From an uncultured Flavobacteriales bacterium (GTDB lineage: Bacteria > Bacteroidota > Bacteroidia > Flavobacteriales_D > Sanyastnellaceae), in contig CAJQLF010000048.1 of NCBI GenBank assembly GCA_905479115.1, forward strand, positions 1 to 64,000: a DNA stretch of 64,000 bases, read 5' to 3'. The notes under the pieces were generated by a model. It worked only from the letters and a program-made list of their open reading frames with translations, ran no database searches and was not told where the DNA came from. This document shows, in pieces, positions 1 to 64,000 of this stretch. Position 1 is the stretch's first letter, and each line of letters begins with the position of its first letter. Position numbers and translations under genes: made by a program.

Positions 1-19
1 CCTATGTCCAAGCGGCCAA

Positions 20-36
20 GGCGGAATCTATCCGCC
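20..36. other. short hairpin beyond the cold-shock gene
   Basis: GGCGGA and TCCGCC form a 6-bp stem around a 5-nt loop just past the 3' end of the minus-strand cold-shock gene. There is no clear T tract on the minus side, so it is at best a weak transcription terminator. Confidence 0.25.
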
Positions 37-50
37 ATCATAAGATCAAC

Positions 51-458
51 TTATTTGTCTGCTTCGACCTTGATGGCCGACAACCCCCGCGGTGATTGCT
101 CCACTTCGAAACGCACCTTCATGTTCTCGGTAATGGGCTCCTTCGTATTGCTCGCGTGAACAAAAATGCTCTCCTGCGTCGCCGCATCGCGAATGAATCC
201 AAATTGCTTAGAGTCGTTGAAGAAGGACACAAAACCTGTGCGAACCACGTCAACCTCAATCTTTTCCTTTTTGGGGATCCCCAACTCGATATCTTCCGCG
301 TTGATTTCCTCACGCTCTGCTGGATCCGGCGGCGTATCCGTCACATTGCCAAACTCATCGACGTAAGCAATCATGCTATTGTCGTCCAAGCTGTTTTTGT
401 TTTCTGATCGGGCCAACTTTTTGGCTTCTTTCTCTTTGCGCTTCTTTTCGCGCTTCAT
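51..458 (-). CDS. cold-shock domain protein with basic N-terminal tail
   Basis: The C-terminal half is a cold-shock domain: TGFVSFFNDSKQFGFI and ESIFVHAS match the RNP1 and RNP2 nucleic-acid-binding motifs. The N-terminus is a Lys/Arg/Glu-rich helix followed by a short acidic linker. It probably binds single-stranded RNA or DNA as an RNA chaperone. The coordinates use the first ATG. The same frame stays open upstream to 512 and encodes GRSQQSFGKRERE directly behind a CTG at 498-500. As I recall, relatives in this phylum begin M-G-R-S-Q, so translation may really start at that CTG, giving about 149 residues. A TACCTTCG box at 528-535 on the minus strand would place the mRNA start close upstream of it. 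Confidence 0.85.
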   Translation of the reverse strand: MKREKKRKEKEAKKLARSENKNSLDDNSMIAYVDEFGNVTDTPPDPAEREEINAEDIELGIPKKEKIEVDVVRTGFVSFFNDSKQFGFIRDAATQESIFVHASNTKEPITENMKVRFEVEQSPRGLSAIKVEADK

Positions 459-617
459 TTCGCGTTCGCGTTTGCCGAAGGATTGCTGTGATCTACCCAG
501 GATTTCTAGTGTTTAGATTAATTCGTGCGAAGGTACGGAAAAGCGAGCGAACGTTTTGCCTGAAGTAAACATCCCTGACAGACGAAAACCTTTCCCAGCA
601 AGAGTCAGATCAGGCAT

Positions 618-2468
618 TCAATTCCGCACTTCCAAAACCCAAGCAGCCCAAGCAGGAACCTCAAGGGAGTCTGCATTGAATTCTTCACCGGAAATCACAT
701 TGCGCAGCCGCCTCGCCCCTTTCATGGTCTCGTCAAAACCCGAGAGATCCAATGCCACGCTTTCAGATGATTTATTTAAGACCACCATGACCGTTTGGTC
801 ATCAGACACGCGAAAATACGCGTACAGCCCGCCTTCAGGCACGTAATGCACCAGCGCTCCTTGAGCGATCGCCTCCGAATCTTGTCTCCATTGCAGGAGC
901 CCGCGTATTTCACGTTGAAAACTCATGGACTCAGGCGTCAAGCCCGTTCCTGTCTTCGCGAAAATTTCGTCACCCTCCCACCCCCCGGGGAAGTCACTGC
1001 GAATGTTGCCGTGGCTGTCATCACCTGTGTTGGACATCAAGATTTCGGTGCCATAATAAAACTGAGGTATGCCCCGTGTTGTAGCAAAAAAGAACGCTGC
1101 AAGTCGCGTCAGATTGACATCGTCTCCCAGTTGGGTGTGCACCCGACTCATGTCGTGGTTATCCGGAAATATGATGTGGTTGTACGCATCCGGATACAAA
1201 AAGTCGTTGCCCAACATTTCATACAATCGAACCCAATCCGAATGCCACGTTTCCGCTTCATTGAGGCACTGCATCGCCGCGTGATGCAACGGGAAATCCA
1301 GTAGCCCGGGCAAGCAAGATGTATAACCATCGGCATTTTCTTTTCCCGATTGCCAGTACGCCAACACCGCCGGATTCAAACTCCACTCTTCGCCGCACAC
1401 ATTAAAATTGGGGTAAGCCGCCATCACCTCACACGTCCAACGCGCCATAAAATCCGCATCGGAATACGGGTAGGTATCCATCCGAATGCCACTGATACCC
1501 AAAAATTCGATCCACCAAATTGTGTTTTGAATCAGGTAGTCCGCGAGCAAGGGCTGACGTTGATTCAAATCCGGCATCTCTTTCACGAACCAACCGTCTG
1601 AGAATTCTGCCACATCGCTCTCCACGGCATATGGATCCCGTAAGGTGGTTCGGCGGTGCGTCGTTGGGGCGAATTCACCGCCGTTGTTGATCCAATCGGC
1701 CGTGGGCAAATCGTCCATCCACCAATGCTCGGATCCACAATGGTTCATGATCATGTCCATGATCAACTTGACGCCGCGCTCCCTTGCATCTTGGGCCAAA
1801 GCAGCATATTCATCATTGGTACCAAATCTCGGATCGACCCGGTAATAGTCCGTGGTGGCGTAGCCGTGGTAGGACCACTGCGGTTGGTTGTTCTCGAGAA
1901 TCGGATTCAGCCATACGGCCGTGAATCCCATGTCTTGGATGTATTCGAGGTGCTGGCGAATCCCAGCGATGTCGCCGCCGTGCCGCCCGTGATCATCGGA
2001 TCGATCCAGGCCTTCCAACATACCGAACACCTCATCGTTTGACGGGTCGCCGTTGGCGAACCTATCGGGCGTAATAAGGTAGATGGCATCCGAAGCGTCG
2101 TAACCTTCAATCTTTCGACGCGGACGCTCCTTCAATTCAAATGGGGTCCGCCCTACAGTTTTTCCTTTCCGACTCGTCGCATCACGCCATTGAATCGCAA
2201 GCGTTCCTGGCTGCGCACTGGGCGCTATGGCCAAATAAATGAATGCGTAATGAGGACCATCTCCGTGCACAACCCGGGCAATACTCACACCCGGATAATC
2301 CACCACTGGAGCGAGCTGGGCAACGCGGTCTCCGTGGACCATGATTTGAACGGTGTCCACGGGCATCTCGGTCCACCAGAACGGCGGATCCACTCGATCA
2401 ACAAAGGATTGGGCAGAAACTTGGATGAAAAATAGCGAAGCCCAAAGGGCCAAGGAGATTCGTTTCAT
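618..2468 (-). CDS. secreted GH13 alpha-amylase / cyclomaltodextrinase-type enzyme
   Basis: The protein should hydrolyse alpha-1,4 (or 1,6) glucans outside the cytoplasm. From the ATG at 2468 it is 616 residues and begins with a signal peptide (MKRISLALWASLFF...VSAQ). An N-terminal Ig-like domain precedes the catalytic barrel. All four GH13 regions are visible: DMIMNHCG (region I), GIRMDTYPY (region II, nucleophile Asp), VCGEEW (region III, acid/base Glu) and FPDNHDMSR (region IV). The architecture and length resemble SusA/neopullulanase-type enzymes of Bacteroidota. A GTG 18 nt upstream is less likely because it would put an acidic residue before the signal peptide. No SusC/SusD pair is adjacent, so this is a stand-alone enzyme. 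Confidence 0.88.
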   Translation of the reverse strand: MKRISLALWASLFFIQVSAQSFVDRVDPPFWWTEMPVDTVQIMVHGDRVAQLAPVVDYPGVSIARVVHGDGPHYAFIYLAIAPSAQPGTLAIQWRDATSRKGKTVGRTPFELKERPRRKIEGYDASDAIYLITPDRFANGDPSNDEVFGMLEGLDRSDDHGRHGGDIAGIRQHLEYIQDMGFTAVWLNPILENNQPQWSYHGYATTDYYRVDPRFGTNDEYAALAQDARERGVKLIMDMIMNHCGSEHWWMDDLPTADWINNGGEFAPTTHRRTTLRDPYAVESDVAEFSDGWFVKEMPDLNQRQPLLADYLIQNTIWWIEFLGISGIRMDTYPYSDADFMARWTCEVMAAYPNFNVCGEEWSLNPAVLAYWQSGKENADGYTSCLPGLLDFPLHHAAMQCLNEAETWHSDWVRLYEMLGNDFLYPDAYNHIIFPDNHDMSRVHTQLGDDVNLTRLAAFFFATTRGIPQFYYGTEILMSNTGDDSHGNIRSDFPGGWEGDEIFAKTGTGLTPESMSFQREIRGLLQWRQDSEAIAQGALVHYVPEGGLYAYFRVSDDQTVMVVLNKSSESVALDLSGFDETMKGARRLRNVISGEEFNADSLEVPAWAAWVLEVRN

Positions 2469-2522
2469 GGGGCTAAAATCTGCCACAAAGAAACGCGCTA
2501 CGAACGTTGCAACCCATGAACG

Positions 2523-3950
2523 TTACAACCAACGCAGCAATCGATCGATTAATTTGGTTTTCCATGGTGTATACGGAGGCATCAAGAGCGCACCCGCTCC
2601 ATCGAATCGCTGCTCGTATACCCCTCGAAAATGTGTGAATTCCTTGAATCCGTGTTCACCGTGACCGGAGCCAATTCCGCTGTTGCCCAACCCGCCAAAA
2701 GGCAAGTGATTGCTGGACACGTGAATCACACAGTTGTTGATGCTCGCCCCGCCAGACTGCATGCGTTCGAGCGCTTCATTCACAAAGGCTTTGCGCTTGC
2801 TGTAGAGATACAGAGCGAGCGGAGTCGGACGTGCATTCACAAAGTTGACCACCTCATCAAAGTGCGCGTAGGGTATTACGGGGAGAACTGGACCGAATAT
2901 CTCTTCGTTCAAAACTTCTGAATCTGCATCAATTTCAGAAAGAATCGTCGGCTGCACCCAACACCCCTCCACATCGGCTTGGCCACCGTGCGCCAATTTG
3001 GCTCCTTTGCGCACAGCATCCTCGACAAGTTGATGAATGCGGTCAGCATGCCTTGGAGCTGCAATACGCTGATAATCCTTGTTTTCCGTGAGGTCACCCG
3101 GATACAATTCGAGCATCGCCGATTTCAGATCTTCGATGAACTCCTGTTCCCTGTGAGCGGGGATAAACACGTAATCCGGCGCAACGCAAATTTGACCTGC
3201 ATTGGAGAGCTTCGCCCAAACGATTTTTCGGGCAGTGGACTTCAACGATTTCATGTCATCCACAATGACCGGTGACTTCCCACCCAATTCCAGTGTCACA
3301 CTGCACGGATGCTGCGCCGCAGCGCGCATCACAATCTTGCCCACAGCGGGCGAACCGGTGAAATAGATGTGGTTAAAGGGCAAATTCAGAAGCTGGGTTA
3401 CCGTATCCGGGCCTCCCTGGATGAGCGCAACCTCACGTTCATCGAACACAACCGAAACAATCTCGGCAACAACCTGCGCTGTATGGGCGGTTACTTCTGA
3501 AGGTTTGAGCATGACCGTGCACCCTGCGGCAATGGCCGCGACCAGTGGACGGAACATCAGTTGCATAGGATAATTCCATGGAGCGATGATCAAAGCCACA
3601 CCCTTCGCTTCCGATCTCACCCAAGAAGCAGAACCCATGAGTGCGAGACCGCCGGGCACGCGGCGCGGCTTCATCCATGAAGCTAACCTCTTCTTTACGG
3701 CCTTAATTTCACTTTTGATGACGAATATTTCCGTCAAATCAACTTCCTCCGCTGGCTTTCGAAAATCCGCCCACATCGCTGCCTTTATATCATCCCTTCG
3801 ACGCCAAACCTCTTCGTAGAGCGCGTCCAATCGCTGGATTCGTTCACGTGCAGTCAATCGCCTCTGGTAAGGAGCCCGTTCGCGCAAGGCCAAAAAGGAA
3901 TGATCGATGATTTCCTTCGCCGGTGATTGGGGGAGTACACGTTGCGTCAT
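2523..3950 (-). CDS. aldehyde dehydrogenase family protein
   Basis: An NAD(P)-dependent aldehyde dehydrogenase of 475 residues, oxidising aldehydes to carboxylates. Visible motifs are APWNYP (substrate and cofactor tunnel), FTGSPAVGK (cofactor loop), the catalytic Glu in VTLELGGKSP and the catalytic Cys in NAGQICVAPDY. EEIFGPVLPV is the typical C-terminal motif. Overall it looks like the class 3/fatty-aldehyde group (FALDH-like), including the basic, hydrophobic C-terminus ending LIDRLLRWL. I chose the ATG at 3950 over the TTG two codons upstream. It is convergent with nothing and diverges from the methyltransferase gene. Confidence 0.88.
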   Translation of the reverse strand: MTQRVLPQSPAKEIIDHSFLALRERAPYQRRLTARERIQRLDALYEEVWRRRDDIKAAMWADFRKPAEEVDLTEIFVIKSEIKAVKKRLASWMKPRRVPGGLALMGSASWVRSEAKGVALIIAPWNYPMQLMFRPLVAAIAAGCTVMLKPSEVTAHTAQVVAEIVSVVFDEREVALIQGGPDTVTQLLNLPFNHIYFTGSPAVGKIVMRAAAQHPCSVTLELGGKSPVIVDDMKSLKSTARKIVWAKLSNAGQICVAPDYVFIPAHREQEFIEDLKSAMLELYPGDLTENKDYQRIAAPRHADRIHQLVEDAVRKGAKLAHGGQADVEGCWVQPTILSEIDADSEVLNEEIFGPVLPVIPYAHFDEVVNFVNARPTPLALYLYSKRKAFVNEALERMQSGGASINNCVIHVSSNHLPFGGLGNSGIGSGHGEHGFKEFTHFRGVYEQRFDGAGALLMPPYTPWKTKLIDRLLRWL

Positions 3951-4021
3951 AAACAATGGATTTGTAGCAAACTAACACAAGCCGGGTGAAACTCCTCTGG
4001 ATTCTTCAGAATTTTGTGACA

Positions 4022-4618
4022 ATGCACCGATTTTGGGACGAACGATACGCGGAAGAAGGTGTCTACGGACATGAACCCAATCCTTTTTGGGCCGACCAAT
4101 TGTCCCGCTGCACCGGAACGCACGTGCTTCTGCCTTGCGAAGGGGAAGGCCGAAATGCAGTTTGGGCAGCAAAAGAAGGATGGAATGTGGAAGCATTCGA
4201 CGGAAGCGGCGTGGCCACTGCGACCTGCTTGCGGTGGGCTCAACAGGCGGGGGTGCAGCTTCAAGCGACCCATGCCGATGCATTCCAATTTGAAGGTCGC
4301 GCGGAAGGGTATGATGTGGTGGGCTTGTTCTATGCTCACATGCCGGAACCGCTTCGAAAGTCCTTTCATACCCGAGCTATGCACTGGCTTCGTCCCGGAG
4401 GAACCCTTCTGCTGGAAGCCTTCAACTCAGGTCAACTCAGGCGTACTTCAGGAGGTCCACGCGACGAGAAAATGCTTTTTACCGAGTCCTTGTTATCTGA
4501 AGATTTTATCCACCTCCATGTGTCTTTGCTCAAAAGTGAGTCGGTTGAATTGAACGAAGGACCTTACCACCAAGGGCCCGCCGAAATCATTCGGCTCGTT
4601 GCTCACAAACCGCATTAA
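4022..4618 (+). CDS. class I SAM-dependent methyltransferase
   Basis: A 198-residue Rossmann-fold methyltransferase beginning MHRFWDERYAEEG. The SAM-binding loop is VLLPCEGEGRNAVWAA, followed by an acidic strand end (EAFDGSG) and the GYDVVGLFYAHM segment at the motif IV position. LRPGGTLLLEAF is the usual post-motif. The pattern is that of the TehB/thiopurine methyltransferase-like group of small-molecule methyltransferases; the substrate is unknown. A GTG at 3986 would add 12 residues that do not look conserved. The 3' end lies 10 bp before the next gene's chosen start, so the two may be co-transcribed. Confidence 0.8.
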   Translation: MHRFWDERYAEEGVYGHEPNPFWADQLSRCTGTHVLLPCEGEGRNAVWAAKEGWNVEAFDGSGVATATCLRWAQQAGVQLQATHADAFQFEGRAEGYDVVGLFYAHMPEPLRKSFHTRAMHWLRPGGTLLLEAFNSGQLRRTSGGPRDEKMLFTESLLSEDFIHLHVSLLKSESVELNEGPYHQGPAEIIRLVAHKPH

Positions 4619-4628
4619 ACCTGCTTCC

Positions 4629-6041
4629 ATGCGCTACCCCCTTGTTTTACTCATTCCTGTTGGTATCGTTGCTGCGGCCCTCACATTGAAATCTGCCGCA
4701 CCAGCTGCACCATCCGTGAGTGAGGTTCCTGCTGTTTACACGCAATGGTGCAGCAGTTGCCATGGAGCTGAAGGCCGAGATTTTGTGGGCAGAGAATGGA
4801 AATTGGGCAGTTCGAAGGCGGACATTGAACGTGTCATTCGCGATGGATACCCGCTGCTGGGTATGCCTGGTTACAGCGAAACACTCAGTGCAAAAGACAT
4901 CGATGCGCTCTCCACATTTTTGTTACAGAAAGCAGCTTCTGAACGGGGATTCTCCGCGTCGCCTCCAGCCGAAATTCAAGCGTCGGACCTGCGGATTCGT
5001 GTCAACACCATCGTGAGTGGATTGCAGACTCCTTGGGGCATGGATTTTGTCGACGACACCACCCTGCTCATTACAGAACGGGAAGGGCGGCTATGGAAAT
5101 TGGTCGCTGGAAAACTACTGCCGTTGGAAGGGCTGCCGGAGGACATTCACGTCAAGGGGCAGGGCGGGTTAATGGACGTCATGCATTGGCGTGATCCCGC
5201 AGCAGGAAAGGAATGGATTTATTTGACCTACAGCAAAGACAAGCCGGGAGACCCTGATTATTCAGCGACAGCCTTGATTCGGGCTCCTTGGAAAGCAACA
5301 GCCCGCGAATTGGTCAACTGGGAGGAGTTATTTGTGGCTGAGCCCTTTGAGAAAACCCATCGGCACTATGGAAGTCGCGTGGAGATTGGTGGGGATGGAA
5401 AACTGTACCTGACATGCGGCGAACGGGGCATGCGCGATGTTCACCCTCAAACGCTGTCTACCTCTCCCGGCAAAGTGCATCGGTTCAATCCCGATGGAAG
5501 CATCCCCGAAGACAATCCGTTTGTTGAAGAACCCGATGCGCGCCCTTCGATTTGGTCTTGGGGACATCGCAATCCCCAAGGGATGATTGCGCACCCAGAA
5601 ACGGGAGAAATCTGGACGCACGAACATGGGCCCAAAGGCGGCGATGAACTCAACATTGCTCGGAAAGGACAAAATTATGGATGGCCAAAAATCACTTTTG
5701 GTCGCAATTACGTCGGCACCATCATTACCCGAGATACGGCCATGGCGGGGCTCGAACAGCCCTTGCACTATTGGCTACCTTCTATCGGCCCATGCGGCAT
5801 GGAAATGGTCTACGGGGGCAATTGGCCTCAAAGCTGGCAAACCAACTTGCTCGTAGGGTCCTTGAGCTTTGAGTACTTGGAGCGCGTCGAGGTCGAATCA
5901 GGGCGCGTAACTGCCCGTGAACGATTGCTGGACGGTTACGGCCGAGTGCGGGACATCGCACGCAATGCGCAAGGCGACATGTTTGTTGCCATAGAAGGTG
6001 CTGGAACGGTGTTGCACCTCGAACCCCTGCAGAACGAATGA
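4629..6041 (+). CDS. cytochrome c domain fused to PQQ-type soluble sugar dehydrogenase
   Basis: A 470-residue exported protein with an N-terminal signal segment (MRYPLVLLIPVGIVAAALTL). A class I cytochrome c domain follows, with heme motif C-S-S-C-H at residues 41-45 and the distal Met in the LLGMPGY segment. The C-terminal 350 residues are a six-bladed propeller of the glucose/sorbosone dehydrogenase (YliI/GDH-B) family, recognisable from LQTPWGMDF, HRHYGSRVEIG, SWGHRNPQGM and HGPKGGDELN. The family oxidises aldoses with PQQ, and the attached heme could accept the electrons. No pqq biosynthesis operon is in the window. The start was chosen to begin the signal peptide; an upstream TTG at 4599 overlaps the methyltransferase. 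The stop overlaps the next ATG by 4 nt. Confidence 0.85.
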   Translation: MRYPLVLLIPVGIVAAALTLKSAAPAAPSVSEVPAVYTQWCSSCHGAEGRDFVGREWKLGSSKADIERVIRDGYPLLGMPGYSETLSAKDIDALSTFLLQKAASERGFSASPPAEIQASDLRIRVNTIVSGLQTPWGMDFVDDTTLLITEREGRLWKLVAGKLLPLEGLPEDIHVKGQGGLMDVMHWRDPAAGKEWIYLTYSKDKPGDPDYSATALIRAPWKATARELVNWEELFVAEPFEKTHRHYGSRVEIGGDGKLYLTCGERGMRDVHPQTLSTSPGKVHRFNPDGSIPEDNPFVEEPDARPSIWSWGHRNPQGMIAHPETGEIWTHEHGPKGGDELNIARKGQNYGWPKITFGRNYVGTIITRDTAMAGLEQPLHYWLPSIGPCGMEMVYGGNWPQSWQTNLLVGSLSFEYLERVEVESGRVTARERLLDGYGRVRDIARNAQGDMFVAIEGAGTVLHLEPLQNE

Positions 6042-7006
6042 GATTCTTTGTTGCCCTTTCTTTTATTTCATTGGTTAGCCATGGCTTGCTGGCTCAAACC
6101 GTGAGTACGAAGTTGACCCCTGAGGAAGAAAAAGCCCTTCGGAGCCCTGCAGCGCCTTCGACGGACACATTGCTGTACAATCGCACGGGCGAATTCAATG
6201 TCCATTTTAGTCAAGTTCAACTGAGCAACTGGGCTGCAGGTGGGCAAAGCAACTTTTCCTTGCTCACCAAATTTGATCAGAATTGGAACCTGGACCGAGG
6301 CCGATTGGGATGGGACTCCGAACTGCATTTAGCCTACGGTCTCTTGCACCGACCAGAAGACCGGGTGATGATCAAAACCGACGACAGAATGGAGTGGTCC
6401 ACGAAACTCGGTTACCGGATCACGCCGACGGGATTCGTCACCTGCATGGCCCATTTCCGTTCGCAATTCGCGCCGGGCTATGGGCTCGAAAATGGCATTC
6501 CCATCAAGGAAATATTGAATTCCAACTTCATGGCACCGGGATACGGCGTCGTTGCAGCGGGAATGGACTACAAACAACCAGAAGGAGGCGTGACGGTGTT
6601 TTTAGCTCCCATCACCTTCAAGGCGACGTGGGTTTTGGATGACTCGCTTTCCGCAGCGGGTGCATTTGGTGTGATGCCGGGAGAACGACATCGGTATGAA
6701 GTAGGAGGCTACCTCAAAATGAACCTTACAAAATCCTTATCAGAAGACATTAGCTACACCATGCGCTTGGATTTGTTTTCCAATTTTCTGAACAATCCTG
6801 AAAACATTGATGTCTATTCCGACCATGTCTTGATGTTGAAAATAAACCCGTGGTTGACCACCTCGATCAGTGCAACTTTGATTTACGATGACGACATCAC
6901 TTTGACAAAAAGACCTGAGCTCATTGACCAACTGGAAGTCCCCAACATCGGTCCTGGCCTGCAACTCAAGCAAGTACTTTCCGTGGGGGTATCCATTCAG
7001 GTCTGA
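6038..7006 (+). CDS. DUF3078 domain-containing outer-membrane-type protein
   Basis: A 322-residue protein with a signal peptide (MRFFVALSFISLVSHGLLAQ) and the DUF3078 signature region HFSQVQLSNWAAGGQSNFS. The rest alternates polar and hydrophobic residues and ends VGVSIQV, which suits an outer-membrane beta-barrel. Function is unknown; the family is common in Bacteroidota. Its ATG overlaps the stop of the sugar dehydrogenase gene (ATGA), so the two are translationally coupled. Confidence 0.8.
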   Translation: MRFFVALSFISLVSHGLLAQTVSTKLTPEEEKALRSPAAPSTDTLLYNRTGEFNVHFSQVQLSNWAAGGQSNFSLLTKFDQNWNLDRGRLGWDSELHLAYGLLHRPEDRVMIKTDDRMEWSTKLGYRITPTGFVTCMAHFRSQFAPGYGLENGIPIKEILNSNFMAPGYGVVAAGMDYKQPEGGVTVFLAPITFKATWVLDDSLSAAGAFGVMPGERHRYEVGGYLKMNLTKSLSEDISYTMRLDLFSNFLNNPENIDVYSDHVLMLKINPWLTTSISATLIYDDDITLTKRPELIDQLEVPNIGPGLQLKQVLSVGVSIQV

Positions 7007-7010
7007 CCAT

Positions 7011-7018
7011 TATTTTTG
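7011..7018 (+). promoter_or_regulatory. -7 promoter box of fabD
   Basis: TATTTTTG matches the Bacteroidota -7 consensus TAnnTTTG, 27 nt before the fabD ATG. No convincing -33 element was seen. Confidence 0.5.
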
Positions 7019-7045
7019 CACGCAAACTGACACGAAATATCACCG

Positions 7046-7930
7046 ATGAAAGCATTCGTTTTTCCGGGCCAAGGCGCCCAGTTTACTGGTATGGGACAGG
7101 ATCTCTTCGACCACTCTGATGAGATCAAAGCCCGATTTAACCAAGCCAATGACCTCTTGGGATTTGACATCGCACAAACCATGTTTACGGGGTCTGTTGA
7201 GGACCTCAAACAAACATCTGTTACCCAGCCGGCGATCTTTTTGCATTCCGTGTTACTTGCGGAATCCCTCGGCAGCAAGTTTGAACCAGGGGTTGTGGCA
7301 GGCCACAGCTTAGGTGAATTCTCGGCATTGGTATCCGCTGGGGCTTTATCGTTTGAAGATGGTCTTCAATTGGTCTCTGAGCGGGCGCAAGCGATGCAAG
7401 CCGCATGCGATGAGGCGCCGAGCACGATGGCCGCTGTTCTGGGATTGGACGATTCAGTTGTCGAAGAAATCTGCACCACAACGCCTGGAATCGTCGTAGC
7501 CGCGAATTATAACTGCCCGGGTCAACTGGTCATCTCTGGGGAAGTTGCCGCCATTGAAGCCGCATGTGCCTCATTGACTGAGGCTGGAGCTCGGCGAGCA
7601 CTCATATTGCCCGTGGGAGGAGCCTTTCACTCTCCCTTGATGGAATCCGCCCGTGAACGGCTGGCAACTGCCATCGCCCATGCTCCATTTCAAACACCGC
7701 GGTGTCCCGTAGTTCAAAATGTCCATGCACAACCTGAAACCGATCCGGGGAGAATCAGAGAAAACCTGATCGCACAATTGACGGCACCTGTCCGGTGGAC
7801 GCAGAGCATGCATCGCATCATGGAACTCGGTGCTTCTGAGGTTGTGGAAGTCGGCCCTGGCAAGGTGCTTCAAGGATTGTTCAAAAAGGTAGACCGCAGC
7901 TTCCCAGTCTCCAGTGCAGGCTTGGAGTAA
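7046..7930 (+). CDS. fabD: malonyl-CoA:ACP transacylase
   Basis: FabD moves malonyl groups from CoA to acyl carrier protein for fatty acid synthesis. The 294 residues match the family's usual length. The N-terminal FPGQGAQFTGMG oxyanion loop, the nucleophile elbow GHSLGE (Ser88) and the catalytic His195 in GAFHSPLM are all present. The gene has its own -7 box and is followed by a hairpin, so it is probably monocistronic. Confidence 0.95.
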   Translation: MKAFVFPGQGAQFTGMGQDLFDHSDEIKARFNQANDLLGFDIAQTMFTGSVEDLKQTSVTQPAIFLHSVLLAESLGSKFEPGVVAGHSLGEFSALVSAGALSFEDGLQLVSERAQAMQAACDEAPSTMAAVLGLDDSVVEEICTTTPGIVVAANYNCPGQLVISGEVAAIEAACASLTEAGARRALILPVGGAFHSPLMESARERLATAIAHAPFQTPRCPVVQNVHAQPETDPGRIRENLIAQLTAPVRWTQSMHRIMELGASEVVEVGPGKVLQGLFKKVDRSFPVSSAGLE

Positions 7931-7962
7931 GGCGATGAAATGAGACTGTGAAATGCATGGGT

Positions 7963-7989
7963 AAAAAAAAAGCGAGCCTTCGCTCGCTT
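7963..7989 (-). terminator. rho-independent terminator of the coiled-coil gene
   Basis: A 7-bp perfect stem (AGCGAGC/GCTCGCT) with a 4-nt CTTC loop is followed on the minus strand by a run of eight or more T. It is correctly placed for the minus-strand gene ending at 8016 and could also brake fabD transcription from the other side. Confidence 0.8.
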
Positions 7990-8015
7990 CCATTCTTACG
8001 TCATTCTAAGCTCGA

Positions 8016-8225
8016 TTACATGGCCGATTCAGCGGCATACGCATGCAGGGTTTGCAGCTCGTTTTCTGTCACCAACAACGCTTGCTTCAAGCTGCCATTC
8101 TCTGAACGCAACTCATCACATCGACGCTGCGCACGTGCCAATTCATTCTTCAAACGCATAAATTCTTTCAGCGTTTGCACCCGCTCTTGGCGTGCGGTCT
8201 TCAGTTGAAGCATTAGGTCTTCCAT
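8016..8225 (-). CDS. small coiled-coil protein, unknown function
   Basis: From the ATG at 8225 this encodes 69 residues that are almost entirely a charged heptad helix (QLKTARQERVQTLKEF..., ELARAQRRCDELRSEN..., LVTENELQTL). A GTG at 8276 would give 86 residues. The size and all-coiled-coil character recall ZapB-like cell-division or basal scaffolding proteins, but there is no specific signature. The gene has its own terminator, which supports it being real. I do not assign a function. Confidence 0.6.
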   Translation of the reverse strand: MEDLMLQLKTARQERVQTLKEFMRLKNELARAQRRCDELRSENGSLKQALLVTENELQTLHAYAAESAM

Positions 8226-8321
8226 ACTACAAAGAACGTTGGAAGGCACAGATGTTGCAACGTCATCGAAAAGCACTTTTCCACCTTTTCACGTTCATTT
8301 CAACAGGTACCGACTTGATCG

Positions 8322-9560
8322 TCACAGATGGATCGCCCCAGGATCATCGAGCCTCTTTCTAAACACGAACAAAACAACAAAGCCGAACAAGCCAAAAGCT
8401 GCGGCCACTCCATATAAAGATGGGATGAGCGTAATATCTCCTTGAAATTGATATCCCGAAAACACCGCTCCCACCCCAATTCCTATCTCCAGCGACATCA
8501 ACATGGTGCCCATCGCCAGTGCAACACGGCCAGGCTTGGCAAGGTCCGCGGTCCAAGCCATAATAGCCGGCATGTTGATTCCTATCGACATTCCATAAAC
8601 AATCCCTGCCAACGCCGCAGTCCATTTTGACTCTGCTATCGACAAGCCAAACATGCCCGCTGCAAGCATCGCTCCGCCAATGAGCAAAAGGGGCACTCGA
8701 CCATACCGATCAGAGGCGCGTCCCGCAATGAGTCGCATAGAAATCGAAGCCGCAACAATAATGGTATTGAACGTGCCTTTGTATACGTAGCCCAACGAAC
8801 CGACAAAATCCGGTGAAATCGTCAAAAAGGTGCCAAAAGCGAAAGCGACTGGGAGCAAGGCCAAGGCCGCTGGCCAGGACGACCAATCCACCACTCCACC
8901 TTTAAATACATTCAAGTCCGACCATTCGACCTTGCGACCACGGGGCAGCGTCTCAGGCAGACGCAAGGTCATCAGCAAGGCTATCAAGCCCAACAGCGTA
9001 GAGGCTATGAACATGGCATTGTACCCGTATTCAACGGTGAGCCAACTCCCAATGGCTGGCCCTCCTGCCATTCCGGCATTTCCTGCCACCCCCAAATATC
9101 CCAAGGCTTCGCCCCGGCGTTTGAGCGGCGTAATGTCCGTCAAAAGTGCCGTCGTACCGGTCGGCCTGAACCCCGTGCTCATGCCGTGCACCAACCTCAA
9201 CGCCAAAAACATCCACACCGCAACGGGCACCCCGCTCCACATCACCTCGTTCCGAATTGCCCCAACAGCGATGTAGGCCAAACCAGCCAACATCGTAACC
9301 CACGTGCCAAAAAGCATGACGGGTCTTCGCCCTGCTCGATCGGCGATGCGACCGCTCAGGAAACGCGAAGCAAATGCCCCAACTGTGAACAGGCCGACAA
9401 TCCATCCGATTAGATCTGGCCGACCCAGTCCTGCCAGAAACCCGGGAAGCTCCGGCATGATCATGCCAAAGCTCGCCATGAACAGCACCGTGCTCGTGCA
9501 CAAAATCCAAAAATGGGAAGAGAACATTTGGGTGTTCTCGGGTGCTGATTGATGGCTCAC
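8322..9560 (-). CDS. MFS transporter
   Basis: A 412-residue major facilitator superfamily permease with about twelve hydrophobic segments. The cytoplasmic loop 2-3 signature GRIADRAGRRPVM is intact, and the matching loop 8-9 element GRASDRYGRVPLL lies in the second half. It resembles drug/sugar efflux MFS proteins; the substrate cannot be read from the sequence. The start is a GTG at 9560, because no ATG precedes the conserved first helix. It diverges from the next gene across only 35 bp, and a TACCTTTG box sits 7 nt before the GTG. Confidence 0.85.
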   Translation of the reverse strand: MSHQSAPENTQMFSSHFWILCTSTVLFMASFGMIMPELPGFLAGLGRPDLIGWIVGLFTVGAFASRFLSGRIADRAGRRPVMLFGTWVTMLAGLAYIAVGAIRNEVMWSGVPVAVWMFLALRLVHGMSTGFRPTGTTALLTDITPLKRRGEALGYLGVAGNAGMAGGPAIGSWLTVEYGYNAMFIASTLLGLIALLMTLRLPETLPRGRKVEWSDLNVFKGGVVDWSSWPAALALLPVAFAFGTFLTISPDFVGSLGYVYKGTFNTIIVAASISMRLIAGRASDRYGRVPLLLIGGAMLAAGMFGLSIAESKWTAALAGIVYGMSIGINMPAIMAWTADLAKPGRVALAMGTMLMSLEIGIGVGAVFSGYQFQGDITLIPSLYGVAAAFGLFGFVVLFVFRKRLDDPGAIHL

Positions 9561-9591
9561 TTGGCGGCAAAGGTACCCCCGCTTATCTTGG
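9561..9591 (+). promoter_or_regulatory. promoter of the 9596 gene (TTGG / TATCTTGG)
   Basis: TTGG at 9561-9564 and TATCTTGG at 9584-9591 are separated by 19 nt, the usual Bacteroidota spacing. The -7 box has one mismatch to TAnnTTTG and ends 4 nt before the ATG. It is interlocked with the divergent MFS promoter. Confidence 0.5.
9568..9575 (-). promoter_or_regulatory. -7 box abutting the MFS start codon
   Basis: TACCTTTG on the minus strand, 7 nt before the GTG start, matches TAnnTTTG exactly. A TTCTG at 9592-9596 lies 16 nt further upstream, inside the start of the divergent gene, and could be a poor -33 element. Confidence 0.55.
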
Positions 9592-9595
9592 CAGA

Positions 9596-10003
9596 ATGGA
9601 ATATCCAGCGAAAGTTTTATTGGCGTGGGGAGAAGCTATATCTGGCAACGAAGAGATTCGAGATTGGCTTATGGCCAATAAGTATCCTGAACTCGCATTG
9701 ACCTGCCATGCGCTGTATCATGTGGAATCTGCTCGTTCCTGGCTCCTCGCCAATGGTCAGCCTCATCTCATGGCCTTGGTCCGGGGTTCAGAAGGCGATG
9801 CGCGTGCGGTTGAATGGTTGGATAAATTCGGTTACAATTACCTCAAAGATGTCGCCCTCGGCGCCGACAACGACGACGAAGCTGTCAAGCGTCTTTTGCA
9901 ACTAGACCAAAGGGAATGGGCGGGTATCGCATTGAAAATTAGGGCGGTCAAGAACCAGATTGAGGCGGACAACAATGACATGCACCGCATTTCGCGCACT
10001 TAA
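9596..10003 (+). CDS. conserved-looking hypothetical protein, all-alpha
   Basis: A 135-residue protein beginning MEYPAKVLLAWGEAISGNEEIRDWL. It is soluble and apparently helical, with loosely repeated segments around W/L residues (IRDWLMANKYPELA, ARSWLLANGQPHLM, AVEWLDKFGYNYLK) that look like three short helical-hairpin repeats. No signal peptide or catalytic motif is visible, and I do not recognise a named family. It is convergent with, and overlaps by 4 nt, the M16 peptidase gene. Confidence 0.7.
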   Translation: MEYPAKVLLAWGEAISGNEEIRDWLMANKYPELALTCHALYHVESARSWLLANGQPHLMALVRGSEGDARAVEWLDKFGYNYLKDVALGADNDDEAVKRLLQLDQREWAGIALKIRAVKNQIEADNNDMHRISRT

Positions 10004-11271
10004 TTCTCGTAAACCAAGTGACTCCAAGCTGTGTCGTCGAGTACTTCGTTGGCCAAGCGCAGCACATCTTCAGCCGTAATGGCCTCGATGGCTGCAAATA
10101 CGGACTCCAATCGCTCCACCCGGTCGTAGAGTAAATAGCTCTTGCCCAAACTTGTCATCACGCTGTTGCCAGAATCTTGAGAGAGTGCCACGTGGCCTAC
10201 GATTTGCTGCTTGATGTCGTGCAATTGACGCACTCCAAGTTTTTTGTCGCGTAAACCCTTCAATTCTTTTCGCACCAGAGATTCAGCGCGCTTGTGCAAG
10301 CGCTTATCTGTGCCAAAGTAAATGCTGAAGACCCCGACGTCACTGTATGGGGAATAAGCACACTCAATGTTGTACGCCATACCGTGCTTTTCTCGCACAT
10401 TGAGGCTGAGCCGATTGTTCATGGTTGGACCTCCCAGGTGATTCGCCAGCAACGCCAACCCCAAGCGATCTGGATGGTTGCTGCCATGCGTTAGCTGACC
10501 CATAACATGATGCACCTGATGAATGTCTTTCTTCAGACGCAGATCAAACGGCTCACGACCTCCAAATTGCGTTCGATTCAGCGCGGCCACACTCGGTGCG
10601 ACGCGACCAAAATGCTTCTCGCAGTGCCGGAGCACCTTGTTCCAGGGCGTAGCACCAACCGCACTGAAAACCATTTGATTTGGATGGTAATGCCGTTTGA
10701 CAAATTCCTGGATGACCTCGCGGCTCATCGTGGAAACGGATGCCTCATTCCCCAAAATATTCCCGCCCATGGGATGACCTTCAAACAGCCGTTCTTCAAA
10801 TTCATCAAAAATCGAATCCAATGGACTATCCCGGTAAGCATTGAGCTCATCCAAGATAACATCTCGCTCTTTCTTAATCTCATTGGCAGGAAACGTGGCC
10901 TCAAACGTAATGTCCGCAATCAGCTCAATGGCCCGCTCGAGGTGTTGTTCCGAGAAGGCGGCATAGATCCACGTATCCTCCTTGGAGGTGTAAGCATTGA
11001 ATTCTCCTCCCACAGAATCCAATCGATTCAGGATGTGAAAGGCCTTTCTATTCTTGGTCCCCTTGAACAACGTGTGCTCAATAAAGTGAGCAACACCCGC
11101 TTCTCCATTGGCCGCAAGCTCATCCCGTGTGCCGGCATTGATCACCAACCCACAGTGAGTGACCGGTCGATCAACCTGCTTGTAGATGACACGGAATCCA
11201 TTGTCCAATTGAGCCGTATGCAGTTCTTCACTGCCCCAATTTGGGAGGGCACGGTTCAAATTGGGAGCCAT
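10000..11271 (-). CDS. M16 family zinc peptidase
   Basis: A 423-residue insulinase/mitochondrial-processing-peptidase-like protein. The inverted zinc motif HxxEH is His62-x-x-Glu65-His66 in AHFIEHTLFKGT, with the distal ligand Glu142 in VILDELNAYRDSP, so the active site is complete. The C-terminal inactive half carries the usual NVREKHGMAY segment. No signal peptide is visible, which fits the cytoplasmic processing-peptidase-like group of Bacteroidota. It lies 35 bp downstream of the DUF3127 gene on the same strand. Confidence 0.9.
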   Translation of the reverse strand: MAPNLNRALPNWGSEELHTAQLDNGFRVIYKQVDRPVTHCGLVINAGTRDELAANGEAGVAHFIEHTLFKGTKNRKAFHILNRLDSVGGEFNAYTSKEDTWIYAAFSEQHLERAIELIADITFEATFPANEIKKERDVILDELNAYRDSPLDSIFDEFEERLFEGHPMGGNILGNEASVSTMSREVIQEFVKRHYHPNQMVFSAVGATPWNKVLRHCEKHFGRVAPSVAALNRTQFGGREPFDLRLKKDIHQVHHVMGQLTHGSNHPDRLGLALLANHLGGPTMNNRLSLNVREKHGMAYNIECAYSPYSDVGVFSIYFGTDKRLHKRAESLVRKELKGLRDKKLGVRQLHDIKQQIVGHVALSQDSGNSVMTSLGKSYLLYDRVERLESVFAAIEAITAEDVLRLANEVLDDTAWSHLVYEN

Positions 11272-11306
11272 GGATTGGTTGCTAAAGCGGAATTAGAATG
11301 GTACGA

Positions 11307-11678
11307 TCAGAACGGCAAATCGTCCTCGTCGTCTCCGGAAGCAGCCATCGGAGGAACTTCCGGCAATGGTGCATTAGACAAGGACGGAGCCGCGGGTGCT
11401 GCGGGAGTTGCGCCTTGTCCGGGCTCTACCCGCCAGGCATTCAAATCGACATAGAAATTTCCGTTGTACTCGCGTCCACGGATATCGAATTTGACCAATA
11501 CCGCATCGCCCTCGGCGTATTTGGTAACTTGTTCCGTGCGCTCTTTGGCCGCTGTGAACTTAACATCCTGTGGGTATTGATCTTCCGTTGTGATGACGAA
11601 ATCCCGTTTGTAAAACCCACTTGGAAAATCCTGCTGATCGAAGATCTTCTTGATCTTCCCTTTCATTTCAAAACTCAT
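11307..11678 (-). CDS. DUF3127 protein with SSB-like acidic tail
   Basis: A 123-residue protein starting MSFEMKGKIKKIFDQQ. Residues 1-85 are the DUF3127 domain, a short beta-rich module consistent with an OB-type fold (DFVITTEDQYPQDVKFTA, VKFDIRGREYNGNFYVDL). An Ala/Pro-rich linker leads to a C-terminus DDEDDLPF that closely imitates the single-stranded DNA-binding protein tip (D-D-D-[IL]-P-F). In SSB that tip recruits replication and repair partners. An upstream ATG at 11705 would add 9 residues, but a TACCTTCG box lies immediately before the chosen start. Confidence 0.8.
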   Translation of the reverse strand: MSFEMKGKIKKIFDQQDFPSGFYKRDFVITTEDQYPQDVKFTAAKERTEQVTKYAEGDAVLVKFDIRGREYNGNFYVDLNAWRVEPGQGATPAAPAAPSLSNAPLPEVPPMAASGDDEDDLPF

Positions 11679-11682
11679 GGCA

Positions 11683-11690
11683 CGAAGGTA
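11683..11690 (-). promoter_or_regulatory. -7-like box abutting the DUF3127 start
   Basis: TACCTTCG (one mismatch to TAnnTTTG) lies 4 nt before the ATG at 11678. A second candidate, TAAATTTG, lies about 20 nt further upstream. Confidence 0.35.
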
Positions 11691-11732
11691 TTGAGTGGAG
11701 TCCAAATTTAACCCCGCCTTTTTTGTTTTTTG

Positions 11733-12644
11733 TCAACCTAAATTGAACGTAAGCACCGCCTTTAAGGCATTCGCAGCCTCACCTCGTTGAATGCAATCTG
11801 CTGCAAACGTGTGAATGGCGTGCTCCAAGGCTATGCCATCCCCTTCATAATCCATAAACAATTCTGCCAATTCCAGCAGCTTAAAGTCATTGACCTCCGT
11901 CTCGTCGGGCATGTCCAACAAGGCACCCAACTGAGCCAGATCATTTCCCGTAAGCACCTGACTGCGCTGAACCTCCAAAGGCAGCGAATCAACTCCAATT
12001 CCCGGTGCTACGAGCGGTTTGGGCACTTCGAACAAAGCAGCACCAGACGCTCTCACATACGCATTCCCCCCACATCGACCCACCAAGTCCAAGGCATTGG
12101 GATCGGGTTGACCTTGTTCGTTCAGCACATCAGATCGAAAATGCAGCCGTTGGATTTCACAAACCACCAGCTGTCCAGCTCCACCTGTTTCTCCCAATGA
12201 CTCTACCCGGAGAACCTTGCACTCCATTTGAACCGGGCTCTCTGCAACACGCATCGGCTGAACCGTCTCTGATGCCACTGGCGTGAGTCCCGCCTTCGAG
12301 AATTCACTGACTCCACGCGCAAAATCTGCACTGGCCAGAGAGCATTGATGAACCATGGCAAAATCTACCAGATTGATCACGACCTCCGGCACCGCCAAAA
12401 CGTTTTCTAACGTATGCTTGGTGGTGTTGTCCTTCATGCGCCGTGCGGGGCTAAAAATGACCACAGGTGGGTGAGCAGAAAAGACATTGAAGTAGCTGAA
12501 CGGAGCTAAATTGGGCTGACCCGCTGCATCCACCGTGCTCGCAAATGCAATTGGCCGCGGCGCGATTCCCCCCAGCAGCTTCCCGTGCAAATCACGTCCA
12601 TCCAGGGCGGAGGGGTCAAACGATGTAAAGGAATGATGAGCCAT
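11733..12644 (-). CDS. flavin reductase family protein (FMN-binding split barrel)
   Basis: A 303-residue protein whose first two-thirds form a flavin-reductase-like split barrel: LLGGIAPRPIAFASTVD, NLAPFSYFNVFSAHPPVVIFSP and NTLENV-type phosphate-binding residues in TTKHTLENVLAVPE. These proteins bind FMN and use NAD(P)H or act on small molecules. The C-terminal 90 residues are an extra helical segment typical of the longer Bacteroidota members. It begins 16 bp after the purE stop and is probably the last gene of a bifunctional nuclease-purE-flavin reductase unit. Confidence 0.85.
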   Translation of the reverse strand: MAHHSFTSFDPSALDGRDLHGKLLGGIAPRPIAFASTVDAAGQPNLAPFSYFNVFSAHPPVVIFSPARRMKDNTTKHTLENVLAVPEVVINLVDFAMVHQCSLASADFARGVSEFSKAGLTPVASETVQPMRVAESPVQMECKVLRVESLGETGGAGQLVVCEIQRLHFRSDVLNEQGQPDPNALDLVGRCGGNAYVRASGAALFEVPKPLVAPGIGVDSLPLEVQRSQVLTGNDLAQLGALLDMPDETEVNDFKLLELAELFMDYEGDGIALEHAIHTFAADCIQRGEAANALKAVLTFNLG

Positions 12645-12660
12645 CGGTCCTTGAGCTTAC

Positions 12661-13161
12661 TTAGGCGCGATGATTCTCCACTTGTTCAATGGAGTTCATC
12701 ACTTTTTCTTTCAACTCTTCTTTGAAGGCAATCAAACGCTGCGCCACCTGCTCGTCTGAAGTGGCAACGATTTGAGCCGCCAGAATACCTGCATTGCGGC
12801 CACCGTCCAAGGCGACTGTAGCAACGGGAACACCCGCCGGCATTTGCAAAATACTCAGCACTGAATCCCATCCATCAATGGAGTTGCTGCTGTGAATGGG
12901 CACGCCGATGACAGGCAGGTGGGTGAGGGAAGCCGTCATTCCCGGGAGGTGCGCTGCACCACCCGCACCAGCTACAATCACTTGAATTCCTCGGCTCGCT
13001 GCATTCACCGCGTGTTCGACCATTCGCTCCGGAGTGCGGTGGGCGGACACCACGGTCATTTCCCATTGGACGCCCAATTCTTTCAGGACCTCCCCCGTCT
13101 TTTCCATGACGGATAGGTCGCTTGCAGATCCCATGATAATACTGACTCGAGGTACATTCAT
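12661..13161 (-). CDS. purE: 5-(carboxyamino)imidazole ribonucleotide mutase
   Basis: PurE isomerises N5-CAIR to CAIR in purine synthesis. The 166-residue class I enzyme begins MNVPRVSIIMGSASDLSVM, with the substrate-binding GSxSD loop, SAHRTPERM (catalytic His) and GAGGAAHLPGM. An in-frame extension to 13245 lies inside the upstream gene and is not conserved. It starts 4 bp after the bifunctional nuclease stop. No purK is adjacent. Confidence 0.95.
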   Translation of the reverse strand: MNVPRVSIIMGSASDLSVMEKTGEVLKELGVQWEMTVVSAHRTPERMVEHAVNAASRGIQVIVAGAGGAAHLPGMTASLTHLPVIGVPIHSSNSIDGWDSVLSILQMPAGVPVATVALDGGRNAGILAAQIVATSDEQVAQRLIAFKEELKEKVMNSIEQVENHRA

Positions 13162-13165
13162 TCGT

Positions 13166-13765
13166 CTAGGATTCTGATTGAGGCTTTTCGCCCCCTTCAA
13201 TTTGATCTCGCAACCGCGAGGCGAGTTCGTAGTCCTCCCTAGCAATGGCTTGTTTTAATTCCTTCTTCAGCTCTTTTGTTGAGCGTTGCTGGATCTGTTC
13301 TTCCGGATCTTGCTCTAACTCTGCTCCTGCTTCCGCTTCCTCCACACGCTCCATTTCTTCAGGGCCGATACCTGCCATCTTCAAGACGTGCTCAGCGCAA
13401 TAAATGGGACATCCAAAGCGGTAAGCGATGGCCACTGCGTCACTCGGTCGACAGTCAATTTCTTCTTCTTGGTTTCCGGAGACACAGAGCAATTTCGCGA
13501 AAAACACGCCCTCAACCATGTTATAGATGAAAACTTGAGCCACTTGAATATCGAATGTTTCAAGCGCTGATTTGAACAGGTCATGGGTCAACGGTCTCGA
13601 GGCTTTCATTTTCTCGATTTCTATGGCAATGGCTTGTGCTTCTGCTCCGCCAATAACAATCGGAAGCTTTCTTTTTCCCACGACTTCTCCGAGCACCATG
13701 GCGTACGCTCCGGAGGAGGAACCGCTCAAGGCGATATCAGAAACTTCAACTTCTACCTTTTTCAT
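13166..13765 (-). CDS. bifunctional nuclease (DUF151) with C-terminal UVR motif
   Basis: A 199-residue protein. Residues 1-130 are the DUF151/BFN domain (LPIVIGGAEAQAIAIEIEK, SRPLTHDLFKSAL, IDCRPSDAVAIAYRFGCPIY), a family reported to have RNase/DNase activity in plants. After an acidic linker the last 35 residues form a UvrB/UvrC-interaction helix pair (KELKKELKQAIAREDYELA). This combination is known in Bacteroidota. It is followed closely by purE, and a TACCTTTG promoter box lies upstream. Confidence 0.88.
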   Translation of the reverse strand: MKKVEVEVSDIALSGSSSGAYAMVLGEVVGKRKLPIVIGGAEAQAIAIEIEKMKASRPLTHDLFKSALETFDIQVAQVFIYNMVEGVFFAKLLCVSGNQEEEIDCRPSDAVAIAYRFGCPIYCAEHVLKMAGIGPEEMERVEEAEAGAELEQDPEEQIQQRSTKELKKELKQAIAREDYELASRLRDQIEGGEKPQSES

Positions 13766-13781
13766 CTCTGAGACGTTGGAC

Positions 13782-13789
13782 CAAAGGTA
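13782..13789 (-). promoter_or_regulatory. -7 promoter box of the bifunctional nuclease/purE unit
   Basis: TACCTTTG on the minus strand, 16 nt before the ATG at 13765, is an exact TAnnTTTG match inside the 39-bp gap after etfA. Confidence 0.5.
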
Positions 13790-13804
13790 CGGACTCCATC
13801 GCGA

Positions 13805-14749
13805 TTAGCTGTTCAGCGCTTTGATTGCCGCTGTCAATTTGGGCAAAACTTCAAAAGCATCTCCCACGATTCCGTAATCAGCAGCCTTAAAAAATGGAGC
13901 CTCTGGATCGGTATTAATGACCACAATAACCTTGGACTGATTGACCCCCGCCAAGTGCTGAATCGCACCAGAAATGCCGGCTGCGATGTACAAATTTGGA
14001 CGGATCGTGATGCCCGTTTGTCCAACGTGCTCATGGTGAGGGCGCCAACCAATATCGGAAACGGGACGTGAGCATGCCGTGGTAGCACCGAGTGACTGTG
14101 CAAGATCCTCCACAATGCCCCAATTTTCAGGCCCCTTCAAGCCTCTTCCTGCGCTCACAACGAGATCAGCTTCTGGCAACGGCACTTGTCCGTCTGCACT
14201 TGCAGCCTCAAACCCTTGAATCACCTCTTTTGCTGCACCCAATTCTGCCGAGAATGATTCGGTAGAGGCACCTTCTCCATCAGAAGAAATTCCAAATGCA
14301 TTGGGCGTGATGGTGTAAACCGATTTCTCGGTTGACACTTCTACATCCGCCATCGCCTTTCCAGAAAATACATTTTTGCGAACTGCCCCATTTTTGGGCA
14401 ATTCGGTTACACCAGCGACTAGACCAGCTTCCAGACGCACTGCCACTCGAGGGGCCACTGCTCGGCCAAAAGGATCATGGCTCGCAACGACGGCATTTGA
14501 ACCAACAAACTCCGTTGCGGCCGTCGCCAACTTTGCCCATTGACCGCTGTCCGTCACCTCCTCTGCGTAGTGAAGTATTCGCCCCACTCCAGTGGCACCT
14601 AAAGCATCTAAGTTGCTCAACGGACCGGCAATAATTGCGACCGCCTCGTCACCCGTCGAACGCGCCCATGCAGAAGCATAACTCGCCGCTTCCAATCCAG
14701 CCTTCGTTGCGGCTCCATTTTTTGTTGAAATAATTGCTAAAACTGACAT
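13805..14749 (-). CDS. etfA: electron transfer flavoprotein alpha subunit
   Basis: EtfA pairs with EtfB to carry electrons from acyl-CoA dehydrogenases to the quinone pool. The 314 residues match the family. The C-terminal FAD-binding domain shows VVSAGRGLKGPENWGIVEDLA, ACSRPVSDIGW, HEHVGQTG, NLYIAAGISGAIQHLAG and VVINTDPEAPFF. Its ATG is 3 bp after the etfB stop. Confidence 0.95.
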   Translation of the reverse strand: MSVLAIISTKNGAATKAGLEAASYASAWARSTGDEAVAIIAGPLSNLDALGATGVGRILHYAEEVTDSGQWAKLATAATEFVGSNAVVASHDPFGRAVAPRVAVRLEAGLVAGVTELPKNGAVRKNVFSGKAMADVEVSTEKSVYTITPNAFGISSDGEGASTESFSAELGAAKEVIQGFEAASADGQVPLPEADLVVSAGRGLKGPENWGIVEDLAQSLGATTACSRPVSDIGWRPHHEHVGQTGITIRPNLYIAAGISGAIQHLAGVNQSKVIVVINTDPEAPFFKAADYGIVGDAFEVLPKLTAAIKALNS

Positions 14750-14752
14750 GGC

Positions 14753-15490
14753 TTAAATGGCTTTGGCTTCTTCACGAAGCAAACGAATGAGTTCTTCTGG
14801 TCGGTCGGCATCGACCATTTTGCAAGCACCTTTCTCGGGGGGCAAAGTGAACTGACTAATGGCCGTTGCTGATGTCGATTCAGCTGATTCAACCGCCAAT
14901 GGTTTGGTTCGTGCCGACATAATGCCCCGCATGTTAGGAATGCGTTGCTCTGCCATTCCTTTGGCAGCACTGAGCACAAATGGACACTCAATTCCCACCA
15001 CTTCCTCTCCTCCTGCTGCTTCTCGCTTTAAAGTCGCTTGGCTTCCAGCCACATCCAAGTGAGTAGCATTGGAAACAAATCCACAATCCAACATTTCCGC
15101 CACCATCGCTGGAACAACGGCACCGTTGTGATCAATGGTCTCCTTGCCGCATAAAATGATGTCGTAGCCTCCGCTGCGGGCTTGGTCGGCAATCAGCCGG
15201 GCAACCTGCATCGCATCCGTTGGTTTCACATCAACACGTATGGCGTCATCAGCACCAATGGCCAGGGCCTTCCGAATAACAGGATCGCACCCTGCCTCGC
15301 CGACGGTCAACGTGGTTACGGTTCCCCCGTGTTTTTCTTTCAGTTCGATGGCGCGCACAAGGGCGTACCATTCATCGTATGGATTGACGATATACTGCAC
15401 CCCTGATGAATCGAATTCTGTGTTGCCATTGGTAAAGGCAATTCGACTCGTTGTATCAGGTGCTTGGCTAATGCAAACGAGTAATTTCAT
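14753..15490 (-). CDS. etfB: electron transfer flavoprotein beta subunit
   Basis: A 245-residue EtfB (MKLLVCISQAPDTTSRIAF) that binds AMP and holds the FAD domain of EtfA. Family motifs are VNPYDEWYALVRAIELKE, DLVIAGKET-like IILCGKETIDHNG, and the C-terminal PNMRGIMSARTKPL. An ATG five codons upstream is rejected because a TACATTTG promoter box overlaps that region. The order etfB-etfA with a 3-bp gap indicates one mRNA. Confidence 0.95.
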   Translation of the reverse strand: MKLLVCISQAPDTTSRIAFTNGNTEFDSSGVQYIVNPYDEWYALVRAIELKEKHGGTVTTLTVGEAGCDPVIRKALAIGADDAIRVDVKPTDAMQVARLIADQARSGGYDIILCGKETIDHNGAVVPAMVAEMLDCGFVSNATHLDVAGSQATLKREAAGGEEVVGIECPFVLSAAKGMAEQRIPNMRGIMSARTKPLAVESAESTSATAISQFTLPPEKGACKMVDADRPEELIRLLREEAKAI

Positions 15491-15494
15491 AGCG

Positions 15495-15502
15495 CAAATG
15501 TA
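15495..15502 (-). promoter_or_regulatory. etfB: -7 box abutting the etfB start codon
   Basis: TACATTTG is an exact TAnnTTTG match ending 4 nt before the etfB ATG (spacer CGCT). If it is used, transcription would begin at or within a few bases of the start codon. Confidence 0.55.
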
Positions 15503-15607
15503 CACTTTCCACGGCCAAAATATGCGCTAGTTTCCTTTGCATGCATCATTATTTTCGGATTCATTCGAAGAAGAAATTCCACCAAAATCGATAGATAAAG
15601 CTCAAGA

Positions 15608-15638
15608 TTTTGTTCCATTGTTTGTTGACTTATCTTTG
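15608..15638 (+). promoter_or_regulatory. full promoter of the pyruvate dehydrogenase beta gene
   Basis: TTTTG at 15608-15612 and TATCTTTG at 15631-15638 are 18 nt apart, the best two-part Bacteroidota promoter in the window. It leaves a leader of about 20 nt before the ATG at 15664. Confidence 0.7.
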
Positions 15639-15663
15639 CCGACCAATTCAAAAGGGTACACGC

Positions 15664-16644
15664 ATGCGCGAAGTTCAATACAGACAAGCAGTGGCTGAAG
15701 CCATGAGCGAGGAAATGCGACGGGATTCCAGCGTCTTTTTGATGGGGGAGGAAGTCGCAGAATACAACGGAGCCTACAAAGCCTCCAAAGGGATGTTGGA
15801 TGAATTCGGTCCTGAACGCGTGATTGACACGCCCATTGCAGAACTTGGATTTTCGGGAATCGCCGTAGGAGCGGCGATGAACGGACTTCGTCCCATTGTT
15901 GAATTCATGACATGGAATTTTGCCGTTTTGGCGGCCGACCAAATCATCAACCACGCAGCCAAAATGCTGCAGATGAGTGGAGGACAGTACAACGTGCCCA
16001 TTGTATTCCGCGGACCAAATGGAACCGCAGGTCAATTGGGAGCAACCCACAGTCAAGCATTTGAATCGATGTACGCCTCCATTCCTGGACTTAAGGTCGT
16101 CACGCCATTCACACCATACGAAGCTAAGGGCCTTATCAAGAGCGCTATTCGAGATAACGACCCCGTTTTGGTGATGGAAAGTGAGAAGATGTACGGTGAT
16201 AAGGGCCTGATCCCGGATGGCGAATTTCTCGTTCCAATTGGAAAAGCGAACATCCGTCGCAAGGGAGATGCGTGTACAATTGTGTCATTCGGAAAGATCT
16301 TAAAAACGGTCCACGAGGCTGCAGACCAATTGGAAAAGGAAGGCATCGAGGTAGAGATTATAGACTTGGTGACCATCCGCCCGCTGGACTTGGATACCAT
16401 TATCCAGAGTGTTCAAAAGACCAACCGCCTCATTATTGTAGAAGAGAGCTTTCCTGTTGCGAGCATCAGCAGTGAAATCGCCTATCGGGTTCAGCGAAAC
16501 GCCTTTGATTCGTTGGATGCTCCCATTGTGCGTCTCTGCCAATCGGACACCCCTTTCGCCTTCTCTCCTCCCCTTATCGATGAAGCGTTGCCGCAGGTAA
16601 AGGACATCATGGATGCCGTAAAAAGTGTAGCTTACGTCGCCTGA
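15664..16644 (+). CDS. pyruvate dehydrogenase complex E1 beta subunit
   Basis: A 326-residue thiamine-diphosphate-dependent E1 beta chain, beginning MREVQYRQAVAEAMSEEM. EEVAEYNGAYKASKG, the conserved D-T-P-I-A-E-L-G-F segment, MTWNFAVLAADQIINHAAKM and FRGPNG are the usual PDH beta motifs. It should oxidatively decarboxylate pyruvate (or a branched 2-oxo acid) with an alpha chain and lipoyl E2 encoded elsewhere. An earlier start at 15610 overlaps the promoter and was rejected. Confidence 0.92.
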   Translation: MREVQYRQAVAEAMSEEMRRDSSVFLMGEEVAEYNGAYKASKGMLDEFGPERVIDTPIAELGFSGIAVGAAMNGLRPIVEFMTWNFAVLAADQIINHAAKMLQMSGGQYNVPIVFRGPNGTAGQLGATHSQAFESMYASIPGLKVVTPFTPYEAKGLIKSAIRDNDPVLVMESEKMYGDKGLIPDGEFLVPIGKANIRRKGDACTIVSFGKILKTVHEAADQLEKEGIEVEIIDLVTIRPLDLDTIIQSVQKTNRLIIVEESFPVASISSEIAYRVQRNAFDSLDAPIVRLCQSDTPFAFSPPLIDEALPQVKDIMDAVKSVAYVA

Positions 16645-16698
16645 GGCGAATTATTTTAAAAAAACAACCGCGCTCTCTAGCGCATATAGATTAATACA

Positions 16699-18912
16699 AT
16701 GGATAATCTCCTGCTTTATTTAGTACCAGCAATTGCCGTAGTGGGATTGCTCGTGATGGCCGTTCAAGCAGCTTGGGTTCGCAAGCAAGATGCAGGCAAC
16801 GACCGAATGAAGGAAATCGCAAAACACATTCACGAGGGTGCATTGGCATTTTTAAGTGCCGAGTACCGAATCCTCGCGATTTTTGTGGTCATCGCTGGTG
16901 CGTTGCTCGGACTGGTAGCCAGCCTCGTTGAGACGACGCATTGGTTTATAATCGTAGCTTTCGTTATTGGTGCTGTGTTTTCGGCTTTGGCGGGGAACAT
17001 GGGAATGCGCATTGCAACTGAAGCGAATGTGCGGACGACACAAGCGGCGCGTTCAAGCTTGAGTGAAAGTCTCAAGGTGAGCTTCACGGGTGGCATGGTC
17101 ATGGGACTGGGTGTCGCTGGTTTGGCTGTATTCGGGTTGAGTACTTTATTCATTCTGCTGTTCCAATCCAACCTATTAGGAGTCTCCTTTGCAGGTGGGA
17201 ATGTGGAATCGTTTACGATTTTGCTTGAGGCGCTCGCAGGATTCTCGCTGGGTGCAGAGAGCATCGCACTCTTCGCCCGTGTAGGAGGAGGCATCTATAC
17301 AAAAGCCGCTGACGTTGGAGCTGACTTGGTCGGAAAGGTCGAAGCGGGAATTCCAGAAGACGACCCCCGAAATCCAGCGACCATTGCTGACAATGTAGGA
17401 GACAATGTCGGGGACGTAGCCGGAATGGGTGCTGACCTCTTTGGATCTTACGTTGCGACCGTTTTGGCCGCCATGGTTTTAGGCAATTACGTCATTCGCG
17501 ATATGGGCAGCAGCTACGATTATGAAGTCTACGGGATTTCAACGATGCTTCTGCCCCTGGTAATCTCAGCGTTGGGCATCATCTTTTCAATCATTGGCGC
17601 CCAGTTCATCCGAGTTGGAGACGGTGGGAAAGAAGCAGAAGTTCAAGCTGCACTCAACCGAGGAAACTGGGGCAGCATCATTTTGACAGCCATCGCCTGC
17701 TATTTCTTAATCGATACGATGTTGCCGGAGCAATTGACCATGGATTTCTTTGGTGAAGGGTTGCGCACCTTTGGTTCGATCCAAGTTTTTTATGCTGTTT
17801 TAGTGGGCTTGACCGTGGGAGCCGCCATCAGCTGGATGACTGAATACTACACAGGTTTGGGCAAGAAGCCCGTATTCGACATCGTTCAAAAATCGTCGAC
17901 GGGCGCTGCAACCAACATTATTGCGGGTCTCGCGACGGGTATGATTTCAACGTGCGGTCCGATTCTTTTGTTCGCGGGCGCAATTTGGGCAGCCTATGAG
18001 TTTGCTGGATTCTATGGAGTTGCCATCGCGGCGTGTGCCATGATGGCCACTACAGCGATGCAATTGGCCATTGACGCCTTTGGTCCCATTGCAGACAATG
18101 CGGGGGGAATTGCAGAGATGAGTGAATTGCCTGATGAAGTGCGCGAGCGCACGGATATTTTGGATTCTGTTGGAAATACGACTGCAGCAATCGGAAAAGG
18201 ATTTGCCATTGCTTCTGCAGCATTGACAGCTTTGGCCTTGTTTGCTGCCTACGTCACCTTCACAGGAATTGATGGAATCAACATTTACAAAGCCAAAGTA
18301 TTGGCGGCGTTGTTCATCGGAGGAATGGTGCCCGTAGTATTCTCTGCCTTGGCCATGAATAGCGTAGGTAAAGCCGCCATGGAAATGGTCAAAGAGGTCC
18401 GACGCCAATTCAAGGAGATTCCTGGAATCATGGAAGGTACAGGAACCCCTGAATACAGCAAGTGTGTTGACATCTCCACGCAAGCTGCTTTGCGAGAAAT
18501 GATGCTGCCCGGTGCAATTACCATCATAGCTCCAATCTTGGTTGGTTTCATCATGGGTGCCGAAGCATTGGGTGCTTACATGGCTGGTGTTGCAGTCTCT
18601 GGTGTGTTATGGGCCATCTTCCAAAACAATGCCGGTGGTGCTTGGGACAACGCCAAGAAGTCATTTGAAGCAGGTGTTGAAATCGACGGAGAAATGACCT
18701 ACAAAGGCTCTGAAGCCCACAAGGCAGCGGTCACGGGTGATACCGTTGGTGATCCTTTCAAAGACACAAGCGGCCCATCCATGAACATTTTGATCAAACT
18801 AACGTGCTTGGTAGGTCTTGTTATTGCCCCAATTTTGGGTGGTCACGATGCACCTGAAGAAGAAGCAGATGTGAAGGCTCAGAAAGTAGAGGTTCAAGCT
18901 GAAATTGACTGA
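16699..18912 (+). CDS. hppA: membrane-bound ion-pumping pyrophosphatase
   Basis: A 737-residue, roughly 16-helix membrane pyrophosphatase that couples PPi hydrolysis to Na+ and/or H+ export. The active-site signature [19 protein letters not shown] and the metal-binding [18 protein letters not shown] are intact. [10 protein letters not shown] carries the Ala/Gly pair typical of K+-dependent enzymes, whereas K+-independent ones have Lys. Many Bacteroidota homologues pump Na+; pump specificity is inferred, not proven. A very strong terminator follows 32 bp after the stop. Confidence 0.93.
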
Positions 18913-18944
18913 AGGAATTACCTTGGACTGGACGTCGTCCAGCC

Positions 18945-18990
18945 AAGAACGAAAAAAGGGACCCGTTGACGGGTCCCTTTTTTCGTTCTT
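18945..18990. terminator. perfect 21-bp-stem terminator after hppA
   Basis: The sequence is a perfect inverted repeat with 21-bp arms around a TTGA loop. The GC-rich core (GGGACCCG/CGGGTCCC) is flanked by A6 and T6 runs on its two sides, so it can terminate transcription from either strand. Confidence 0.93.
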
Positions 18991-19103
18991 CATTTCTTCT
19001 GCCTTCATTCCTCTGCAATCATCCTAGCAACGCCCCAATGGAGCAGTCATGAGGAACATCGAGGTCCATACAAGGCCTCTAGACGAAGTGTCTAAACGAA
19101 CGT
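18991..19103. other. intergenic region with 12-bp tandem duplication
   Basis: No gene was seen. At 19090-19113 the 12-mer GTCTAAACGAAC occurs twice head to tail; the second copy runs into the last codons and stop of the deoxynucleoside kinase gene, so it looks like a recent slippage duplication of that gene's end. Confidence 0.5.
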
Positions 19104-19721
19104 CTAAACGAACAAACCGTGCAACTCGGCATCCACTCCCTCAATCACCACTCCTAAGTCCTCTTTGCTTTCGTGGAACCGGTTGTTGTCCACGTCAATA
19201 ATGAGAAGCTTTCCCGTTGTGTATGTGCTGACCCATGCTTCATAGCGCTCATTCAGGCGGTTCAAGTAATCCAACCGGATGGCCTCTTCATAGTCTCGAC
19301 CGCGCTTCTGGATGTTTTCTACCAATTTTGGAACGGAAGCCCGCAGATAAATCATCAAGTCTGGAGGCGAAATGAACTTCTGCATCAACTCGAACAGGTC
19401 CAGATAATTCTGAAAGTCCCTCGAGCTCATCAAGCCCATGGCATGCAAGTTCGGCGCGAAAATGTGCGCGTCTTCATAAATCGTTCGGTCTTGAATTACG
19501 TTCTTACCGCTTTCTTGCAGTTCAGCTAATTGGGCAAATCTCGAACGCAAGAAGAAAACCTGAAGGTTAAAGGACCAGCGCTGCATGTCTTTATAAAAGT
19601 CATTCAGGTAGGGGTTATCATCAACTTGTTCAAAGTGCGGGGCGTAGCGGTAGTGTTTCGACAACAAGGTTGTCAAAGTCGTCTTTCCAGACCCGATGTT
19701 TCCGGCGATGGCAATGTGCAT
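19104..19721 (-). CDS. deoxynucleoside kinase
   Basis: A 205-residue dNK-type kinase that phosphorylates salvaged deoxynucleosides. The P-loop is GNIGSGKTT near the N-terminus. DDNPYLNDFY, QVFFLRSRF, VIQDRTIYEDAHIFA (the catalytic ERS/DR region) and LIYLRAS-type DLMIYLRAS match deoxyadenosine/deoxyguanosine kinases. The LID-type segment KRGRDYEEAIRLDYL is present. It stands alone on the minus strand; the 110-bp gap behind it shows no gene. Confidence 0.9.
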   Translation of the reverse strand: MHIAIAGNIGSGKTTLTTLLSKHYRYAPHFEQVDDNPYLNDFYKDMQRWSFNLQVFFLRSRFAQLAELQESGKNVIQDRTIYEDAHIFAPNLHAMGLMSSRDFQNYLDLFELMQKFISPPDLMIYLRASVPKLVENIQKRGRDYEEAIRLDYLNRLNERYEAWVSTYTTGKLLIIDVDNNRFHESKEDLGVVIEGVDAELHGLFV

Positions 19722-19831
19722 AATCTTGGCTTCGTTCAGCCTGCAAAATAGGCCGAATTAGAACAGCATCGAAACCGTGTTTTCAACAGCTACCCCACAC
19801 GCATTGCACGAAATATGTGAATGGATTCGGC

Positions 19832-21373
19832 TTAAGAACTCACGGAGGGACGTTGAACTTGGCTCAATGCCAACAATTCTTCGAGCATGATCCTGGTATT
19901 TGACAGGCGCGGAACTTTGTGTTGTCCTCCGAATTTTCCTTTGGAGCGAAGCCACGCCTCGAAGCTTCCCGATGGCAATTCACGGCCGATTGGAAACCCC
20001 AAAACAAAGTTCTCTGAACGCTTTGCATCGTAATCTGAATTTCGACGGCGCAGCGAGCTGTCCAAGCATTCTAAAAAGAGGGACATACCGCCGACTGGAG
20101 GCTTGACAAATTCAATGCACCACTCGTGGGCACCGGAATCATCCAGACTCATGAAGACGGGCGCTGCGGTATAATCGCGCACCAGCGCATTGGTCAGGGT
20201 GCAGGCTTCAGCGATGGCATGGTCCGCTTGTTCAACCATGACCTCCTCGCCAAACGCATTCAAATACGACGTGGTTCGGCCCACAACTTGCAATCGAAAA
20301 GGATGAACCCCTGTGATCCGAATGACATCCCCCAGCGAGTATCGCCACAATCCAGCATTCGAAGAAATAACAAGCGCGTAGTCCTGCCCTACCTCCACTT
20401 CACGCAGCTCCAAAGCCACCGGTTGCTCGCTATCCCACTCGCTCATTGGCAAGAATTCAAAATAAATTCCGTAATCCAGCATCAGCAAGAGATCCTCCTC
20501 TTCCAATCGATCCTGGAGTGCAAAAAATCCCTCAGATGCATTATACGTTTCCAAAAAATCGAATGGATACCGAGTGGTGCCTACGAGCGATTCAAATTCG
20601 GTCTGGTATGGAATGAAACTCACACCTCCATGCATGAATAGCTGCAAATTCGGCCAAACCTCACTCAACGTAGCAGCACCAGAAAGCTCCAATACCCGCC
20701 TCGCGATAACCAACATCCAACTCGGTATTCCTGCCAAAATTCGGACATCTTCTTTCATGGTGGAACGTGCCATCGCATCCACCTTTTCCTTCCAATTCTC
20801 CATCAAGGCAATGTCCCGACTGGGCGTTCGCCTTGATTCCACCCAGAACGGCAGATTTCGTACAATGATGGCGCTCAAATCACCCGTATACCCCCCGCTT
20901 CCATCGGGATGGAGCGCTGAAGACCCCCCGAGAATGAGGTGTTTCCCGTCATACAACTGGGCGTCCGGGCGTTGATCACAAAAAAGCGCCAGCAGATCCT
21001 TGCCTCCTTTATAATGGCAAGCATTCAAGGCCGATTCAGTTACCGGAATAAACTTGCTTCGATCCGAACTCGTCCCCGAACTCTTCGCGAACCATCGAGT
21101 TTCTCCTGGCCAAAGCACCCCTGGTTCTCCCTCCCTCGCGCGATCGATCCATGGTTTAATCTCGTCGTATGTTCGAATGGGGACCTGACGTCTGAACTCC
21201 TTCAAATTACGAACGTCCTTCAACCCATGCTCAGCACCAAACTGTGTCATTTTTCCATTGGCGATAAGCCGCCCAAACAACGAGCGCTGCATCTCCACAG
21301 GATGGGTTCGGACCGAATCCAGATGCACCATCCGTTTTCGAATGAACCAATTGAATGCTGAATTAAGCGCCAT
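19832..21373 (-). CDS. GH3 family acyl-adenylate-forming enzyme
   Basis: A 513-residue homologue of plant GH3 acyl-acid-amido synthetases, which adenylate a carboxylate and conjugate it to an amine or amino acid. Visible motifs are KSSGTSSDRSKFIPVT (ATP phosphate loop), FLETYNASEGFFALQD (adenine-binding region) and LWRYSLGDVIRITG with VGRTTSYLNAFGEE (hinge and C-domain). Bacteroidota carry these widely, but the bacterial substrate is not established. It sits 36 bp behind the cysteine desulfurase gene on the same strand. Confidence 0.9.
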   Translation of the reverse strand: MALNSAFNWFIRKRMVHLDSVRTHPVEMQRSLFGRLIANGKMTQFGAEHGLKDVRNLKEFRRQVPIRTYDEIKPWIDRAREGEPGVLWPGETRWFAKSSGTSSDRSKFIPVTESALNACHYKGGKDLLALFCDQRPDAQLYDGKHLILGGSSALHPDGSGGYTGDLSAIIVRNLPFWVESRRTPSRDIALMENWKEKVDAMARSTMKEDVRILAGIPSWMLVIARRVLELSGAATLSEVWPNLQLFMHGGVSFIPYQTEFESLVGTTRYPFDFLETYNASEGFFALQDRLEEEDLLLMLDYGIYFEFLPMSEWDSEQPVALELREVEVGQDYALVISSNAGLWRYSLGDVIRITGVHPFRLQVVGRTTSYLNAFGEEVMVEQADHAIAEACTLTNALVRDYTAAPVFMSLDDSGAHEWCIEFVKPPVGGMSLFLECLDSSLRRRNSDYDAKRSENFVLGFPIGRELPSGSFEAWLRSKGKFGGQHKVPRLSNTRIMLEELLALSQVQRPSVSS

Positions 21374-21409
21374 GGTTAAGGTTTGCCCCTGTAAAGTAAG
21401 GCATGGAAA

Positions 21410-22549
21410 TTATTTCACAGGAGCAAAAACGCGCTTAATTGCCTCCAAGGCATAATCTACCTCTTCTTCCGTGTTGTAGCGCCCAAATGAAAACCGCAAG
21501 CTCGCCCGGTCCGAATCGTGGTAGTTCAAGGCTCGCAAGACATGCGATCCCAGAGTGGCTCCGCTGGAGCAGGCACTTCCACCAGAGCAAGCGACACCTT
21601 CCAAATCCAGCAGAAAAAGAGCCATCCCCGACTTGGGATGGGGCGGGAACGACACGTTCAAAACAGTGTAAAGCCGATCGGGTTGATCCGAATTACCGTT
21701 GAACCGCACATCGGGAAAATGAGCATTCAGCCCATCGACCATGCGTTTTTTAAGCGAACGCACATGAAGAACATGGGCATCCAAGTCGTCATAAGCCAAT
21801 CGCATTGCGCGGGTCAGCCCCACAATGTTGTGGGTGCTTTCGGTTCCTCCTCGGACAGCACGCTCCTGACTTCCACCTTCTATTTGACCGCCCAGTTGCA
21901 AACCCTGTCGGATGTAGAGGAAACCAATGCCCTTGGGACCGTGAAATTTGTGGGCTGAACAGGTGATAAAATCAACGGGCAACGTGCTCAGATCAAACGC
22001 ATAGTGGCACATGGTTTGCACCGTGTCGCTATGAAATAAAGCTCCCGCCTCTCGGCAAATTTTTCCAATGCGATCCAAATCTTGAACAATGGCCACCTCG
22101 TTGTTGGCATGCATCAAGCTAACGATAGCCTTTCCGGGCAATGCGAGCAATTCTCCCAAATGAACCAAGTCGACCTGGCCATCCGACTCATGGCGCACCA
22201 AGTCGAGTTGCACACCAGCGCTCCGCTCAAGCGATTTAGCCGTTTTTATAACGGCACTGTGCTCTGCTTCTGACGTAATAATGCGAGTGCATCCAAGGTC
22301 GCGGACCGCAGACCGAAGGGCCAAATTATCCGCCTCCGTACCTCCCGATGTAAAATAGATGGAACTCGGATGGCAGTGCATATGTGCTGCAACGCTTCTC
22401 CGACTTTGCTCAATAATTACCCGAGACCTCCGGCCAACGGCGTGGCTTGAGGAAGGATTCCCAAACATCTCGGTGAGAACCGGCACCATCGCCTGAATCA
22501 CTTCAGGAGCGACGGAGGTCGTGGCGGCGTTATCGAGGTAGACGTTCAT
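21410..22549 (-). CDS. cysteine desulfurase (NifS/IscS-like)
   Basis: A 379-residue PLP enzyme that removes sulfur from cysteine for Fe-S cluster or thio-cofactor synthesis. The start MNVYLDNAATTSVAPEV is standard. HSDTVQTMCH (cofactor Asp/Gln), TCSAHKFHGPKGIGFLY (Schiff-base Lys) and the catalytic loop SGGSACSSGATLGSHVL (active Cys) are intact. An ATG three codons upstream (22558) is possible. No IscU or Suf genes are adjacent, so it may serve tRNA thiolation or a general role. Confidence 0.92.
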   Translation of the reverse strand: MNVYLDNAATTSVAPEVIQAMVPVLTEMFGNPSSSHAVGRRSRVIIEQSRRSVAAHMHCHPSSIYFTSGGTEADNLALRSAVRDLGCTRIITSEAEHSAVIKTAKSLERSAGVQLDLVRHESDGQVDLVHLGELLALPGKAIVSLMHANNEVAIVQDLDRIGKICREAGALFHSDTVQTMCHYAFDLSTLPVDFITCSAHKFHGPKGIGFLYIRQGLQLGGQIEGGSQERAVRGGTESTHNIVGLTRAMRLAYDDLDAHVLHVRSLKKRMVDGLNAHFPDVRFNGNSDQPDRLYTVLNVSFPPHPKSGMALFLLDLEGVACSGGSACSSGATLGSHVLRALNYHDSDRASLRFSFGRYNTEEEVDYALEAIKRVFAPVK

Positions 22550-22595
22550 TGCGTTCATTTCGCTTGAGCAGGAAGACAAAAATGCACCATTTCAA

Positions 22596-23984
22596 TTAAT
22601 TCCCCAATGAGGAAAGCAGTGCATTTAATTCTTCTTTGAAACGACCCGCCAATTCCGCTGCCGCCTCAGCCGATTCTGCTTCTGCATAAACCCGTATGAT
22701 AGGCTCTGTGTTGGATTTTCGGAGATGCACCCACCCTTCGTCAAGGTCAAATTTGACGCCATCAACCACATTAACTTCTGCTTCAGGATGAGCTGCTTCC
22801 AACGCCTTCAATGCAGCATCCACATCCACCGGTGGCAAATCCAGCTTGTCTTTGGACATAAACCAATTCGGGTAGCTCGCACGCAACGTTGACACCGTTT
22901 CACCCGACCGCGCAAGTTGGGTCAAAAACAACGCTGCACCCACTACGGCATCGCGACCGCAATGAGAAGCGGGATAAATGATACCACCGTTTCCTTCTCC
23001 GCCAATAATGGCACCTGTTTCCTTGATCGCTGCGACGACATTGACCTCTCCCACCGCACTCGCTGTATAACTCCCACCATGCCGCTCGGTAACCTGACGC
23101 AAAGCACGGGTTGAGCTCATATTGCTCACTGTATTGCCCGGGGTCCGAGAAAGCACATAATCTGCCACAGCCACCAACGTATATTCCTCCCCAAACCAAC
23201 TTCCGTCTTCGCACACAAAGGCCAGGCGGTCCACATCTGGGTCTACGCTAATGCCTAAATCACATTGATGGGCCACCACTGCTTCGCACAAGTCAGTCAG
23301 GTGGGAGGGCAGAGGTTCAGGATTGTGGGCGAAATGTCCTGTTGGATCACAGTGAACCCGAATCACGTCGCACCCCATCGCTTCGAGCAACATTGGGATG
23401 ATCAAGCCCCCCGTAGAATTCACCGCGTCCACCGCCACCTTAAAACGCCGGTTTTGCACTTCAGCAGCATCCACAAGGTCCAATTCAAGCGCGAGTCCCA
23501 CATGCTTTTGCATCCAATCTAAACGCATGTGAACGTTTCCGATGTGATCTACCTCTGCAAATGCAGGATGACCTTGGGACAATTCCAAGACCCGTTCTCC
23601 ATCCTTCGATGAAAGAAATTCGCCCGTCTCATCCAAGAGCTTGAGCGCATTCCATTGTTTGGGGTTGTGGCTGGCCGTTAATATGATGCCCCCATCTGCT
23701 TGCTCTGCTGGGACAGCCAATTCTACGGTCGGCGTCGTGCTTAATCCTAAATCAATCACATGCACCCCCATTGCATTGAGTGTGCCAACCAAACAGTCCC
23801 GCACCATTTCTCCGCTGAGGCGCGCATCACGCCCCACCACCACGGTGGGCTGGCTTCGGCCAGAACGCTCCTGAACCCATTGAGCATAGCCTGTACCAAA
23901 CTTCACAATGTCCGGAGGGGTTAATCCCTCCCCAGCGGGGCCACCGATGGTCCCTCGAATTCCTGATATCGATGTAATGAGCAT
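22596..23984 (-). CDS. glmM: phosphoglucosamine mutase
   Basis: A 462-residue alpha-D-phosphohexomutase converting glucosamine-6-P to glucosamine-1-P for peptidoglycan precursors. Catalytic Ser loop ILTASHNPKQWNALK, metal-binding DPDVDRLAFV, sugar-specificity loop GEGNGGIIYP and phosphate-binding RKSNTEPIIRVY are visible. The GEGNGG loop favours GlmM over phosphomannomutase. Translation is placed at MLITSISGIRGT; an in-frame extension to 24071 is rejected because a TATTTTTG promoter box lies just before this ATG. Confidence 0.9.
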   Translation of the reverse strand: MLITSISGIRGTIGGPAGEGLTPPDIVKFGTGYAQWVQERSGRSQPTVVVGRDARLSGEMVRDCLVGTLNAMGVHVIDLGLSTTPTVELAVPAEQADGGIILTASHNPKQWNALKLLDETGEFLSSKDGERVLELSQGHPAFAEVDHIGNVHMRLDWMQKHVGLALELDLVDAAEVQNRRFKVAVDAVNSTGGLIIPMLLEAMGCDVIRVHCDPTGHFAHNPEPLPSHLTDLCEAVVAHQCDLGISVDPDVDRLAFVCEDGSWFGEEYTLVAVADYVLSRTPGNTVSNMSSTRALRQVTERHGGSYTASAVGEVNVVAAIKETGAIIGGEGNGGIIYPASHCGRDAVVGAALFLTQLARSGETVSTLRASYPNWFMSKDKLDLPPVDVDAALKALEAAHPEAEVNVVDGVKFDLDEGWVHLRKSNTEPIIRVYAEAESAEAAAELAGRFKEELNALLSSLGN

Positions 23985-23988
23985 GGGG

Positions 23989-23996
23989 CAAAAATA
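23989..23996 (-). promoter_or_regulatory. glmM: -7 box abutting the glmM start codon
   Basis: TATTTTTG, an exact TAnnTTTG match, ends 4 nt (CCCC) before the glmM ATG. No -33 element is obvious. Confidence 0.55.
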
Positions 23997-24083
23997 CCGT
24001 GAGGAGGCCGCATTCGTGAAGTTTTTGGCGTCGGATGTGAAAAAAGCCCTGTTCGAAATGACCCACCTCAAGGCATCTGGTCT

Positions 24084-24091
24084 TAGCTTTG
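24084..24091 (+). promoter_or_regulatory. -7 box abutting the TPR gene start
   Basis: TAGCTTTG is an exact TAnnTTTG match ending 6 nt before the ATG at 24098. Confidence 0.45.
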
Positions 24092-24097
24092 TGGCTG

Positions 24098-25510
24098 ATG
24101 AACGAAGAAGGACGCGCTTATCGGGATGAACTCACGTTGAAAAGCTTGGTCAGGAAGTTCGAAGATATGGTCGAACAAGGTGATCAGGCTTTCTTTGACG
24201 TGGATGAATTGGAAGGCTTAATCGAGCACTACTTGGAACACAAGTCTCAACGAAAAGCCCAGTCTGTCCTTCGCTATGCGTGCCAATTATATCCCGGCAA
24301 CCTCACCCTCAAGTTGCGTCAGTCGCAGATTTGGGTAGCCATAGGACAGCCTGTGAAAGCCGTCCCTCTGCTAAAGGAACTTCTCGAGATTGAGCCACAC
24401 AGCGAAGAAATCTTGATAACGTTGGGCTCGGTCTACAGCCAAATGTCAGAGCATAAACTCGCAATCGACTGTTTTGAGCGGGCTCTGGTATTTTCAGATC
24501 CGGAAACCCGGCGAGAAATACGCATCGACCTCGCGTTGGAATTTGAGAACATGGGAGCGTGGAAAGAAGCCATACGCAACCTACACGATGCTCTGCTGGA
24601 AGACCCTGCGAACGAAACCGCAGTTTATGAATTGGCCTTTTGCTTCGAGCGCACCGGACAATTCAAGCGAGCTGCTGAATTCTATGAGCAATTCTTGGAG
24701 GACCAACCCTATTCATTTGCCGCTTGGTACAGCCTAGGCAATGCGCTTCAACAATGCGGACGTTATCCCCAAGCCATTGAAGCGTACGACTTTGCCATCG
24801 CCATTGAAGGCGCTTTTGGTCCGGCTTACCATCAGAAAGCTGAAGCCCTGGTATCCATGGAACGGTACCATGACGCATTGAGCACATACGAAGAAACCCT
24901 CTCATTTGAAGACGCCTCACCGGGCACCAGATGCTACATGGGAGAGTGCTTGGAACGAATTGGTGATTTGGCACGTGCTGAAACGTATTACCGCGAAAGC
25001 CTCAAACTCGACCCTCAATTTGCCGACGCTTTTGTTGGCTTGGGCGTCCTTGCTGATATGCGCGGACAATGGCGGGAAGCATGCTCCTATTTTGAGCAAG
25101 CATTGGAAATCGAGCCGCATCAGGCGGACTACCATTTGCTTCTTGCTACCACGCTCAAAAAACTCAAGGAATTTGATCGGGCAGAGGAGCTTTACACCAA
25201 AGGATTGATTTTAGATATTAAGCATGAAGAGTTGTGGGTCGAGCGCATGGATAATCTCCAACTAGCGGAGCGGCACGATGATGCGCTGATGATTGCCGAC
25301 GACGCCCAAACCGCTATTGGTCAGCATCCCGATATGGGCTACCGTAAATTCATCAGCCTCTATGCCACCGGGCTCCAGAAGGACGCTTTTGACTTGCTCG
25401 AGCATTTACTGACCCACTATTTCGATCATTCTGAGATCTTGCTCAAATTTTTACCAGCGCTTGCCAATGATGCGCGCTTCAACGAACGCATAGAGCGTTT
25501 TAAACCCTGA
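24098..25510 (+). CDS. tetratricopeptide-repeat protein
   Basis: A 470-residue cytoplasmic protein made almost wholly of TPR helix pairs from about residue 50 on (for example LITLGSVYSQMSEHKLAIDC, AWYSLGNALQQCGRYPQAIE, CYMGECLERIGDLARAETYY, AFVGLGVLADMRGQWREACS). It has no signal peptide or membrane segment and should be a protein-interaction scaffold. Bacteroidota often carry such a protein beside this gene set. It starts a plus-strand run in which the next gene follows after 3 bp. A TTG at 24089 is a less likely start. Confidence 0.85.
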   Translation: MNEEGRAYRDELTLKSLVRKFEDMVEQGDQAFFDVDELEGLIEHYLEHKSQRKAQSVLRYACQLYPGNLTLKLRQSQIWVAIGQPVKAVPLLKELLEIEPHSEEILITLGSVYSQMSEHKLAIDCFERALVFSDPETRREIRIDLALEFENMGAWKEAIRNLHDALLEDPANETAVYELAFCFERTGQFKRAAEFYEQFLEDQPYSFAAWYSLGNALQQCGRYPQAIEAYDFAIAIEGAFGPAYHQKAEALVSMERYHDALSTYEETLSFEDASPGTRCYMGECLERIGDLARAETYYRESLKLDPQFADAFVGLGVLADMRGQWREACSYFEQALEIEPHQADYHLLLATTLKKLKEFDRAEELYTKGLILDIKHEELWVERMDNLQLAERHDDALMIADDAQTAIGQHPDMGYRKFISLYATGLQKDAFDLLEHLLTHYFDHSEILLKFLPALANDARFNERIERFKP

Positions 25511-25513
25511 ACT

Positions 25514-26320
25514 ATGTTCGAAATTTCGCATCTTCCTGAACGCACTACCCACCCGCGTACCAATGGTCTCACCATGGTCATGGATAAGGGCTTGAGCCTC
25601 AGAGGCGCAGAAGACCTCATTGAAATTGGAGCCGGAAAGGTTGATCTGCTGAAACTTGGTTTTGGTACAGCCCTCATGACTCCTGGCGTCGAAAAGAAAG
25701 TGCGGTTGTACCGTGAAGCTGGCTTCGACGTGTATTGCGGTGGCACCCTATTTGAGGCCTTTTTTATTCGCAATGAACTGGACAATTATCTTCGGTTCAT
25801 AGACAAACTCGGCATTGAATGCCTTGAGGTCAGCGATGGCTCCATGGTCATTCCCCACGATGAAAAATGCGCGGTCATTCACAAGCTCAGTAAAAATTAC
25901 AAGGTCTTATCGGAAGTTGGCTCCAAAGAAGAAGGCATTCTGATCAGTCCTGCGAAGTGGATTCGAATGATGAGCAATGAACTTGAAGCCGGCAGCGTCA
26001 AGGTCATTGCCGAAGCCCGAGAAAGTGGAAATGTCGGGATTTACAGGCCCAACGGCAGTGCGCACGTGCAACTGATTCGCCGAATCCTGGCCAATGTTGC
26101 GCTTGAAGATATCCTATGGGAAGCGCCAAAAAAACCGCAACAAGTCTGGTTCATCCGTCAATTCGGTGCAAATGTCAACTTAGGAAACATCGGACCTAGT
26201 GATTTAATTCCCTTGGAATGCCTTAGGATGGGACTCCGTGGAGACACATTTTTTGAGAGCCTACCAGACTCTTTAGCGGAAGGAAAGCGGCTGGTTAATG
26301 AGCCGGTAGAAGAAGATTAA
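25514..26320 (+). CDS. phosphosulfolactate synthase (ComA family)
   Basis: A 268-residue TIM-barrel enzyme that adds sulfite to phosphoenolpyruvate to give (2R)-phospho-3-sulfolactate. Signature segments are TMVMDKGLSLRGAEDLIEIGAGKVDLLKLGFGT (read in parts), YCGGTLFEAFFIRN, ECLEVSDGSMVIPHDEK and the C-terminal PSDLIPLECLRMGLRGD. In methanogens this starts coenzyme M synthesis; in Bacteroidota the end product is unclear, possibly sulfolactate or sulfonolipid precursors. No ComB or ComC homologue lies next to it. It follows the TPR gene by 3 bp. Confidence 0.9.
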   Translation: MFEISHLPERTTHPRTNGLTMVMDKGLSLRGAEDLIEIGAGKVDLLKLGFGTALMTPGVEKKVRLYREAGFDVYCGGTLFEAFFIRNELDNYLRFIDKLGIECLEVSDGSMVIPHDEKCAVIHKLSKNYKVLSEVGSKEEGILISPAKWIRMMSNELEAGSVKVIAEARESGNVGIYRPNGSAHVQLIRRILANVALEDILWEAPKKPQQVWFIRQFGANVNLGNIGPSDLIPLECLRMGLRGDTFFESLPDSLAEGKRLVNEPVEED

Positions 26321-26328
26321 TTTGAACC

Positions 26329-26658
26329 ATGAAAGGTCCTGTCTCCTCTGTTACCCCACAAACAGTGCACCAATGGCAATTGGAAGGCAGAACATTTACC
26401 TTTTTGGACATTCGTGAAATCAATGAAGTGACGGTGAGCCGGTTGACGGATGTCCACATTCCGATGGCCTTCTGTTTGAGCCGTATGGCTGAAATTCCAA
26501 GGAACCATCCCGTCGTGGTGTATTGTCGCTCAGGCAGCCGATCTGCGGCAACGGTCAGTGCGCTCAGCACCAAACACGGATTCACCAACCTGCACAGCTT
26601 GGTTGGAGGAATCACGGCATGGATGGCTGAATATTCGCCTGAGACCGAAGTCGGATGA
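26329..26658 (+). CDS. single-domain rhodanese-like protein
   Basis: A 109-residue rhodanese domain with the active-site loop VVYCRSGSRSA (catalytic Cys) and the LVGGITAW ending. It transfers or carries persulfide sulfur, or acts as a sulfurtransferase partner. It has no signal peptide. Its stop overlaps the DUF368 start (ATGA), so the two genes are translationally coupled; placement after a sulfonate-forming enzyme may be meaningful or incidental. Confidence 0.88.
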   Translation: MKGPVSSVTPQTVHQWQLEGRTFTFLDIREINEVTVSRLTDVHIPMAFCLSRMAEIPRNHPVVVYCRSGSRSAATVSALSTKHGFTNLHSLVGGITAWMAEYSPETEVG

Positions 26659-27554
26659 GGCGACATCTGAGCATCTTCATCCGCGGAATGGCAATGGGAG
26701 CTGCTGATCTGGTTCCGGGCGTATCAGGAGGCACAATAGCCTTGATCACCGGGATTTACGATCCGCTTTTGCAAGCCATTTCTTCCATTAATCTCACGTT
26801 GCTGCGGGTGCTCAGATCGGAAGGTTTAGCCAGTGGATGGCGGAGCATCAATGGTTCTTTTCTCTTGGCACTGGCCGCGGGGATCGGGACCAGCATCATA
26901 GGCCTATCGGGGATACTGCATCACCTGCTTGAACATGAACGCACCCTGCTCTACGCCTTCTTTTTTGGGCTGGTTGCGTCCTCTATCCCCCTGATAGGAA
27001 GGGAGGTGCAAAAGTGGAATGGCGTTGCCATTGGTGCTTTTTTATTCGGAGCGGCCTTAACGTTTGCAATTGGCTCGCTTCCGCCGCTGTCCATAGAACC
27101 CGGGTATTTGTATTTGTTTGGTTGTGGTGCGTTGGCCGCTTGCGCCATGATATTGCCTGGGATATCCGGCAGCTTTATCCTCCTTTTACTGGGGGTTTAC
27201 AGTCCAGTCATAGCCGCCATCAAATCTTACGATGTGGTCACGGTTGCCGTGGTTGGAATTGGGGCAATCACCGGACTTCTGGGCTTTAGCCGCTTGCTTA
27301 GGCGATGGCTCGAAACATCACGCAACGGAATGATGGCGCTGTTGTCTGGATTCTTGTTAGGTTCTCTTCAAGCGCTGTGGCCTTGGAAAGAAAATGCCAT
27401 GCTACTGTACACCCATAGCGATGGCCGAGAGACCTGGTTGCAGACCAATGCGTGGCCTCAAAGTGAAGCGCTTTGGGGATGCTTGATTTGGACCTTGGTT
27501 GGCAGCGCAATCGTAATCGGCATGCATCGGATCGCGCAACACAGCTCCTCATGA
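26655..27554 (+). CDS. DUF368 polyprenyl-phosphate transporter (PopT-like)
   Basis: A 299-residue membrane protein with about eight hydrophobic segments and the duplicated DUF368 motif GAADLVPGVSGGTIALITGIYD, echoed in the second half by ILPGISGSFILLLLGVY. DUF368 proteins (PopT) have been reported to recycle undecaprenyl phosphate across the cytoplasmic membrane. The neighbouring murQ and the nearby glmM fit a cell-wall setting. Both ends overlap neighbouring genes by ATGA-type junctions. Confidence 0.88.
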   Translation: MRRHLSIFIRGMAMGAADLVPGVSGGTIALITGIYDPLLQAISSINLTLLRVLRSEGLASGWRSINGSFLLALAAGIGTSIIGLSGILHHLLEHERTLLYAFFFGLVASSIPLIGREVQKWNGVAIGAFLFGAALTFAIGSLPPLSIEPGYLYLFGCGALAACAMILPGISGSFILLLLGVYSPVIAAIKSYDVVTVAVVGIGAITGLLGFSRLLRRWLETSRNGMMALLSGFLLGSLQALWPWKENAMLLYTHSDGRETWLQTNAWPQSEALWGCLIWTLVGSAIVIGMHRIAQHSSS

Positions 27555-28315
27555 GCAAACGCCTTCGGTATGGAGTGCTCGGTCATCCTTTGGCTCACTC
27601 CCATTCACCCGCACTCTTTGCTGAGAGGTTCAATAAGCAAAGCCTGTCAGCGTGCTCCTATGAGCGATTTGAACGGCCCACACTGGAAGGCATCGCGGAG
27701 TGGCTTTCGCAAGAAGCGATGAATACGACAGCGCCTTTGCGCGGACTCAATGTGACTATCCCGTACAAGCGGACTATAATACCCTTCTTGACGGATTTGA
27801 CACCCGAAGCAACATCAGTGGGCGCGGTGAATGCCATCAAACCCACAAATTCGGGCTGGATAGGGCACAATACCGACGTTGAAGGCTTCCTGAAATCCCT
27901 GCGGCCATTTCTTCGATCTGAACACGAAAGGGCCCTGATTTTGGGCAATGGCGGTGCGGCGGCGGCTGTTCGTCACGGGCTTCAATCACTGGGCGTCGAA
28001 GCCGTGCACATTACCCGTTCCCCGGTCGAATGGCGTGCATTCCGTTATGCAGATTTAAACGCAGTGGCTGTCAATCACTTTAAGCTCATTGTGCAGTGCA
28101 CTCCCTTAGGCACTTATCCGCAAACCGACGCTTGCCTTCCGTTTCCGTGGGAAGGTGTGGGGGCCGGCCATTTGGTGGTGGACCTCGTCTACAATCCAGC
28201 GGAAACCCGCTTTCTTCAGCAAGCTAAAGCAGCTGGAGCGGAAACCCTGAATGGGAAGGATATGCTCATTGCACAGGCAGAGGCCGCGTGGAATTGGTGG
28301 AATTCGAAGGATTAA
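27551..28315 (+). CDS. aroE: shikimate dehydrogenase
   Basis: A 254-residue NADPH-dependent reductase of 3-dehydroshikimate in aromatic amino acid synthesis. GHPLAHSHSPALF binds substrate, GLNVTIPYK carries the catalytic Lys, GAVNAI and GHNTDVEGF complete the site, and GNGGAAAAVRHGL is the nucleotide loop. The ATG overlaps the DUF368 stop; a longer frame to 27473 lies inside that gene. Confidence 0.93.
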   Translation: MSKRLRYGVLGHPLAHSHSPALFAERFNKQSLSACSYERFERPTLEGIAEWLSQEAMNTTAPLRGLNVTIPYKRTIIPFLTDLTPEATSVGAVNAIKPTNSGWIGHNTDVEGFLKSLRPFLRSEHERALILGNGGAAAAVRHGLQSLGVEAVHITRSPVEWRAFRYADLNAVAVNHFKLIVQCTPLGTYPQTDACLPFPWEGVGAGHLVVDLVYNPAETRFLQQAKAAGAETLNGKDMLIAQAEAAWNWWNSKD

Positions 28316-28341
28316 GTGGCCATGGGCAGTACTTTTGCCTT

Positions 28342-29181
28342 GTGAATGAATTTGAAGGCCCCTACCTCCCTCCGACTGAACAAGAGGGTCCCGTAAAAAA
28401 TCTGGAGCAGCTACCCCTTTCTGATTTGATCCGCTCCATGCACGATCATTCTGACGCGGCTCACACTGCCGTTTCAAAGTGTCTACCTCAAATTGAAGCA
28501 TTTTTGGAGGCGCTCATTCCTCGGATGCAGCAAGGTGGCCGGTTGTTTTACATCGGTGCAGGCACCAGCGGTCGACTGGGCGTTGTTGACGCCAGTGAAT
28601 GTCCTCCCACCTTTGGAGTTGCACAAGACACCGTACAGGGCTGGATCGCTGGGGGAGATGGAGCACTGCGTGTCGCCGTTGAAGGTGCTGAAGATGATAT
28701 GGATGGAGCCTGGAAAGATTTAAAGTCTGCACTGCCTGCAGAGAATGACACCTTGGTTGGTATAGCGGCATCCGGGCGCACTCCTTACGTGATTGGAGGC
28801 CTGCGAGCAGCCAATGCGGCAGGATTGCTCACGGGATGCATCACCTGCAACCCCGATTCAATCGCTGAGAAGGAAGCGCAATTTCCCATGGTTGCCGTCA
28901 CCGGTCCCGAATTCATCACCGGCAGCACGCGACTCAATGCCGGCACTGCCACGAAATTGATCTTGAACCTGATTACCACAACGGCCATGGTGCAATTGGG
29001 TCACGTTCGAGGGTCGAAAATGATTGATATGCAGCTGTCCAATTTAAAACTGGTAGAACGCGGAGTGCGGATGATCAGCGAAGCAACAGGATGTTCGGCA
29101 ACAGCCGCAAGAGCAGCGCTGGATTCTGCGGGGAATGTGCGGGATGCCATCGATCAATTGAGCGGACATGCACACACTTGA
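28342..29181 (+). CDS. murQ: N-acetylmuramic acid 6-phosphate etherase
   Basis: MurQ cleaves the lactyl ether of MurNAc-6-P in cell-wall recycling. The SIS domain shows GGRLFYIGAGTSGRLGVVDASECPPTFG, ASGRTPYVIGG and GSTRLNAGTATKLILNLITT, and a short helical tail follows. The start is uncertain: GTG at 28342 gives 279 residues, close to the family norm and 26 bp after aroE; a GTG at 28288 would overlap aroE. No PTS transporter is adjacent, as expected in Bacteroidota. Confidence 0.9.
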   Translation: MNEFEGPYLPPTEQEGPVKNLEQLPLSDLIRSMHDHSDAAHTAVSKCLPQIEAFLEALIPRMQQGGRLFYIGAGTSGRLGVVDASECPPTFGVAQDTVQGWIAGGDGALRVAVEGAEDDMDGAWKDLKSALPAENDTLVGIAASGRTPYVIGGLRAANAAGLLTGCITCNPDSIAEKEAQFPMVAVTGPEFITGSTRLNAGTATKLILNLITTTAMVQLGHVRGSKMIDMQLSNLKLVERGVRMISEATGCSATAARAALDSAGNVRDAIDQLSGHAHT

Positions 29182-29749
29182 GCCGTATTACGCTTGGCGC
29201 AATCATTACATCGCCAGCGAAGATGCAAGGAGTCCGTTTTTTGAACGAACGTACAGCGAGTTCGAATATTCGACCAAGGTGTACAATTACTTCATTCATC
29301 CTCAGTGGGATTCGATTCATTCCTCCACGCTATTTTGCAAAATCTTGTTTGTGGACTACGACGAGCGGTTTGCCATCATCGAATTCATTGGTGAGTGGAA
29401 TGACTGCCTGTACAATGACATCATGCAATTTAAGCGTGAGGTGGTCGACGTTCTCATGGCTGAAGGCATTTCTCGCTTCATACTCATCGGTGAAAACGTT
29501 TTGAATTTTCATTTCAGTGACGACTGCTACTACGAGGAATGGTTCGATGAAGTGACCGAGGAAGACGGCTGGATTGCCCTGCTCAACTTTAGAGAGCATG
29601 TAATTGATGACATGAAGTCAATCGATTTGGATAGTTACTTTGTCTTAGGTGGCGAACTCAATGAATTGGGTTGGCGTACACTTTCTCCTGCCCACCTGTA
29701 TGAACGCATTGACGATTGTGTCAACCAGCGCTTTGGTGTCATTGGTTAG
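29168..29749 (+). CDS. conserved-looking hypothetical protein
   Basis: A 193-residue soluble protein rich in aromatic and acidic residues (YYAWRNHY, FEYSTKVYNYFIHPQWDSI, DDCYYEEWFDEVTEEDGW). It has no signal peptide, membrane segment or recognised catalytic motif. Its ATG overlaps the murQ stop by 14 nt, so it is translated from the same mRNA as murQ. I do not recognise a named domain. Confidence 0.75.
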   Translation: MHTLEPYYAWRNHYIASEDARSPFFERTYSEFEYSTKVYNYFIHPQWDSIHSSTLFCKILFVDYDERFAIIEFIGEWNDCLYNDIMQFKREVVDVLMAEGISRFILIGENVLNFHFSDDCYYEEWFDEVTEEDGWIALLNFREHVIDDMKSIDLDSYFVLGGELNELGWRTLSPAHLYERIDDCVNQRFGVIG

Positions 29750-29772
29750 CAGCACGCTGCACGCTCCTTCCG

Positions 29773-30618
29773 TCAAAACCCTTCAATCGCGCCTAACCCA
29801 AACAACGCGAAATCCAATCGGACAGGATCAACTGAATCCACCTGCCTCAAGCTATTCATCAATTCTTCGACGGCCTTCCAATCACTGGCTTTGCGATCGA
29901 GCAAACCTAATTTTCTCCCCACGTTACCCGTGTGTACGTCCAACGGAATCATCAATTGACCGGGCTTAATCTCCGTCCAAATTCCAAAATCTACCCCGCG
30001 CCTAGCGGGCCGCACCATCCAACGCAGGAACATGTTCAAGCGTTTGGTAGCTGAACCCCGTTGTGGTGAGGCAACGTGTTTCTGGGTGCGACCTGCTTCG
30101 AAACCACGGCGAGCTGCCGCTGCAAAAAACCGGTCATGAAATACGCGCAGGTGGCCTTCTACCGTTGGAGCATCAGATGAAGAAATCGGCAAAAATGCTT
30201 GCTCAAGGGATGCGTATTGACCCATTAGGCCTTGCAAGGCATGCAAAAAGAGCTCTGCATCTCTTGGCTGAAACGTGCGATGGACAAAATCAGCCGCGGC
30301 CCCTTTCAATTCTGCGGGTGTAGCCTGTCGAATGAATTCAGCTGGAGCATTGTCCATTCGCTCAATGAACTTCGAGGCACTATTGAGAATGGTCTTGCGC
30401 TGGCCCCACGCGAGAGAAGCGGCAATAAAGCCTGCCAGTTCGATATCCCGGGGATTTGAAAACCGATGGGGCACTGAGATAGGATCATCCTCAATAAACC
30501 CCGCTCTCTCGTACTGCTCCGCTTTTTCAAGCAGAAAAGCGCACATCTCTGAGTCCACCTGCCCTCGTCCATCCCCAGAGCTTGTTCTTTTTTCACGCTT
30601 CTTCATTTGCTTGGCCAT
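29773..30618 (-). CDS. TIGR02757/DUF2400 family protein
   Basis: A 281-residue protein matching TIGR02757: FIEDDPISVPHRFSNPRDIELAGFIAASLAWGQRKTI (read in parts), RRPARRGVDFGIW-type RPARRGVDFGIWTEIKPGQLMIPLDVHTG and GRKLGLLDRKASDWKAVEE. The C-terminal region resembles HhH base-excision glycosylases without a clear catalytic Lys. Function is unknown. The start MAKQMKKREKR at 30618 is 32 bp from the divergent BatA start. Confidence 0.82.
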   Translation of the reverse strand: MAKQMKKREKRTSSGDGRGQVDSEMCAFLLEKAEQYERAGFIEDDPISVPHRFSNPRDIELAGFIAASLAWGQRKTILNSASKFIERMDNAPAEFIRQATPAELKGAAADFVHRTFQPRDAELFLHALQGLMGQYASLEQAFLPISSSDAPTVEGHLRVFHDRFFAAAARRGFEAGRTQKHVASPQRGSATKRLNMFLRWMVRPARRGVDFGIWTEIKPGQLMIPLDVHTGNVGRKLGLLDRKASDWKAVEELMNSLRQVDSVDPVRLDFALFGLGAIEGF

Positions 30619-30636
30619 CACCTGCAAAATTGGACC

Positions 30637-30644
30637 TAAATTTG
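30637..30644 (+). promoter_or_regulatory. -7 box abutting the BatA start
   Basis: TAAATTTG is an exact TAnnTTTG match ending 6 nt before the ATG at 30651. A divergent CAATTTTG at 30625-30632 on the minus strand lies 6 nt before the TIGR02757 start. Confidence 0.5.
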
Positions 30645-30650
30645 CACCGA

Positions 30651-32699
30651 ATGGAATTTGTGCATCCAGAAATACTTTGGGGTCTTGGTGCACTGGCTAT
30701 TCCGATAGTCATTCACCTGCTTCATTTCAGACGTTTCAAGCGGGTTCGCTTCTCGCAAGTCTCCTTTCTCAAGGATGTCCAGCGGGAGACCAAAGCCACC
30801 CAGCAAATCAAGCATTGGTGGATTCTTCTTCTTCGACTGCTGGCTTTTGCTGCTATTGTTCTTGCTTTTGCTCAGCCCAAGCTGATCTCCATGCAAGGAA
30901 CCGGGACCTCGGGGAACACTGGCCACGCGGTCTCTTTGTTCGTCGACAACAGCCTTTCCATGCAGGGTATGGGAGAAGAAGGCCAACTCTTCCAATCCGC
31001 CCGAAACAAGGCCTCTTTGGTGCTTGACCAATACAAACCAACAGACCAATTTCAAGTTCTCACCAATGACTTTTCCGGTCGTGACCAGACTTTCCTAACC
31101 AAGGATCAGGCGCTGGAGCGGATTGAATCCATTCAAATCGGCCCATACACCCAATCACTTTCCTCTGTGGTACAGCGGGCTTCCAATCAGCTCAACAAAG
31201 CGACAGACCGACAACGGACAGCCTACCTCTTCTCGGACTTGCAAAAAACAACGCATCAAATACCGTTGGATGCAGCGCTTCCAGACAGCGGAATTCAATG
31301 GCTTTTTGTTCCTGAAATTGCGGGCAACACCCCCAACATTTGGGTCGATTCCGTTTGGTTTACGGAGCCCATGCGGATCAGCGAACGCCCCGCCGCATTG
31401 CAAGTGCGCTTGAGGCACAATTCCAAGACTTCCGTCGATGCCGTTCCTCTTTCATTGCGTGTGAACGGTGAGCGAGTCGCCATGGGTACTTTCAACATCG
31501 TTCCGGGAATCCCAACGGATACGGTTCTCCGCTTTACCCTCGGTAAGCCCGGCATCCAACAAGGTACTGTGCACATTGAGGATGCCCCAATTCGATTCGA
31601 TGACGACTGGTATTTTGGGTATGACGTCGTGGATCAAATCCAAATCGCCTTGCTGACCAGCAAACCCAACAGTTCAGTCAGCACCTCGATTAAGCGGCTG
31701 TTCTCCACGGCCCAAGACTTGTACAGCCTCACGGTGCAAACTCAGTGGACCCCGGGGTCGTTGACCGAGCGTCACTGCATCATCTTGAGCGAATGGCCCA
31801 TTCAAGGCACTGGTTTTGCCAATGCCATGGAGGCCTTCTGCTCCGCTGGAGGGACGTTGGTCATTTTGCCCCAATTTGAAGCCGTGGATCCGTCCTTGCT
31901 CTCGGCATTGGGGACATCTCCTCAAAACCAATGGATGGAACAGTCCGACCGTGTGCAGCGACTGGTGTCGGAGCACCCTTTCTTTCAGCATATGTTTGAT
32001 CGAATTCCGGAGCGCATGGATTTACCTGTGATTGAGGCGATGTGGGATCGAACATTGGCACCTCAAGAAGAAGCTCTCGCTTGGACTGAACGAGGCCGTC
32101 CCTTCCTGACCCGCTTGCCGATTGGCCAAGGACAAGCCTTCCTTTTTTCTACCAATGGAGACGAGGACCAAACAAACCTCACAAGGCATGCCTTGTGGGT
32201 TCCCATGGTGCTGCGAATGGCAGAACAATCTGCCGCAGGCAGCATCCACCAGGGTGAAATTGGTAAGTTCAGCACCTGGGCATTGGACGTTGAGTGTGAA
32301 AACACCGCGGAGTTGGCATTGGAAGGCGACCAACGATGGCTTCCAGAGGTGCGACAAACGGGAACTGAACTCCGCATAAGCCTCGAAGGCGTGCCACTGG
32401 ATGCCGGTCATTTCACCTTGACGGAGTCAGGACGTCCATTGGCCTCCCTTGGCCTCAATCAGGACAGAGACGAATCTGATCATGCAGCCTTCGATCTCCT
32501 TGGCTTCGAGTCCCAGTGGTATGACCGTGGCTGGCCGTCCATGAAACTCATTGCAGCGACCAGTTCGACTCTTCCGCAAGTCATCCAACGCATCGAACAA
32601 GGCACGCCCCTTTGGAAGGCATGTGTTTTGCTCGCACTTATCGCCCTTTCACTCGAGACAATACTCCTCCGCGCATGGAAACAATCATCAAAGGCGTAA
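30651..32699 (+). CDS. BatA-domain membrane protein
   Basis: A 682-residue protein with the BatA N-terminal double-helix hairpin (MEFVHPEILWGLGALAIPIVIHLLHFRRF, then a second helix ILLLRLLAFAAIVLAFAQP). A von Willebrand A-like segment follows (SLFVDNSLSMQGMGEEG, a DxSxS-type metal site), then a long periplasmic region and a C-terminal helix (VLLALIALSLETILLRAW). Bat proteins in Bacteroidota affect stress resistance and envelope integrity. It stands apart from any Bat/MoxR cluster and overlaps the next gene by 25 nt. Confidence 0.85.
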   Translation: MEFVHPEILWGLGALAIPIVIHLLHFRRFKRVRFSQVSFLKDVQRETKATQQIKHWWILLLRLLAFAAIVLAFAQPKLISMQGTGTSGNTGHAVSLFVDNSLSMQGMGEEGQLFQSARNKASLVLDQYKPTDQFQVLTNDFSGRDQTFLTKDQALERIESIQIGPYTQSLSSVVQRASNQLNKATDRQRTAYLFSDLQKTTHQIPLDAALPDSGIQWLFVPEIAGNTPNIWVDSVWFTEPMRISERPAALQVRLRHNSKTSVDAVPLSLRVNGERVAMGTFNIVPGIPTDTVLRFTLGKPGIQQGTVHIEDAPIRFDDDWYFGYDVVDQIQIALLTSKPNSSVSTSIKRLFSTAQDLYSLTVQTQWTPGSLTERHCIILSEWPIQGTGFANAMEAFCSAGGTLVILPQFEAVDPSLLSALGTSPQNQWMEQSDRVQRLVSEHPFFQHMFDRIPERMDLPVIEAMWDRTLAPQEEALAWTERGRPFLTRLPIGQGQAFLFSTNGDEDQTNLTRHALWVPMVLRMAEQSAAGSIHQGEIGKFSTWALDVECENTAELALEGDQRWLPEVRQTGTELRISLEGVPLDAGHFTLTESGRPLASLGLNQDRDESDHAAFDLLGFESQWYDRGWPSMKLIAATSSTLPQVIQRIEQGTPLWKACVLLALIALSLETILLRAWKQSSKA

Positions 32700-33928
32700 C
32701 CATCGCCGATGTGGGCAGTGCCCACCATGGCAAGCAACGCGACGTGCTCATTAAAAATGGCATCATTGCAGGCCTGGAAGAACACATAGAGACTCCAGCA
32801 AACGCCCAGATCTGGGACGAACCTGGCTCCCGACTTTCAACGGGATGGGTCGATTTACAAGCAGATTTCGCCGATCCCGGAAATGAGCAAAAAGAAGGCC
32901 TTGAAAACGGCTGCAGGGCGGCACAGGCAGGCGGGTTTACTCATGTGGTCTTGAACGTTGGTCAACACCCTGTGCCAGACAACAAAGGGGCAATCGCCTA
33001 CCTCCAATCGCGGTCGGCTGAATTTGCATCGCACATCTGGCCGTTAGCGAGCCTGTCACAAGGCCAAAAAGGCGAACAACTCTCAGAAATGTATGACTTG
33101 GCAGCAGGTGGAGCCGTCGGATTCACAGACGATGGCCCGGTCAATCGTACCGAATTGCTCCGGCGCGCACTGGAATACACCACAGGAATGTCCACCCCCG
33201 TGATCACCTGTCCCTTGAACTTGGGGCTGAATGCGCATCCCATGATGCACGAAGGTGAGCAGAGCACTTTGATGGGAGTCGTAGGCAACCCCTCCATTTC
33301 GGAAACCATGCGCATCAAGCGCGATTTGGATATCTTGAGGTATACAGGAGGAAAGCTGCACTTCTCCTGCATCAGTGCAGCTGAATCCGTTTCGCTCATT
33401 CGACTAGCCAAAGCCGAAGGGCTGCCTGTTACGTGTGCCACGTCTGCTCATCATATGTTCTTCATCGATGAGGATCTGGCCGACTTTGACGGCACCTTAA
33501 AGGTGATGCCCCCTTTTCGAAGTGAAACAGACCGAAAAGCACTTTGCGAAGGAGTTTTAGATGGCACCATTGACGCCATTATTTCGGATCATCGCCCAGA
33601 AGATCTGGAGCACCATGATGTCGAGTTTGCATTGGCGCCATTTGGCCTAACGAGCATTGAGTCCGTCTATCCCGTAGCTCTTTCAGCACTTGGAACCACT
33701 GAGAAGGCCCAAGCTGCCTTAATCCGGGCACTCACTTCAGGTCCCCGATCTGTTCTTGGTATGGCAGTCCCCTCCATCGAAGTGAACCAACCCGCAGACC
33801 TCACCTGGTACCACCCTGAAAAAGCTTGGAAATCACCCCATGTCTCGCATGGTGTCAATCGAGCCTCCTATTCAGGTCGCCAGCAGGGATTCCAAGGCAC
33901 AGGAACTCCTCTCGGTACGCTGCGCTAA
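32675..33928 (+). CDS. dihydroorotase-like protein lacking the HxH metal motif
   Basis: A 417-residue amidohydrolase-fold protein with the outline of dihydroorotase (VDLQADFADPGNEQKE, GGFTHVVL, HFSCISAAESVSLIRLAKAEG, SDHRPED, APFGLTSIES). In active enzymes the first motif is D-x-H-x-H-x-R; here it reads D-L-Q-A-D-F, so both zinc-ligand histidines are absent. It may therefore be a non-catalytic PyrC-like subunit or have altered chemistry. Such forms seem common in Bacteroidota. It overlaps the end of the BatA gene. Confidence 0.8.
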   Translation: METIIKGVTIADVGSAHHGKQRDVLIKNGIIAGLEEHIETPANAQIWDEPGSRLSTGWVDLQADFADPGNEQKEGLENGCRAAQAGGFTHVVLNVGQHPVPDNKGAIAYLQSRSAEFASHIWPLASLSQGQKGEQLSEMYDLAAGGAVGFTDDGPVNRTELLRRALEYTTGMSTPVITCPLNLGLNAHPMMHEGEQSTLMGVVGNPSISETMRIKRDLDILRYTGGKLHFSCISAAESVSLIRLAKAEGLPVTCATSAHHMFFIDEDLADFDGTLKVMPPFRSETDRKALCEGVLDGTIDAIISDHRPEDLEHHDVEFALAPFGLTSIESVYPVALSALGTTEKAQAALIRALTSGPRSVLGMAVPSIEVNQPADLTWYHPEKAWKSPHVSHGVNRASYSGRQQGFQGTGTPLGTLR

Positions 33929-33935
33929 CCTAAAA

Positions 33936-34262
33936 TCAAGCCTCTCCCTGAGGACCGCTGAATGTCAGAGGCATCGCAGGATCTTGATTCCCTTTGGGAG
34001 CTTGAATCGGTCCTTGCTGCTTTTCAAATCGCTGAACATTTTCATTCAGAGCATGAAGCAATCGTTTCGCGTGATGCGGAGCCAAGATGATGCGGCTGCG
34101 CACCTGAGCCTGCCCCATTCCAGGCATCACCTGTGCAAAGTCAACCACAAATTCAACCGGACTGTGCGTGATGACAGCGAGGTTCGAATATATTCCTGAA
34201 GCCAGATCTTCAGGGAGATCGATGTTCAATTTTTTCTTTTTCGCGTTTTCGTCTTGTGCCAT
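33936..34262 (-). CDS. DUF3467 domain-containing protein
   Basis: A 108-residue protein whose core matches DUF3467 (GIYSNLAVITHSPVEFVVDFAQVMPG, RSRIILAPHHAKRLLHALNENV; read in parts). The family is small, soluble and of unknown function. A Lys-rich N-terminus and a Pro/Gln-rich C-terminus flank it. It is convergent with the dihydroorotase-like gene, 7 bp away. Confidence 0.85.
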   Translation of the reverse strand: MAQDENAKKKKLNIDLPEDLASGIYSNLAVITHSPVEFVVDFAQVMPGMGQAQVRSRIILAPHHAKRLLHALNENVQRFEKQQGPIQAPKGNQDPAMPLTFSGPQGEA

Positions 34263-34304
34263 TATTCGTCAATTTATGCTCTGATTATTTCCTAACATTT
34301 TCAG

Positions 34305-35042
34305 TCAATTTCCCGATCCATTTGCTGTATTTAAATCCAAATCAAGCAATTCATTCAACCCCCTCACCCTGCGCCAAATCTGTGGTTGAGTCGGCGCGTC
34401 GGATGCATCATAGTGCACCTGCTTCCAGCCAGCTAAACGCGCACCGTGCACATCACACTCAAGATCGTCTCCGATCATGATGGCCTTACGCACCTCAGAA
34501 TCCGCCAATTTCAAGGTTCGGTCGAAGGCCTCTTTTCTTGGCTTTTTATATCCCAAAGCGTCGCTGGTAAACACCGAATCAAAAAACGGTGCAAGACCTG
34601 AATTGGCCATCTTGATGTGCTGTACCTCCTCAAATCCATTGGTGAGAATGAACATGCGATGGCCCCTGGCCTTTAAGGTCCGGCAAACCTCAATGGCGCC
34701 ATCAATCAAAGCGGTGCGGTAGGGCGCCCTCTGCACATAAGCCTCGCCCAATGCTTCTGCCATGGAATCCATCCCGTCAAAGGGAACCAACCCCAACTCC
34801 TCCATGGCTCGCCGGAACCGCAAGGGGCGAAGTTCTTGCTGAGTCAATCTCCCCTCTCTGTATGCCTTCCAACACTTTTCATTCTCCACTTCATAGACCG
34901 AAATAAACGTATCCACTTCCCGGTGCTCTGGGAGGTTAGGCTGGGCCAACTCTACAAAAATCTCTTGCAAAGCCTCTCTTGAATTGCGATCAAAATCCCA
35001 TAGCGTACGATCCAAATCAAAGAATAAATCAGCTCTCACCAT
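34305..35042 (-). CDS. HAD hydrolase, YjjG-type nucleotidase
   Basis: A 245-residue haloacid dehalogenase phosphatase. Motif I is FFDLDRTLWDFD (nucleophile Asp), motif II LTNG, motif III Lys in GYKKPRKEAF and motif IV IGDDLECDVHGA. The sequence is closest to the YjjG pyrimidine-nucleotide phosphatases that clear non-canonical nucleotides. Two genes upstream is upp, another pyrimidine gene. A TACCTTTA box ends 4 nt before the ATG. Confidence 0.87.
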   Translation of the reverse strand: MVRADLFFDLDRTLWDFDRNSREALQEIFVELAQPNLPEHREVDTFISVYEVENEKCWKAYREGRLTQQELRPLRFRRAMEELGLVPFDGMDSMAEALGEAYVQRAPYRTALIDGAIEVCRTLKARGHRMFILTNGFEEVQHIKMANSGLAPFFDSVFTSDALGYKKPRKEAFDRTLKLADSEVRKAIMIGDDLECDVHGARLAGWKQVHYDASDAPTQPQIWRRVRGLNELLDLDLNTANGSGN

Positions 35043-35046
35043 GGCC

Positions 35047-35054
35047 TAAAGGTA
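35047..35054 (-). promoter_or_regulatory. -7-like box abutting the HAD gene start
   Basis: TACCTTTA (one mismatch to TAnnTTTG) ends 4 nt (GGCC) before the ATG at 35042, in the 19-bp gap after the preceding gene. Confidence 0.35.
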
Positions 35055-35061
35055 CACCAGT

Positions 35062-35499
35062 CTAAACAATGGGAACCGCCCAATACGACAAGGCTGTGAG
35101 CACGAATGCCCAGATGACAAAAGCCAAAATGAGGATCCACGGCATGCGCTCATCCCGATGGTAGTATTTCGCAGCTAGCAAAGCCGAAATCGGAACGGAA
35201 ATCATTCCTGAAACGACCAGCAACCCCCACATCCCGAACTTCCGACGAAACTGAACAACACGCCGCCTCTTTGACGTAAAGAATGGACGTTTTGGCTCCT
35301 TTTCACCTCGAAATTTCGCCCATTTATTTAGCATCCACTTGCCGAAATAAAAGAAAAGCAACACGCCAATCCCCGCTCCCACTGAACTCACCAAAACCGT
35401 TGTCAGGAATCCCCAGCCGCGCGCCACCATCAAGGACGGAGTTACCAAAAATTTGACAACTGCTGCAATGGACCAAAAAATAAGTTCCGTAAATGCCAT
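35062..35499 (-). CDS. small membrane protein, unknown function
   Basis: A 145-residue protein beginning MAFTELIFWSIAAVVKF with four predicted membrane segments (residues about 4-25, 28-52, 88-110 and 118-140) and a highly basic cytoplasmic loop between the second and third (KRRRVVQFRRKFG). I do not recognise a family. It starts 7 bp after the upp stop, so it is probably co-transcribed with upp. An upstream start at 35541 overlaps upp. Confidence 0.7.
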   Translation of the reverse strand: MAFTELIFWSIAAVVKFLVTPSLMVARGWGFLTTVLVSSVGAGIGVLLFFYFGKWMLNKWAKFRGEKEPKRPFFTSKRRRVVQFRRKFGMWGLLVVSGMISVPISALLAAKYYHRDERMPWILILAFVIWAFVLTALSYWAVPIV

Positions 35500-35506
35500 G
35501 TTTTCT

Positions 35507-36163
35507 TCATTCTTTCGACCCAAATGCCAAGTCTCCTGCATCGCCTAAGCCCGGAATAATATAGCCCTGACCTGACAATTCCCGGTCTACATCCCCAATC
35601 CAAATGTGGGCATCGGCAGGCAAAGCCGCCTGCACGGCTGCCACGCCCTCCTCGCTGGCGATTGCGGCAACCACATGAATGGCACTGGGCCTTCCATGCG
35701 AGTCCACGAGCGCGTCCAATACGTGAACCAAAGACGCACCTGTCGCTAGCATTGGATCGGCCAATATCAGAGTCCGATTGTCCAAGCGCGGTGAACTTAC
35801 TGCATCGATGCCTATGTAAAAAGAACCGTGGTCGCCTTCCCGGTACTTGCGACAGGCTGAAATGAAGGCTTGATCAGCGCGATCAAACACGGAGGCCAAT
35901 CCATAATGCAGCGGAAGACCCGCACGTAAAATGGTCGCTAAGACGGGCTGTTCGGTCAGACGCTGCGTTTTAGCGATACCCAATGGCGTGGGGACAGAGT
36001 GATCGGAGAAATTCAATTCTCTCGATAATATCAACCCCATGGCCATGCCTATGCGCTCTAAATTCCTTCGGAATCTCGCCCGGTCTTGTTGCACATTTAC
36101 ATCCCTCAATTCGGCGAGAAACTCATTGACAATACTGGGCTCTTGGGATAATACGTGTAGCAT
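35507..36163 (-). CDS. upp: uracil phosphoribosyltransferase
   Basis: Upp salvages uracil to UMP with PRPP. The 218-residue protein begins MLHVLSQEPSIVNEFLAELRD and shows TILRAGLPLHYGL and the PRPP loop LILADPMLATGASLVHVLDAL. The C-terminal uracil-binding YIIPGLGDAGDLAFG is intact. In-frame extension to 36238 overlaps the preceding gene. It lies 4 bp after the polysaccharide deacetylase stop. Confidence 0.92.
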   Translation of the reverse strand: MLHVLSQEPSIVNEFLAELRDVNVQQDRARFRRNLERIGMAMGLILSRELNFSDHSVPTPLGIAKTQRLTEQPVLATILRAGLPLHYGLASVFDRADQAFISACRKYREGDHGSFYIGIDAVSSPRLDNRTLILADPMLATGASLVHVLDALVDSHGRPSAIHVVAAIASEEGVAAVQAALPADAHIWIGDVDRELSGQGYIIPGLGDAGDLAFGSKE

Positions 36164-36167
36164 GCAA

Positions 36168-37514
36168 TTAATTTTGACAAATGAGGCTGAAGACTTCTTC
36201 ATAGACTGTGCGCCATCCTTCCCAGTCCCACCGGTCACTCACCGTTTCGTTGTGCCAGAGCAACATCATGGAGCCATCAACCGCTTTTACTTCATTGGCT
36301 AGGGACTCCAATTCGTCCAAAGCCTCAGCCGGTGTGCACCCCATGTAGCGCTGGAGTGTCGCATCCATCGCTGCAAGAGGATGCAACGTCAGCGACATCC
36401 TCTCGTCTTTGGCCAAATCAAAGGCTGGAAATGGGCGAGACATACCGGCCCTAAAACCCACTTCATCGGCAAACCCCAACGTGTAATCGTGCTCGATCCC
36501 CGCAGCTTCCAGCCGCCGCCATGATGGACCGCAGCGCTGCAAAAGATAATGCTGCCGCGAATGGAGCACTCCCTCTTCTGACAAGGCGTGCAATCGGGCA
36601 ATTTCGTCCGTCAATCGCTCAATATTCTGCGATTCATGGCTTGCAAAACCCGGATGAATTCCGATATCCGCCGTTGCCTTCACTCGGCGAATCAAAGCCT
36701 TTATCCCGTTGGATTTCCAGCTCATTCCCCGGTCATGCTCTGACCGATCGGCTAGCAAGAAAAAATACCGGGCCCGCAATCCATGTTGTCGATGAATGCG
36801 CTCCAACCAATCGTAGGTATCAAACGGATCTGAAACCTCTCCTCGTAGGACTTTTTTTCTTTCTTTGATCCTGGACCAATCGCCGCGCAGGGCATCGCGA
36901 ATAGCTGCTCCAGTTGCCCGGTAAAAAGAACGATGCTTGTAAGCAAATGCGCTGTCGACATCTACGGTTGGAACAACGCTGAAGGACCGAGAAGCCGGTT
37001 CCTTGCCGTGGGATTTGGCCCATGAATAAACACGAGATTCCACTTCAGGCCGCTTCAACCACCCTTCCTGATGCCCCAATGAGGCCGACGCTTTGAATCG
37101 ACCAAAACCATCCAAGGACTCCTGGGGTGGGGCTTGCTCCTCCATGCGGGTGACCATCCAAAACACCCAACTCCACCAATCCGCATCGATTCTTTCGTGC
37201 AAGGCGTTTGGGACCCCGAAAGGCAATCTTCCCACACCGGGGATACCGGGTCCTTTGGAATCCGACCAAATCCATTGCAATCCACCACCTGTCAATAAAC
37301 CCGAAGCGGGAACCCACGTTAGCTGCGAAGAAGCTTCCGGACTCACACCACCATACTGCAGCCGAAATCCTGCAGCATTCCATTCGATTTTACTGGATGG
37401 CCAAATCACCTCCCATCCGAGAATAACTTCAAAAATGACGTGCGCAACGTACCGGTGCCTGTTGAGCACCATTCCATCTGTTTCTTCGATCCAAATGGCT
37501 ATCGATTCAGCCAT
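36168..37514 (-). CDS. polysaccharide deacetylase family protein
   Basis: A 448-residue protein whose C-terminal half is a NodB-type deacetylase barrel (VVPTVDVDSAFAY with the metal Asp pair, ADIGIHPGFASHES, LHPLAAMD). The N-terminal 170 residues are an uncharacterised module seen in Bacteroidota homologues. Such proteins modify cell-surface polysaccharides; no signal peptide is visible, so a cytoplasmic precursor-modifying role is possible. Its start overlaps the wecB stop by 16 nt, coupling the two. Confidence 0.8.
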   Translation of the reverse strand: MAESIAIWIEETDGMVLNRHRYVAHVIFEVILGWEVIWPSSKIEWNAAGFRLQYGGVSPEASSQLTWVPASGLLTGGGLQWIWSDSKGPGIPGVGRLPFGVPNALHERIDADWWSWVFWMVTRMEEQAPPQESLDGFGRFKASASLGHQEGWLKRPEVESRVYSWAKSHGKEPASRSFSVVPTVDVDSAFAYKHRSFYRATGAAIRDALRGDWSRIKERKKVLRGEVSDPFDTYDWLERIHRQHGLRARYFFLLADRSEHDRGMSWKSNGIKALIRRVKATADIGIHPGFASHESQNIERLTDEIARLHALSEEGVLHSRQHYLLQRCGPSWRRLEAAGIEHDYTLGFADEVGFRAGMSRPFPAFDLAKDERMSLTLHPLAAMDATLQRYMGCTPAEALDELESLANEVKAVDGSMMLLWHNETVSDRWDWEGWRTVYEEVFSLICQN

Positions 37515-38614
37515 GATCGAAGGGTCTTTGCGATAGCCACTCCTGCCTTTCCTGTGCCGTACAAGTCTTTGTCCCAATGAGCTGGCGGCATCTCTTCCAT
37601 GGTTTCAACGCAAGCGTCCAACGCCATCGGTTCAGCGCACAAACATGCAAATCCGAGGTCGGTCAGCTCAACCCACTCTGTCGCATCTCGGAGGACCACG
37701 GCAGGACGGTGCATGAAAAAGGCCTCTTTTTGCAATCCTCCCGAATCTGTCCAAACTTGACGAACCTCGCCCAACCACTTCAACATATCCAAATATCCTG
37801 CCGGCGCGTGCAATTCGAATGAATCAAATGCATCCGCATTTTTCCAGTCCGGACCGTAGGCTATGACCAAATTTTTCGCCGTCCTCGGATGGACCGGAAA
37901 AATGACCCGCCAGCCGCGCTTGGACGCCTGAGTGCCAATGGCCTCGATCCAGCCTCGGAGTCGATGGGGATCGTCCACATTGGCTGGACGGTGCATGGTC
38001 AATAGCACCGCATCAGCATCCGCAGGCAGTGGCAAAGGCTCACTACCATGATGGCGGGCTGTGTCCAACATCAGATCTCCAGAGACTTCCACGCGCAATT
38101 CAGGACGCTGTCCTGTCACAATGCCCTCTCGCGTGAGTTGATCAACAGCGGCATTTGAAGGGCAAAAAAGCAAGCTGCTCAATTGATCCGTGAGTATGCG
38201 GTTAATCTCTTCCGGCATGCTGCGATCAAACGACCGAAGCCCCGCTTCAATATGCACAACAGGCACACCGCATCGAGATGCCGCCCAAGCACCTGCCAGT
38301 GTAGAGTCCGTGTCACCATACAAGATTACCGCATCCGGCTGGTCTTGCTCGATCGCATGCATGATTCCCCCCATCATTTGCCCCATACGCTCCGCTGGAT
38401 CCTGTGAAACGTTCAGGAGGTGATCCGCTTTGGGTAAATCCAATTCTGACAAAAACCTACCTGCCATATCGTGCGAGTAATGCTGTCCCGTATGCAGAAC
38501 GCGTTCCTTTATTCCCCATTGGGTATCACTCAGAACGCGACTCAATGCCGCTGCCTTCATCCATTGCGGTCGTGCACCAATTATGGTCAATATGGTTTTC
38601 AAGCCTTTGTGCAT
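37499..38614 (-). CDS. wecB: UDP-N-acetylglucosamine 2-epimerase
   Basis: A 371-residue non-hydrolysing epimerase making UDP-ManNAc for surface polysaccharide. IGARPQWMKAAALSRVL at the N-terminus, LHTGQHYSHDM, VILYGDTDSTLAGAWAA, VHIEAGLRSFDRSMPEE and LLTMHRPANVDDPHRLR are canonical; DSGGLQKEAFFMHRPAVVLRDATEW carries the UDP-binding residues. Together with the overlapping deacetylase gene it forms a small polysaccharide unit. Confidence 0.92.
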   Translation of the reverse strand: MHKGLKTILTIIGARPQWMKAAALSRVLSDTQWGIKERVLHTGQHYSHDMAGRFLSELDLPKADHLLNVSQDPAERMGQMMGGIMHAIEQDQPDAVILYGDTDSTLAGAWAASRCGVPVVHIEAGLRSFDRSMPEEINRILTDQLSSLLFCPSNAAVDQLTREGIVTGQRPELRVEVSGDLMLDTARHHGSEPLPLPADADAVLLTMHRPANVDDPHRLRGWIEAIGTQASKRGWRVIFPVHPRTAKNLVIAYGPDWKNADAFDSFELHAPAGYLDMLKWLGEVRQVWTDSGGLQKEAFFMHRPAVVLRDATEWVELTDLGFACLCAEPMALDACVETMEEMPPAHWDKDLYGTGKAGVAIAKTLRSWLNR

Positions 38615-38643
38615 AGTACGAGATCCTAGCCGAGGGAGCGAAC

Positions 38644-39312
38644 TCAGAGTTCTCCTTCATCCGCAAAGCTAAAGTAGGTGTTGCGCGATACAATGAGGTG
38701 ATCCAGTAACGGACAATCGAGCATTTTGCCTGCCCATTGAAGGTTTTTTGTGAGTTCTCGATCAGCTCGACTTGGGCGAATATTTCCTGAAGGATGGTTG
38801 TGGATCGCGATGACTCCGGCCGCGCGCATCGCCAAAGCCTTCGAGAAAATAACCTTAGGGTCCGCCACGGTGCCCGTCAAACCGCCTTTGCTGATCATGA
38901 CTTCTGCCAGAATTTCATTGGATCGCCTGAGCAATACCAACCAAAACTCTTCGTGTCCCAAATCCGCCAAACGAATCGAAAACCGATGATACACATCAGC
39001 CGATGACCGGACGATGCACGGGGCCGGAAGCATCATGCGTGCTTCCTGTCTTCTGCGGCCCAATTCAAGAGCTGCCGTCAGCTGAAGCGCTTTTGCCATG
39101 CCCACACCCGGAATTTCGGTCATTCCTTCCGGTGGAAAAGACGAAAGTCGAATGAGGTCATCTTCGGCCAACCGCAGCAATGCTTGAGCTGCTTTCCGAA
39201 CAGGATTGCCACGGTTCCCTGACCCCAAGATGACCATAATCAATTCTACCTCGGTCAAGGCTTGAGGCCCGTTCAAAAGCATTTTCTCCCTTGGCATCCC
39301 TCGTTCCCCCAT
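38644..39312 (-). CDS. radC: RadC family JAMM-domain protein
   Basis: A 222-residue UPF0758/RadC protein. The N-terminal part is a helix-hairpin-helix-like region (QALTEVELIMVILGSG, EIPGVGMAKALQL) and the C-terminal part a JAB/MPN metallo-domain with HNHPSGNIRPSRAD (zinc-binding His-x-His and Asp). The DNA-repair role once claimed for RadC is disputed. It ends 30 bp before wecB on the same strand. Confidence 0.9.
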   Translation of the reverse strand: MGERGMPREKMLLNGPQALTEVELIMVILGSGNRGNPVRKAAQALLRLAEDDLIRLSSFPPEGMTEIPGVGMAKALQLTAALELGRRRQEARMMLPAPCIVRSSADVYHRFSIRLADLGHEEFWLVLLRRSNEILAEVMISKGGLTGTVADPKVIFSKALAMRAAGVIAIHNHPSGNIRPSRADRELTKNLQWAGKMLDCPLLDHLIVSRNTYFSFADEGEL

Positions 39313-39343
39313 TCATATTGTCGTTGAATCGTTCCACGGGGGC

Positions 39344-39370
39344 AAAAAAAAAGCCCCCATTGCTGGAGGC
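39344..39370 (-). terminator. rho-independent terminator of rpsT
   Basis: On the minus strand GCCTCC and GGGGGC pair around a short loop and are followed by nine T. It lies 25 bp after the rpsT stop. Confidence 0.85.
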
Positions 39371-39395
39371 TAATTAAATTCATTGTCAACGTCAA

Positions 39396-39647
39396 TCAGA
39401 GCTTCGCTACGTGAACGGCAAGACTTGATTTGAGGTTGGATGCTTTGTTTTTGTGGATCACGTTGTTCTTCGCCAGTTTATCCAACATGGCTGAGACCTC
39501 AGGCAACATCTTCGCTGCCTCTTTGGCATCGGTTGTTGCTCGCAATGCTCTAACAGCATTCCGAGTGGTTTTGTGTTGGTACCGGTTTCGCGCAGCTTTC
39601 TTCCGATCAGAACGGATGCGCTTCAGTGATGATTTGTGATGAGCCAT
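39396..39647 (-). CDS. rpsT: 30S ribosomal protein S20
   Basis: An 83-residue basic protein starting [21 protein letters not shown], the usual S20 N-terminus, ending [19 protein letters not shown]20 binds 16S rRNA early in small-subunit assembly. The gene is monocistronic, with its own promoter at 39681-39711 and terminator. Confidence 0.97.
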
Positions 39648-39680
39648 ATGCTTTCGACTGTAAATTTCCGCTAAAGGGGT

Positions 39681-39711
39681 GCAAATATACGTGATTTTCT
39701 AACGCATCCAA
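39681..39711 (-). promoter_or_regulatory. rpsT: rpsT promoter
   Basis: On the minus strand TTGG (39708-39711) and TATATTTG (39682-39689) are separated by 18 nt. The -7 box is an exact TAnnTTTG match and leaves a leader of roughly 25 nt. Confidence 0.7.
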
Positions 39712-39958
39712 GTATTCATACCAAGAGGAATAGAAAGGGCGCACCCCTGCGCCCTCTCACCCTAACAATCTACTTGTATTTCGAAAGCGATGCCTGCAAA
39801 CTTCGCTGGAAATTACGGCGCTATAATACGAATTAATTTATACTAAATTCATTTTATAGCCTCCTAATTGAGCTATTTAACCAACATAAGTGAATTCTAG
39901 GCTTTGGTTAATCCTTTCAAACTCTTCCATCCCAATTTTCGTCTATTCTCTCCCTGCG

Positions 39959-39966
39959 TAACTTTA
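39959..39966 (+). promoter_or_regulatory. -7-like box before the haloperoxidase fusion gene
   Basis: TAACTTTA (one mismatch) ends 7 nt before the ATG at 39974, with TTTTCG 17 nt further upstream as a possible -33 element. Confidence 0.35.
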
Positions 39967-39973
39967 GCGTCTC

Positions 39974-42900
39974 ATGTGGATGGAAAGTAACTTGAACTTT
40001 GTAAGGGAGATGCTGCGGTGCAGCGCTGCTTCCGCCGTTGCAGTTGCTGTTCTATCGGGGCCACTTCAAGCTCAAACGCTTTTCTCCAATGCTTCAGAAT
40101 CAGCCGGCGTTGCCATCGATGGACTGCATCATTCCGTCGCCATTGGAGATTTTGACCGGGATGGCCGAGAGGACATCTACGTCGGCACCAAATTCGCTCC
40201 CAACGCTTTATTTCGAAACAAGGGAGGTATGCAGTTTGAAGAGGTGAGCATTCCTGCAGGCGTCGACGATGATGGCACGACGAATGCAACACTTTGGGGT
40301 GACTTCAATAACGACGGTTGGCTCGACTTGGTAACCGGAAATTACTTGCAAGCCAACCGGCTGTACATCAACCGGGGAGATGGCACGTTTGAGGATGCTA
40401 CAGCAGATTGGAATGCTGGCAATGAAGGGCCATGCCGCAGTTTGCACGCGGCGGATTTTGACCAAGATGGCTGGCTCGACTTGTACGTCGTCAACATCAA
40501 CAGCCACAACGCCATGCTCAGAAATACAGGCGGGAATGGATTTCAGAACATCACTTTTCCCACGGGAACCGTCGATACAGGAATTGGAATGGGCGCCTTA
40601 TTTTACGATTCGGACAACGATGGTGATGTCGACTTGTATGTGACCCATGATGGCAACCAAGTCAATAAGTTCTTCAAGAACAACGGGAACGGTTCTTTTA
40701 CAGAATGCGCTGCAGAGGTGGGCCTGGACTATCAAGGAAACTGCATGGGCGTAGACGCTGCGGACATCAACCATGACGGCTGGATGGATTTGTACATTTC
40801 CGACCTCTACCCCAGTGAGTTATTCCTGAACAATGGAGACGGAACCTACACTTCAGTCGGCACCGAGGCCGGTGTGGACGATTCAGGAATGACCTGGGGA
40901 TGCGTATTCTTTGATTACGACCACGATGCCGAATCCGACTTGTACATCGCCAATGATTACGCATTTGCTCCGCTCCCCAATCGATTGTATCGGGGATTGG
41001 GGGACGGTACGTTTGAATGGATCAACCCAAGTGATAGCATTTTGCAGCACAACCATTCCGATTATGGATTGGCTTCCGGAGATTTAGACGGGGATGGCGA
41101 TTTGGATTTGGCCATCGCTACGAGCGGTTCACCCACTCAGCCCGGATTTCAAATTTTGGAAAACCTCAATCAGTCAGGGCATTTTCTTGGACTCCAACTG
41201 GAAGGAACGAGTTCGAACCGGTCGGCGGTGGGCACCCGAATCGAAGCCCATTTCGGCGGGCAAGTCCGGTATGACGAAGTGCATTGTGGTCAAGGGTACA
41301 GCGGAGCGAGCTCTCTGCAAGTGCACATAGGACTGGGCGAATTGACCCAGGTGGACTCGGTGTTTATTCGATGGCCCAATGGCATCCTTTCCAGCCACGG
41401 TTCCTTCGGTGCGGATAGCGTTTACCATGTGCTCGAGCCCGGTAACGCACCTTGGTTCTCGATAGGATGCACGGATTCGGATGCCTGCAACTTTCACATG
41501 GCCGCGACTGAAGATGATGGCAGTTGCTCTTACCCGCTGGCCGGTTTGGACTGCATGGGTGAACCATTGGAAGGGTATCCGACGATAGCGACGCACAGCG
41601 TTGCGCGTGTTTGGAACGAGGCCCTGTTGCTGAGCATTCGACACGACTGGGCGCGCCCCACCGTGCATGCGCGCAACTTATGGCATACATCGGCTTTGAT
41701 GTACGATGCCTGGACCGCGTGGGCTCCACCCTCGCCGGTTGGACCGCAGCATTGGTTGCTCGGAGATACCGTGAGTGGCTTTGCGTGTCCTTTTGATGGA
41801 CTCGCATTAGACCTCGACTCGGTGGACGTTATCGACGCGCGGAGACGCAGCATTAGCTTCGGAGCGTACCGGCTGCTAAAGCATCGATTTACCAATGCTC
41901 CCCGCGCAGAACGCATCGCCGTGCACCTCGATTCGCAAATGGAGGCATTGGGGTACGACACCGCGTGGAATTCGACCGATTACACCACGGGGAGCTGGAG
42001 CGAGCGTGCACAATCCCTTGGGAATTACCTCGCAGAACAGTACATCGCCTTTGGCCTTCAGGACGGATCTTTTGAGGAAATCGACTATCAGAACACCTAT
42101 TACAATCCCATGAATTGGAATTTGGTAATGGATGAGCCCGGCAACCCCAATATGTTTTTTCCAAATCGCTGGCAACCGCTTCAATTAGCAGAATTCATTG
42201 ACCAATCGGGCAACGAAGGAACCAATTTTTCACCGGATTTCTTGAGTCCCGAATGGGGCAACGTTGTGCCCTTTGCCATGTCTGCGGAGGATACATCACG
42301 GTATGCGCGGCTGGGCAGTTGGTATACCGTGTACCACGATCCCGGAATGCCTCCTCAAATCGATCCGGACGAATCAATCGCATTGGAAAGCGACTACAAA
42401 TGGGGGCATGCTTTGGTCAGCCTTTGGTCTTCGCACTTGGACCCGGCTGATTCCGTTGTTTGGGACATCAGCCCCGGTTCCTTTGCGTGGGATGGCTTTT
42501 TCCCCAACTCCATGTCATCCGCTCGCGACTACTATACGGATGAGGGCACGCCATTTGCCGAGGGCATTGAGGTTGGGCACACCTACAACCCGACCACCGG
42601 TCTACCGTATGTTCCGCAACCGGTTTTTCGCGGCGACTTCACCCGGGTGCTTGCTGAATATTGGGCCGATGGACCTGACTCGGAAACACCGCCTGGTCAT
42701 TGGTTCACGCTATTGAACTATGTCAATGATCAGCCTGAATTGGAACGGCGATGGCGAGGAATCGGTGAGACGTTGGCTCCCTTGGATTGGGATGTCGTTG
42801 CGTATTTCGCTCTGGGCGGAGCCATGCATGACGCGGCCATTTCGGCATGGAGTTGCAAGGGCTGGTACGATTCTGCTCGCCCAGTCTCGGTGCTACGATG

Positions 42901-43726
42901 GATGGCAGATCGCGGCCAATGTTCCGATCCTGAATTGCCCAACTTTGATGGAGCCGGCTTGCCTTTGGTTCCAAATGAGATCGAATTGATCACAGCCAAT
43001 GATCCGATTGCGCTGCGGGGTGCCGAAGGGGAATTCATCAACGAGATCAAAATCCGAAGCTGGAAAGGACCTGACTTCATTGAAGTGCCCGCACTCAACA
43101 AGGCAGGGGTCGGTTGGATCCGCGCCAGCGAATGGTGGCCTTATCAGCGTCCCACGTTTGTCTCTCCGCCCTTTGCAGGGTATGTGAGTGGACACTCTGC
43201 GTTCAGCCGAGCAGCAGCGGAGGTCCTGACTGCGATCACAGGAGACCCTTTCTTTCCAGGAGGTTTGGGGACATTTCCTATTGAGGCCAACGAATTCCTT
43301 GTGTTTGAAGATGGGCCAAGTGAGAGCTTTGAACTTCAATGGGCGACCTACCGGGATGCAGCTGACCAGAGTGGACTTTCAAGAATTTGGGGAGGGATCC
43401 ATCCGCCTCAAGATGATTTTCCAGGACGGATGATCGGAGAAATTGTGGGCATGGATGCGATGCTGTTGGCAGAACAATATGCCTTTCCCTTGCTGGGTGC
43501 GGATTGCTTCGAGGTAACCGGTTATCCCTGTTTATGTCCCGGAGACTTCAACTCGGATGGCATGCGCAACCTGCCGGATTTGTTGCTGCTTCTCATCCAC
43601 TTTGGAGAGACCGTTTCCATCACTGGCGCCGGAGCTTCTCCGGTCATAGACCTCGATGGTTCAGGCGATATCAACACAGGCGACTTGCTCGGGATGCTCA
43701 CCGTTTGGGGGCAACCCTGTGACTGA
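39974..43726 (+). CDS. secreted FG-GAP/ASPIC-UnbV - vanadium haloperoxidase-like - dockerin-like fusion
   Basis: A 1250-residue exported protein. After a signal peptide (ending about residue 35) come seven or so FG-GAP/VCBS propeller repeats with calcium loops (DFDRDGREDIYVG, DFNNDGWLDLVTG, DSDNDGDVDLYV), then an ASPIC/UnbV domain to about residue 490. A Cys-rich linker (GCTDSDACNF...DDGSCSYP) follows. The next 650 residues are a PAP2/vanadium-dependent haloperoxidase-type domain with the complete pocket: Lys962-x6-Arg969-Pro970, Ser1072-Gly-His1074 and Ser1136-Arg1137-x5-His1143. The last 65 residues form a dockerin-like pair of calcium loops (DFNSDGMRN, DLDGSGDIN). No T9SS tail is present. 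It could oxidise halides or hydrolyse phosphate; the motif alone cannot distinguish these. Confidence 0.85.
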   Translation: MWMESNLNFVREMLRCSAASAVAVAVLSGPLQAQTLFSNASESAGVAIDGLHHSVAIGDFDRDGREDIYVGTKFAPNALFRNKGGMQFEEVSIPAGVDDDGTTNATLWGDFNNDGWLDLVTGNYLQANRLYINRGDGTFEDATADWNAGNEGPCRSLHAADFDQDGWLDLYVVNINSHNAMLRNTGGNGFQNITFPTGTVDTGIGMGALFYDSDNDGDVDLYVTHDGNQVNKFFKNNGNGSFTECAAEVGLDYQGNCMGVDAADINHDGWMDLYISDLYPSELFLNNGDGTYTSVGTEAGVDDSGMTWGCVFFDYDHDAESDLYIANDYAFAPLPNRLYRGLGDGTFEWINPSDSILQHNHSDYGLASGDLDGDGDLDLAIATSGSPTQPGFQILENLNQSGHFLGLQLEGTSSNRSAVGTRIEAHFGGQVRYDEVHCGQGYSGASSLQVHIGLGELTQVDSVFIRWPNGILSSHGSFGADSVYHVLEPGNAPWFSIGCTDSDACNFHMAATEDDGSCSYPLAGLDCMGEPLEGYPTIATHSVARVWNEALLLSIRHDWARPTVHARNLWHTSALMYDAWTAWAPPSPVGPQHWLLGDTVSGFACPFDGLALDLDSVDVIDARRRSISFGAYRLLKHRFTNAPRAERIAVHLDSQMEALGYDTAWNSTDYTTGSWSERAQSLGNYLAEQYIAFGLQDGSFEEIDYQNTYYNPMNWNLVMDEPGNPNMFFPNRWQPLQLAEFIDQSGNEGTNFSPDFLSPEWGNVVPFAMSAEDTSRYARLGSWYTVYHDPGMPPQIDPDESIALESDYKWGHALVSLWSSHLDPADSVVWDISPGSFAWDGFFPNSMSSARDYYTDEGTPFAEGIEVGHTYNPTTGLPYVPQPVFRGDFTRVLAEYWADGPDSETPPGHWFTLLNYVNDQPELERRWRGIGETLAPLDWDVVAYFALGGAMHDAAISAWSCKGWYDSARPVSVLRWMADRGQCSDPELPNFDGAGLPLVPNEIELITANDPIALRGAEGEFINEIKIRSWKGPDFIEVPALNKAGVGWIRASEWWPYQRPTFVSPPFAGYVSGHSAFSRAAAEVLTAITGDPFFPGGLGTFPIEANEFLVFEDGPSESFELQWATYRDAADQSGLSRIWGGIHPPQDDFPGRMIGEIVGMDAMLLAEQYAFPLLGADCFEVTGYPCLCPGDFNSDGMRNLPDLLLLLIHFGETVSITGAGASPVIDLDGSGDINTGDLLGMLTVWGQPCD

Positions 43727-43738
43727 TGCTCGTTGGCG

Positions 43739-45973
43739 TTAATGATGATTCGTATGGACCACCAATTCATCCAAGAACATCCATGTCGCTGAACTCGCTG
43801 CATCGTGCCAATCTGGGCAAAGACCTGGATTGACCGCTTCAATTCGGACCCACTTCGCCTCAGCATTGACGGCAACCGCGACACGGGCGACATCCTGCGA
43901 ATCATTGGGTATGAAAGTCGCCTCTCCGAACGTCGCCTCTCCCAATAACCAATCTCCATTCCATACTTGTCCGTCCATGGACCACTGAAACCGCAGCGAA
44001 TCAGGCAGGAAAATCCAAGCGTCCTGGTAGCGGTAGAATTGCATGCTGAGGGAATCGATGTGGACGGCTTCAGCCAACTCAATCGTTGCACCCATATCGC
44101 TTTCTTGGACAGCTTGCCATGAACCGTCTCGAAAATCTTGCGAACCCAAGCGTCCGTCAGCCAAGCCTTGTTCTCCCCTTCCCGGGTAATATGAATTCAC
44201 TTCATGATCTAATTCAATCGATTGGAAAGCGCCCACATGACCGGCAACGGGAAACGTCCACGGAGTCCCCATGGAAATCCCCTTTCGCATCAACTCCACC
44301 CGGATTTCTCCTTCCCCAACAACCGAAAATAATTCACCCAACGAATGAGATGCCTCGGGCGCGTCTTTACGATAGGGAACATAGGTCGCCACCCCCTCAA
44401 TTCCCGACATCGCTGGCTCAAACTGCACCTCCAGCGCTGTTTTGGTGCGAGCCGCATTCCAGTGCATCGAAATGGGCACCGTCTCCCAGCCGTACTCCAC
44501 TCCCCATGCATCCAATCTCGAATAATGCCGCTCCATGCGCAATCGAAAGTCGGACCAATCTCGCTGCTCTGGCTGGCTCCACAGCACCTCGCTCATGGCC
44601 ACCAACCGAGGAAAAACCTTGGAATCAACCAGGTGTTGAGGAGCGCGTTCTGTCCACATGTTGCATTCGCCACCCAATATGCGTCCGGATCCTTGCAAAT
44701 CGGTCGGCACCGGCTCAAAGCCATAGACCTCCTCGAGATCGGTCGACTCCACGGGGTAATCAAAATAGCAATGCGAAGTCGGCGACATGATGGCGTCATT
44801 TCCTGCGGCAATCGCCGCCTGACCTCCTTCCATACCCCGCCAAGATTGCACCGTCGCTCCAGCCGGTAATCCGCCTTCGAGGATTTCGTCCCACCCGATT
44901 ATCTTGCGTCCTTTCGCCTCGAGGTAACGACCGATTCGTCCGATGAACCAGGATTGTAATTCATGTTCATCGTGCAATCCTTCCTCGTCGATCCGACGCT
45001 GACACTTGGGGCAGACCTCCCACCGCACCTTGGGCGCCTCATCGCCTCCGATGTGAATGTACTCGGAGGGAAAGAGCTCCAAGACCTCGTCAAGCACCGT
45101 CTCCAAGAACGCGAACGTGGAATCCGAGCCGGCGCAGTATATGTCCTTGAATACCCCCCAATCGTGCGGCACTTCCATCTGCTCCCCGGTGCACCCCAAC
45201 CACGGGTAGGCCGCCAACGCCGCGTTGCTGTGTCCGGGCAATTCGATTTCTGGGATGACCGTAATCTGCCGGGTAGCGGCATAGGCCACGATGTCTCGAA
45301 TTTGGTCCTTGGTGTAAAAGCCTCCATGCGTTGAACCGTCAGCTTCTGTGCGCCAAGCGCCTATTTCTGTCAATCGCGGATAGGCATCTATTTCAATCCG
45401 CCAGCCTTGGTCTTCGGTCAAATGCCAATGCAACACATTCATTTTATGCAACGCGAGCAAATCGATCATTCGCTTCACATACTCTGGCTCCATGAAATGC
45501 CGACAACAGTCCAGCAACAAACCGCGATGTGGAAAGCGGGGAGCGTCTTGAATCAATCCGTGTGGCAGCGCTACCTCGCCCGAAACTTCCGTGGACATCA
45601 TCCAGCGCAAGGTGGTTAGCCCGTAGAATGCCCCCGTTTCTGTCGATGCAAACACCTCGATCCCCTCCTTGCTTACACGCAGTTCATACCCTTCATCCGC
45701 AAGGCCTTCCTTTTGGATCACCTTTAAATTCACCGCCAACGCGTGGGAATCCATCCGATCCACTTGCAGCCAGTCTTGCCATACCGGCGAGACCACTTCC
45801 CACGAAGGGTCCACAGACCAATTCCATTGGCCCGTGATGCACAAAGATTCATCGGAAGCTTTCTCCCATTTGGTAGGCAGAGGAATCAGCGTTGCTGAAA
45901 ATTCGGTGACTTCCGGCGGGGTGCAGCCCCCTGCCAATATCGCAGCGACTGCGAATCCTATCCATTGCTTCAT
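43739..45973 (-). CDS. GH20 beta-N-acetylhexosaminidase lipoprotein
   Basis: A 744-residue lipoprotein (lipobox LAGGC, Cys17) that should cut terminal beta-linked GlcNAc or GalNAc from glycans at the cell surface or in the periplasm. After the GH20 N-terminal domain, the barrel shows PHRGLLLDCCRHFM, HWHLTEDQGWRIEI, PEIELPGHSNAALAAYP and the catalytic Asp-Glu pair in YIHIGGDEAPKVRWE. The C-terminal 150 residues look like a discoidin/F5-8-type carbohydrate-binding module. It is the last gene of a four-gene operon, 8 bp after the NTase-CutC fusion. Confidence 0.92.
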   Translation of the reverse strand: MKQWIGFAVAAILAGGCTPPEVTEFSATLIPLPTKWEKASDESLCITGQWNWSVDPSWEVVSPVWQDWLQVDRMDSHALAVNLKVIQKEGLADEGYELRVSKEGIEVFASTETGAFYGLTTLRWMMSTEVSGEVALPHGLIQDAPRFPHRGLLLDCCRHFMEPEYVKRMIDLLALHKMNVLHWHLTEDQGWRIEIDAYPRLTEIGAWRTEADGSTHGGFYTKDQIRDIVAYAATRQITVIPEIELPGHSNAALAAYPWLGCTGEQMEVPHDWGVFKDIYCAGSDSTFAFLETVLDEVLELFPSEYIHIGGDEAPKVRWEVCPKCQRRIDEEGLHDEHELQSWFIGRIGRYLEAKGRKIIGWDEILEGGLPAGATVQSWRGMEGGQAAIAAGNDAIMSPTSHCYFDYPVESTDLEEVYGFEPVPTDLQGSGRILGGECNMWTERAPQHLVDSKVFPRLVAMSEVLWSQPEQRDWSDFRLRMERHYSRLDAWGVEYGWETVPISMHWNAARTKTALEVQFEPAMSGIEGVATYVPYRKDAPEASHSLGELFSVVGEGEIRVELMRKGISMGTPWTFPVAGHVGAFQSIELDHEVNSYYPGRGEQGLADGRLGSQDFRDGSWQAVQESDMGATIELAEAVHIDSLSMQFYRYQDAWIFLPDSLRFQWSMDGQVWNGDWLLGEATFGEATFIPNDSQDVARVAVAVNAEAKWVRIEAVNPGLCPDWHDAASSATWMFLDELVVHTNHH

Positions 45974-45981
45974 GGTGCAAA

Positions 45982-47520
45982 TTAGGAAACACCTGTACCA
46001 AACCAATCCCGAACGCGCTGCGGATTGACCGGATGGGTGGTGCCGTCAAAAAGCCGAGTGGGTTGCTCCACTGCTTGTCGACACGATGCATGAAAATTTC
46101 GTACCCCCAATTCCATCCAGGCATCGCGTTGTTCTGGGCCCACTCCACTGCCGACAGTGACATGAAAGCCCGCCTTCATCCATTGTTCAATCCGCTCTCG
46201 CCCTGCCCACGCTGCGGTCTCCCCTCCACTGGTTAAGATACGCCTGATCCCGATCTCAGCCAACTGCACCATTGCTTCTTCCTGATTCAAACAGGCATCC
46301 AATGCTCGGTGCACCACCAACCGGTGAGGGCCAAAGGTGTTCGCCCAATTTTGAAGCATCTGCGCATCCAGCCGTCCATCGGCGAACAAGCCGCCGACGA
46401 CCACCCGGCTGGCACCGGCGTCAAGCGCTCCCTGGATTTGGGCCTTCATCAACTCTTTTTCGGCGGCTGAATACACAAAATGCCCAGCACGGCATCGGAT
46501 CAACGCATGCACAGGGATGCCATGAGAGCAGGCCATTCGAATGTCAGATTCTGGCGCAGTCAATCCACCACATTCCCAATGCGCGCAAAGCTCCACCTGA
46601 TGGGCTCCATTTTCCGCCGCCATCCGCACATCCTCTGGCGTGCTTGCACACACCTCCAATTGGAACGGCTCCATCAGATGCAATCCCTTTTGAACAAGGT
46701 CAACATCCTGCAATCGGGTTAAGTCCAAAACTTCTTGTTCAACATCCCATTGCCCCATGTTGTGGCCGGCGTCCATCATAGCTTGAAGGGCCGTCGGTAA
46801 TTCCAATTCTCCTCGTTCAGCGTGCGGTTCGAGTGCTTCCAAAAAAGGCATCAGGGTCTCTGCATGCAATCGAAAAATATTCATGGATACCCGCACGGGC
46901 CCGGCAGCTGCAAGGCGAGCAACTTCCTCCTCCGAGGGTTTTTCAATGATGCGGTGGATCGATTGACCGTCGCCTTCCAAAATGGCGAATGCCATGGTTT
47001 TGGCAGGGTCCAGCCCCAGCGCCCTTCGGTCATAGGCCAGCACGGCTTGGCCCGCAGGAATTGTCCTCAACTGCGCCAAGGCCGATCGGGTGGGCAGGTT
47101 GTCGCCGTTGCACAGAATCCACGTTTTGCCAGAGGGGACAGGATCTTTTTGAAGTGCGCTGCGCACGGCATCTCCTGTTCCCAAAGGCGAATCCTGCATC
47201 ACGCAGCGAATGCGCATCCGAAGGCCTGTGCGGGTTTCATTCCACGATTTTAGAAACGGCTCTGTGACCTCATCGGATGGGGCAATGACCAGGGTTGCCT
47301 CCGTGAATCCTGCCCGCAAGGCCTGCTCCAAAATGAATTGGATCATGGGTTCCTCATTGGGGCCCACTCGGATCATAGGCTTGGGGCGGTTCTGCGCATC
47401 GCTCACCCAAAGTGCTGCGTCCGCTGCATCGCCTGCGCTGCGCTTCATGCGGCTTGCTCGGCCAGCTGCCAATATGACGATTCGATCGCATGTCATGGGT
47501 GCAAGGTCTGAAATGTTCAT
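45982..47520 (-). CDS. sugar nucleotidyltransferase fused to CutC domain
   Basis: A 512-residue, apparently cytoplasmic fusion. Residues 10-285 are a nucleotidyltransferase: LAAGRASRMK at 17-26 (signature loop), Lys-Pro near 47, GTGDAVRSA at 114-122, CNGDNLP at 137-143 with the metal Asp140 and EKP at 193-195. Residues 287-512 are a complete CutC TIM barrel: LEVCASTPEDVRMAAENGAHQVELC, VHALIRCRAGHFVYS, VVGGLFADGRLD, HRALDAC and RILTSGG. CutC is named for copper tolerance, a role that is disputed. Here it is physically tied to an NDP-sugar-forming enzyme between a sugar kinase and a hexosaminidase. The start overlaps the kinase stop by 4 nt. Confidence 0.88.
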   Translation of the reverse strand: MNISDLAPMTCDRIVILAAGRASRMKRSAGDAADAALWVSDAQNRPKPMIRVGPNEEPMIQFILEQALRAGFTEATLVIAPSDEVTEPFLKSWNETRTGLRMRIRCVMQDSPLGTGDAVRSALQKDPVPSGKTWILCNGDNLPTRSALAQLRTIPAGQAVLAYDRRALGLDPAKTMAFAILEGDGQSIHRIIEKPSEEEVARLAAAGPVRVSMNIFRLHAETLMPFLEALEPHAERGELELPTALQAMMDAGHNMGQWDVEQEVLDLTRLQDVDLVQKGLHLMEPFQLEVCASTPEDVRMAAENGAHQVELCAHWECGGLTAPESDIRMACSHGIPVHALIRCRAGHFVYSAAEKELMKAQIQGALDAGASRVVVGGLFADGRLDAQMLQNWANTFGPHRLVVHRALDACLNQEEAMVQLAEIGIRRILTSGGETAAWAGRERIEQWMKAGFHVTVGSGVGPEQRDAWMELGVRNFHASCRQAVEQPTRLFDGTTHPVNPQRVRDWFGTGVS

Positions 47521-48587
47521 GAAACACGAATGACTTCGATACCCGGTGCGCCGAGCTCCACGGGAATGGCCTCTGCATCGCGTTCGGTCAACGTCCGATG
47601 AATCGCCTGGACCGCTTCAGCGTTGCTTACGACAAACGATGTCCCGCCTCCACCGGATCCGTTGATTTTTCCTCCAAAGGCCCCAGCATTAATGGAAGCC
47701 TCGAGCAATCCGTCGATTTTTGGCGTGGACACTTCGAGGCCATGGGAAAGCCAATGGTGGTGAGCCGTAAGCAGTTCTCCGATTCCTTCTATGGCTCGCG
47801 GTTGAGATGTGAGTAGCCCTCCACCGCGGCTGGATACCTCCCGTATTCCAATGGTAGCATCCATCAGGCGATGCTCCGCAGCGTTCCAATCTTGAGGCCG
47901 GGCAGGAAATACGTCAGGCCACTCTTCTCCTAATCCCACTCCCCATTGGGAAATCAGTTCCAAACGACGCTCCTTCGCACTAGAAAGTATGCTGAGGGTC
48001 TCTTTGGGTTGATGAGAATCAATCAACGTCCAAACTCCCTCGGGTTTGGGCAGTTGGGTGGTTTGAAACTTCGGTGTGAATTCGATTTTTCTGGTGCCGC
48101 CCATAGCGCACATCACTTGGTCCATCATACCACCAGGTTCGTTGAACCATTGAACTTCCGAACGCCATGTTGCATGGGCAATCCACTCGCGACCGGCCTC
48201 GTCGTCCACAACCCGACCGTTCCTCAAAGCAATGAGCGCGCACCATGCAGCTGTCAAAGCACTGGAACTGCTCGCACCGGCTTGCTGTGGGATTTGACTG
48301 GTCACTCGGGCATTCCAACCCACGGGCGGCAACCACCCTTCCTTCTTGGCTACATGCAACGCAGAGAGCCAATAGTCCCGGGGTCCCGGTTCAGGAAGCG
48401 AATCCAAGTCCCACTCTCGCGAGGTCCCCAAATCAAGCAAGTCAAGGTGCACCCGCCGATCACTGCGCGCTTCACTTTCAATGGTGCCACGTAACCCAAT
48501 CGCCGATGCAACTACCGGAAACCCAAAATAATCTTGGTGTTCTCCAAACAGGCAGATCCGACCAGGCGCTGATGTCAAAATCCTCAT
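47517..48587 (-). CDS. galactokinase-like GHMP sugar kinase
   Basis: A 356-residue GHMP kinase. The N-terminal PGRICLFGEHQDYFG resembles the galactokinase signature (GExxDY), the ATP loop is QAGASSSSALTAA, NEPGGMMDQVMCAMGG carries the catalytic Asp and GGKINGSGGGGTSFVV is motif III. It should phosphorylate the anomeric or another hydroxyl of a free sugar; galactokinase-type kinases include GalNAc kinases (human GALK2). It overlaps both neighbours by 4 nt, and a nucleotidyltransferase follows directly, which fits a sugar-1-phosphate product. Confidence 0.88.
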   Translation of the reverse strand: MRILTSAPGRICLFGEHQDYFGFPVVASAIGLRGTIESEARSDRRVHLDLLDLGTSREWDLDSLPEPGPRDYWLSALHVAKKEGWLPPVGWNARVTSQIPQQAGASSSSALTAAWCALIALRNGRVVDDEAGREWIAHATWRSEVQWFNEPGGMMDQVMCAMGGTRKIEFTPKFQTTQLPKPEGVWTLIDSHQPKETLSILSSAKERRLELISQWGVGLGEEWPDVFPARPQDWNAAEHRLMDATIGIREVSSRGGGLLTSQPRAIEGIGELLTAHHHWLSHGLEVSTPKIDGLLEASINAGAFGGKINGSGGGGTSFVVSNAEAVQAIHRTLTERDAEAIPVELGAPGIEVIRVS

Positions 48588-50341
48588 CCCCGCGAACGAT
48601 TCAAGGCGAGGACGATCACAGTACACCCTAAGGCGAGTGCCGCGAGCAATCCGGCCGTCATCGTTTCAGCATACAACCACGAACCCGTGGCAATGAGCGC
48701 AGCATAAACACCTACGCTGCCGAATACCATCGAGGCGATGCCCCGAGGAAGAGACCAGGGCTCTCCGTCGTTTGCTCCCTTCCACCGCGACCAGCCCGGA
48801 CCGCCTGGATTGACCTTATTGACAAAATTTTGCAACGTCTCCTCCGATTCAGCTGGGGTCAACCAAGTCGCTATTAACCAAATCAAGGTGGTAATCAAGG
48901 AGCCCCACACCAATTTTTCATGGCCTGCAAGCTCCCACATTCCCCATGCGTCATGTACAAAAGTAAAATACCCTGCGACCACGAGAGACCCCCCCATCGC
49001 CACCAATTCCGTCCATGCGTTGATCCGCCACCAAAACCAACGCAAGATGAACAACCCTCCTGTCCCCGCTCCGATGAGCAAGAGCAAGTTGAAGGCTTGG
49101 CCAGCATCGGTCAAAGCAAGCCCCAATCCACTGCCCAGAACGAGCGAAACCACGGTCGCCCAGCGACCGGCGCTGACTTGCTCAGCATCCGTCGCTTCTG
49201 GTTTGATGAAACGGACCCAAAAATCATTCACGAGGTAACTCGCGCCTAAATTCAATTGCGTGGACATCGTGCTCATGAATGCCGCCAACAGAGACGCTGC
49301 GACCAAGCCCAATAGCCCTGGAGGAAGAAGGGATAGCATCGCTGGATAGGCCAAATCATGGCCGATTTTATCGGCTGGGATATTCGGGAAGGCCTTTTGC
49401 AAATCCGCGAGGTCTGGAAACACCACAATGGAAGCAAGCGCGATCAAGATCCAAGGCCAAGGTCGCAAAGCATAGTGCGCGACATTGAACAACAGCGTCG
49501 CACCCACCGCATGCGACTCATCTTTGGCACTGAACATCCGTTGAGCAATGTAGCCACCGCCCCCCGGTTCCGCTCCGGGGTAATAGCTCGCCCACCATTG
49601 AACCGCTAACGGGACAAGTAAAATTGGAATCCATTGGCTCGGATCATGCAAGTCAGGGAACATGGAAGTTTTAGGTGCTACATCGGCATGGGACAACAGA
49701 GCATCCAACCCTCCGATCACCTCCAAGTCCAATATGTACATGCAAGCCCAAACGGACCCGATCATGGCCAAAATGAATTGAACAAAGTCTGTGAGAATGA
49801 CGGCTCGCAAGCCCCCCAGCGTGCTGTAAATAAGTGTGATGATCCCCGTAACCAGCAGGGTTTGCCACCCCGGCCACCCCAGCAAGATCCCCCCCAGTTT
49901 GATGGCCGCAAGGGACACTGTGCCCATCACAAGCACATTGAAAACCAACCCCAAGTACAAGGCTCGAAATCCGCGAAGCACCGCAGCAGGCTTGCCGCCA
50001 TAGCGCAATTCATAAAATTCAATGTCCGTCAGCACTCCTGATCGACGCCACAGGCGCGCATAGACAAAAACAGTTAGCATCCCTGTGAGCAAAAACGCCC
50101 ACCAACCCCAATTGCCGCTCACCCCTTGTTCTCTCACCAGCCCCGTAACCAAGTTGGGAGTGTCGGTTGAAAATGTGGTTGCCACCATGCTGATGCCCAG
50201 CAACCACCACGGCATATTCCGACCGGCCAAAAAGAAGCCCGTCGCGGTTTTTCCAGCCACCTTCGATGCCCACAAACCTACCCCCAAGGCGAGGGCAAAG
50301 TAGGCTCCAATGATGGCCCAATCCAATCCGGTTATCTCCAT
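48584..50341 (-). CDS. sodium:solute symporter (SSS family)
   Basis: A 585-residue SSS/SGLT-type transporter with 13-14 membrane segments, beginning MEITGLDWAIIGAYF. The first helices show FFLAGRNMPWWLLGISMVATTFSTDTPNLVTG (read in parts), the Na+ site region; AEPGGGGYIAQRMFSAK is the SGLT sugar-transporter signature region. It is first in the operon with the kinase, NTase-CutC and GH20 genes, so the substrate is probably the sugar these process. The ATG at 50341 was chosen over an extension that runs through the upstream gene. Confidence 0.9.
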   Translation of the reverse strand: MEITGLDWAIIGAYFALALGVGLWASKVAGKTATGFFLAGRNMPWWLLGISMVATTFSTDTPNLVTGLVREQGVSGNWGWWAFLLTGMLTVFVYARLWRRSGVLTDIEFYELRYGGKPAAVLRGFRALYLGLVFNVLVMGTVSLAAIKLGGILLGWPGWQTLLVTGIITLIYSTLGGLRAVILTDFVQFILAMIGSVWACMYILDLEVIGGLDALLSHADVAPKTSMFPDLHDPSQWIPILLVPLAVQWWASYYPGAEPGGGGYIAQRMFSAKDESHAVGATLLFNVAHYALRPWPWILIALASIVVFPDLADLQKAFPNIPADKIGHDLAYPAMLSLLPPGLLGLVAASLLAAFMSTMSTQLNLGASYLVNDFWVRFIKPEATDAEQVSAGRWATVVSLVLGSGLGLALTDAGQAFNLLLLIGAGTGGLFILRWFWWRINAWTELVAMGGSLVVAGYFTFVHDAWGMWELAGHEKLVWGSLITTLIWLIATWLTPAESEETLQNFVNKVNPGGPGWSRWKGANDGEPWSLPRGIASMVFGSVGVYAALIATGSWLYAETMTAGLLAALALGCTVIVLALNRSRG

Positions 50342-50345
50342 GAAA

Positions 50346-50353
50346 CAAGGATA
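50346..50353 (-). promoter_or_regulatory. -7-like box before the symporter operon
   Basis: TATCCTTG (one mismatch to TAnnTTTG) ends 4 nt (TTTC) before the symporter ATG in the 22-bp gap after the MmcQ/YjbR gene. It would give the sugar operon its own promoter. Confidence 0.35.
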
Positions 50354-50363
50354 CGCAATGCCC

Positions 50364-50723
50364 TCAGAATCCGAGCGCAACTCGCTGTTTTTTTGAAAAA
50401 CCGGCCACCACCCGTTCATAACTGTGATCAATCCATGCCAGGATCCGCTCTCGTGGAACATCCGATTCTGCCCGCACGGTATTCCAATGCCGCTTGTTGG
50501 CATGCCACCCGGGTGCGACACCATCATACGCCTCCCTTAATTCCAGAGCTTTTTCCGGATCGCACTTCAAGGTGACCCCGGAAAAATCATCCAAGTTTGC
50601 CAAGGCAAACACCTTGCCCGCCACCTTCCAAACGCAAGTTTGGGCATCAAAAGGAAACTCCTCGGACACATGGCTTTTCAGCAAGCAATGTTCCCGAATA
50701 TCATCGAATTCAAACGTTCGCAT
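50364..50723 (-). CDS. MmcQ/YjbR family protein
   Basis: A 119-residue MmcQ/YjbR protein (CyaY-like fold) with the family pattern VWKVAGKVFALANLDD, VTLKCDPEKALELRE, PGWHANKRHWNTV and WIDHSYERVVAGF. Often labelled DNA-binding, but the function is not settled. Start is the ATG at 50723. It is directly upstream of the symporter operon on the same strand, 22 bp away, and may be co-transcribed with it. Confidence 0.87.
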   Translation of the reverse strand: MRTFEFDDIREHCLLKSHVSEEFPFDAQTCVWKVAGKVFALANLDDFSGVTLKCDPEKALELREAYDGVAPGWHANKRHWNTVRAESDVPRERILAWIDHSYERVVAGFSKKQRVALGF

Positions 50724-50777
50724 CAAATTTGGGCTTTTCGCCGTTAAATTGCACCGATTTTCACAAACACCAAACTC

Positions 50778-51704
50778 ATGCGATTCACTTTACACCAATT
50801 GGCGCTTATTATTGCACTTCCAACACTAGCGCACGCCCAATGCGATGACATTTTCATTTCAGAATACGTTGAAGGCTGGAGCAACAACAAGGCGATTGAG
50901 CTTTACAATCCCACCGATGCGGCCATCGATCTCAGCGATTATCGTTTGGAACGCTATTCCAATGGAGCTACCACAGCCCAGGACAACCAAAAAGTGGACC
51001 TTTCTGGTACCTTGAATGCAAATAGCGTGGTTGTCGTCGTATTGGACAAGCAAGATCCTGACGGAGTAGACTATGAAGCACCCGTTTGGGACGAGTTAGC
51101 TGAGGCTGCTGATCTTTGGGTATGCCCCGTTTATGAAGAGAACAACACCATGTACTTCAACGGCAATGATGCCATGGTGCTGCGAAAAATCTCAACGAAT
51201 TCACCCATTGACATTTTTGGTAAAATTGGAGAGGACCCGGGTGAAACGGGGTGGGCTGACATGACCCAAAACCACACCCTCGTTCGAAAAGAGAGTGTGA
51301 CCCAAGGGGACACGGATGCACTCGATGATTTCTTGGTTGTAGATGAGTGGAATGGAACCCTTTGGTCCAGTGACTCCCTCGACTACACCTTGGACAGCGT
51401 CTTCCTCAACCTCGGCTCGCACTCATGCGAGTGCGGCACAACCAACATCAATGAACATGCGGAATCAGGCACAATCGACATCTATCCTAACCCTGCAGCT
51501 GGTGATGTCGTATGGGTGCGCAGCGAGATTGCAATGCGTGAGATTGTGCTCTACAACATCGCTGGCCAGCGCGTCTTGACACAGCAAATGAACGGCCAAA
51601 AGGTTGCTCAACTGCCTCTGCAACACTCTCCTTCTGGCATGTACCTCTTAGAAGTGACCGTTGAAAATGGAGCGCGTTCGACCCAGCAGATTGTCCTGAA
51701 ATAA
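50778..51704 (+). CDS. lamin-tail-domain protein with T9SS type A tail
   Basis: A 308-residue secreted protein: signal peptide (to about 21, AHA-Q), an N-terminal lamin-tail domain (DIFISEYVEGWSNNKAIELYNPT, IDLSDYRLERYSNG) and a C-terminal T9SS type A sorting domain (IDIYPNPAAGDVVWV... GMYLLEVTVENG...QQIVLK). Lamin-tail domains in Bacteroidota often accompany extracellular nucleases and other surface hydrolases. It heads a three-gene unit, 11 bp before the TonB receptor. Confidence 0.88.
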   Translation: MRFTLHQLALIIALPTLAHAQCDDIFISEYVEGWSNNKAIELYNPTDAAIDLSDYRLERYSNGATTAQDNQKVDLSGTLNANSVVVVVLDKQDPDGVDYEAPVWDELAEAADLWVCPVYEENNTMYFNGNDAMVLRKISTNSPIDIFGKIGEDPGETGWADMTQNHTLVRKESVTQGDTDALDDFLVVDEWNGTLWSSDSLDYTLDSVFLNLGSHSCECGTTNINEHAESGTIDIYPNPAAGDVVWVRSEIAMREIVLYNIAGQRVLTQQMNGQKVAQLPLQHSPSGMYLLEVTVENGARSTQQIVLK

Positions 51705-51715
51705 TCCAGCACACC

Positions 51716-54700
51716 ATGCGCACCTTGAAGCCTTGGAAGGTTCTCTCCTTCTTGTTACTCGCTTTCACAACCAATGCGTTCGCTCAATCGTGCACCGTCA
51801 ATGGAACGGTGGAGGATGCCGTAACGGGAGAACCGTTGATTGGAGCTTACGTGAAATTAGGCAATGAAATCATCGCGACAGACCTGGACGGTCGGTTCGC
51901 GGTTTTCATTGCAGCGAGCGAAGCCACCCTTGAAGCCTCCTACATTGGCTACTCCAACCAATCGAGGCAAGTTCGATGCAATGGAGGCCAGGCAATTGTC
52001 CGATTCAAAATGGAGACGGTGGTTATGCAAGAGGCGGTGGTGGCAGCTGACCTGGTGATTTCCCGGAAGACACCTGTTGCATATACCAACATCTTGCCTG
52101 CTCAAATTCAGGAAGAACTGGCAGGCAGGGATCTTCCTTTGGTGCTCAACACAACACCCGGCGTTTATGCCACTCAACAAGGCGGGGGCGATGGAGATGC
52201 GCGTGTAACCATTCGAGGCTTTGACCAGACGAATCTAGCGGTGATGGTCGATGGCGTTCCCATGAACGATATGGAAAACGGTTGGGTTTACTGGAGCAAT
52301 TGGGCCGGACTCGACCTCGTTGTTCGCACGACCCAAGTTCAGCGCGGCTTGGGCGCTAGTAAACTCGCGATTCCATCTGTAGGTGGCACCATCAACATTT
52401 TAACTGGCGGTGACGAACGCGGGAACGGCTCCATCAATTATCAGTCAGAGGTGGGATCTTACGGGTATTTCAGAAACAGCTTGAGCGGCGTTTTCGGAAA
52501 CCAAGAAAAGGGATTCCTTCATTTTGCTGGATCCGTCAAAAGCAACCAAGGATTTGCAGAAGGATTGGAGTCGAAGGCCTATGCGTATTATTTGAAAGGT
52601 CGGAAGACGCTCGGTAATCACAATTTGAGCTTCACCACCTTTGGCGCTCCCCAACGCCACGGCCAACGCGCGTATCAAATGCAGGTGTTCGAATACGATA
52701 CCGACCTCGCTGCTCAACTTACCGATGACGCGGGCCGCGAAGAACTCGAAGGCATTTACAGCTCAGCTGGAAGCAACACCGTTATCAACGGTGGCCGAGG
52801 ATTCAATGAATTCTTGGTCAACTACCAGGAGGTTTATTACAACTTCAACGAGACCACGGGACAAGTAGACACGACCTATGGCGACACCCGCCGGTACAAC
52901 CCACGTCAAAACGTCTACTTCAAACCCATCGTAACTGTGCGCGATGTGTGGAGCTTATCTGAGCGCTCGTCCCTCACGACCACGGCCTACGCAAGCTTTG
53001 GAAGCGGAGGCGGCGAAGCCCTGCTCAGCACCCCGGGCTCACGCCTTGATGATCGCACCTTGGATTTGCAAGGAGTCTGGGATTCGCACCAATTGTTTGA
53101 GTTCGCGCCCAACGGTCTGAACATCGATGAGAACGGAGAACGAAAAGGTTCCAACTTTATTCGTATTTCCCACAACGATCACCGGTGGTTTGGGGCCTTG
53201 TCCAACTTCAACACGGCTTTGAACAAGAACCTCAACTTCAGCGCCGGAGTGGATGCACGTCATTACACGGGCAGCCACTACCGTACCATCGGCGATATGT
53301 TTGGGGCCGACTATTACGACGCACCCGACGACCGACGGGATCAAAATTCTGATTTTGATGAACCCTTGCGAGAAGGAGACAAATACTTTTACTACGACGA
53401 CGGTCAGGTGGCTTGGGGAGGGTCTTACGTGCAGCTTGAATTGGACAAGTACAACTTTTCTGCCTTCATCAACGTGTCAGGAGCGCAAAGTTGGTACCGA
53501 GCCATCGACTACTTCAGACCCCAAGTAGTGACATTGAATGACACCACGTATGAAGTACGGTCCACGGATGAATACCGCGTTATAGGTGAAACCGAGTGGA
53601 TGATGGACACGACCTTCCTCACGGCTGACAACCCCGATTTGGAAACGTACACCACACCCTGGACACGTCTGAATAGCGGAACCATCAAAGCGGGCGGCAA
53701 CTACAACTTCAACGAATGGTTGAACGCCTATACCAACGTCGGGTACTTAAACCGAGCCCCCCTCTTCAACTCAGTCTTTGATCTTGACAACAACATCATC
53801 GAAGGCTATGAAAATCAATATGTCAAGGCAATTGAAGTCGGTGTGAAGTTTGCGCGGGGTGCTTTTGCTTCCAACCTCAATGCCTATCGGACGGGATGGG
53901 AAAACAAGGCGGTCAATCGATTTTATGGCGTTTCGGGACTGTGGAACGATCCAAACCTTTCTGTTTACGCAGACACCAGCACAGTTGCAGGTAGAGACGC
54001 ATTAATTGCCCTGACAGAAGGGACTGGAGATGCGAGCGAATGGGGAGAAATCGGCGCTTCAGTCATCGAGGATGCTGACCGTGCCTTGGGCTACAACTTA
54101 CTCAATGCAGATGCTGTACACTCCGGGGTGGAGTGGGATTTTGCCTACGATGCTACGTCGAAATTGGATGTCCAAGGCGTGTTCTCTGCGGGTAATTGGC
54201 GATGGACAAGCAACGAGCGGGTGGACCTGGTCAATCAAACAACCAACACCTTCATCACGCGCGTCGAAGATGGCAGCATTGCCGACACCTTGGTGAATTT
54301 AAACGGTGTCAAGGTGGGAAATGCCGCACAACGTCAGGTCTCTCTGGCTGTAAGCTACCGACCGAAATACGGCACCTACTTCTCCGTCCGAAGCACCTGG
54401 TTTTGGCAACATTATGCCAACTTTTCTCCCGGAGATGTCATCACGCAGGGCGAGCCCAAGGATGTTTGGGTAACACCTGGTTATTCGCTTTTGAACTTCA
54501 ACGCTGGGACCTCCTTTGACCTCTCTCCTGGGGCGCTTTTGCGGGTGCGCCTCAGCGTGACGAATGCCTTAAACGCCCTCTACGTGTCTGACGCCAACAA
54601 CAACTCCCAATACGCCAACAACAAATATGGCCCAGAAGGTGGAAGTGGTTGGGCAGAAGTCTTTATTGGCCCACCTCGCATGGTCCGCTTGAGTGCCGTA

Positions 54701-54742
54701 TTGGAATTGAAAGGACTGCAAAACAAGAACCCAAAACAATGA
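51716..54742 (+). CDS. TonB-dependent outer-membrane receptor
   Basis: A 1008-residue receptor with a signal peptide (to about 24), a CarboxypepD_reg-like domain (about 25-105: VNGTVEDAVTGEPLIGAYV), a plug (about 115-240: VTIRGFDQTNLAVMVDGVPMND, GASKLAIPSVGGTINIL) and a 22-strand-type barrel. No SusD partner follows, so it is not a standard Sus glycan system. It lies between two T9SS-exported proteins; the ATG of the downstream gene overlaps its stop by 4 nt. Substrate unknown. Confidence 0.92.
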   Translation: MRTLKPWKVLSFLLLAFTTNAFAQSCTVNGTVEDAVTGEPLIGAYVKLGNEIIATDLDGRFAVFIAASEATLEASYIGYSNQSRQVRCNGGQAIVRFKMETVVMQEAVVAADLVISRKTPVAYTNILPAQIQEELAGRDLPLVLNTTPGVYATQQGGGDGDARVTIRGFDQTNLAVMVDGVPMNDMENGWVYWSNWAGLDLVVRTTQVQRGLGASKLAIPSVGGTINILTGGDERGNGSINYQSEVGSYGYFRNSLSGVFGNQEKGFLHFAGSVKSNQGFAEGLESKAYAYYLKGRKTLGNHNLSFTTFGAPQRHGQRAYQMQVFEYDTDLAAQLTDDAGREELEGIYSSAGSNTVINGGRGFNEFLVNYQEVYYNFNETTGQVDTTYGDTRRYNPRQNVYFKPIVTVRDVWSLSERSSLTTTAYASFGSGGGEALLSTPGSRLDDRTLDLQGVWDSHQLFEFAPNGLNIDENGERKGSNFIRISHNDHRWFGALSNFNTALNKNLNFSAGVDARHYTGSHYRTIGDMFGADYYDAPDDRRDQNSDFDEPLREGDKYFYYDDGQVAWGGSYVQLELDKYNFSAFINVSGAQSWYRAIDYFRPQVVTLNDTTYEVRSTDEYRVIGETEWMMDTTFLTADNPDLETYTTPWTRLNSGTIKAGGNYNFNEWLNAYTNVGYLNRAPLFNSVFDLDNNIIEGYENQYVKAIEVGVKFARGAFASNLNAYRTGWENKAVNRFYGVSGLWNDPNLSVYADTSTVAGRDALIALTEGTGDASEWGEIGASVIEDADRALGYNLLNADAVHSGVEWDFAYDATSKLDVQGVFSAGNWRWTSNERVDLVNQTTNTFITRVEDGSIADTLVNLNGVKVGNAAQRQVSLAVSYRPKYGTYFSVRSTWFWQHYANFSPGDVITQGEPKDVWVTPGYSLLNFNAGTSFDLSPGALLRVRLSVTNALNALYVSDANNNSQYANNKYGPEGGSGWAEVFIGPPRMVRLSAVLELKGLQNKNPKQ

Positions 54743-56931
54743 ACTTAAAAACTACACTGGCTGCTGCAGCTCTGCTGATTGGCGTCAACATGATGGCGCA
54801 GGAGAACATCCTCGACATGCGGGAAAATTACACCATCGGTCAAACCGTGACGGTAACAGGCGTAGTCACAAGCGATGACAATTTAGGTTCGGTGCGCTAT
54901 CTGCAAGATGCGACGGCAGGCATTGCGCTTTATCCCGGTGAGGATTGGTCCAGTTGGGATGCCACCCCCCAAATTGGGGACAGCCTTTCGGTTACTGGAG
55001 AAATAACGGAATACAATGGTTTGCTCGAAGTTGGCCCCAACTTGGATGCGGTTGATTTCCTCGGTACCGGAACCGTCCCAGACCCGCTCTTAATTTCGCC
55101 TTCAGAGATGAACGAGAGCCTAGAAGGACAGCTGGTCCGAATCAATGGTGTCACGTTCCCCCTGGCTGGATCGGTGATTACCGGAAATAACACGTACGAT
55201 TTCAATGCCTCAGGCGAAACGGGAGTATTCTACGTTCGCACCAGCAACTCCCTCGTGGGCGAGCAGCTGTCGGGTTGTGAAATTGATATGATGGGCATCG
55301 TTTCCCAGTTCTCCTTTGATGGCACCGGAGGCTATCAGTTGCTTCCGCGAGGGCCTGTGGACCTGATTCCTGCCTCAGCGGTCTGCTTTACATCTCCCGT
55401 TTCCCAGACGAATCTGGCTACCACTAGCTTCACCCTATCCTGGAACACAGACTTGGCATGCGATGGCACCATCGAATACGGAATGACCGAAGATTTGGGC
55501 ATGACCGCCAATGCATTGCAGAGCAATACTCCGAACCATTTTGTCAACCTAGAAGGGCTTGAGGCGGGTTCCATCTATTACGCACGTGCTGTTTGCACAT
55601 TGGCTGACGGATCCTCTGCGACATCGACGATTCGACCGTATGCAACGGTTTCGGAAAGCTCCGGGGATATCCACGTCTATTTTAATGGCGCAGTTGATCA
55701 TAGTGTTGCGACCGAAGAGCTCGCGATGTCACTGGGCACGGATATGAACGACACCGTGGCCTCGTGGATTACGAGCGCCCAGCATACGTTGGACGTGGCC
55801 GCCTACAATTTCAACGACCAAACGCTGCAGGAGGCCTTCAACACAGCCGCTGCCAATGGGGTTCAAATTCGCTGGATTTATGAAGGCCAAAACGCCAACA
55901 TCGGATTGAATAGCCTCGACGAGTCCATCGTCACGCACCCGCGCACGGACAACGAAGGAAGCGGCATGCACAACAAATTCATCATTGCAGATGCTGAGTA
56001 CACGGAACTCGCATTTGTCCTCACGGGATCAACGAATCTCACCACCGGTAACCTGGTCAGTGATTTGAACAATGTCATCATTTTCGAAGACCAAAGTTTG
56101 GCACGTTCCTACGAACTTGAATTTGAAGAAATGTGGGGAAGCGACGGCATGATACCAGACGCCTCCAACGCCAAATTTGGTCCAGATAAAACGTGGAACA
56201 CACCGGTGGACTTCATGGTTGGCGGAAGCCACGTCGAATTGTATTTCTCCCCTTCTGATGGAACCACTGCGGCTATTCAGGCCGAGATTGAAGCGGCGAA
56301 CGCTGATTTCGAATTTGCATTGCTCACCCTTACGCGCGACGATTTGGGCGACGCAATTGTAGCGCTCAATGAGAGTTTCTTCGTGAATCCCATAGGAGCG
56401 ATTGAGCAGGTCAATACGACGGGAAGCGAATTTGATTACCTCGTCGAAAATGGTGTGCAAGTTTATGCGCACGACATCAGCAATGATTTACACCACAAGT
56501 ATTGCATCATCGACCACAGTGAAGTAGGCTCAGACCCGATGGTCATCACCGGCTCACACAACTGGTCCTCAACCGCGGAAAACGTGAACGATGAAAACAC
56601 GGTAATCGTCCACGACGCCCGAATCGCCAACCTCTACCACCAAGAATTTCAAGGAATCCTGAATGGCCTGGGGGTAGCAATCACAGAAGCTGAAACTCTC
56701 CAAGCGGTGTGCACGGTCTTCCCGAACCCCGCTAACAGTGAAATCTCTGTTCGTCTCAACAGTTCAGAGACTCCGGGTGATTGGCTGCAATTGCGTGATA
56801 TCAGTGGGCGAATCGTCTTGGAATTCCAACTACTGGCCACCACAACACAATGCTCAGTGGGTCACCTTCAACCAGGGATTTACTTGGCCACGTACGGTGA
56901 CAGTTTGCCGACGCGATTGGTGATTCACTAA
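54739..56931 (+). CDS. secreted phospholipase D/nuclease-like protein with T9SS tail
   Basis: A 730-residue exported protein: signal peptide, an OB-fold-like region (YTIGQTVTVTGVVTSDDNLG ... QIGDSLSVTGEITEYNG), a fibronectin-like segment, then a two-motif PLD domain. HKD motif 1 is His411-x-Lys413-x4-Asp418 with TGSTNLT; motif 2 is His585-x-Lys587-x4-Asp592 with ITGSHNWSS, the GSxNW form typical of Nuc-type nucleases and phosphatidyl-transferring PLDs. A T9SS type A tail (VFPNPANSEISVRL) ends it. It may degrade extracellular DNA or phospholipid. It is translationally coupled to the TonB receptor. Confidence 0.87.
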   Translation: MNLKTTLAAAALLIGVNMMAQENILDMRENYTIGQTVTVTGVVTSDDNLGSVRYLQDATAGIALYPGEDWSSWDATPQIGDSLSVTGEITEYNGLLEVGPNLDAVDFLGTGTVPDPLLISPSEMNESLEGQLVRINGVTFPLAGSVITGNNTYDFNASGETGVFYVRTSNSLVGEQLSGCEIDMMGIVSQFSFDGTGGYQLLPRGPVDLIPASAVCFTSPVSQTNLATTSFTLSWNTDLACDGTIEYGMTEDLGMTANALQSNTPNHFVNLEGLEAGSIYYARAVCTLADGSSATSTIRPYATVSESSGDIHVYFNGAVDHSVATEELAMSLGTDMNDTVASWITSAQHTLDVAAYNFNDQTLQEAFNTAAANGVQIRWIYEGQNANIGLNSLDESIVTHPRTDNEGSGMHNKFIIADAEYTELAFVLTGSTNLTTGNLVSDLNNVIIFEDQSLARSYELEFEEMWGSDGMIPDASNAKFGPDKTWNTPVDFMVGGSHVELYFSPSDGTTAAIQAEIEAANADFEFALLTLTRDDLGDAIVALNESFFVNPIGAIEQVNTTGSEFDYLVENGVQVYAHDISNDLHHKYCIIDHSEVGSDPMVITGSHNWSSTAENVNDENTVIVHDARIANLYHQEFQGILNGLGVAITEAETLQAVCTVFPNPANSEISVRLNSSETPGDWLQLRDISGRIVLEFQLLATTTQCSVGHLQPGIYLATYGDSLPTRLVIH

Positions 56932-56935
56932 AGCT

Positions 56936-58447
56936 TTATCGCTTTTGGCGCATGAGGGCAAACGAACCATTGAGCTCGAGGTAAGGGTTCCCATCGGCGG
57001 GATAGAGCGTTTCTCCTGCAGCGTCGATGACACTCACCTCATCTTGGCCGCGAAGAATGCGCAAAATGTAGTAGTAGGTGCCTTCTGATGCTTGGTCAGA
57101 GGTAGGGTCCCACCCCGCCGTTGCACCGAAGTTTTCGGAAGTGTAAACCATCTCACCCCAGCGGTTATAGATGTGCACCTTGCTCCCGGGGTACTGGTCT
57201 AAACCATCCACCAGAAAGGCATTGTTCAGTGCATCACCGTTGGCGGGGGTTATCACATTGGGTATCGTGAGACTGCATTCTTCTGTAATGACGTGAAACG
57301 AACCACTGGCGCTGTAACATGGTGGAGATGTCGAAATGGTAACATCGTACACCCCGTCTCCCATGGTTTCAATCCCAGGGCCGGTGCCAATGGTCGGCGC
57401 GCCAGCCAGATCGTACGCCCATATGTACGTGTAAGCGGTGTTTTCAGGTTGTTGCACAACAGAATTAACGGATAGGCTGGCTGCGTCATCTGGACACAAA
57501 AGGACCTCCAATTCGTCCCAGCCCAAAGGCGGATCCAATACGGTCAATTCCACTTCAGCAAATCCTTCACCTAAATTTCCACAGGCATCGGCGATAGAAC
57601 CGGCTGCATCGGTAATGTGCAGGGTATAGCTTCCGCTCATGTCGATTGCCCCGTCCAGTGTAAGCCTCAATATTTCGTTATATCCATTGACACCCGCAAG
57701 CCCAACCACAGAAGAAAATGAGAACACCGAACCGGTGGGACCGACCAGTTCAAAATCTTCGGCGGTGACAGTGAGGAAGTTGACGTATTCATCCAAGAAG
57801 ACGTCGAAACTGGTCAATTCGCAATCCACGACTTGCACACTGTCGATGAGAGGCGGACTATCATCGTACAAACTCGCCGTTGATTGGCCAAAATCGATTT
57901 CATAGCCTTCCAGCGAATTGGTCCAGTTCATCACCACCAGCGCATAGGTCTCTCCCGCTTGAACCGGCAAGTCAGCATTGAATGGGGGTCCGTTGAAATT
58001 ACCTGGGCCATTGGAGCTCCCAGTTCCTCCATTGGTCGTGGAAATGCCTGTTGCGCCATTGGGCTCTGGAGGCGCAACACCGTACGAGTTGCATCCCACC
58101 TCCGGACTGAGCAATGCGGTGCCAATTCCTTCGCACCCTCCAGTCGTTATATCAAAGAGGCCCCAATCGTAATCATCCATTGGATTGAGTGGATCCAAAA
58201 TAAAGCTGAGCAATCCATCCTCCTGCACCGTGAAACTGTACCAGACGCTACTTTGTTCGAGGTTCTGATTGCAAATACCCGTGAATTCCTGGATCGCGCC
58301 ACTGTTGAATGAAGCATCGGTCTCTGTATACAAATCACCGCACAACGTGATCGCCCCCTCACAGTCACTTATTGACTGAGCGCGAGCCAATGACAGCGAG
58401 CACCCTGCCATAAATCCCAACAGGAAGATTCTATCAATTTGATTCAC
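56936..58447 (-). CDS. T9SS type B sorted surface protein
   Basis: A 503-residue secreted protein ending in a gliding-motility-associated (type B) C-terminal domain: IPNVITPANGDALNNAFLV, VHIYNRWGEMVYTSENF, YYYILRILRG. The N-terminal region is a CUB-like module (DCEGAITLCGDLYTE, SVWYSFTVQEDGLLSFIL) common in adhesins of this phylum. I chose a GTG at 58447 that yields a proper signal peptide (VNQIDRIFLLGFMAGCSLSLARAQ) and lies after a TATTTTTG box at 58476-58483. A TTG at 58495 would overlap the preceding gene. Confidence 0.82.
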   Translation of the reverse strand: MNQIDRIFLLGFMAGCSLSLARAQSISDCEGAITLCGDLYTETDASFNSGAIQEFTGICNQNLEQSSVWYSFTVQEDGLLSFILDPLNPMDDYDWGLFDITTGGCEGIGTALLSPEVGCNSYGVAPPEPNGATGISTTNGGTGSSNGPGNFNGPPFNADLPVQAGETYALVVMNWTNSLEGYEIDFGQSTASLYDDSPPLIDSVQVVDCELTSFDVFLDEYVNFLTVTAEDFELVGPTGSVFSFSSVVGLAGVNGYNEILRLTLDGAIDMSGSYTLHITDAAGSIADACGNLGEGFAEVELTVLDPPLGWDELEVLLCPDDAASLSVNSVVQQPENTAYTYIWAYDLAGAPTIGTGPGIETMGDGVYDVTISTSPPCYSASGSFHVITEECSLTIPNVITPANGDALNNAFLVDGLDQYPGSKVHIYNRWGEMVYTSENFGATAGWDPTSDQASEGTYYYILRILRGQDEVSVIDAAGETLYPADGNPYLELNGSFALMRQKR

Positions 58448-58491
58448 AGAGTATTGATTCTCGCACCAATGTAAACAAAAATAGTAGCAGG

Positions 58492-59634
58492 TCAAAAGGG
58501 ATCACTCAGCCAATCTGCTTTCACCATGACCGTGTCATTGAACGTTTCGAGAAAGTCGACCAGAGATTCTCGCTCCTGCTCCGTCAGGCTTAAGGCGTAG
58601 GGTTCTTGGCCCGGAGATCCAAAACCATTGACGCTCAAGCGTTCATCAAGGAATGGATGGGCCTGGATGTCGTCGCTATAAAAGTCCACAACCTCGCGCA
58701 ATGTCGCGAATCGTCCGTCGTGCATGTAGGGTGCTGTAAGGCCAATGTTCCGCAGCGATACGGTTTTGAACCGTCCGTCATCAAACGGATCAGCGGATAG
58801 CGCACCTATTCCCCCGTCGCCAGCCGCCGCATAATCCACTTCCAATCCATTGACAAACGGCTGCGTCGAGAACAAATTCTTTCCGCTGTGGCATTGGTTG
58901 CAGCGTGTTTCTCCATTGAAAAAAATATCACGTCCCATTTCTTCACTTTCGGTAAAATGAATGAACCCATCCTCCAGACCTGCATCGAAACGGGAGGAGT
59001 AGGATTGGAAACACATGACGAACTGCGTCAGCGCCGAGGCCACGCGCTCCGTCGTCACCGTGGCGTCACCAAAAGCCGCCTCAAACAGCCCGTTGTAGAA
59101 CGTTATTTCTTCTAGTTTCGCTGGAAGAGCGGCCAAATCCATGGCCATTTCATCGGGGTGCTCAATGGGCTGCAGGACTTGGTTTTCAAGCCCAACCGTC
59201 CGCAGGTCCCAAAACATCCGACGTTGGTATTTGAAATTGAATAGCGCCATGGCATTTCGGTCAGTCGGAATACCTGAGACGCCGGTTGACAGGGCCACTG
59301 GATCAGAAAATGCCCTGGCTTGCTGGTGGCACGTAGCACATGAGACCGTTCCATCCGCCGATAAACCGGGATCATGGAACAAAACCCGTCCCAAAGTCGC
59401 CCCTGCGTCTGTCACTTCGATATCAGAACCAAATCCACCAAACAGCTGGAGCGCAGGATCATTTAACCAGGTATCTGGAAACTCCAACGTGCTATATGCA
59501 AAAAGCTCGTCTGGCAACTGGGGTGAACGAACCGCTTGGTAATCGTCTGTTCCATCAGGCACAGGATCATTCTTCCGGCAACCAACCCAGATGAACAGAA
59601 GAATCGCAAGCGCCAGCCATTTAGCTTTCGTCAT
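58492..59634 (-). CDS. di-heme cytochrome c peroxidase / MauG family lipoprotein
   Basis: A 380-residue lipoprotein (WVGCRKN lipobox) with two c-type heme sites, CATCHQQ and CNQCHSG. The region between (RNAMALFNFKYQRRMFWDLR) and the C-terminal TAPYMHDGRFATLREVVDFY are standard for bacterial cytochrome c peroxidases and MauG-like enzymes. It should act in the periplasm, reducing H2O2 or oxidising a protein partner. It ends just before the T9SS type B gene and follows the PqqB-like gene by 16 bp. Confidence 0.9.
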   Translation of the reverse strand: MTKAKWLALAILLFIWVGCRKNDPVPDGTDDYQAVRSPQLPDELFAYSTLEFPDTWLNDPALQLFGGFGSDIEVTDAGATLGRVLFHDPGLSADGTVSCATCHQQARAFSDPVALSTGVSGIPTDRNAMALFNFKYQRRMFWDLRTVGLENQVLQPIEHPDEMAMDLAALPAKLEEITFYNGLFEAAFGDATVTTERVASALTQFVMCFQSYSSRFDAGLEDGFIHFTESEEMGRDIFFNGETRCNQCHSGKNLFSTQPFVNGLEVDYAAAGDGGIGALSADPFDDGRFKTVSLRNIGLTAPYMHDGRFATLREVVDFYSDDIQAHPFLDERLSVNGFGSPGQEPYALSLTEQERESLVDFLETFNDTVMVKADWLSDPF

Positions 59635-59650
59635 TTCTACAATTTACGCA

Positions 59651-60646
59651 TTACAAGGCGAATACATCACCTTGTGTGGCCACATAAAAGCCCAATGACC
59701 GAATCTCAGCAGCAGCATTGGACGTGGAATCCAAGCAGGGGTTGGTGTGATTCAGGTGGATGAAATGTACTTTCCCGCGCTCCTCGGAAGGCAAATCGTG
59801 CAAGAGCGCCATCGTCTCGACCATAAATGGATGGGGAATTTCCGCCATGTCCCGGTATCCAACTTCCGCTGCATCGTAAAAAGTCGCGTCCAAGTATGCG
59901 CGGTCGACCGCTTTCAACTCTGACACCAGTGAACGATTCCAATCCGACCATTTATTGATGTCTGGGATGAATAGAACAGACCGATGGGGACCTTCAATTC
60001 TGAACCCAACCGTCTCTGAATACTCATCGCGATGTGGAACACGGATCGGCGTGATGCTCACCTGCGCACCTACTTTCACAGCAACATCAGCTGACAAGGA
60101 ATTCAGCGCAATATTCTGAAGCGCTACGAGCTGATCCCATGGTCCATTTTGAGTCAAAAATTCCCGCATGCGCGGCATGACCCAAACAGGCATGCGATCC
60201 GCTCCGAGTGCTTCTCGGCCCAAGTACATCAACCCACTGTAATGGCCGATGTGCGCATGGGTAAGAAACAGTTGAATGCGCTCCAACGGGAGTCCCGACC
60301 AAGTTTGAAAATCTGCCAGCTGTTCCGTAAAATCCGGAGTGGATTCAATGATAGCACCCACAGACCGGCCATCTGTCCCCACATCGGAGATGCCTAAACT
60401 CACCACCCGTCGATCGACGGCCGGACGCAAAAATAAATTGCGGCAACAAGGCCTCTCGCAGCCGATGTGCGGAGCTCCTCCATCCTGCATAATTCCCAGT
60501 ACTTTTAGAGAAGCGGCCTGCGGCTGAATGTCCGTCGTGCTGCTCTCTTCTGTCGATTCGGAAGGGTCTGCCACAAAGGAACACCCCGCCATCACCCCGC
60601 CCAATAAGAGGAACAGGAGGTTATTTACCTGGCGCGCTTTAATCAT
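59651..60646 (-). CDS. PqqB-like metallo-beta-lactamase-fold lipoprotein
   Basis: A 331-residue protein with a lipoprotein signal (LLLGGVMAGCS). The body resembles PqqB: VLGIMQDGGAPHIGC ERPCC, the hydrolase motif FLTHAHIGHYSGL, VLFIPDINKW, YLDATFYDAAE and HFIHLNHTNP. PqqB is a cytoplasmic hydroxylase in PQQ synthesis, so a lipid-anchored relative outside a pqq cluster probably does something else. Start is the ATG at 60646; upstream in-frame sequence lacks a signal peptide. Confidence 0.85.
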   Translation of the reverse strand: MIKARQVNNLLFLLLGGVMAGCSFVADPSESTEESSTTDIQPQAASLKVLGIMQDGGAPHIGCERPCCRNLFLRPAVDRRVVSLGISDVGTDGRSVGAIIESTPDFTEQLADFQTWSGLPLERIQLFLTHAHIGHYSGLMYLGREALGADRMPVWVMPRMREFLTQNGPWDQLVALQNIALNSLSADVAVKVGAQVSITPIRVPHRDEYSETVGFRIEGPHRSVLFIPDINKWSDWNRSLVSELKAVDRAYLDATFYDAAEVGYRDMAEIPHPFMVETMALLHDLPSEERGKVHFIHLNHTNPCLDSTSNAAAEIRSLGFYVATQGDVFAL

Positions 60647-60785
60647 GTTTCTCACTCTAAAAGAAGACAAGGTAATGCCACCGACCATGGCCACAAACCC
60701 ATCTCCTTGTTCGATGCTGATTACCCCCCTCTTTTTTGTGATGACAATCACACATCTAATTCTTCTGATTCCTAGTTTGTTCCAG

Positions 60786-60793
60786 TATCTTTG
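60786..60793 (+). promoter_or_regulatory. -7 box abutting the CotH-type gene start
   Basis: TATCTTTG is an exact TAnnTTTG match ending 3 nt (GGT) before the ATG at 60797. TTCTG lies 18 nt upstream of it as a possible -33 element. Confidence 0.55.
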
Positions 60794-60796
60794 GGT

Positions 60797-63700
60797 ATGC
60801 GCATCTCGTATTTGATCGTTCTTTCCTTGATCATCCCAGTGAAATCCATGTTGGGGCAATTGGTTATTTCTGAGGTTTCACCCCAGTCAGACTGGATTGA
60901 AATCCGAAACGATGGATCGTCTGACATTGACCTAAATGGCTACCTGATCAACGATGAATTCGACGGAGATTTCTGGGAATTCCCCTCACTCAATATGACG
61001 CCCGGCCAGCACTTGCTCATCGAGGCCTCTGGTTTAGATCGCAACTACCTGCCCGAAAATTGGCAATGTCCGGTCGTAGAGTCTGACAATTGGAATTACA
61101 TCATTCCCTTGGCCAACAGCAATGACAGTTGGATGTTACCGGGATTTACGTTGCTGGGTTGGTCCAATGGTCCGGGAGGAATTGGGTATTCTGATGGAGA
61201 CGACGCCACCGTTATTTCCAATACCAATGTCGTGTACATCCGCAAAACATTCGAGGTCAATGACCCGGACGATTGGGGGTATTTATCCTTAGCCATTGAC
61301 TACGACGACGGGTACATTGCCTACCTCAATGGAGTAGAAATTAGTCGCTCTTCCACCATGACAGGGGTCATCGGCAACATCGGTGATTTTGCCAATAACA
61401 ACCACGAGGCGACCATGTATAGCGGAGGAGCTCCAGAACAGCTGGTGTGGGCGGAGTCCGAATTTTCCGACTGGCTCGTCCAAGGCGAAAATGTCTTGGC
61501 CATCAAGGCATTCAACGTCAATGCTACCTCATCCGACTTGTCCATCCGTCCGTTTCTCGGACTAACACCGAAGGACAGTGAAATGACGTCGTGGCCTGCC
61601 GCTCCGGCCTGGTGGCCAGAGATGGAAGGAACGCTCCACACCTCCTTTCAATTGAGCACGGAAGAGCTCGTCGTCTTGAAAGATCCTGAAGGAAATGTGG
61701 TGAGTTCACTGCCCATCCATCCCAACCTGCCAGCGAATCACAGCGTGGGACGAAGTGAAGGTGAAGATGAAAGTTGGTGCATCTTCGAAACACCGTCACC
61801 GGGGTTATCCAATGCCGGGCAGACATGTTACCTGGACATTGCCCCAAAACCACAAGTGTCCGTCTCATCGGGTTGGTATGCATCTGAGGTTACGGTGGAG
61901 CTATTGCCGCAGACTGCTGAGGATTTGATTGTTCGCTACACAACGAACGGTGATCAGCCAAGCACACAATCCCCTGCATTTCCTCCCAATGGGTTGGTCC
62001 TGGAGGAAACTTCGTCGCTCACGTTGAAAGCATGGAGCGCAAACAATGACTTGTTGCCAAGCGAAATTCAAGATGAAATCTTCATTGTCGATGAGTTCAC
62101 CCCGGACCTTCCGACCTTCTCAATTTTTACCGACGATCATCATTTGTGGGATTGGAACACCGGAATCTACGTGTTTGGTCCGAATGCCGAAGATGAATAC
62201 CCGCATTTCGGATCCAATTTTTGGCAGCCTTGGTCCCGCCCTTCGCGGTTGATGTTTTTCGATGAAACCGGAACAATCCAAGCACGGGAGACGTTTGATT
62301 TGGAAATCCATGGAGGCTGGTCACGGGCAGAACCGCAGCGTTCGTTCCGACTGGATTTTAAGAACGAGTACTCCGGTGATTTTGAATGGCCCTTGTTCTC
62401 TGCGAGTCCTGAGGTAGCAAGCTTCAATAACTTCAACTTACGCAACGGAGGTCAACACAGCTGGGCAACCAAATTTCAAGATGGGCTGATCAGCACCTTG
62501 GCCAATGAAACCCACAACTTTGCCAGTGCTTGGCAACCAGCGCACCTTTACTTAAATGGAGCGTATTGGGGGCTGTATGCGGCACGTGAGAAAACGGATG
62601 AACATTTTATAGCAGATCATTTCGGAACCGATAAAGACGAAGTGGACTTGGTGGGGCCCTTTGCTGTATTGTCAGGATCTGACGCAGAATTGTATGCTGC
62701 TGCCAGCCTCATTCAAAGCACCCCCACCTCCAGTCCCAGCTTTTTCTCAACGTTTGCTGAGCGGTTCGATGTAGAGAATTACATGGATTATTTCATCTTT
62801 GAGACGTACATCCAAAATACCGACTGGATGGGCATCGCTTGGGGACTTAACAATGTCAAAACGTTTCGGGCAGGACCCGAACATCCATGGCGGTATTTGC
62901 TCTACGACACAGACGCATCTTTCGGTTTTTTTGGAGCCAGCATCTGGAATAACTTCATCGATTACGCTCGAAATCCGGGATACCCCAATATTCACAGCAA
63001 CCTGTTTGACCGGGTGCTCAACAACACCGAATTTCGCCTTCGGTTCATCAATCGCTATGCTGATTTGGTCAACACGGTTTTTCAACCAACCGAATTCAAC
63101 CCCCGGGCAGCAGAGGCCAAAAACCTCATCGATGATGCCATGGATCACCACATCCAGCGCTGGGACTCCCCCGGGTCCGTGGCCACCTGGCTCAACGCCA
63201 TCAATGCCATGACCAGCCACAATTCCAACCGCATTGGTACTTCGCGCCAACACCTCATGGACAGCTTCAACCTGCCCGAGTCGCACGAATGCACGCTCGA
63301 TGCTTTCCCTCCTACTGCAGGACACGTTCGGATCAACACCATTGAGCCCGGACCGCTGCCATGGGAAGGAGTCTATTTCGAGCAGTGCCCCATTGAAATC
63401 GAGGCGATTTCAGCTGATGGATGGATGTTTGACCGGTGGGATGTGAATTCCCATGTCGAAAGCGGCGATATGGACGCGTACCTCAAAACCAACGAAGTGG
63501 CGCTGCACAGCAACGATCTATACCGAGCGAGGTTCGAGCCGTGTCCTGAAGATGCAACAGCGTCCATTTCAGAAGCCGCAAGTGGACTGGAGGTGGTCAC
63601 CACCAATGTTCCTTATGTGGACTCGATCGCATGGCACCTGGACGGAACGTGGGTTGGCAACGGACTAACCTGGTGGCCAAGCGTCGGCGGGTCGTACATG

Positions 63701-64000
63701 GCCGTGCTCTATTTCGATGGATGTGTGGCACAGACTGAGCCGCTCTTCACCGATGGAATGGGCATCGAACTTGCTGAAAATTCCGCGCCGCTCATTGCTC
63801 CCAATCCTGCGAGCGAGCGAATTTGGGTTTCCATGGATCGACCCGGAAGCCTAGAAGTCTTCAACGCCTTGGGACAGTCCGTTTGCACGCGGACAGCATT
63901 CGCTCAAACCAACGGTTTGGAGATGCAAATTGACGTAAGCCAATGGCCCGAAGGTATCTATTTCATGCACTCCGGGCCATTCGTTCAAAAGTTCATTGTT
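60797..64000 (+). CDS. CotH-family secreted protein with lamin-tail domain, 3' end outside the window
   Basis: The frame is open from the ATG at 60797 to the window edge: 1068 codons without a stop. A signal peptide (MRISYLIVLSLIIPVKSMLGQ) precedes a lamin-tail domain (VISEVSPQSDWIEIRNDG). A chitobiase-C-like segment follows (VRYTTNGDQPSTQSPAF), then a CotH kinase-like domain (NFNLRNGGQHSW, AHLYLNGAYWGLYAAREKTDEHF, RYLLYDTDASFGFF). CotH of spore coats is an atypical protein kinase; Bacteroidota homologues are secreted and uncharacterised. The end (IAPNPASERIWVSM ... GIYFMHSGPFVQKFIV) is a T9SS type A domain, so only a few residues are missing. Confidence 0.87.
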   Translation, partial: MRISYLIVLSLIIPVKSMLGQLVISEVSPQSDWIEIRNDGSSDIDLNGYLINDEFDGDFWEFPSLNMTPGQHLLIEASGLDRNYLPENWQCPVVESDNWNYIIPLANSNDSWMLPGFTLLGWSNGPGGIGYSDGDDATVISNTNVVYIRKTFEVNDPDDWGYLSLAIDYDDGYIAYLNGVEISRSSTMTGVIGNIGDFANNNHEATMYSGGAPEQLVWAESEFSDWLVQGENVLAIKAFNVNATSSDLSIRPFLGLTPKDSEMTSWPAAPAWWPEMEGTLHTSFQLSTEELVVLKDPEGNVVSSLPIHPNLPANHSVGRSEGEDESWCIFETPSPGLSNAGQTCYLDIAPKPQVSVSSGWYASEVTVELLPQTAEDLIVRYTTNGDQPSTQSPAFPPNGLVLEETSSLTLKAWSANNDLLPSEIQDEIFIVDEFTPDLPTFSIFTDDHHLWDWNTGIYVFGPNAEDEYPHFGSNFWQPWSRPSRLMFFDETGTIQARETFDLEIHGGWSRAEPQRSFRLDFKNEYSGDFEWPLFSASPEVASFNNFNLRNGGQHSWATKFQDGLISTLANETHNFASAWQPAHLYLNGAYWGLYAAREKTDEHFIADHFGTDKDEVDLVGPFAVLSGSDAELYAAASLIQSTPTSSPSFFSTFAERFDVENYMDYFIFETYIQNTDWMGIAWGLNNVKTFRAGPEHPWRYLLYDTDASFGFFGASIWNNFIDYARNPGYPNIHSNLFDRVLNNTEFRLRFINRYADLVNTVFQPTEFNPRAAEAKNLIDDAMDHHIQRWDSPGSVATWLNAINAMTSHNSNRIGTSRQHLMDSFNLPESHECTLDAFPPTAGHVRINTIEPGPLPWEGVYFEQCPIEIEAISADGWMFDRWDVNSHVESGDMDAYLKTNEVALHSNDLYRARFEPCPEDATASISEAASGLEVVTTNVPYVDSIAWHLDGTWVGNGLTWWPSVGGSYMAVLYFDGCVAQTEPLFTDGMGIELAENSAPLIAPNPASERIWVSMDRPGSLEVFNALGQSVCTRTAFAQTNGLEMQIDVSQWPEGIYFMHSGPFVQKFIV

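Follow-up and report, generated by a model that had tools for sequence, protein, structure and literature searches.

The window, i.e., the whole stretch of 64,000 nucleotides that was analysed, carries four minus-strand genes which, by ORF analysis, follow one another as SSF symporter, then GHMP kinase, nucleotidyltransferase–CutC (NTase–CutC) fusion, and GH20. The junctions between them are a 4-nt ATGA, a second 4-nt ATGA, and then an 8-bp gap, with fresh ORF calls thus giving the same gene order and junctions as had the initial annotation. The first gene (48584–50341, minus strand) encodes an SSF-family Na+/solute symporter, a predicted importer, as based on a match to PF00474 above the curated cut-off (E 9.5e-37). 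Its ORF reaches 50527 from an upstream ATG, though with 50341 as likely start, and the gene adjoins the kinase or CutC in members of the same genus, and a GHMP kinase–NTase or CutC in genera g3 and g10. The second gene (47517–48587, minus strand) encodes a GHMP sugar kinase of the galactokinase, that is, anomeric type, with PF00288, PF08544, and PF10509 all matched above cut-off; this ORF reaches a GTG at 48626, with the ATG at 48587 as likely start. The kinase's PGR..GEHxDY motif, catalytic Asp region (ggmMDQ), and GSGGGG loop align with those of solved galactokinases, e.g., 1s4e. In profile searches it nevertheless falls below the galactokinase equivalog TIGR00131 (77.8 bits versus a cut-off of 226.65) as well as below the mevalonate kinase equivalog cut-off.

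The third gene is a single 512-aa ORF (47520–45982, minus strand) without internal stop. Its N-terminal domain (residues 1 to approximately 280; 46686–47520) is a sugar-1-phosphate nucleotidyltransferase, scoring above gathering score for both PF00483 (NTP_transferase; 38.2 bits versus 21.2, E 1.6e-9) and PF12804 (NTP_transf_3; 34.3 bits versus 27, E 3e-8). The nearest solved structures are of mannose-1-phosphate guanylyltransferase and UTP-glucose-1-phosphate uridylyltransferase, and profile searches place the domain far below the cut-offs of the named models for GlmU, Arch_glmU, RmlA, GalU, MurU (17.7 versus 250 for the equivalog), and ManC-type enzymes. The C-terminal domain (residues 285–512; 45982–46668), with CutC proper at residues 287–480, is a CutC (beta/alpha)8-barrel, matching PF03932 with an E of 7e-39 (133.8 bits versus a gathering score of 23.3) while lying below the NCBIfam equivalog NF008603 (121.9 bits versus a cut-off of 311). 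The fourth gene (43739–45973, minus strand) encodes a GH20 beta-N-acetylhexosaminidase, matching PF02838 and also PF00728 (E 2.8e-111), the latter over positions 1–347 of the profile's 348. Its ORF opens at 46006, with the ATG at 45973 as likely start, and the translated N-terminus, MKQWIGFAVAAILAGGC, holds an apparent lipobox, LAGGC, such that the enzyme is a predicted lipoprotein. GH20 adjoins CutC in members of the genus and at many other loci. Neither a PF01112 amidase nor GH2 lies beside the operon, which is to say that this is not an amidase–GH20–CutC–GH2 cluster.

That the NTase and CutC are indeed fused, as the initial annotation had claimed, is borne out by this one stop-free ORF and by Pfam matches above curated cut-offs for both domains. 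Other such fusions, to which that annotation had looked as a check, are found in 19 of 21 same-genus genomes, at 53–79% identity, and in a second genus at 50%. The relatives' ORFs are uninterrupted and 499–521 aa long, with flagged stops falling upstream of the start codon, and the gene order is the same in genus relatives wherever the contig is long enough; recurrence and intact ORFs together rule out an assembly error or internal stop as the fusion's source. In the tree, the CutC domains of the fusions group together as a single clade (support 0.98), which lies within the stand-alone CutCs of that same family.

Adjacent genes do fuse, and among the genomes listed the NTase–CutC architecture is limited to two genera (g1 and g9) of one family, so it could be supposed that adjacent, co-transcribed genes have been joined by chance with no shared reaction. 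We consider this quite improbable, however, as CutC's key residues are intact in all of the fusions, as both domains have been retained within the genus at 53–79% identity, as unfused NTase and CutC genes are also neighbours at two loci (L099 and L142), and as the operon-level link of CutC to sugar genes recurs in 16 of the 23 families sampled. In sister genera g3 and g14, it is instead the kinase and NTase which are fused, followed by stand-alone CutC and GH20, while symporter, kinase, and NTase are separate genes in g10. The two kinds of fusion thus represent a shuffling of the same parts. An apparent kinase–NTase–CutC tri-fusion in one genome (G029; a 746-aa ORF) was rejected, the kinase stop and NTase start there overlapping as ATGA.

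What the kinase and NTase might be doing together can be considered in terms of what else the genome encodes. Profile searches of the window genome, which is 99.5% complete, find no ROK kinase and no NagA above cut-off, making the kinase plus NTase a plausible HexNAc route and supporting the salvage pathway that the initial annotation had read from the gene order. A weak BadF-type kinase match does mean that another GlcNAc kinase is possible. Elsewhere in the genome, away from the operon, are PF01112 amidases (contigs C53 and C40) and a PNGase F.

Known systems offer partial parallels. AmgK–MurU consists of an anomeric sugar kinase and a uridylyltransferase which together effect cell-wall sugar salvage. 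The logic shared with the window's operon is that of an anomeric kinase followed by NDP-sugar synthesis, bypassing the 6-phosphate route. AmgK, however, has an APH fold rather than being a GHMP kinase, and the NTase misses the MurU cut-off, so the operon is not an AmgK–MurU system. Plant FKGP, Bacteroides Fkp, and zebrafish glucuronokinase-UP are bifunctional GHMP kinase/pyrophosphorylases, in which a GHMP sugar-1-kinase is covalently linked to an NTase, as also in the g3 and g14 relatives. The zebrafish enzyme has the order NTase–kinase (PMC3938481), versus kinase–NTase in g3 and g14, whereas the window's NTase has CutC as its fusion partner.

For CutC itself, an AF2 model of the domain alone (pLDDT 73, pTM 0.76) matches solved CutCs with a TM of approximately 0.78; the full-length fusion model, at pLDDT 48, is too low to use. 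The solved CutCs (Shigella 1twd/1x7i, human 3iwp, 2bdq, and 4r9x) share the barrel and conserved residues at approximately 30% identity but are single-domain proteins, whereas that of the window is fused to an NTase within an amino-sugar operon. No demonstrated enzyme reaction was found for these solved family members. All of the residues that are near-invariant across 127 stand-alone CutCs (E289, E310, C312, G319, R342, F348, H404, D408, and H477) are kept.

The family's name and annotation, along with PDB entries labelled copper homeostasis, would have CutC be a Cu(I)-binding homeostasis protein, with its place in sugar operons and its fusion being incidental or else a matter of metal supply to a glycan enzyme. 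C312 is 97% conserved, such that CutC may bind metal. A second cysteine, C291, is however missing from 38 of the 127 stand-alone CutCs, and it is sugar genes rather than copper genes that recur among CutC neighbours. The copper phenotype of E. coli cutC, furthermore, has been explained in full by the loss of an sRNA, MicL (PMC6538781). A copper role thus seems very improbable.

Those neighbours were counted for 113 non-fusion CutC loci of Bacteroidota, with genes at least five positions away serving as the comparison set. Immediately upstream of CutC is a PF01112 amidase in 29 and GH20 in 30 (together 52% of loci), and immediately downstream is GH2 in 23 and GH20 in 10 (29%), versus 8 of 806 genes (1%) for the same families at least five genes away (Fisher p 1.5e-48, calculated without correction for relatedness). 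Most GH20–CutC and CutC–GH2 junctions overlap by 1–4 nt. In Bacteroidota beyond the taxonomic order to which the window belongs, the gene found most often directly upstream is the PF01112 amidase (AGA, or glycosylasparaginase, type, acting on GlcNAc-Asn), though PF01112 also covers isoaspartyl peptidases. Stand-alone CutC beside GH20, a second check that the initial annotation had suggested, is thus found at many loci, and in Flavobacteriales, stand-alone CutC usually resides in amidase–GH20–GH2 clusters of N-glycan core type. Relative to these clusters, the window's operon retains only GH20 and CutC while adding transporter, kinase, and NTase. Sugar neighbours are not seen at CutC in Bacteroidota families f22, f28, and f30, nor in Parabacteroides, and ribosomal L19, DNA polymerase I, Rho, GTP cyclohydrolase, and RNase Y were set aside as housekeeping neighbours of few lineages.

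Outside of Bacteroidota, nagA, nagB, ROK, GH20, or SIS genes neighbour CutC in the alphaproteobacteria Paracoccus, Kozakia, Sinorhizobium, Sphingomonas, Loktanella, and Peteryoungia, as do PTS and SIS genes in Listeria, while in Aeromonas a ROK kinase lies directly upstream. There are no sugar neighbours at the E. coli locus (yecM-cutC-torY), nor in Enterococcus or Entomospira. No CutC relative was found among the viral contigs searched.

Which reaction CutC might catalyse can be approached from its fold. Outside of the CutC family, the closest structural matches are barrels that handle sugar acids and sugar phosphates, namely KGPDC and KDPG aldolase, and CutC possesses conserved acid, base, and Arg residues; among the genes around it in Paracoccus and Pseudoalteromonas are those for sugar-phosphate isomerases and Gfo/Idh enzymes. 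CutC accordingly could be an isomerase or epimerase of an amino sugar or its phosphate (e.g., GlcNAc/ManNAc or GlcNAc/GalNAc), much like NanE-type barrels. A glycine-rich loop at beta-7 (G457, G459) recalls phosphate-binding barrels and would fit a phosphosugar substrate. Phosphorylating enzymes vary between loci, however, making a fixed phosphosugar substrate awkward, and no lysine is found among the CutC residues that are conserved at greater than 85%, unlike in NanE, for which PMC8482478 proposes an essential catalytic lysine. Such a role thus appears fairly unlikely. The same lack of a lysine disfavours a Schiff-base aldolase, at which a remote match to DERA (E 7e-5) had hinted.

Alternatively, CutC could act at C1, either hydrolysing a beta-glycosylamine (1-amino-GlcNAc) generated by AGA or PNGase F, or interconverting GlcNAc anomers for an anomer-specific kinase. 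The frequency of AGA-type amidases just upstream of CutC is consistent with this, as is the window's kinase and NTase likewise working at C1. The product of AGA is a glycosylamine. For peptide:N-glycanase, a glycosylamine is likewise described as the product (PMC9102325). PNGase F lies 8 bp from CutC in Persicobacter, and CutC is present in 18 of 23 genomes with a strong PNGase F match versus 134 of 393 overall (uncorrected for relatedness). PNGase F as a general neighbour of CutC nevertheless finds no support beyond Persicobacter, adjacency not being seen in the other genomes with coordinates. Many CutC operons, moreover, have GH20 but no amidase, and no structural evidence points to glycosylamine or anomer chemistry. 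CutC also is without a signal peptide while neighbouring amidases carry twin-arginine-like leaders, such that the glycosylamine may hydrolyse prior to import, which counts against this role. Action at C1 is thus possible, if on the less likely side.

The preferred reading, to which we assign a probability of roughly two-thirds, is that the operon serves amino-sugar salvage, and that CutC works in this pathway as a cytosolic enzyme rather than being a copper protein. The GH20 lipoprotein would free an N-acetylhexosamine, for which the best candidate is GlcNAc taken from the ends of N-glycans or chitobiose. The symporter, whose substrate presumably is this released sugar, would bring it into the cell. 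The kinase would then phosphorylate the sugar at C1 and the NTase would convert the HexNAc-1-phosphate to a nucleotide sugar, this route standing in for the usual NagK/NagA route that the window genome apparently is missing. CutC, in turn, would most likely act upon the imported sugar's reducing end, whether by glycosylamine hydrolysis, anomer interconversion, or isomerisation. The fusion, its conservation, the shuffled parts, and the neighbouring genes are what we observe, while the direction of the pathway, the sugar (GlcNAc or else GalNAc), and the CutC reaction are what we infer from them.

The carbohydrate role that the initial annotation had suggested for CutC is strongly supported, and by much besides the fusion, i.e., by position-specific neighbour enrichment in Bacteroidota, by nag, ROK, and GH20 neighbours elsewhere, and by the shuffling of kinase, NTase, and CutC. 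Its more specific idea, in which the sugar phosphate or NDP-sugar would be CutC's substrate, finds no support as a general role, as stand-alone CutCs adjoin 6-kinases (ROK) plus NagA, or else secreted amidases, i.e., settings that yield no NDP-sugar. A free sugar or glycosylamine better suits these varied neighbourhoods than does an NDP-sugar. That is, since the commonest partners either release GlcNAc (amidase, GH20) or use it (ROK, NagA, NagB), while the phosphorylating enzyme varies, CutC most likely acts on the amino sugar itself.

A broader and rather doubtful proposal is that the CutC family, including human CUTC, consists of amino-sugar enzymes of the GlcNAc reducing end, i.e., glycosylamine hydrolases or anomerases as opposed to copper proteins. 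These would act following deglycosylating amidases and hexosaminidases, as an unrecognised step in N-glycan and GlcNAc catabolism which fusion would have hard-wired to nucleotide-sugar salvage in the window's lineage. In the non-subscription literature searched, no earlier proposal that CutC works on amino sugars was found, though one may exist elsewhere. Conservation of CutC extends from bacteria to humans, many databases list it as a copper protein, and its solved structures come from four species. The operon statistics, two kinds of fusion, and nag and ROK neighbours across phyla converge on one testable pathway with few candidate substrates. If true, then a wide misannotation would be corrected, including counts of copper resistance in genome papers, and a step would be added to amino-sugar or N-glycan catabolism, along with a lead as to the role of human CUTC.

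ORF calling places all four minus-strand genes where the initial annotation had put them, and the fusion it described, of a nucleotidyltransferase (NTase) to CutC, is indeed one open frame of 512 codons, with NTP_transferase (residues 44-258) and CutC (residues 287-480) domains both above Pfam's curated cut-offs. The neighbors of the fusion, also by Pfam, are an SSF symporter, a GHMP kinase with a galactokinase signature, and GH20, and this CutC is the only copy in the genome. As neither the kinase nor the NTase reaches an NCBIfam equivalog cut-off, their sugar is left without assignment. Directly upstream of the symporter is a YjbR/MmcQ-family protein (50364-50726, minus strand), kept in many members of the genus. 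Convergent to GH20 is a 1250-aa protein (39974-43726, plus strand) with FG-GAP/UnbV_ASPIC repeats plus dockerin-like repeats at its C-terminus and, as judged by eye, a vanadium-haloperoxidase-like GHSAFSRAAAEVL motif; where contigs reach far enough, most members of the genus have an ORF of 1240-1286 aa at this position.

Recurrence elsewhere, whose absence the initial annotation had named among its refuting outcomes, is seen near full length in 19 of 21 same-genus genomes, with locus L032 and genome G015 (212,141 bp each, 61% identity) apparently the same contig and to be counted once; of the other two genomes, one has a C-terminal fragment only and one, 95% complete, lacks the fusion. One further genus of the family also carries it (genome G029, 50% identity), there with an ATGA overlap joining kinase stop and fusion start. 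Gene order, i.e., symporter, kinase, fusion, GH20, is constant in fusion genomes wherever the contig is long enough, and the CutC domains of the fusions group as a single clade (support 0.98) inside the CutCs of the window's family. Of the 133 genomes of the phylum whose CutC scores above cut-off, the window genome alone carries that gene in an open frame of more than about 400 aa.

In two sister genera (g3 and g14) it is instead the homologous kinase and NTase that, by Pfam, form a single protein of about 640-650 aa, at several loci followed directly by stand-alone CutC and GH20. In a third (g10), symporter, kinase, and NTase each have a gene of their own, the three adjoining, with CutC-GH20 located elsewhere. 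That the same NTase family takes part in two different fusions argues for a single pathway shared by kinase, NTase, and CutC. Three CutC-GH20 operons of g14 and g3 (L078, L140, L142) also include, upstream, a homologue of biopterin-dependent aromatic amino acid hydroxylases, an alpha/beta hydrolase, a PLD-domain T9SS protein, and a TonB receptor.

Across order and phylum, up to 20 kb around each CutC was taken, with ORFs called mechanically and then clustered. The recurrent neighbors by Pfam are GH2, GH20, and the amidase family PF01112, to which glycosylasparaginases and isoaspartyl peptidases belong. At 113 non-fusion loci the -1 gene encodes an amidase 29 times and GH20 30 times, and the +1 gene GH2 23 times and GH20 10 times; among genes five or more positions away, these families account for 8 of 806. 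One or more of them is found within two genes of CutC, on the same strand, at 63 of 114 loci and in 16 of 23 families, the latter count being the safer as Fisher p-values treat loci as independent. Most GH20-CutC and CutC-GH2 junctions overlap by 1-4 nt. Twin-arginine-like leaders are present at the start of the amidases but absent from CutC, which is therefore read as cytosolic. By family and context the amidase would be a true GlcNAc-Asn amidase, as one Hymenobacter record annotates it, and the GH2 protein a beta-mannosidase. On a Persicobacter plasmid (L222:4989-6978) CutC is followed, 8 bp on, by a PNGase F homologue (PF09112/PF09113), the pair lying downstream of SusC/SusD-looking ORFs. 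At another locus (L144:7464-10244) CutC adjoins a protein joining glucosamine-6-phosphate isomerase and PIG-L GlcNAc deacetylase domains.

Annotated replicons of other phyla display similar company: nagA, ROK, a phosphosugar isomerase, and a sugar ABC transporter in Paracoccus; GH20 and MFS in Peteryoungia, with nagB as well in Loktanella; nagA, nagB, ROK, and GH20 in Kozakia; SIS and nagA in Sphingomonas; PTS and an SIS protein in Listeria; and fucosidase, ROK, and a dipeptide transporter in Alkalihalophilus. In Sinorhizobium the order is amidase-ROK-CutC, and nagA, SIS, and a GlcNAc kinase lie close by; Aeromonas has ROK directly upstream of CutC. Catabolic islands may be over-represented on plasmids; most of the Bacteroidota data come from chromosomal contigs. 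Four sampled loci (E. coli, Parabacteroides, Enterococcus, Entomospira) have no sugar link. M81-family metallopeptidases recur by CutC with GH20 or ROK on Rhodobacterales and Rhizobiaceae plasmids (L204, L209, L211).

The copper name is weak evidence against a sugar role, as published work attributes the copper phenotype of E. coli cutC to the sRNA MicL (PMC6538781) and explains the overexpression phenotype by the sigma-E response (PMC6338753). We put at roughly 85% the probability that CutC has any place in amino-sugar metabolism.

As to its reaction, the initial annotation suggested that CutC acts on a sugar phosphate or NDP-sugar. The carbohydrate role is strongly supported by the amino-sugar neighborhoods, but the substrate fares less well: amino-sugar release or use is common to these neighborhoods while the phosphorylating enzyme varies (ROK, BadF, PTS, GHMP), which favors a free sugar or glycosylamine over any one phosphate or an NDP-sugar. 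A phosphosugar is nevertheless possible, given a glycine-rich beta-7 loop and the fold neighbors. The CutC-domain model (pLDDT 73) best matches solved CutCs (TM about 0.78); in the proposed comparison with sugar-phosphate barrels, KDPG aldolase and 3-keto-L-gulonate-6-phosphate decarboxylase come next once designed nanocages, some apparently built on such barrels, are set aside, and the CutC profile weakly matches deoxyribose-phosphate aldolase. In 127 other CutCs, of which 38 lack C291, conservation reaches 97% or more at residues E289, R308, E310, C312, G319, R342, F348, H404, D408, and H477. The window CutC has Q at the position of R308; the others are identical in 18 of 18 fusion rows, two of which, L032 and L065, probably represent a single genome. 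CutC's links to amidases and PNGase F suggest C1 chemistry on a glycosylamine or between anomers, a tentative and rather unlikely assignment.

The window genome itself encodes two PF01112 proteins, a PNGase F domain protein (contig C50), and a weak BadF-type match. As no ROK protein, and no NagA above cut-off, was found in this 99.5% complete genome, the C1 kinase together with the NTase is the most plausible way for this bacterium to use GH20-released HexNAc, with another kinase possible.
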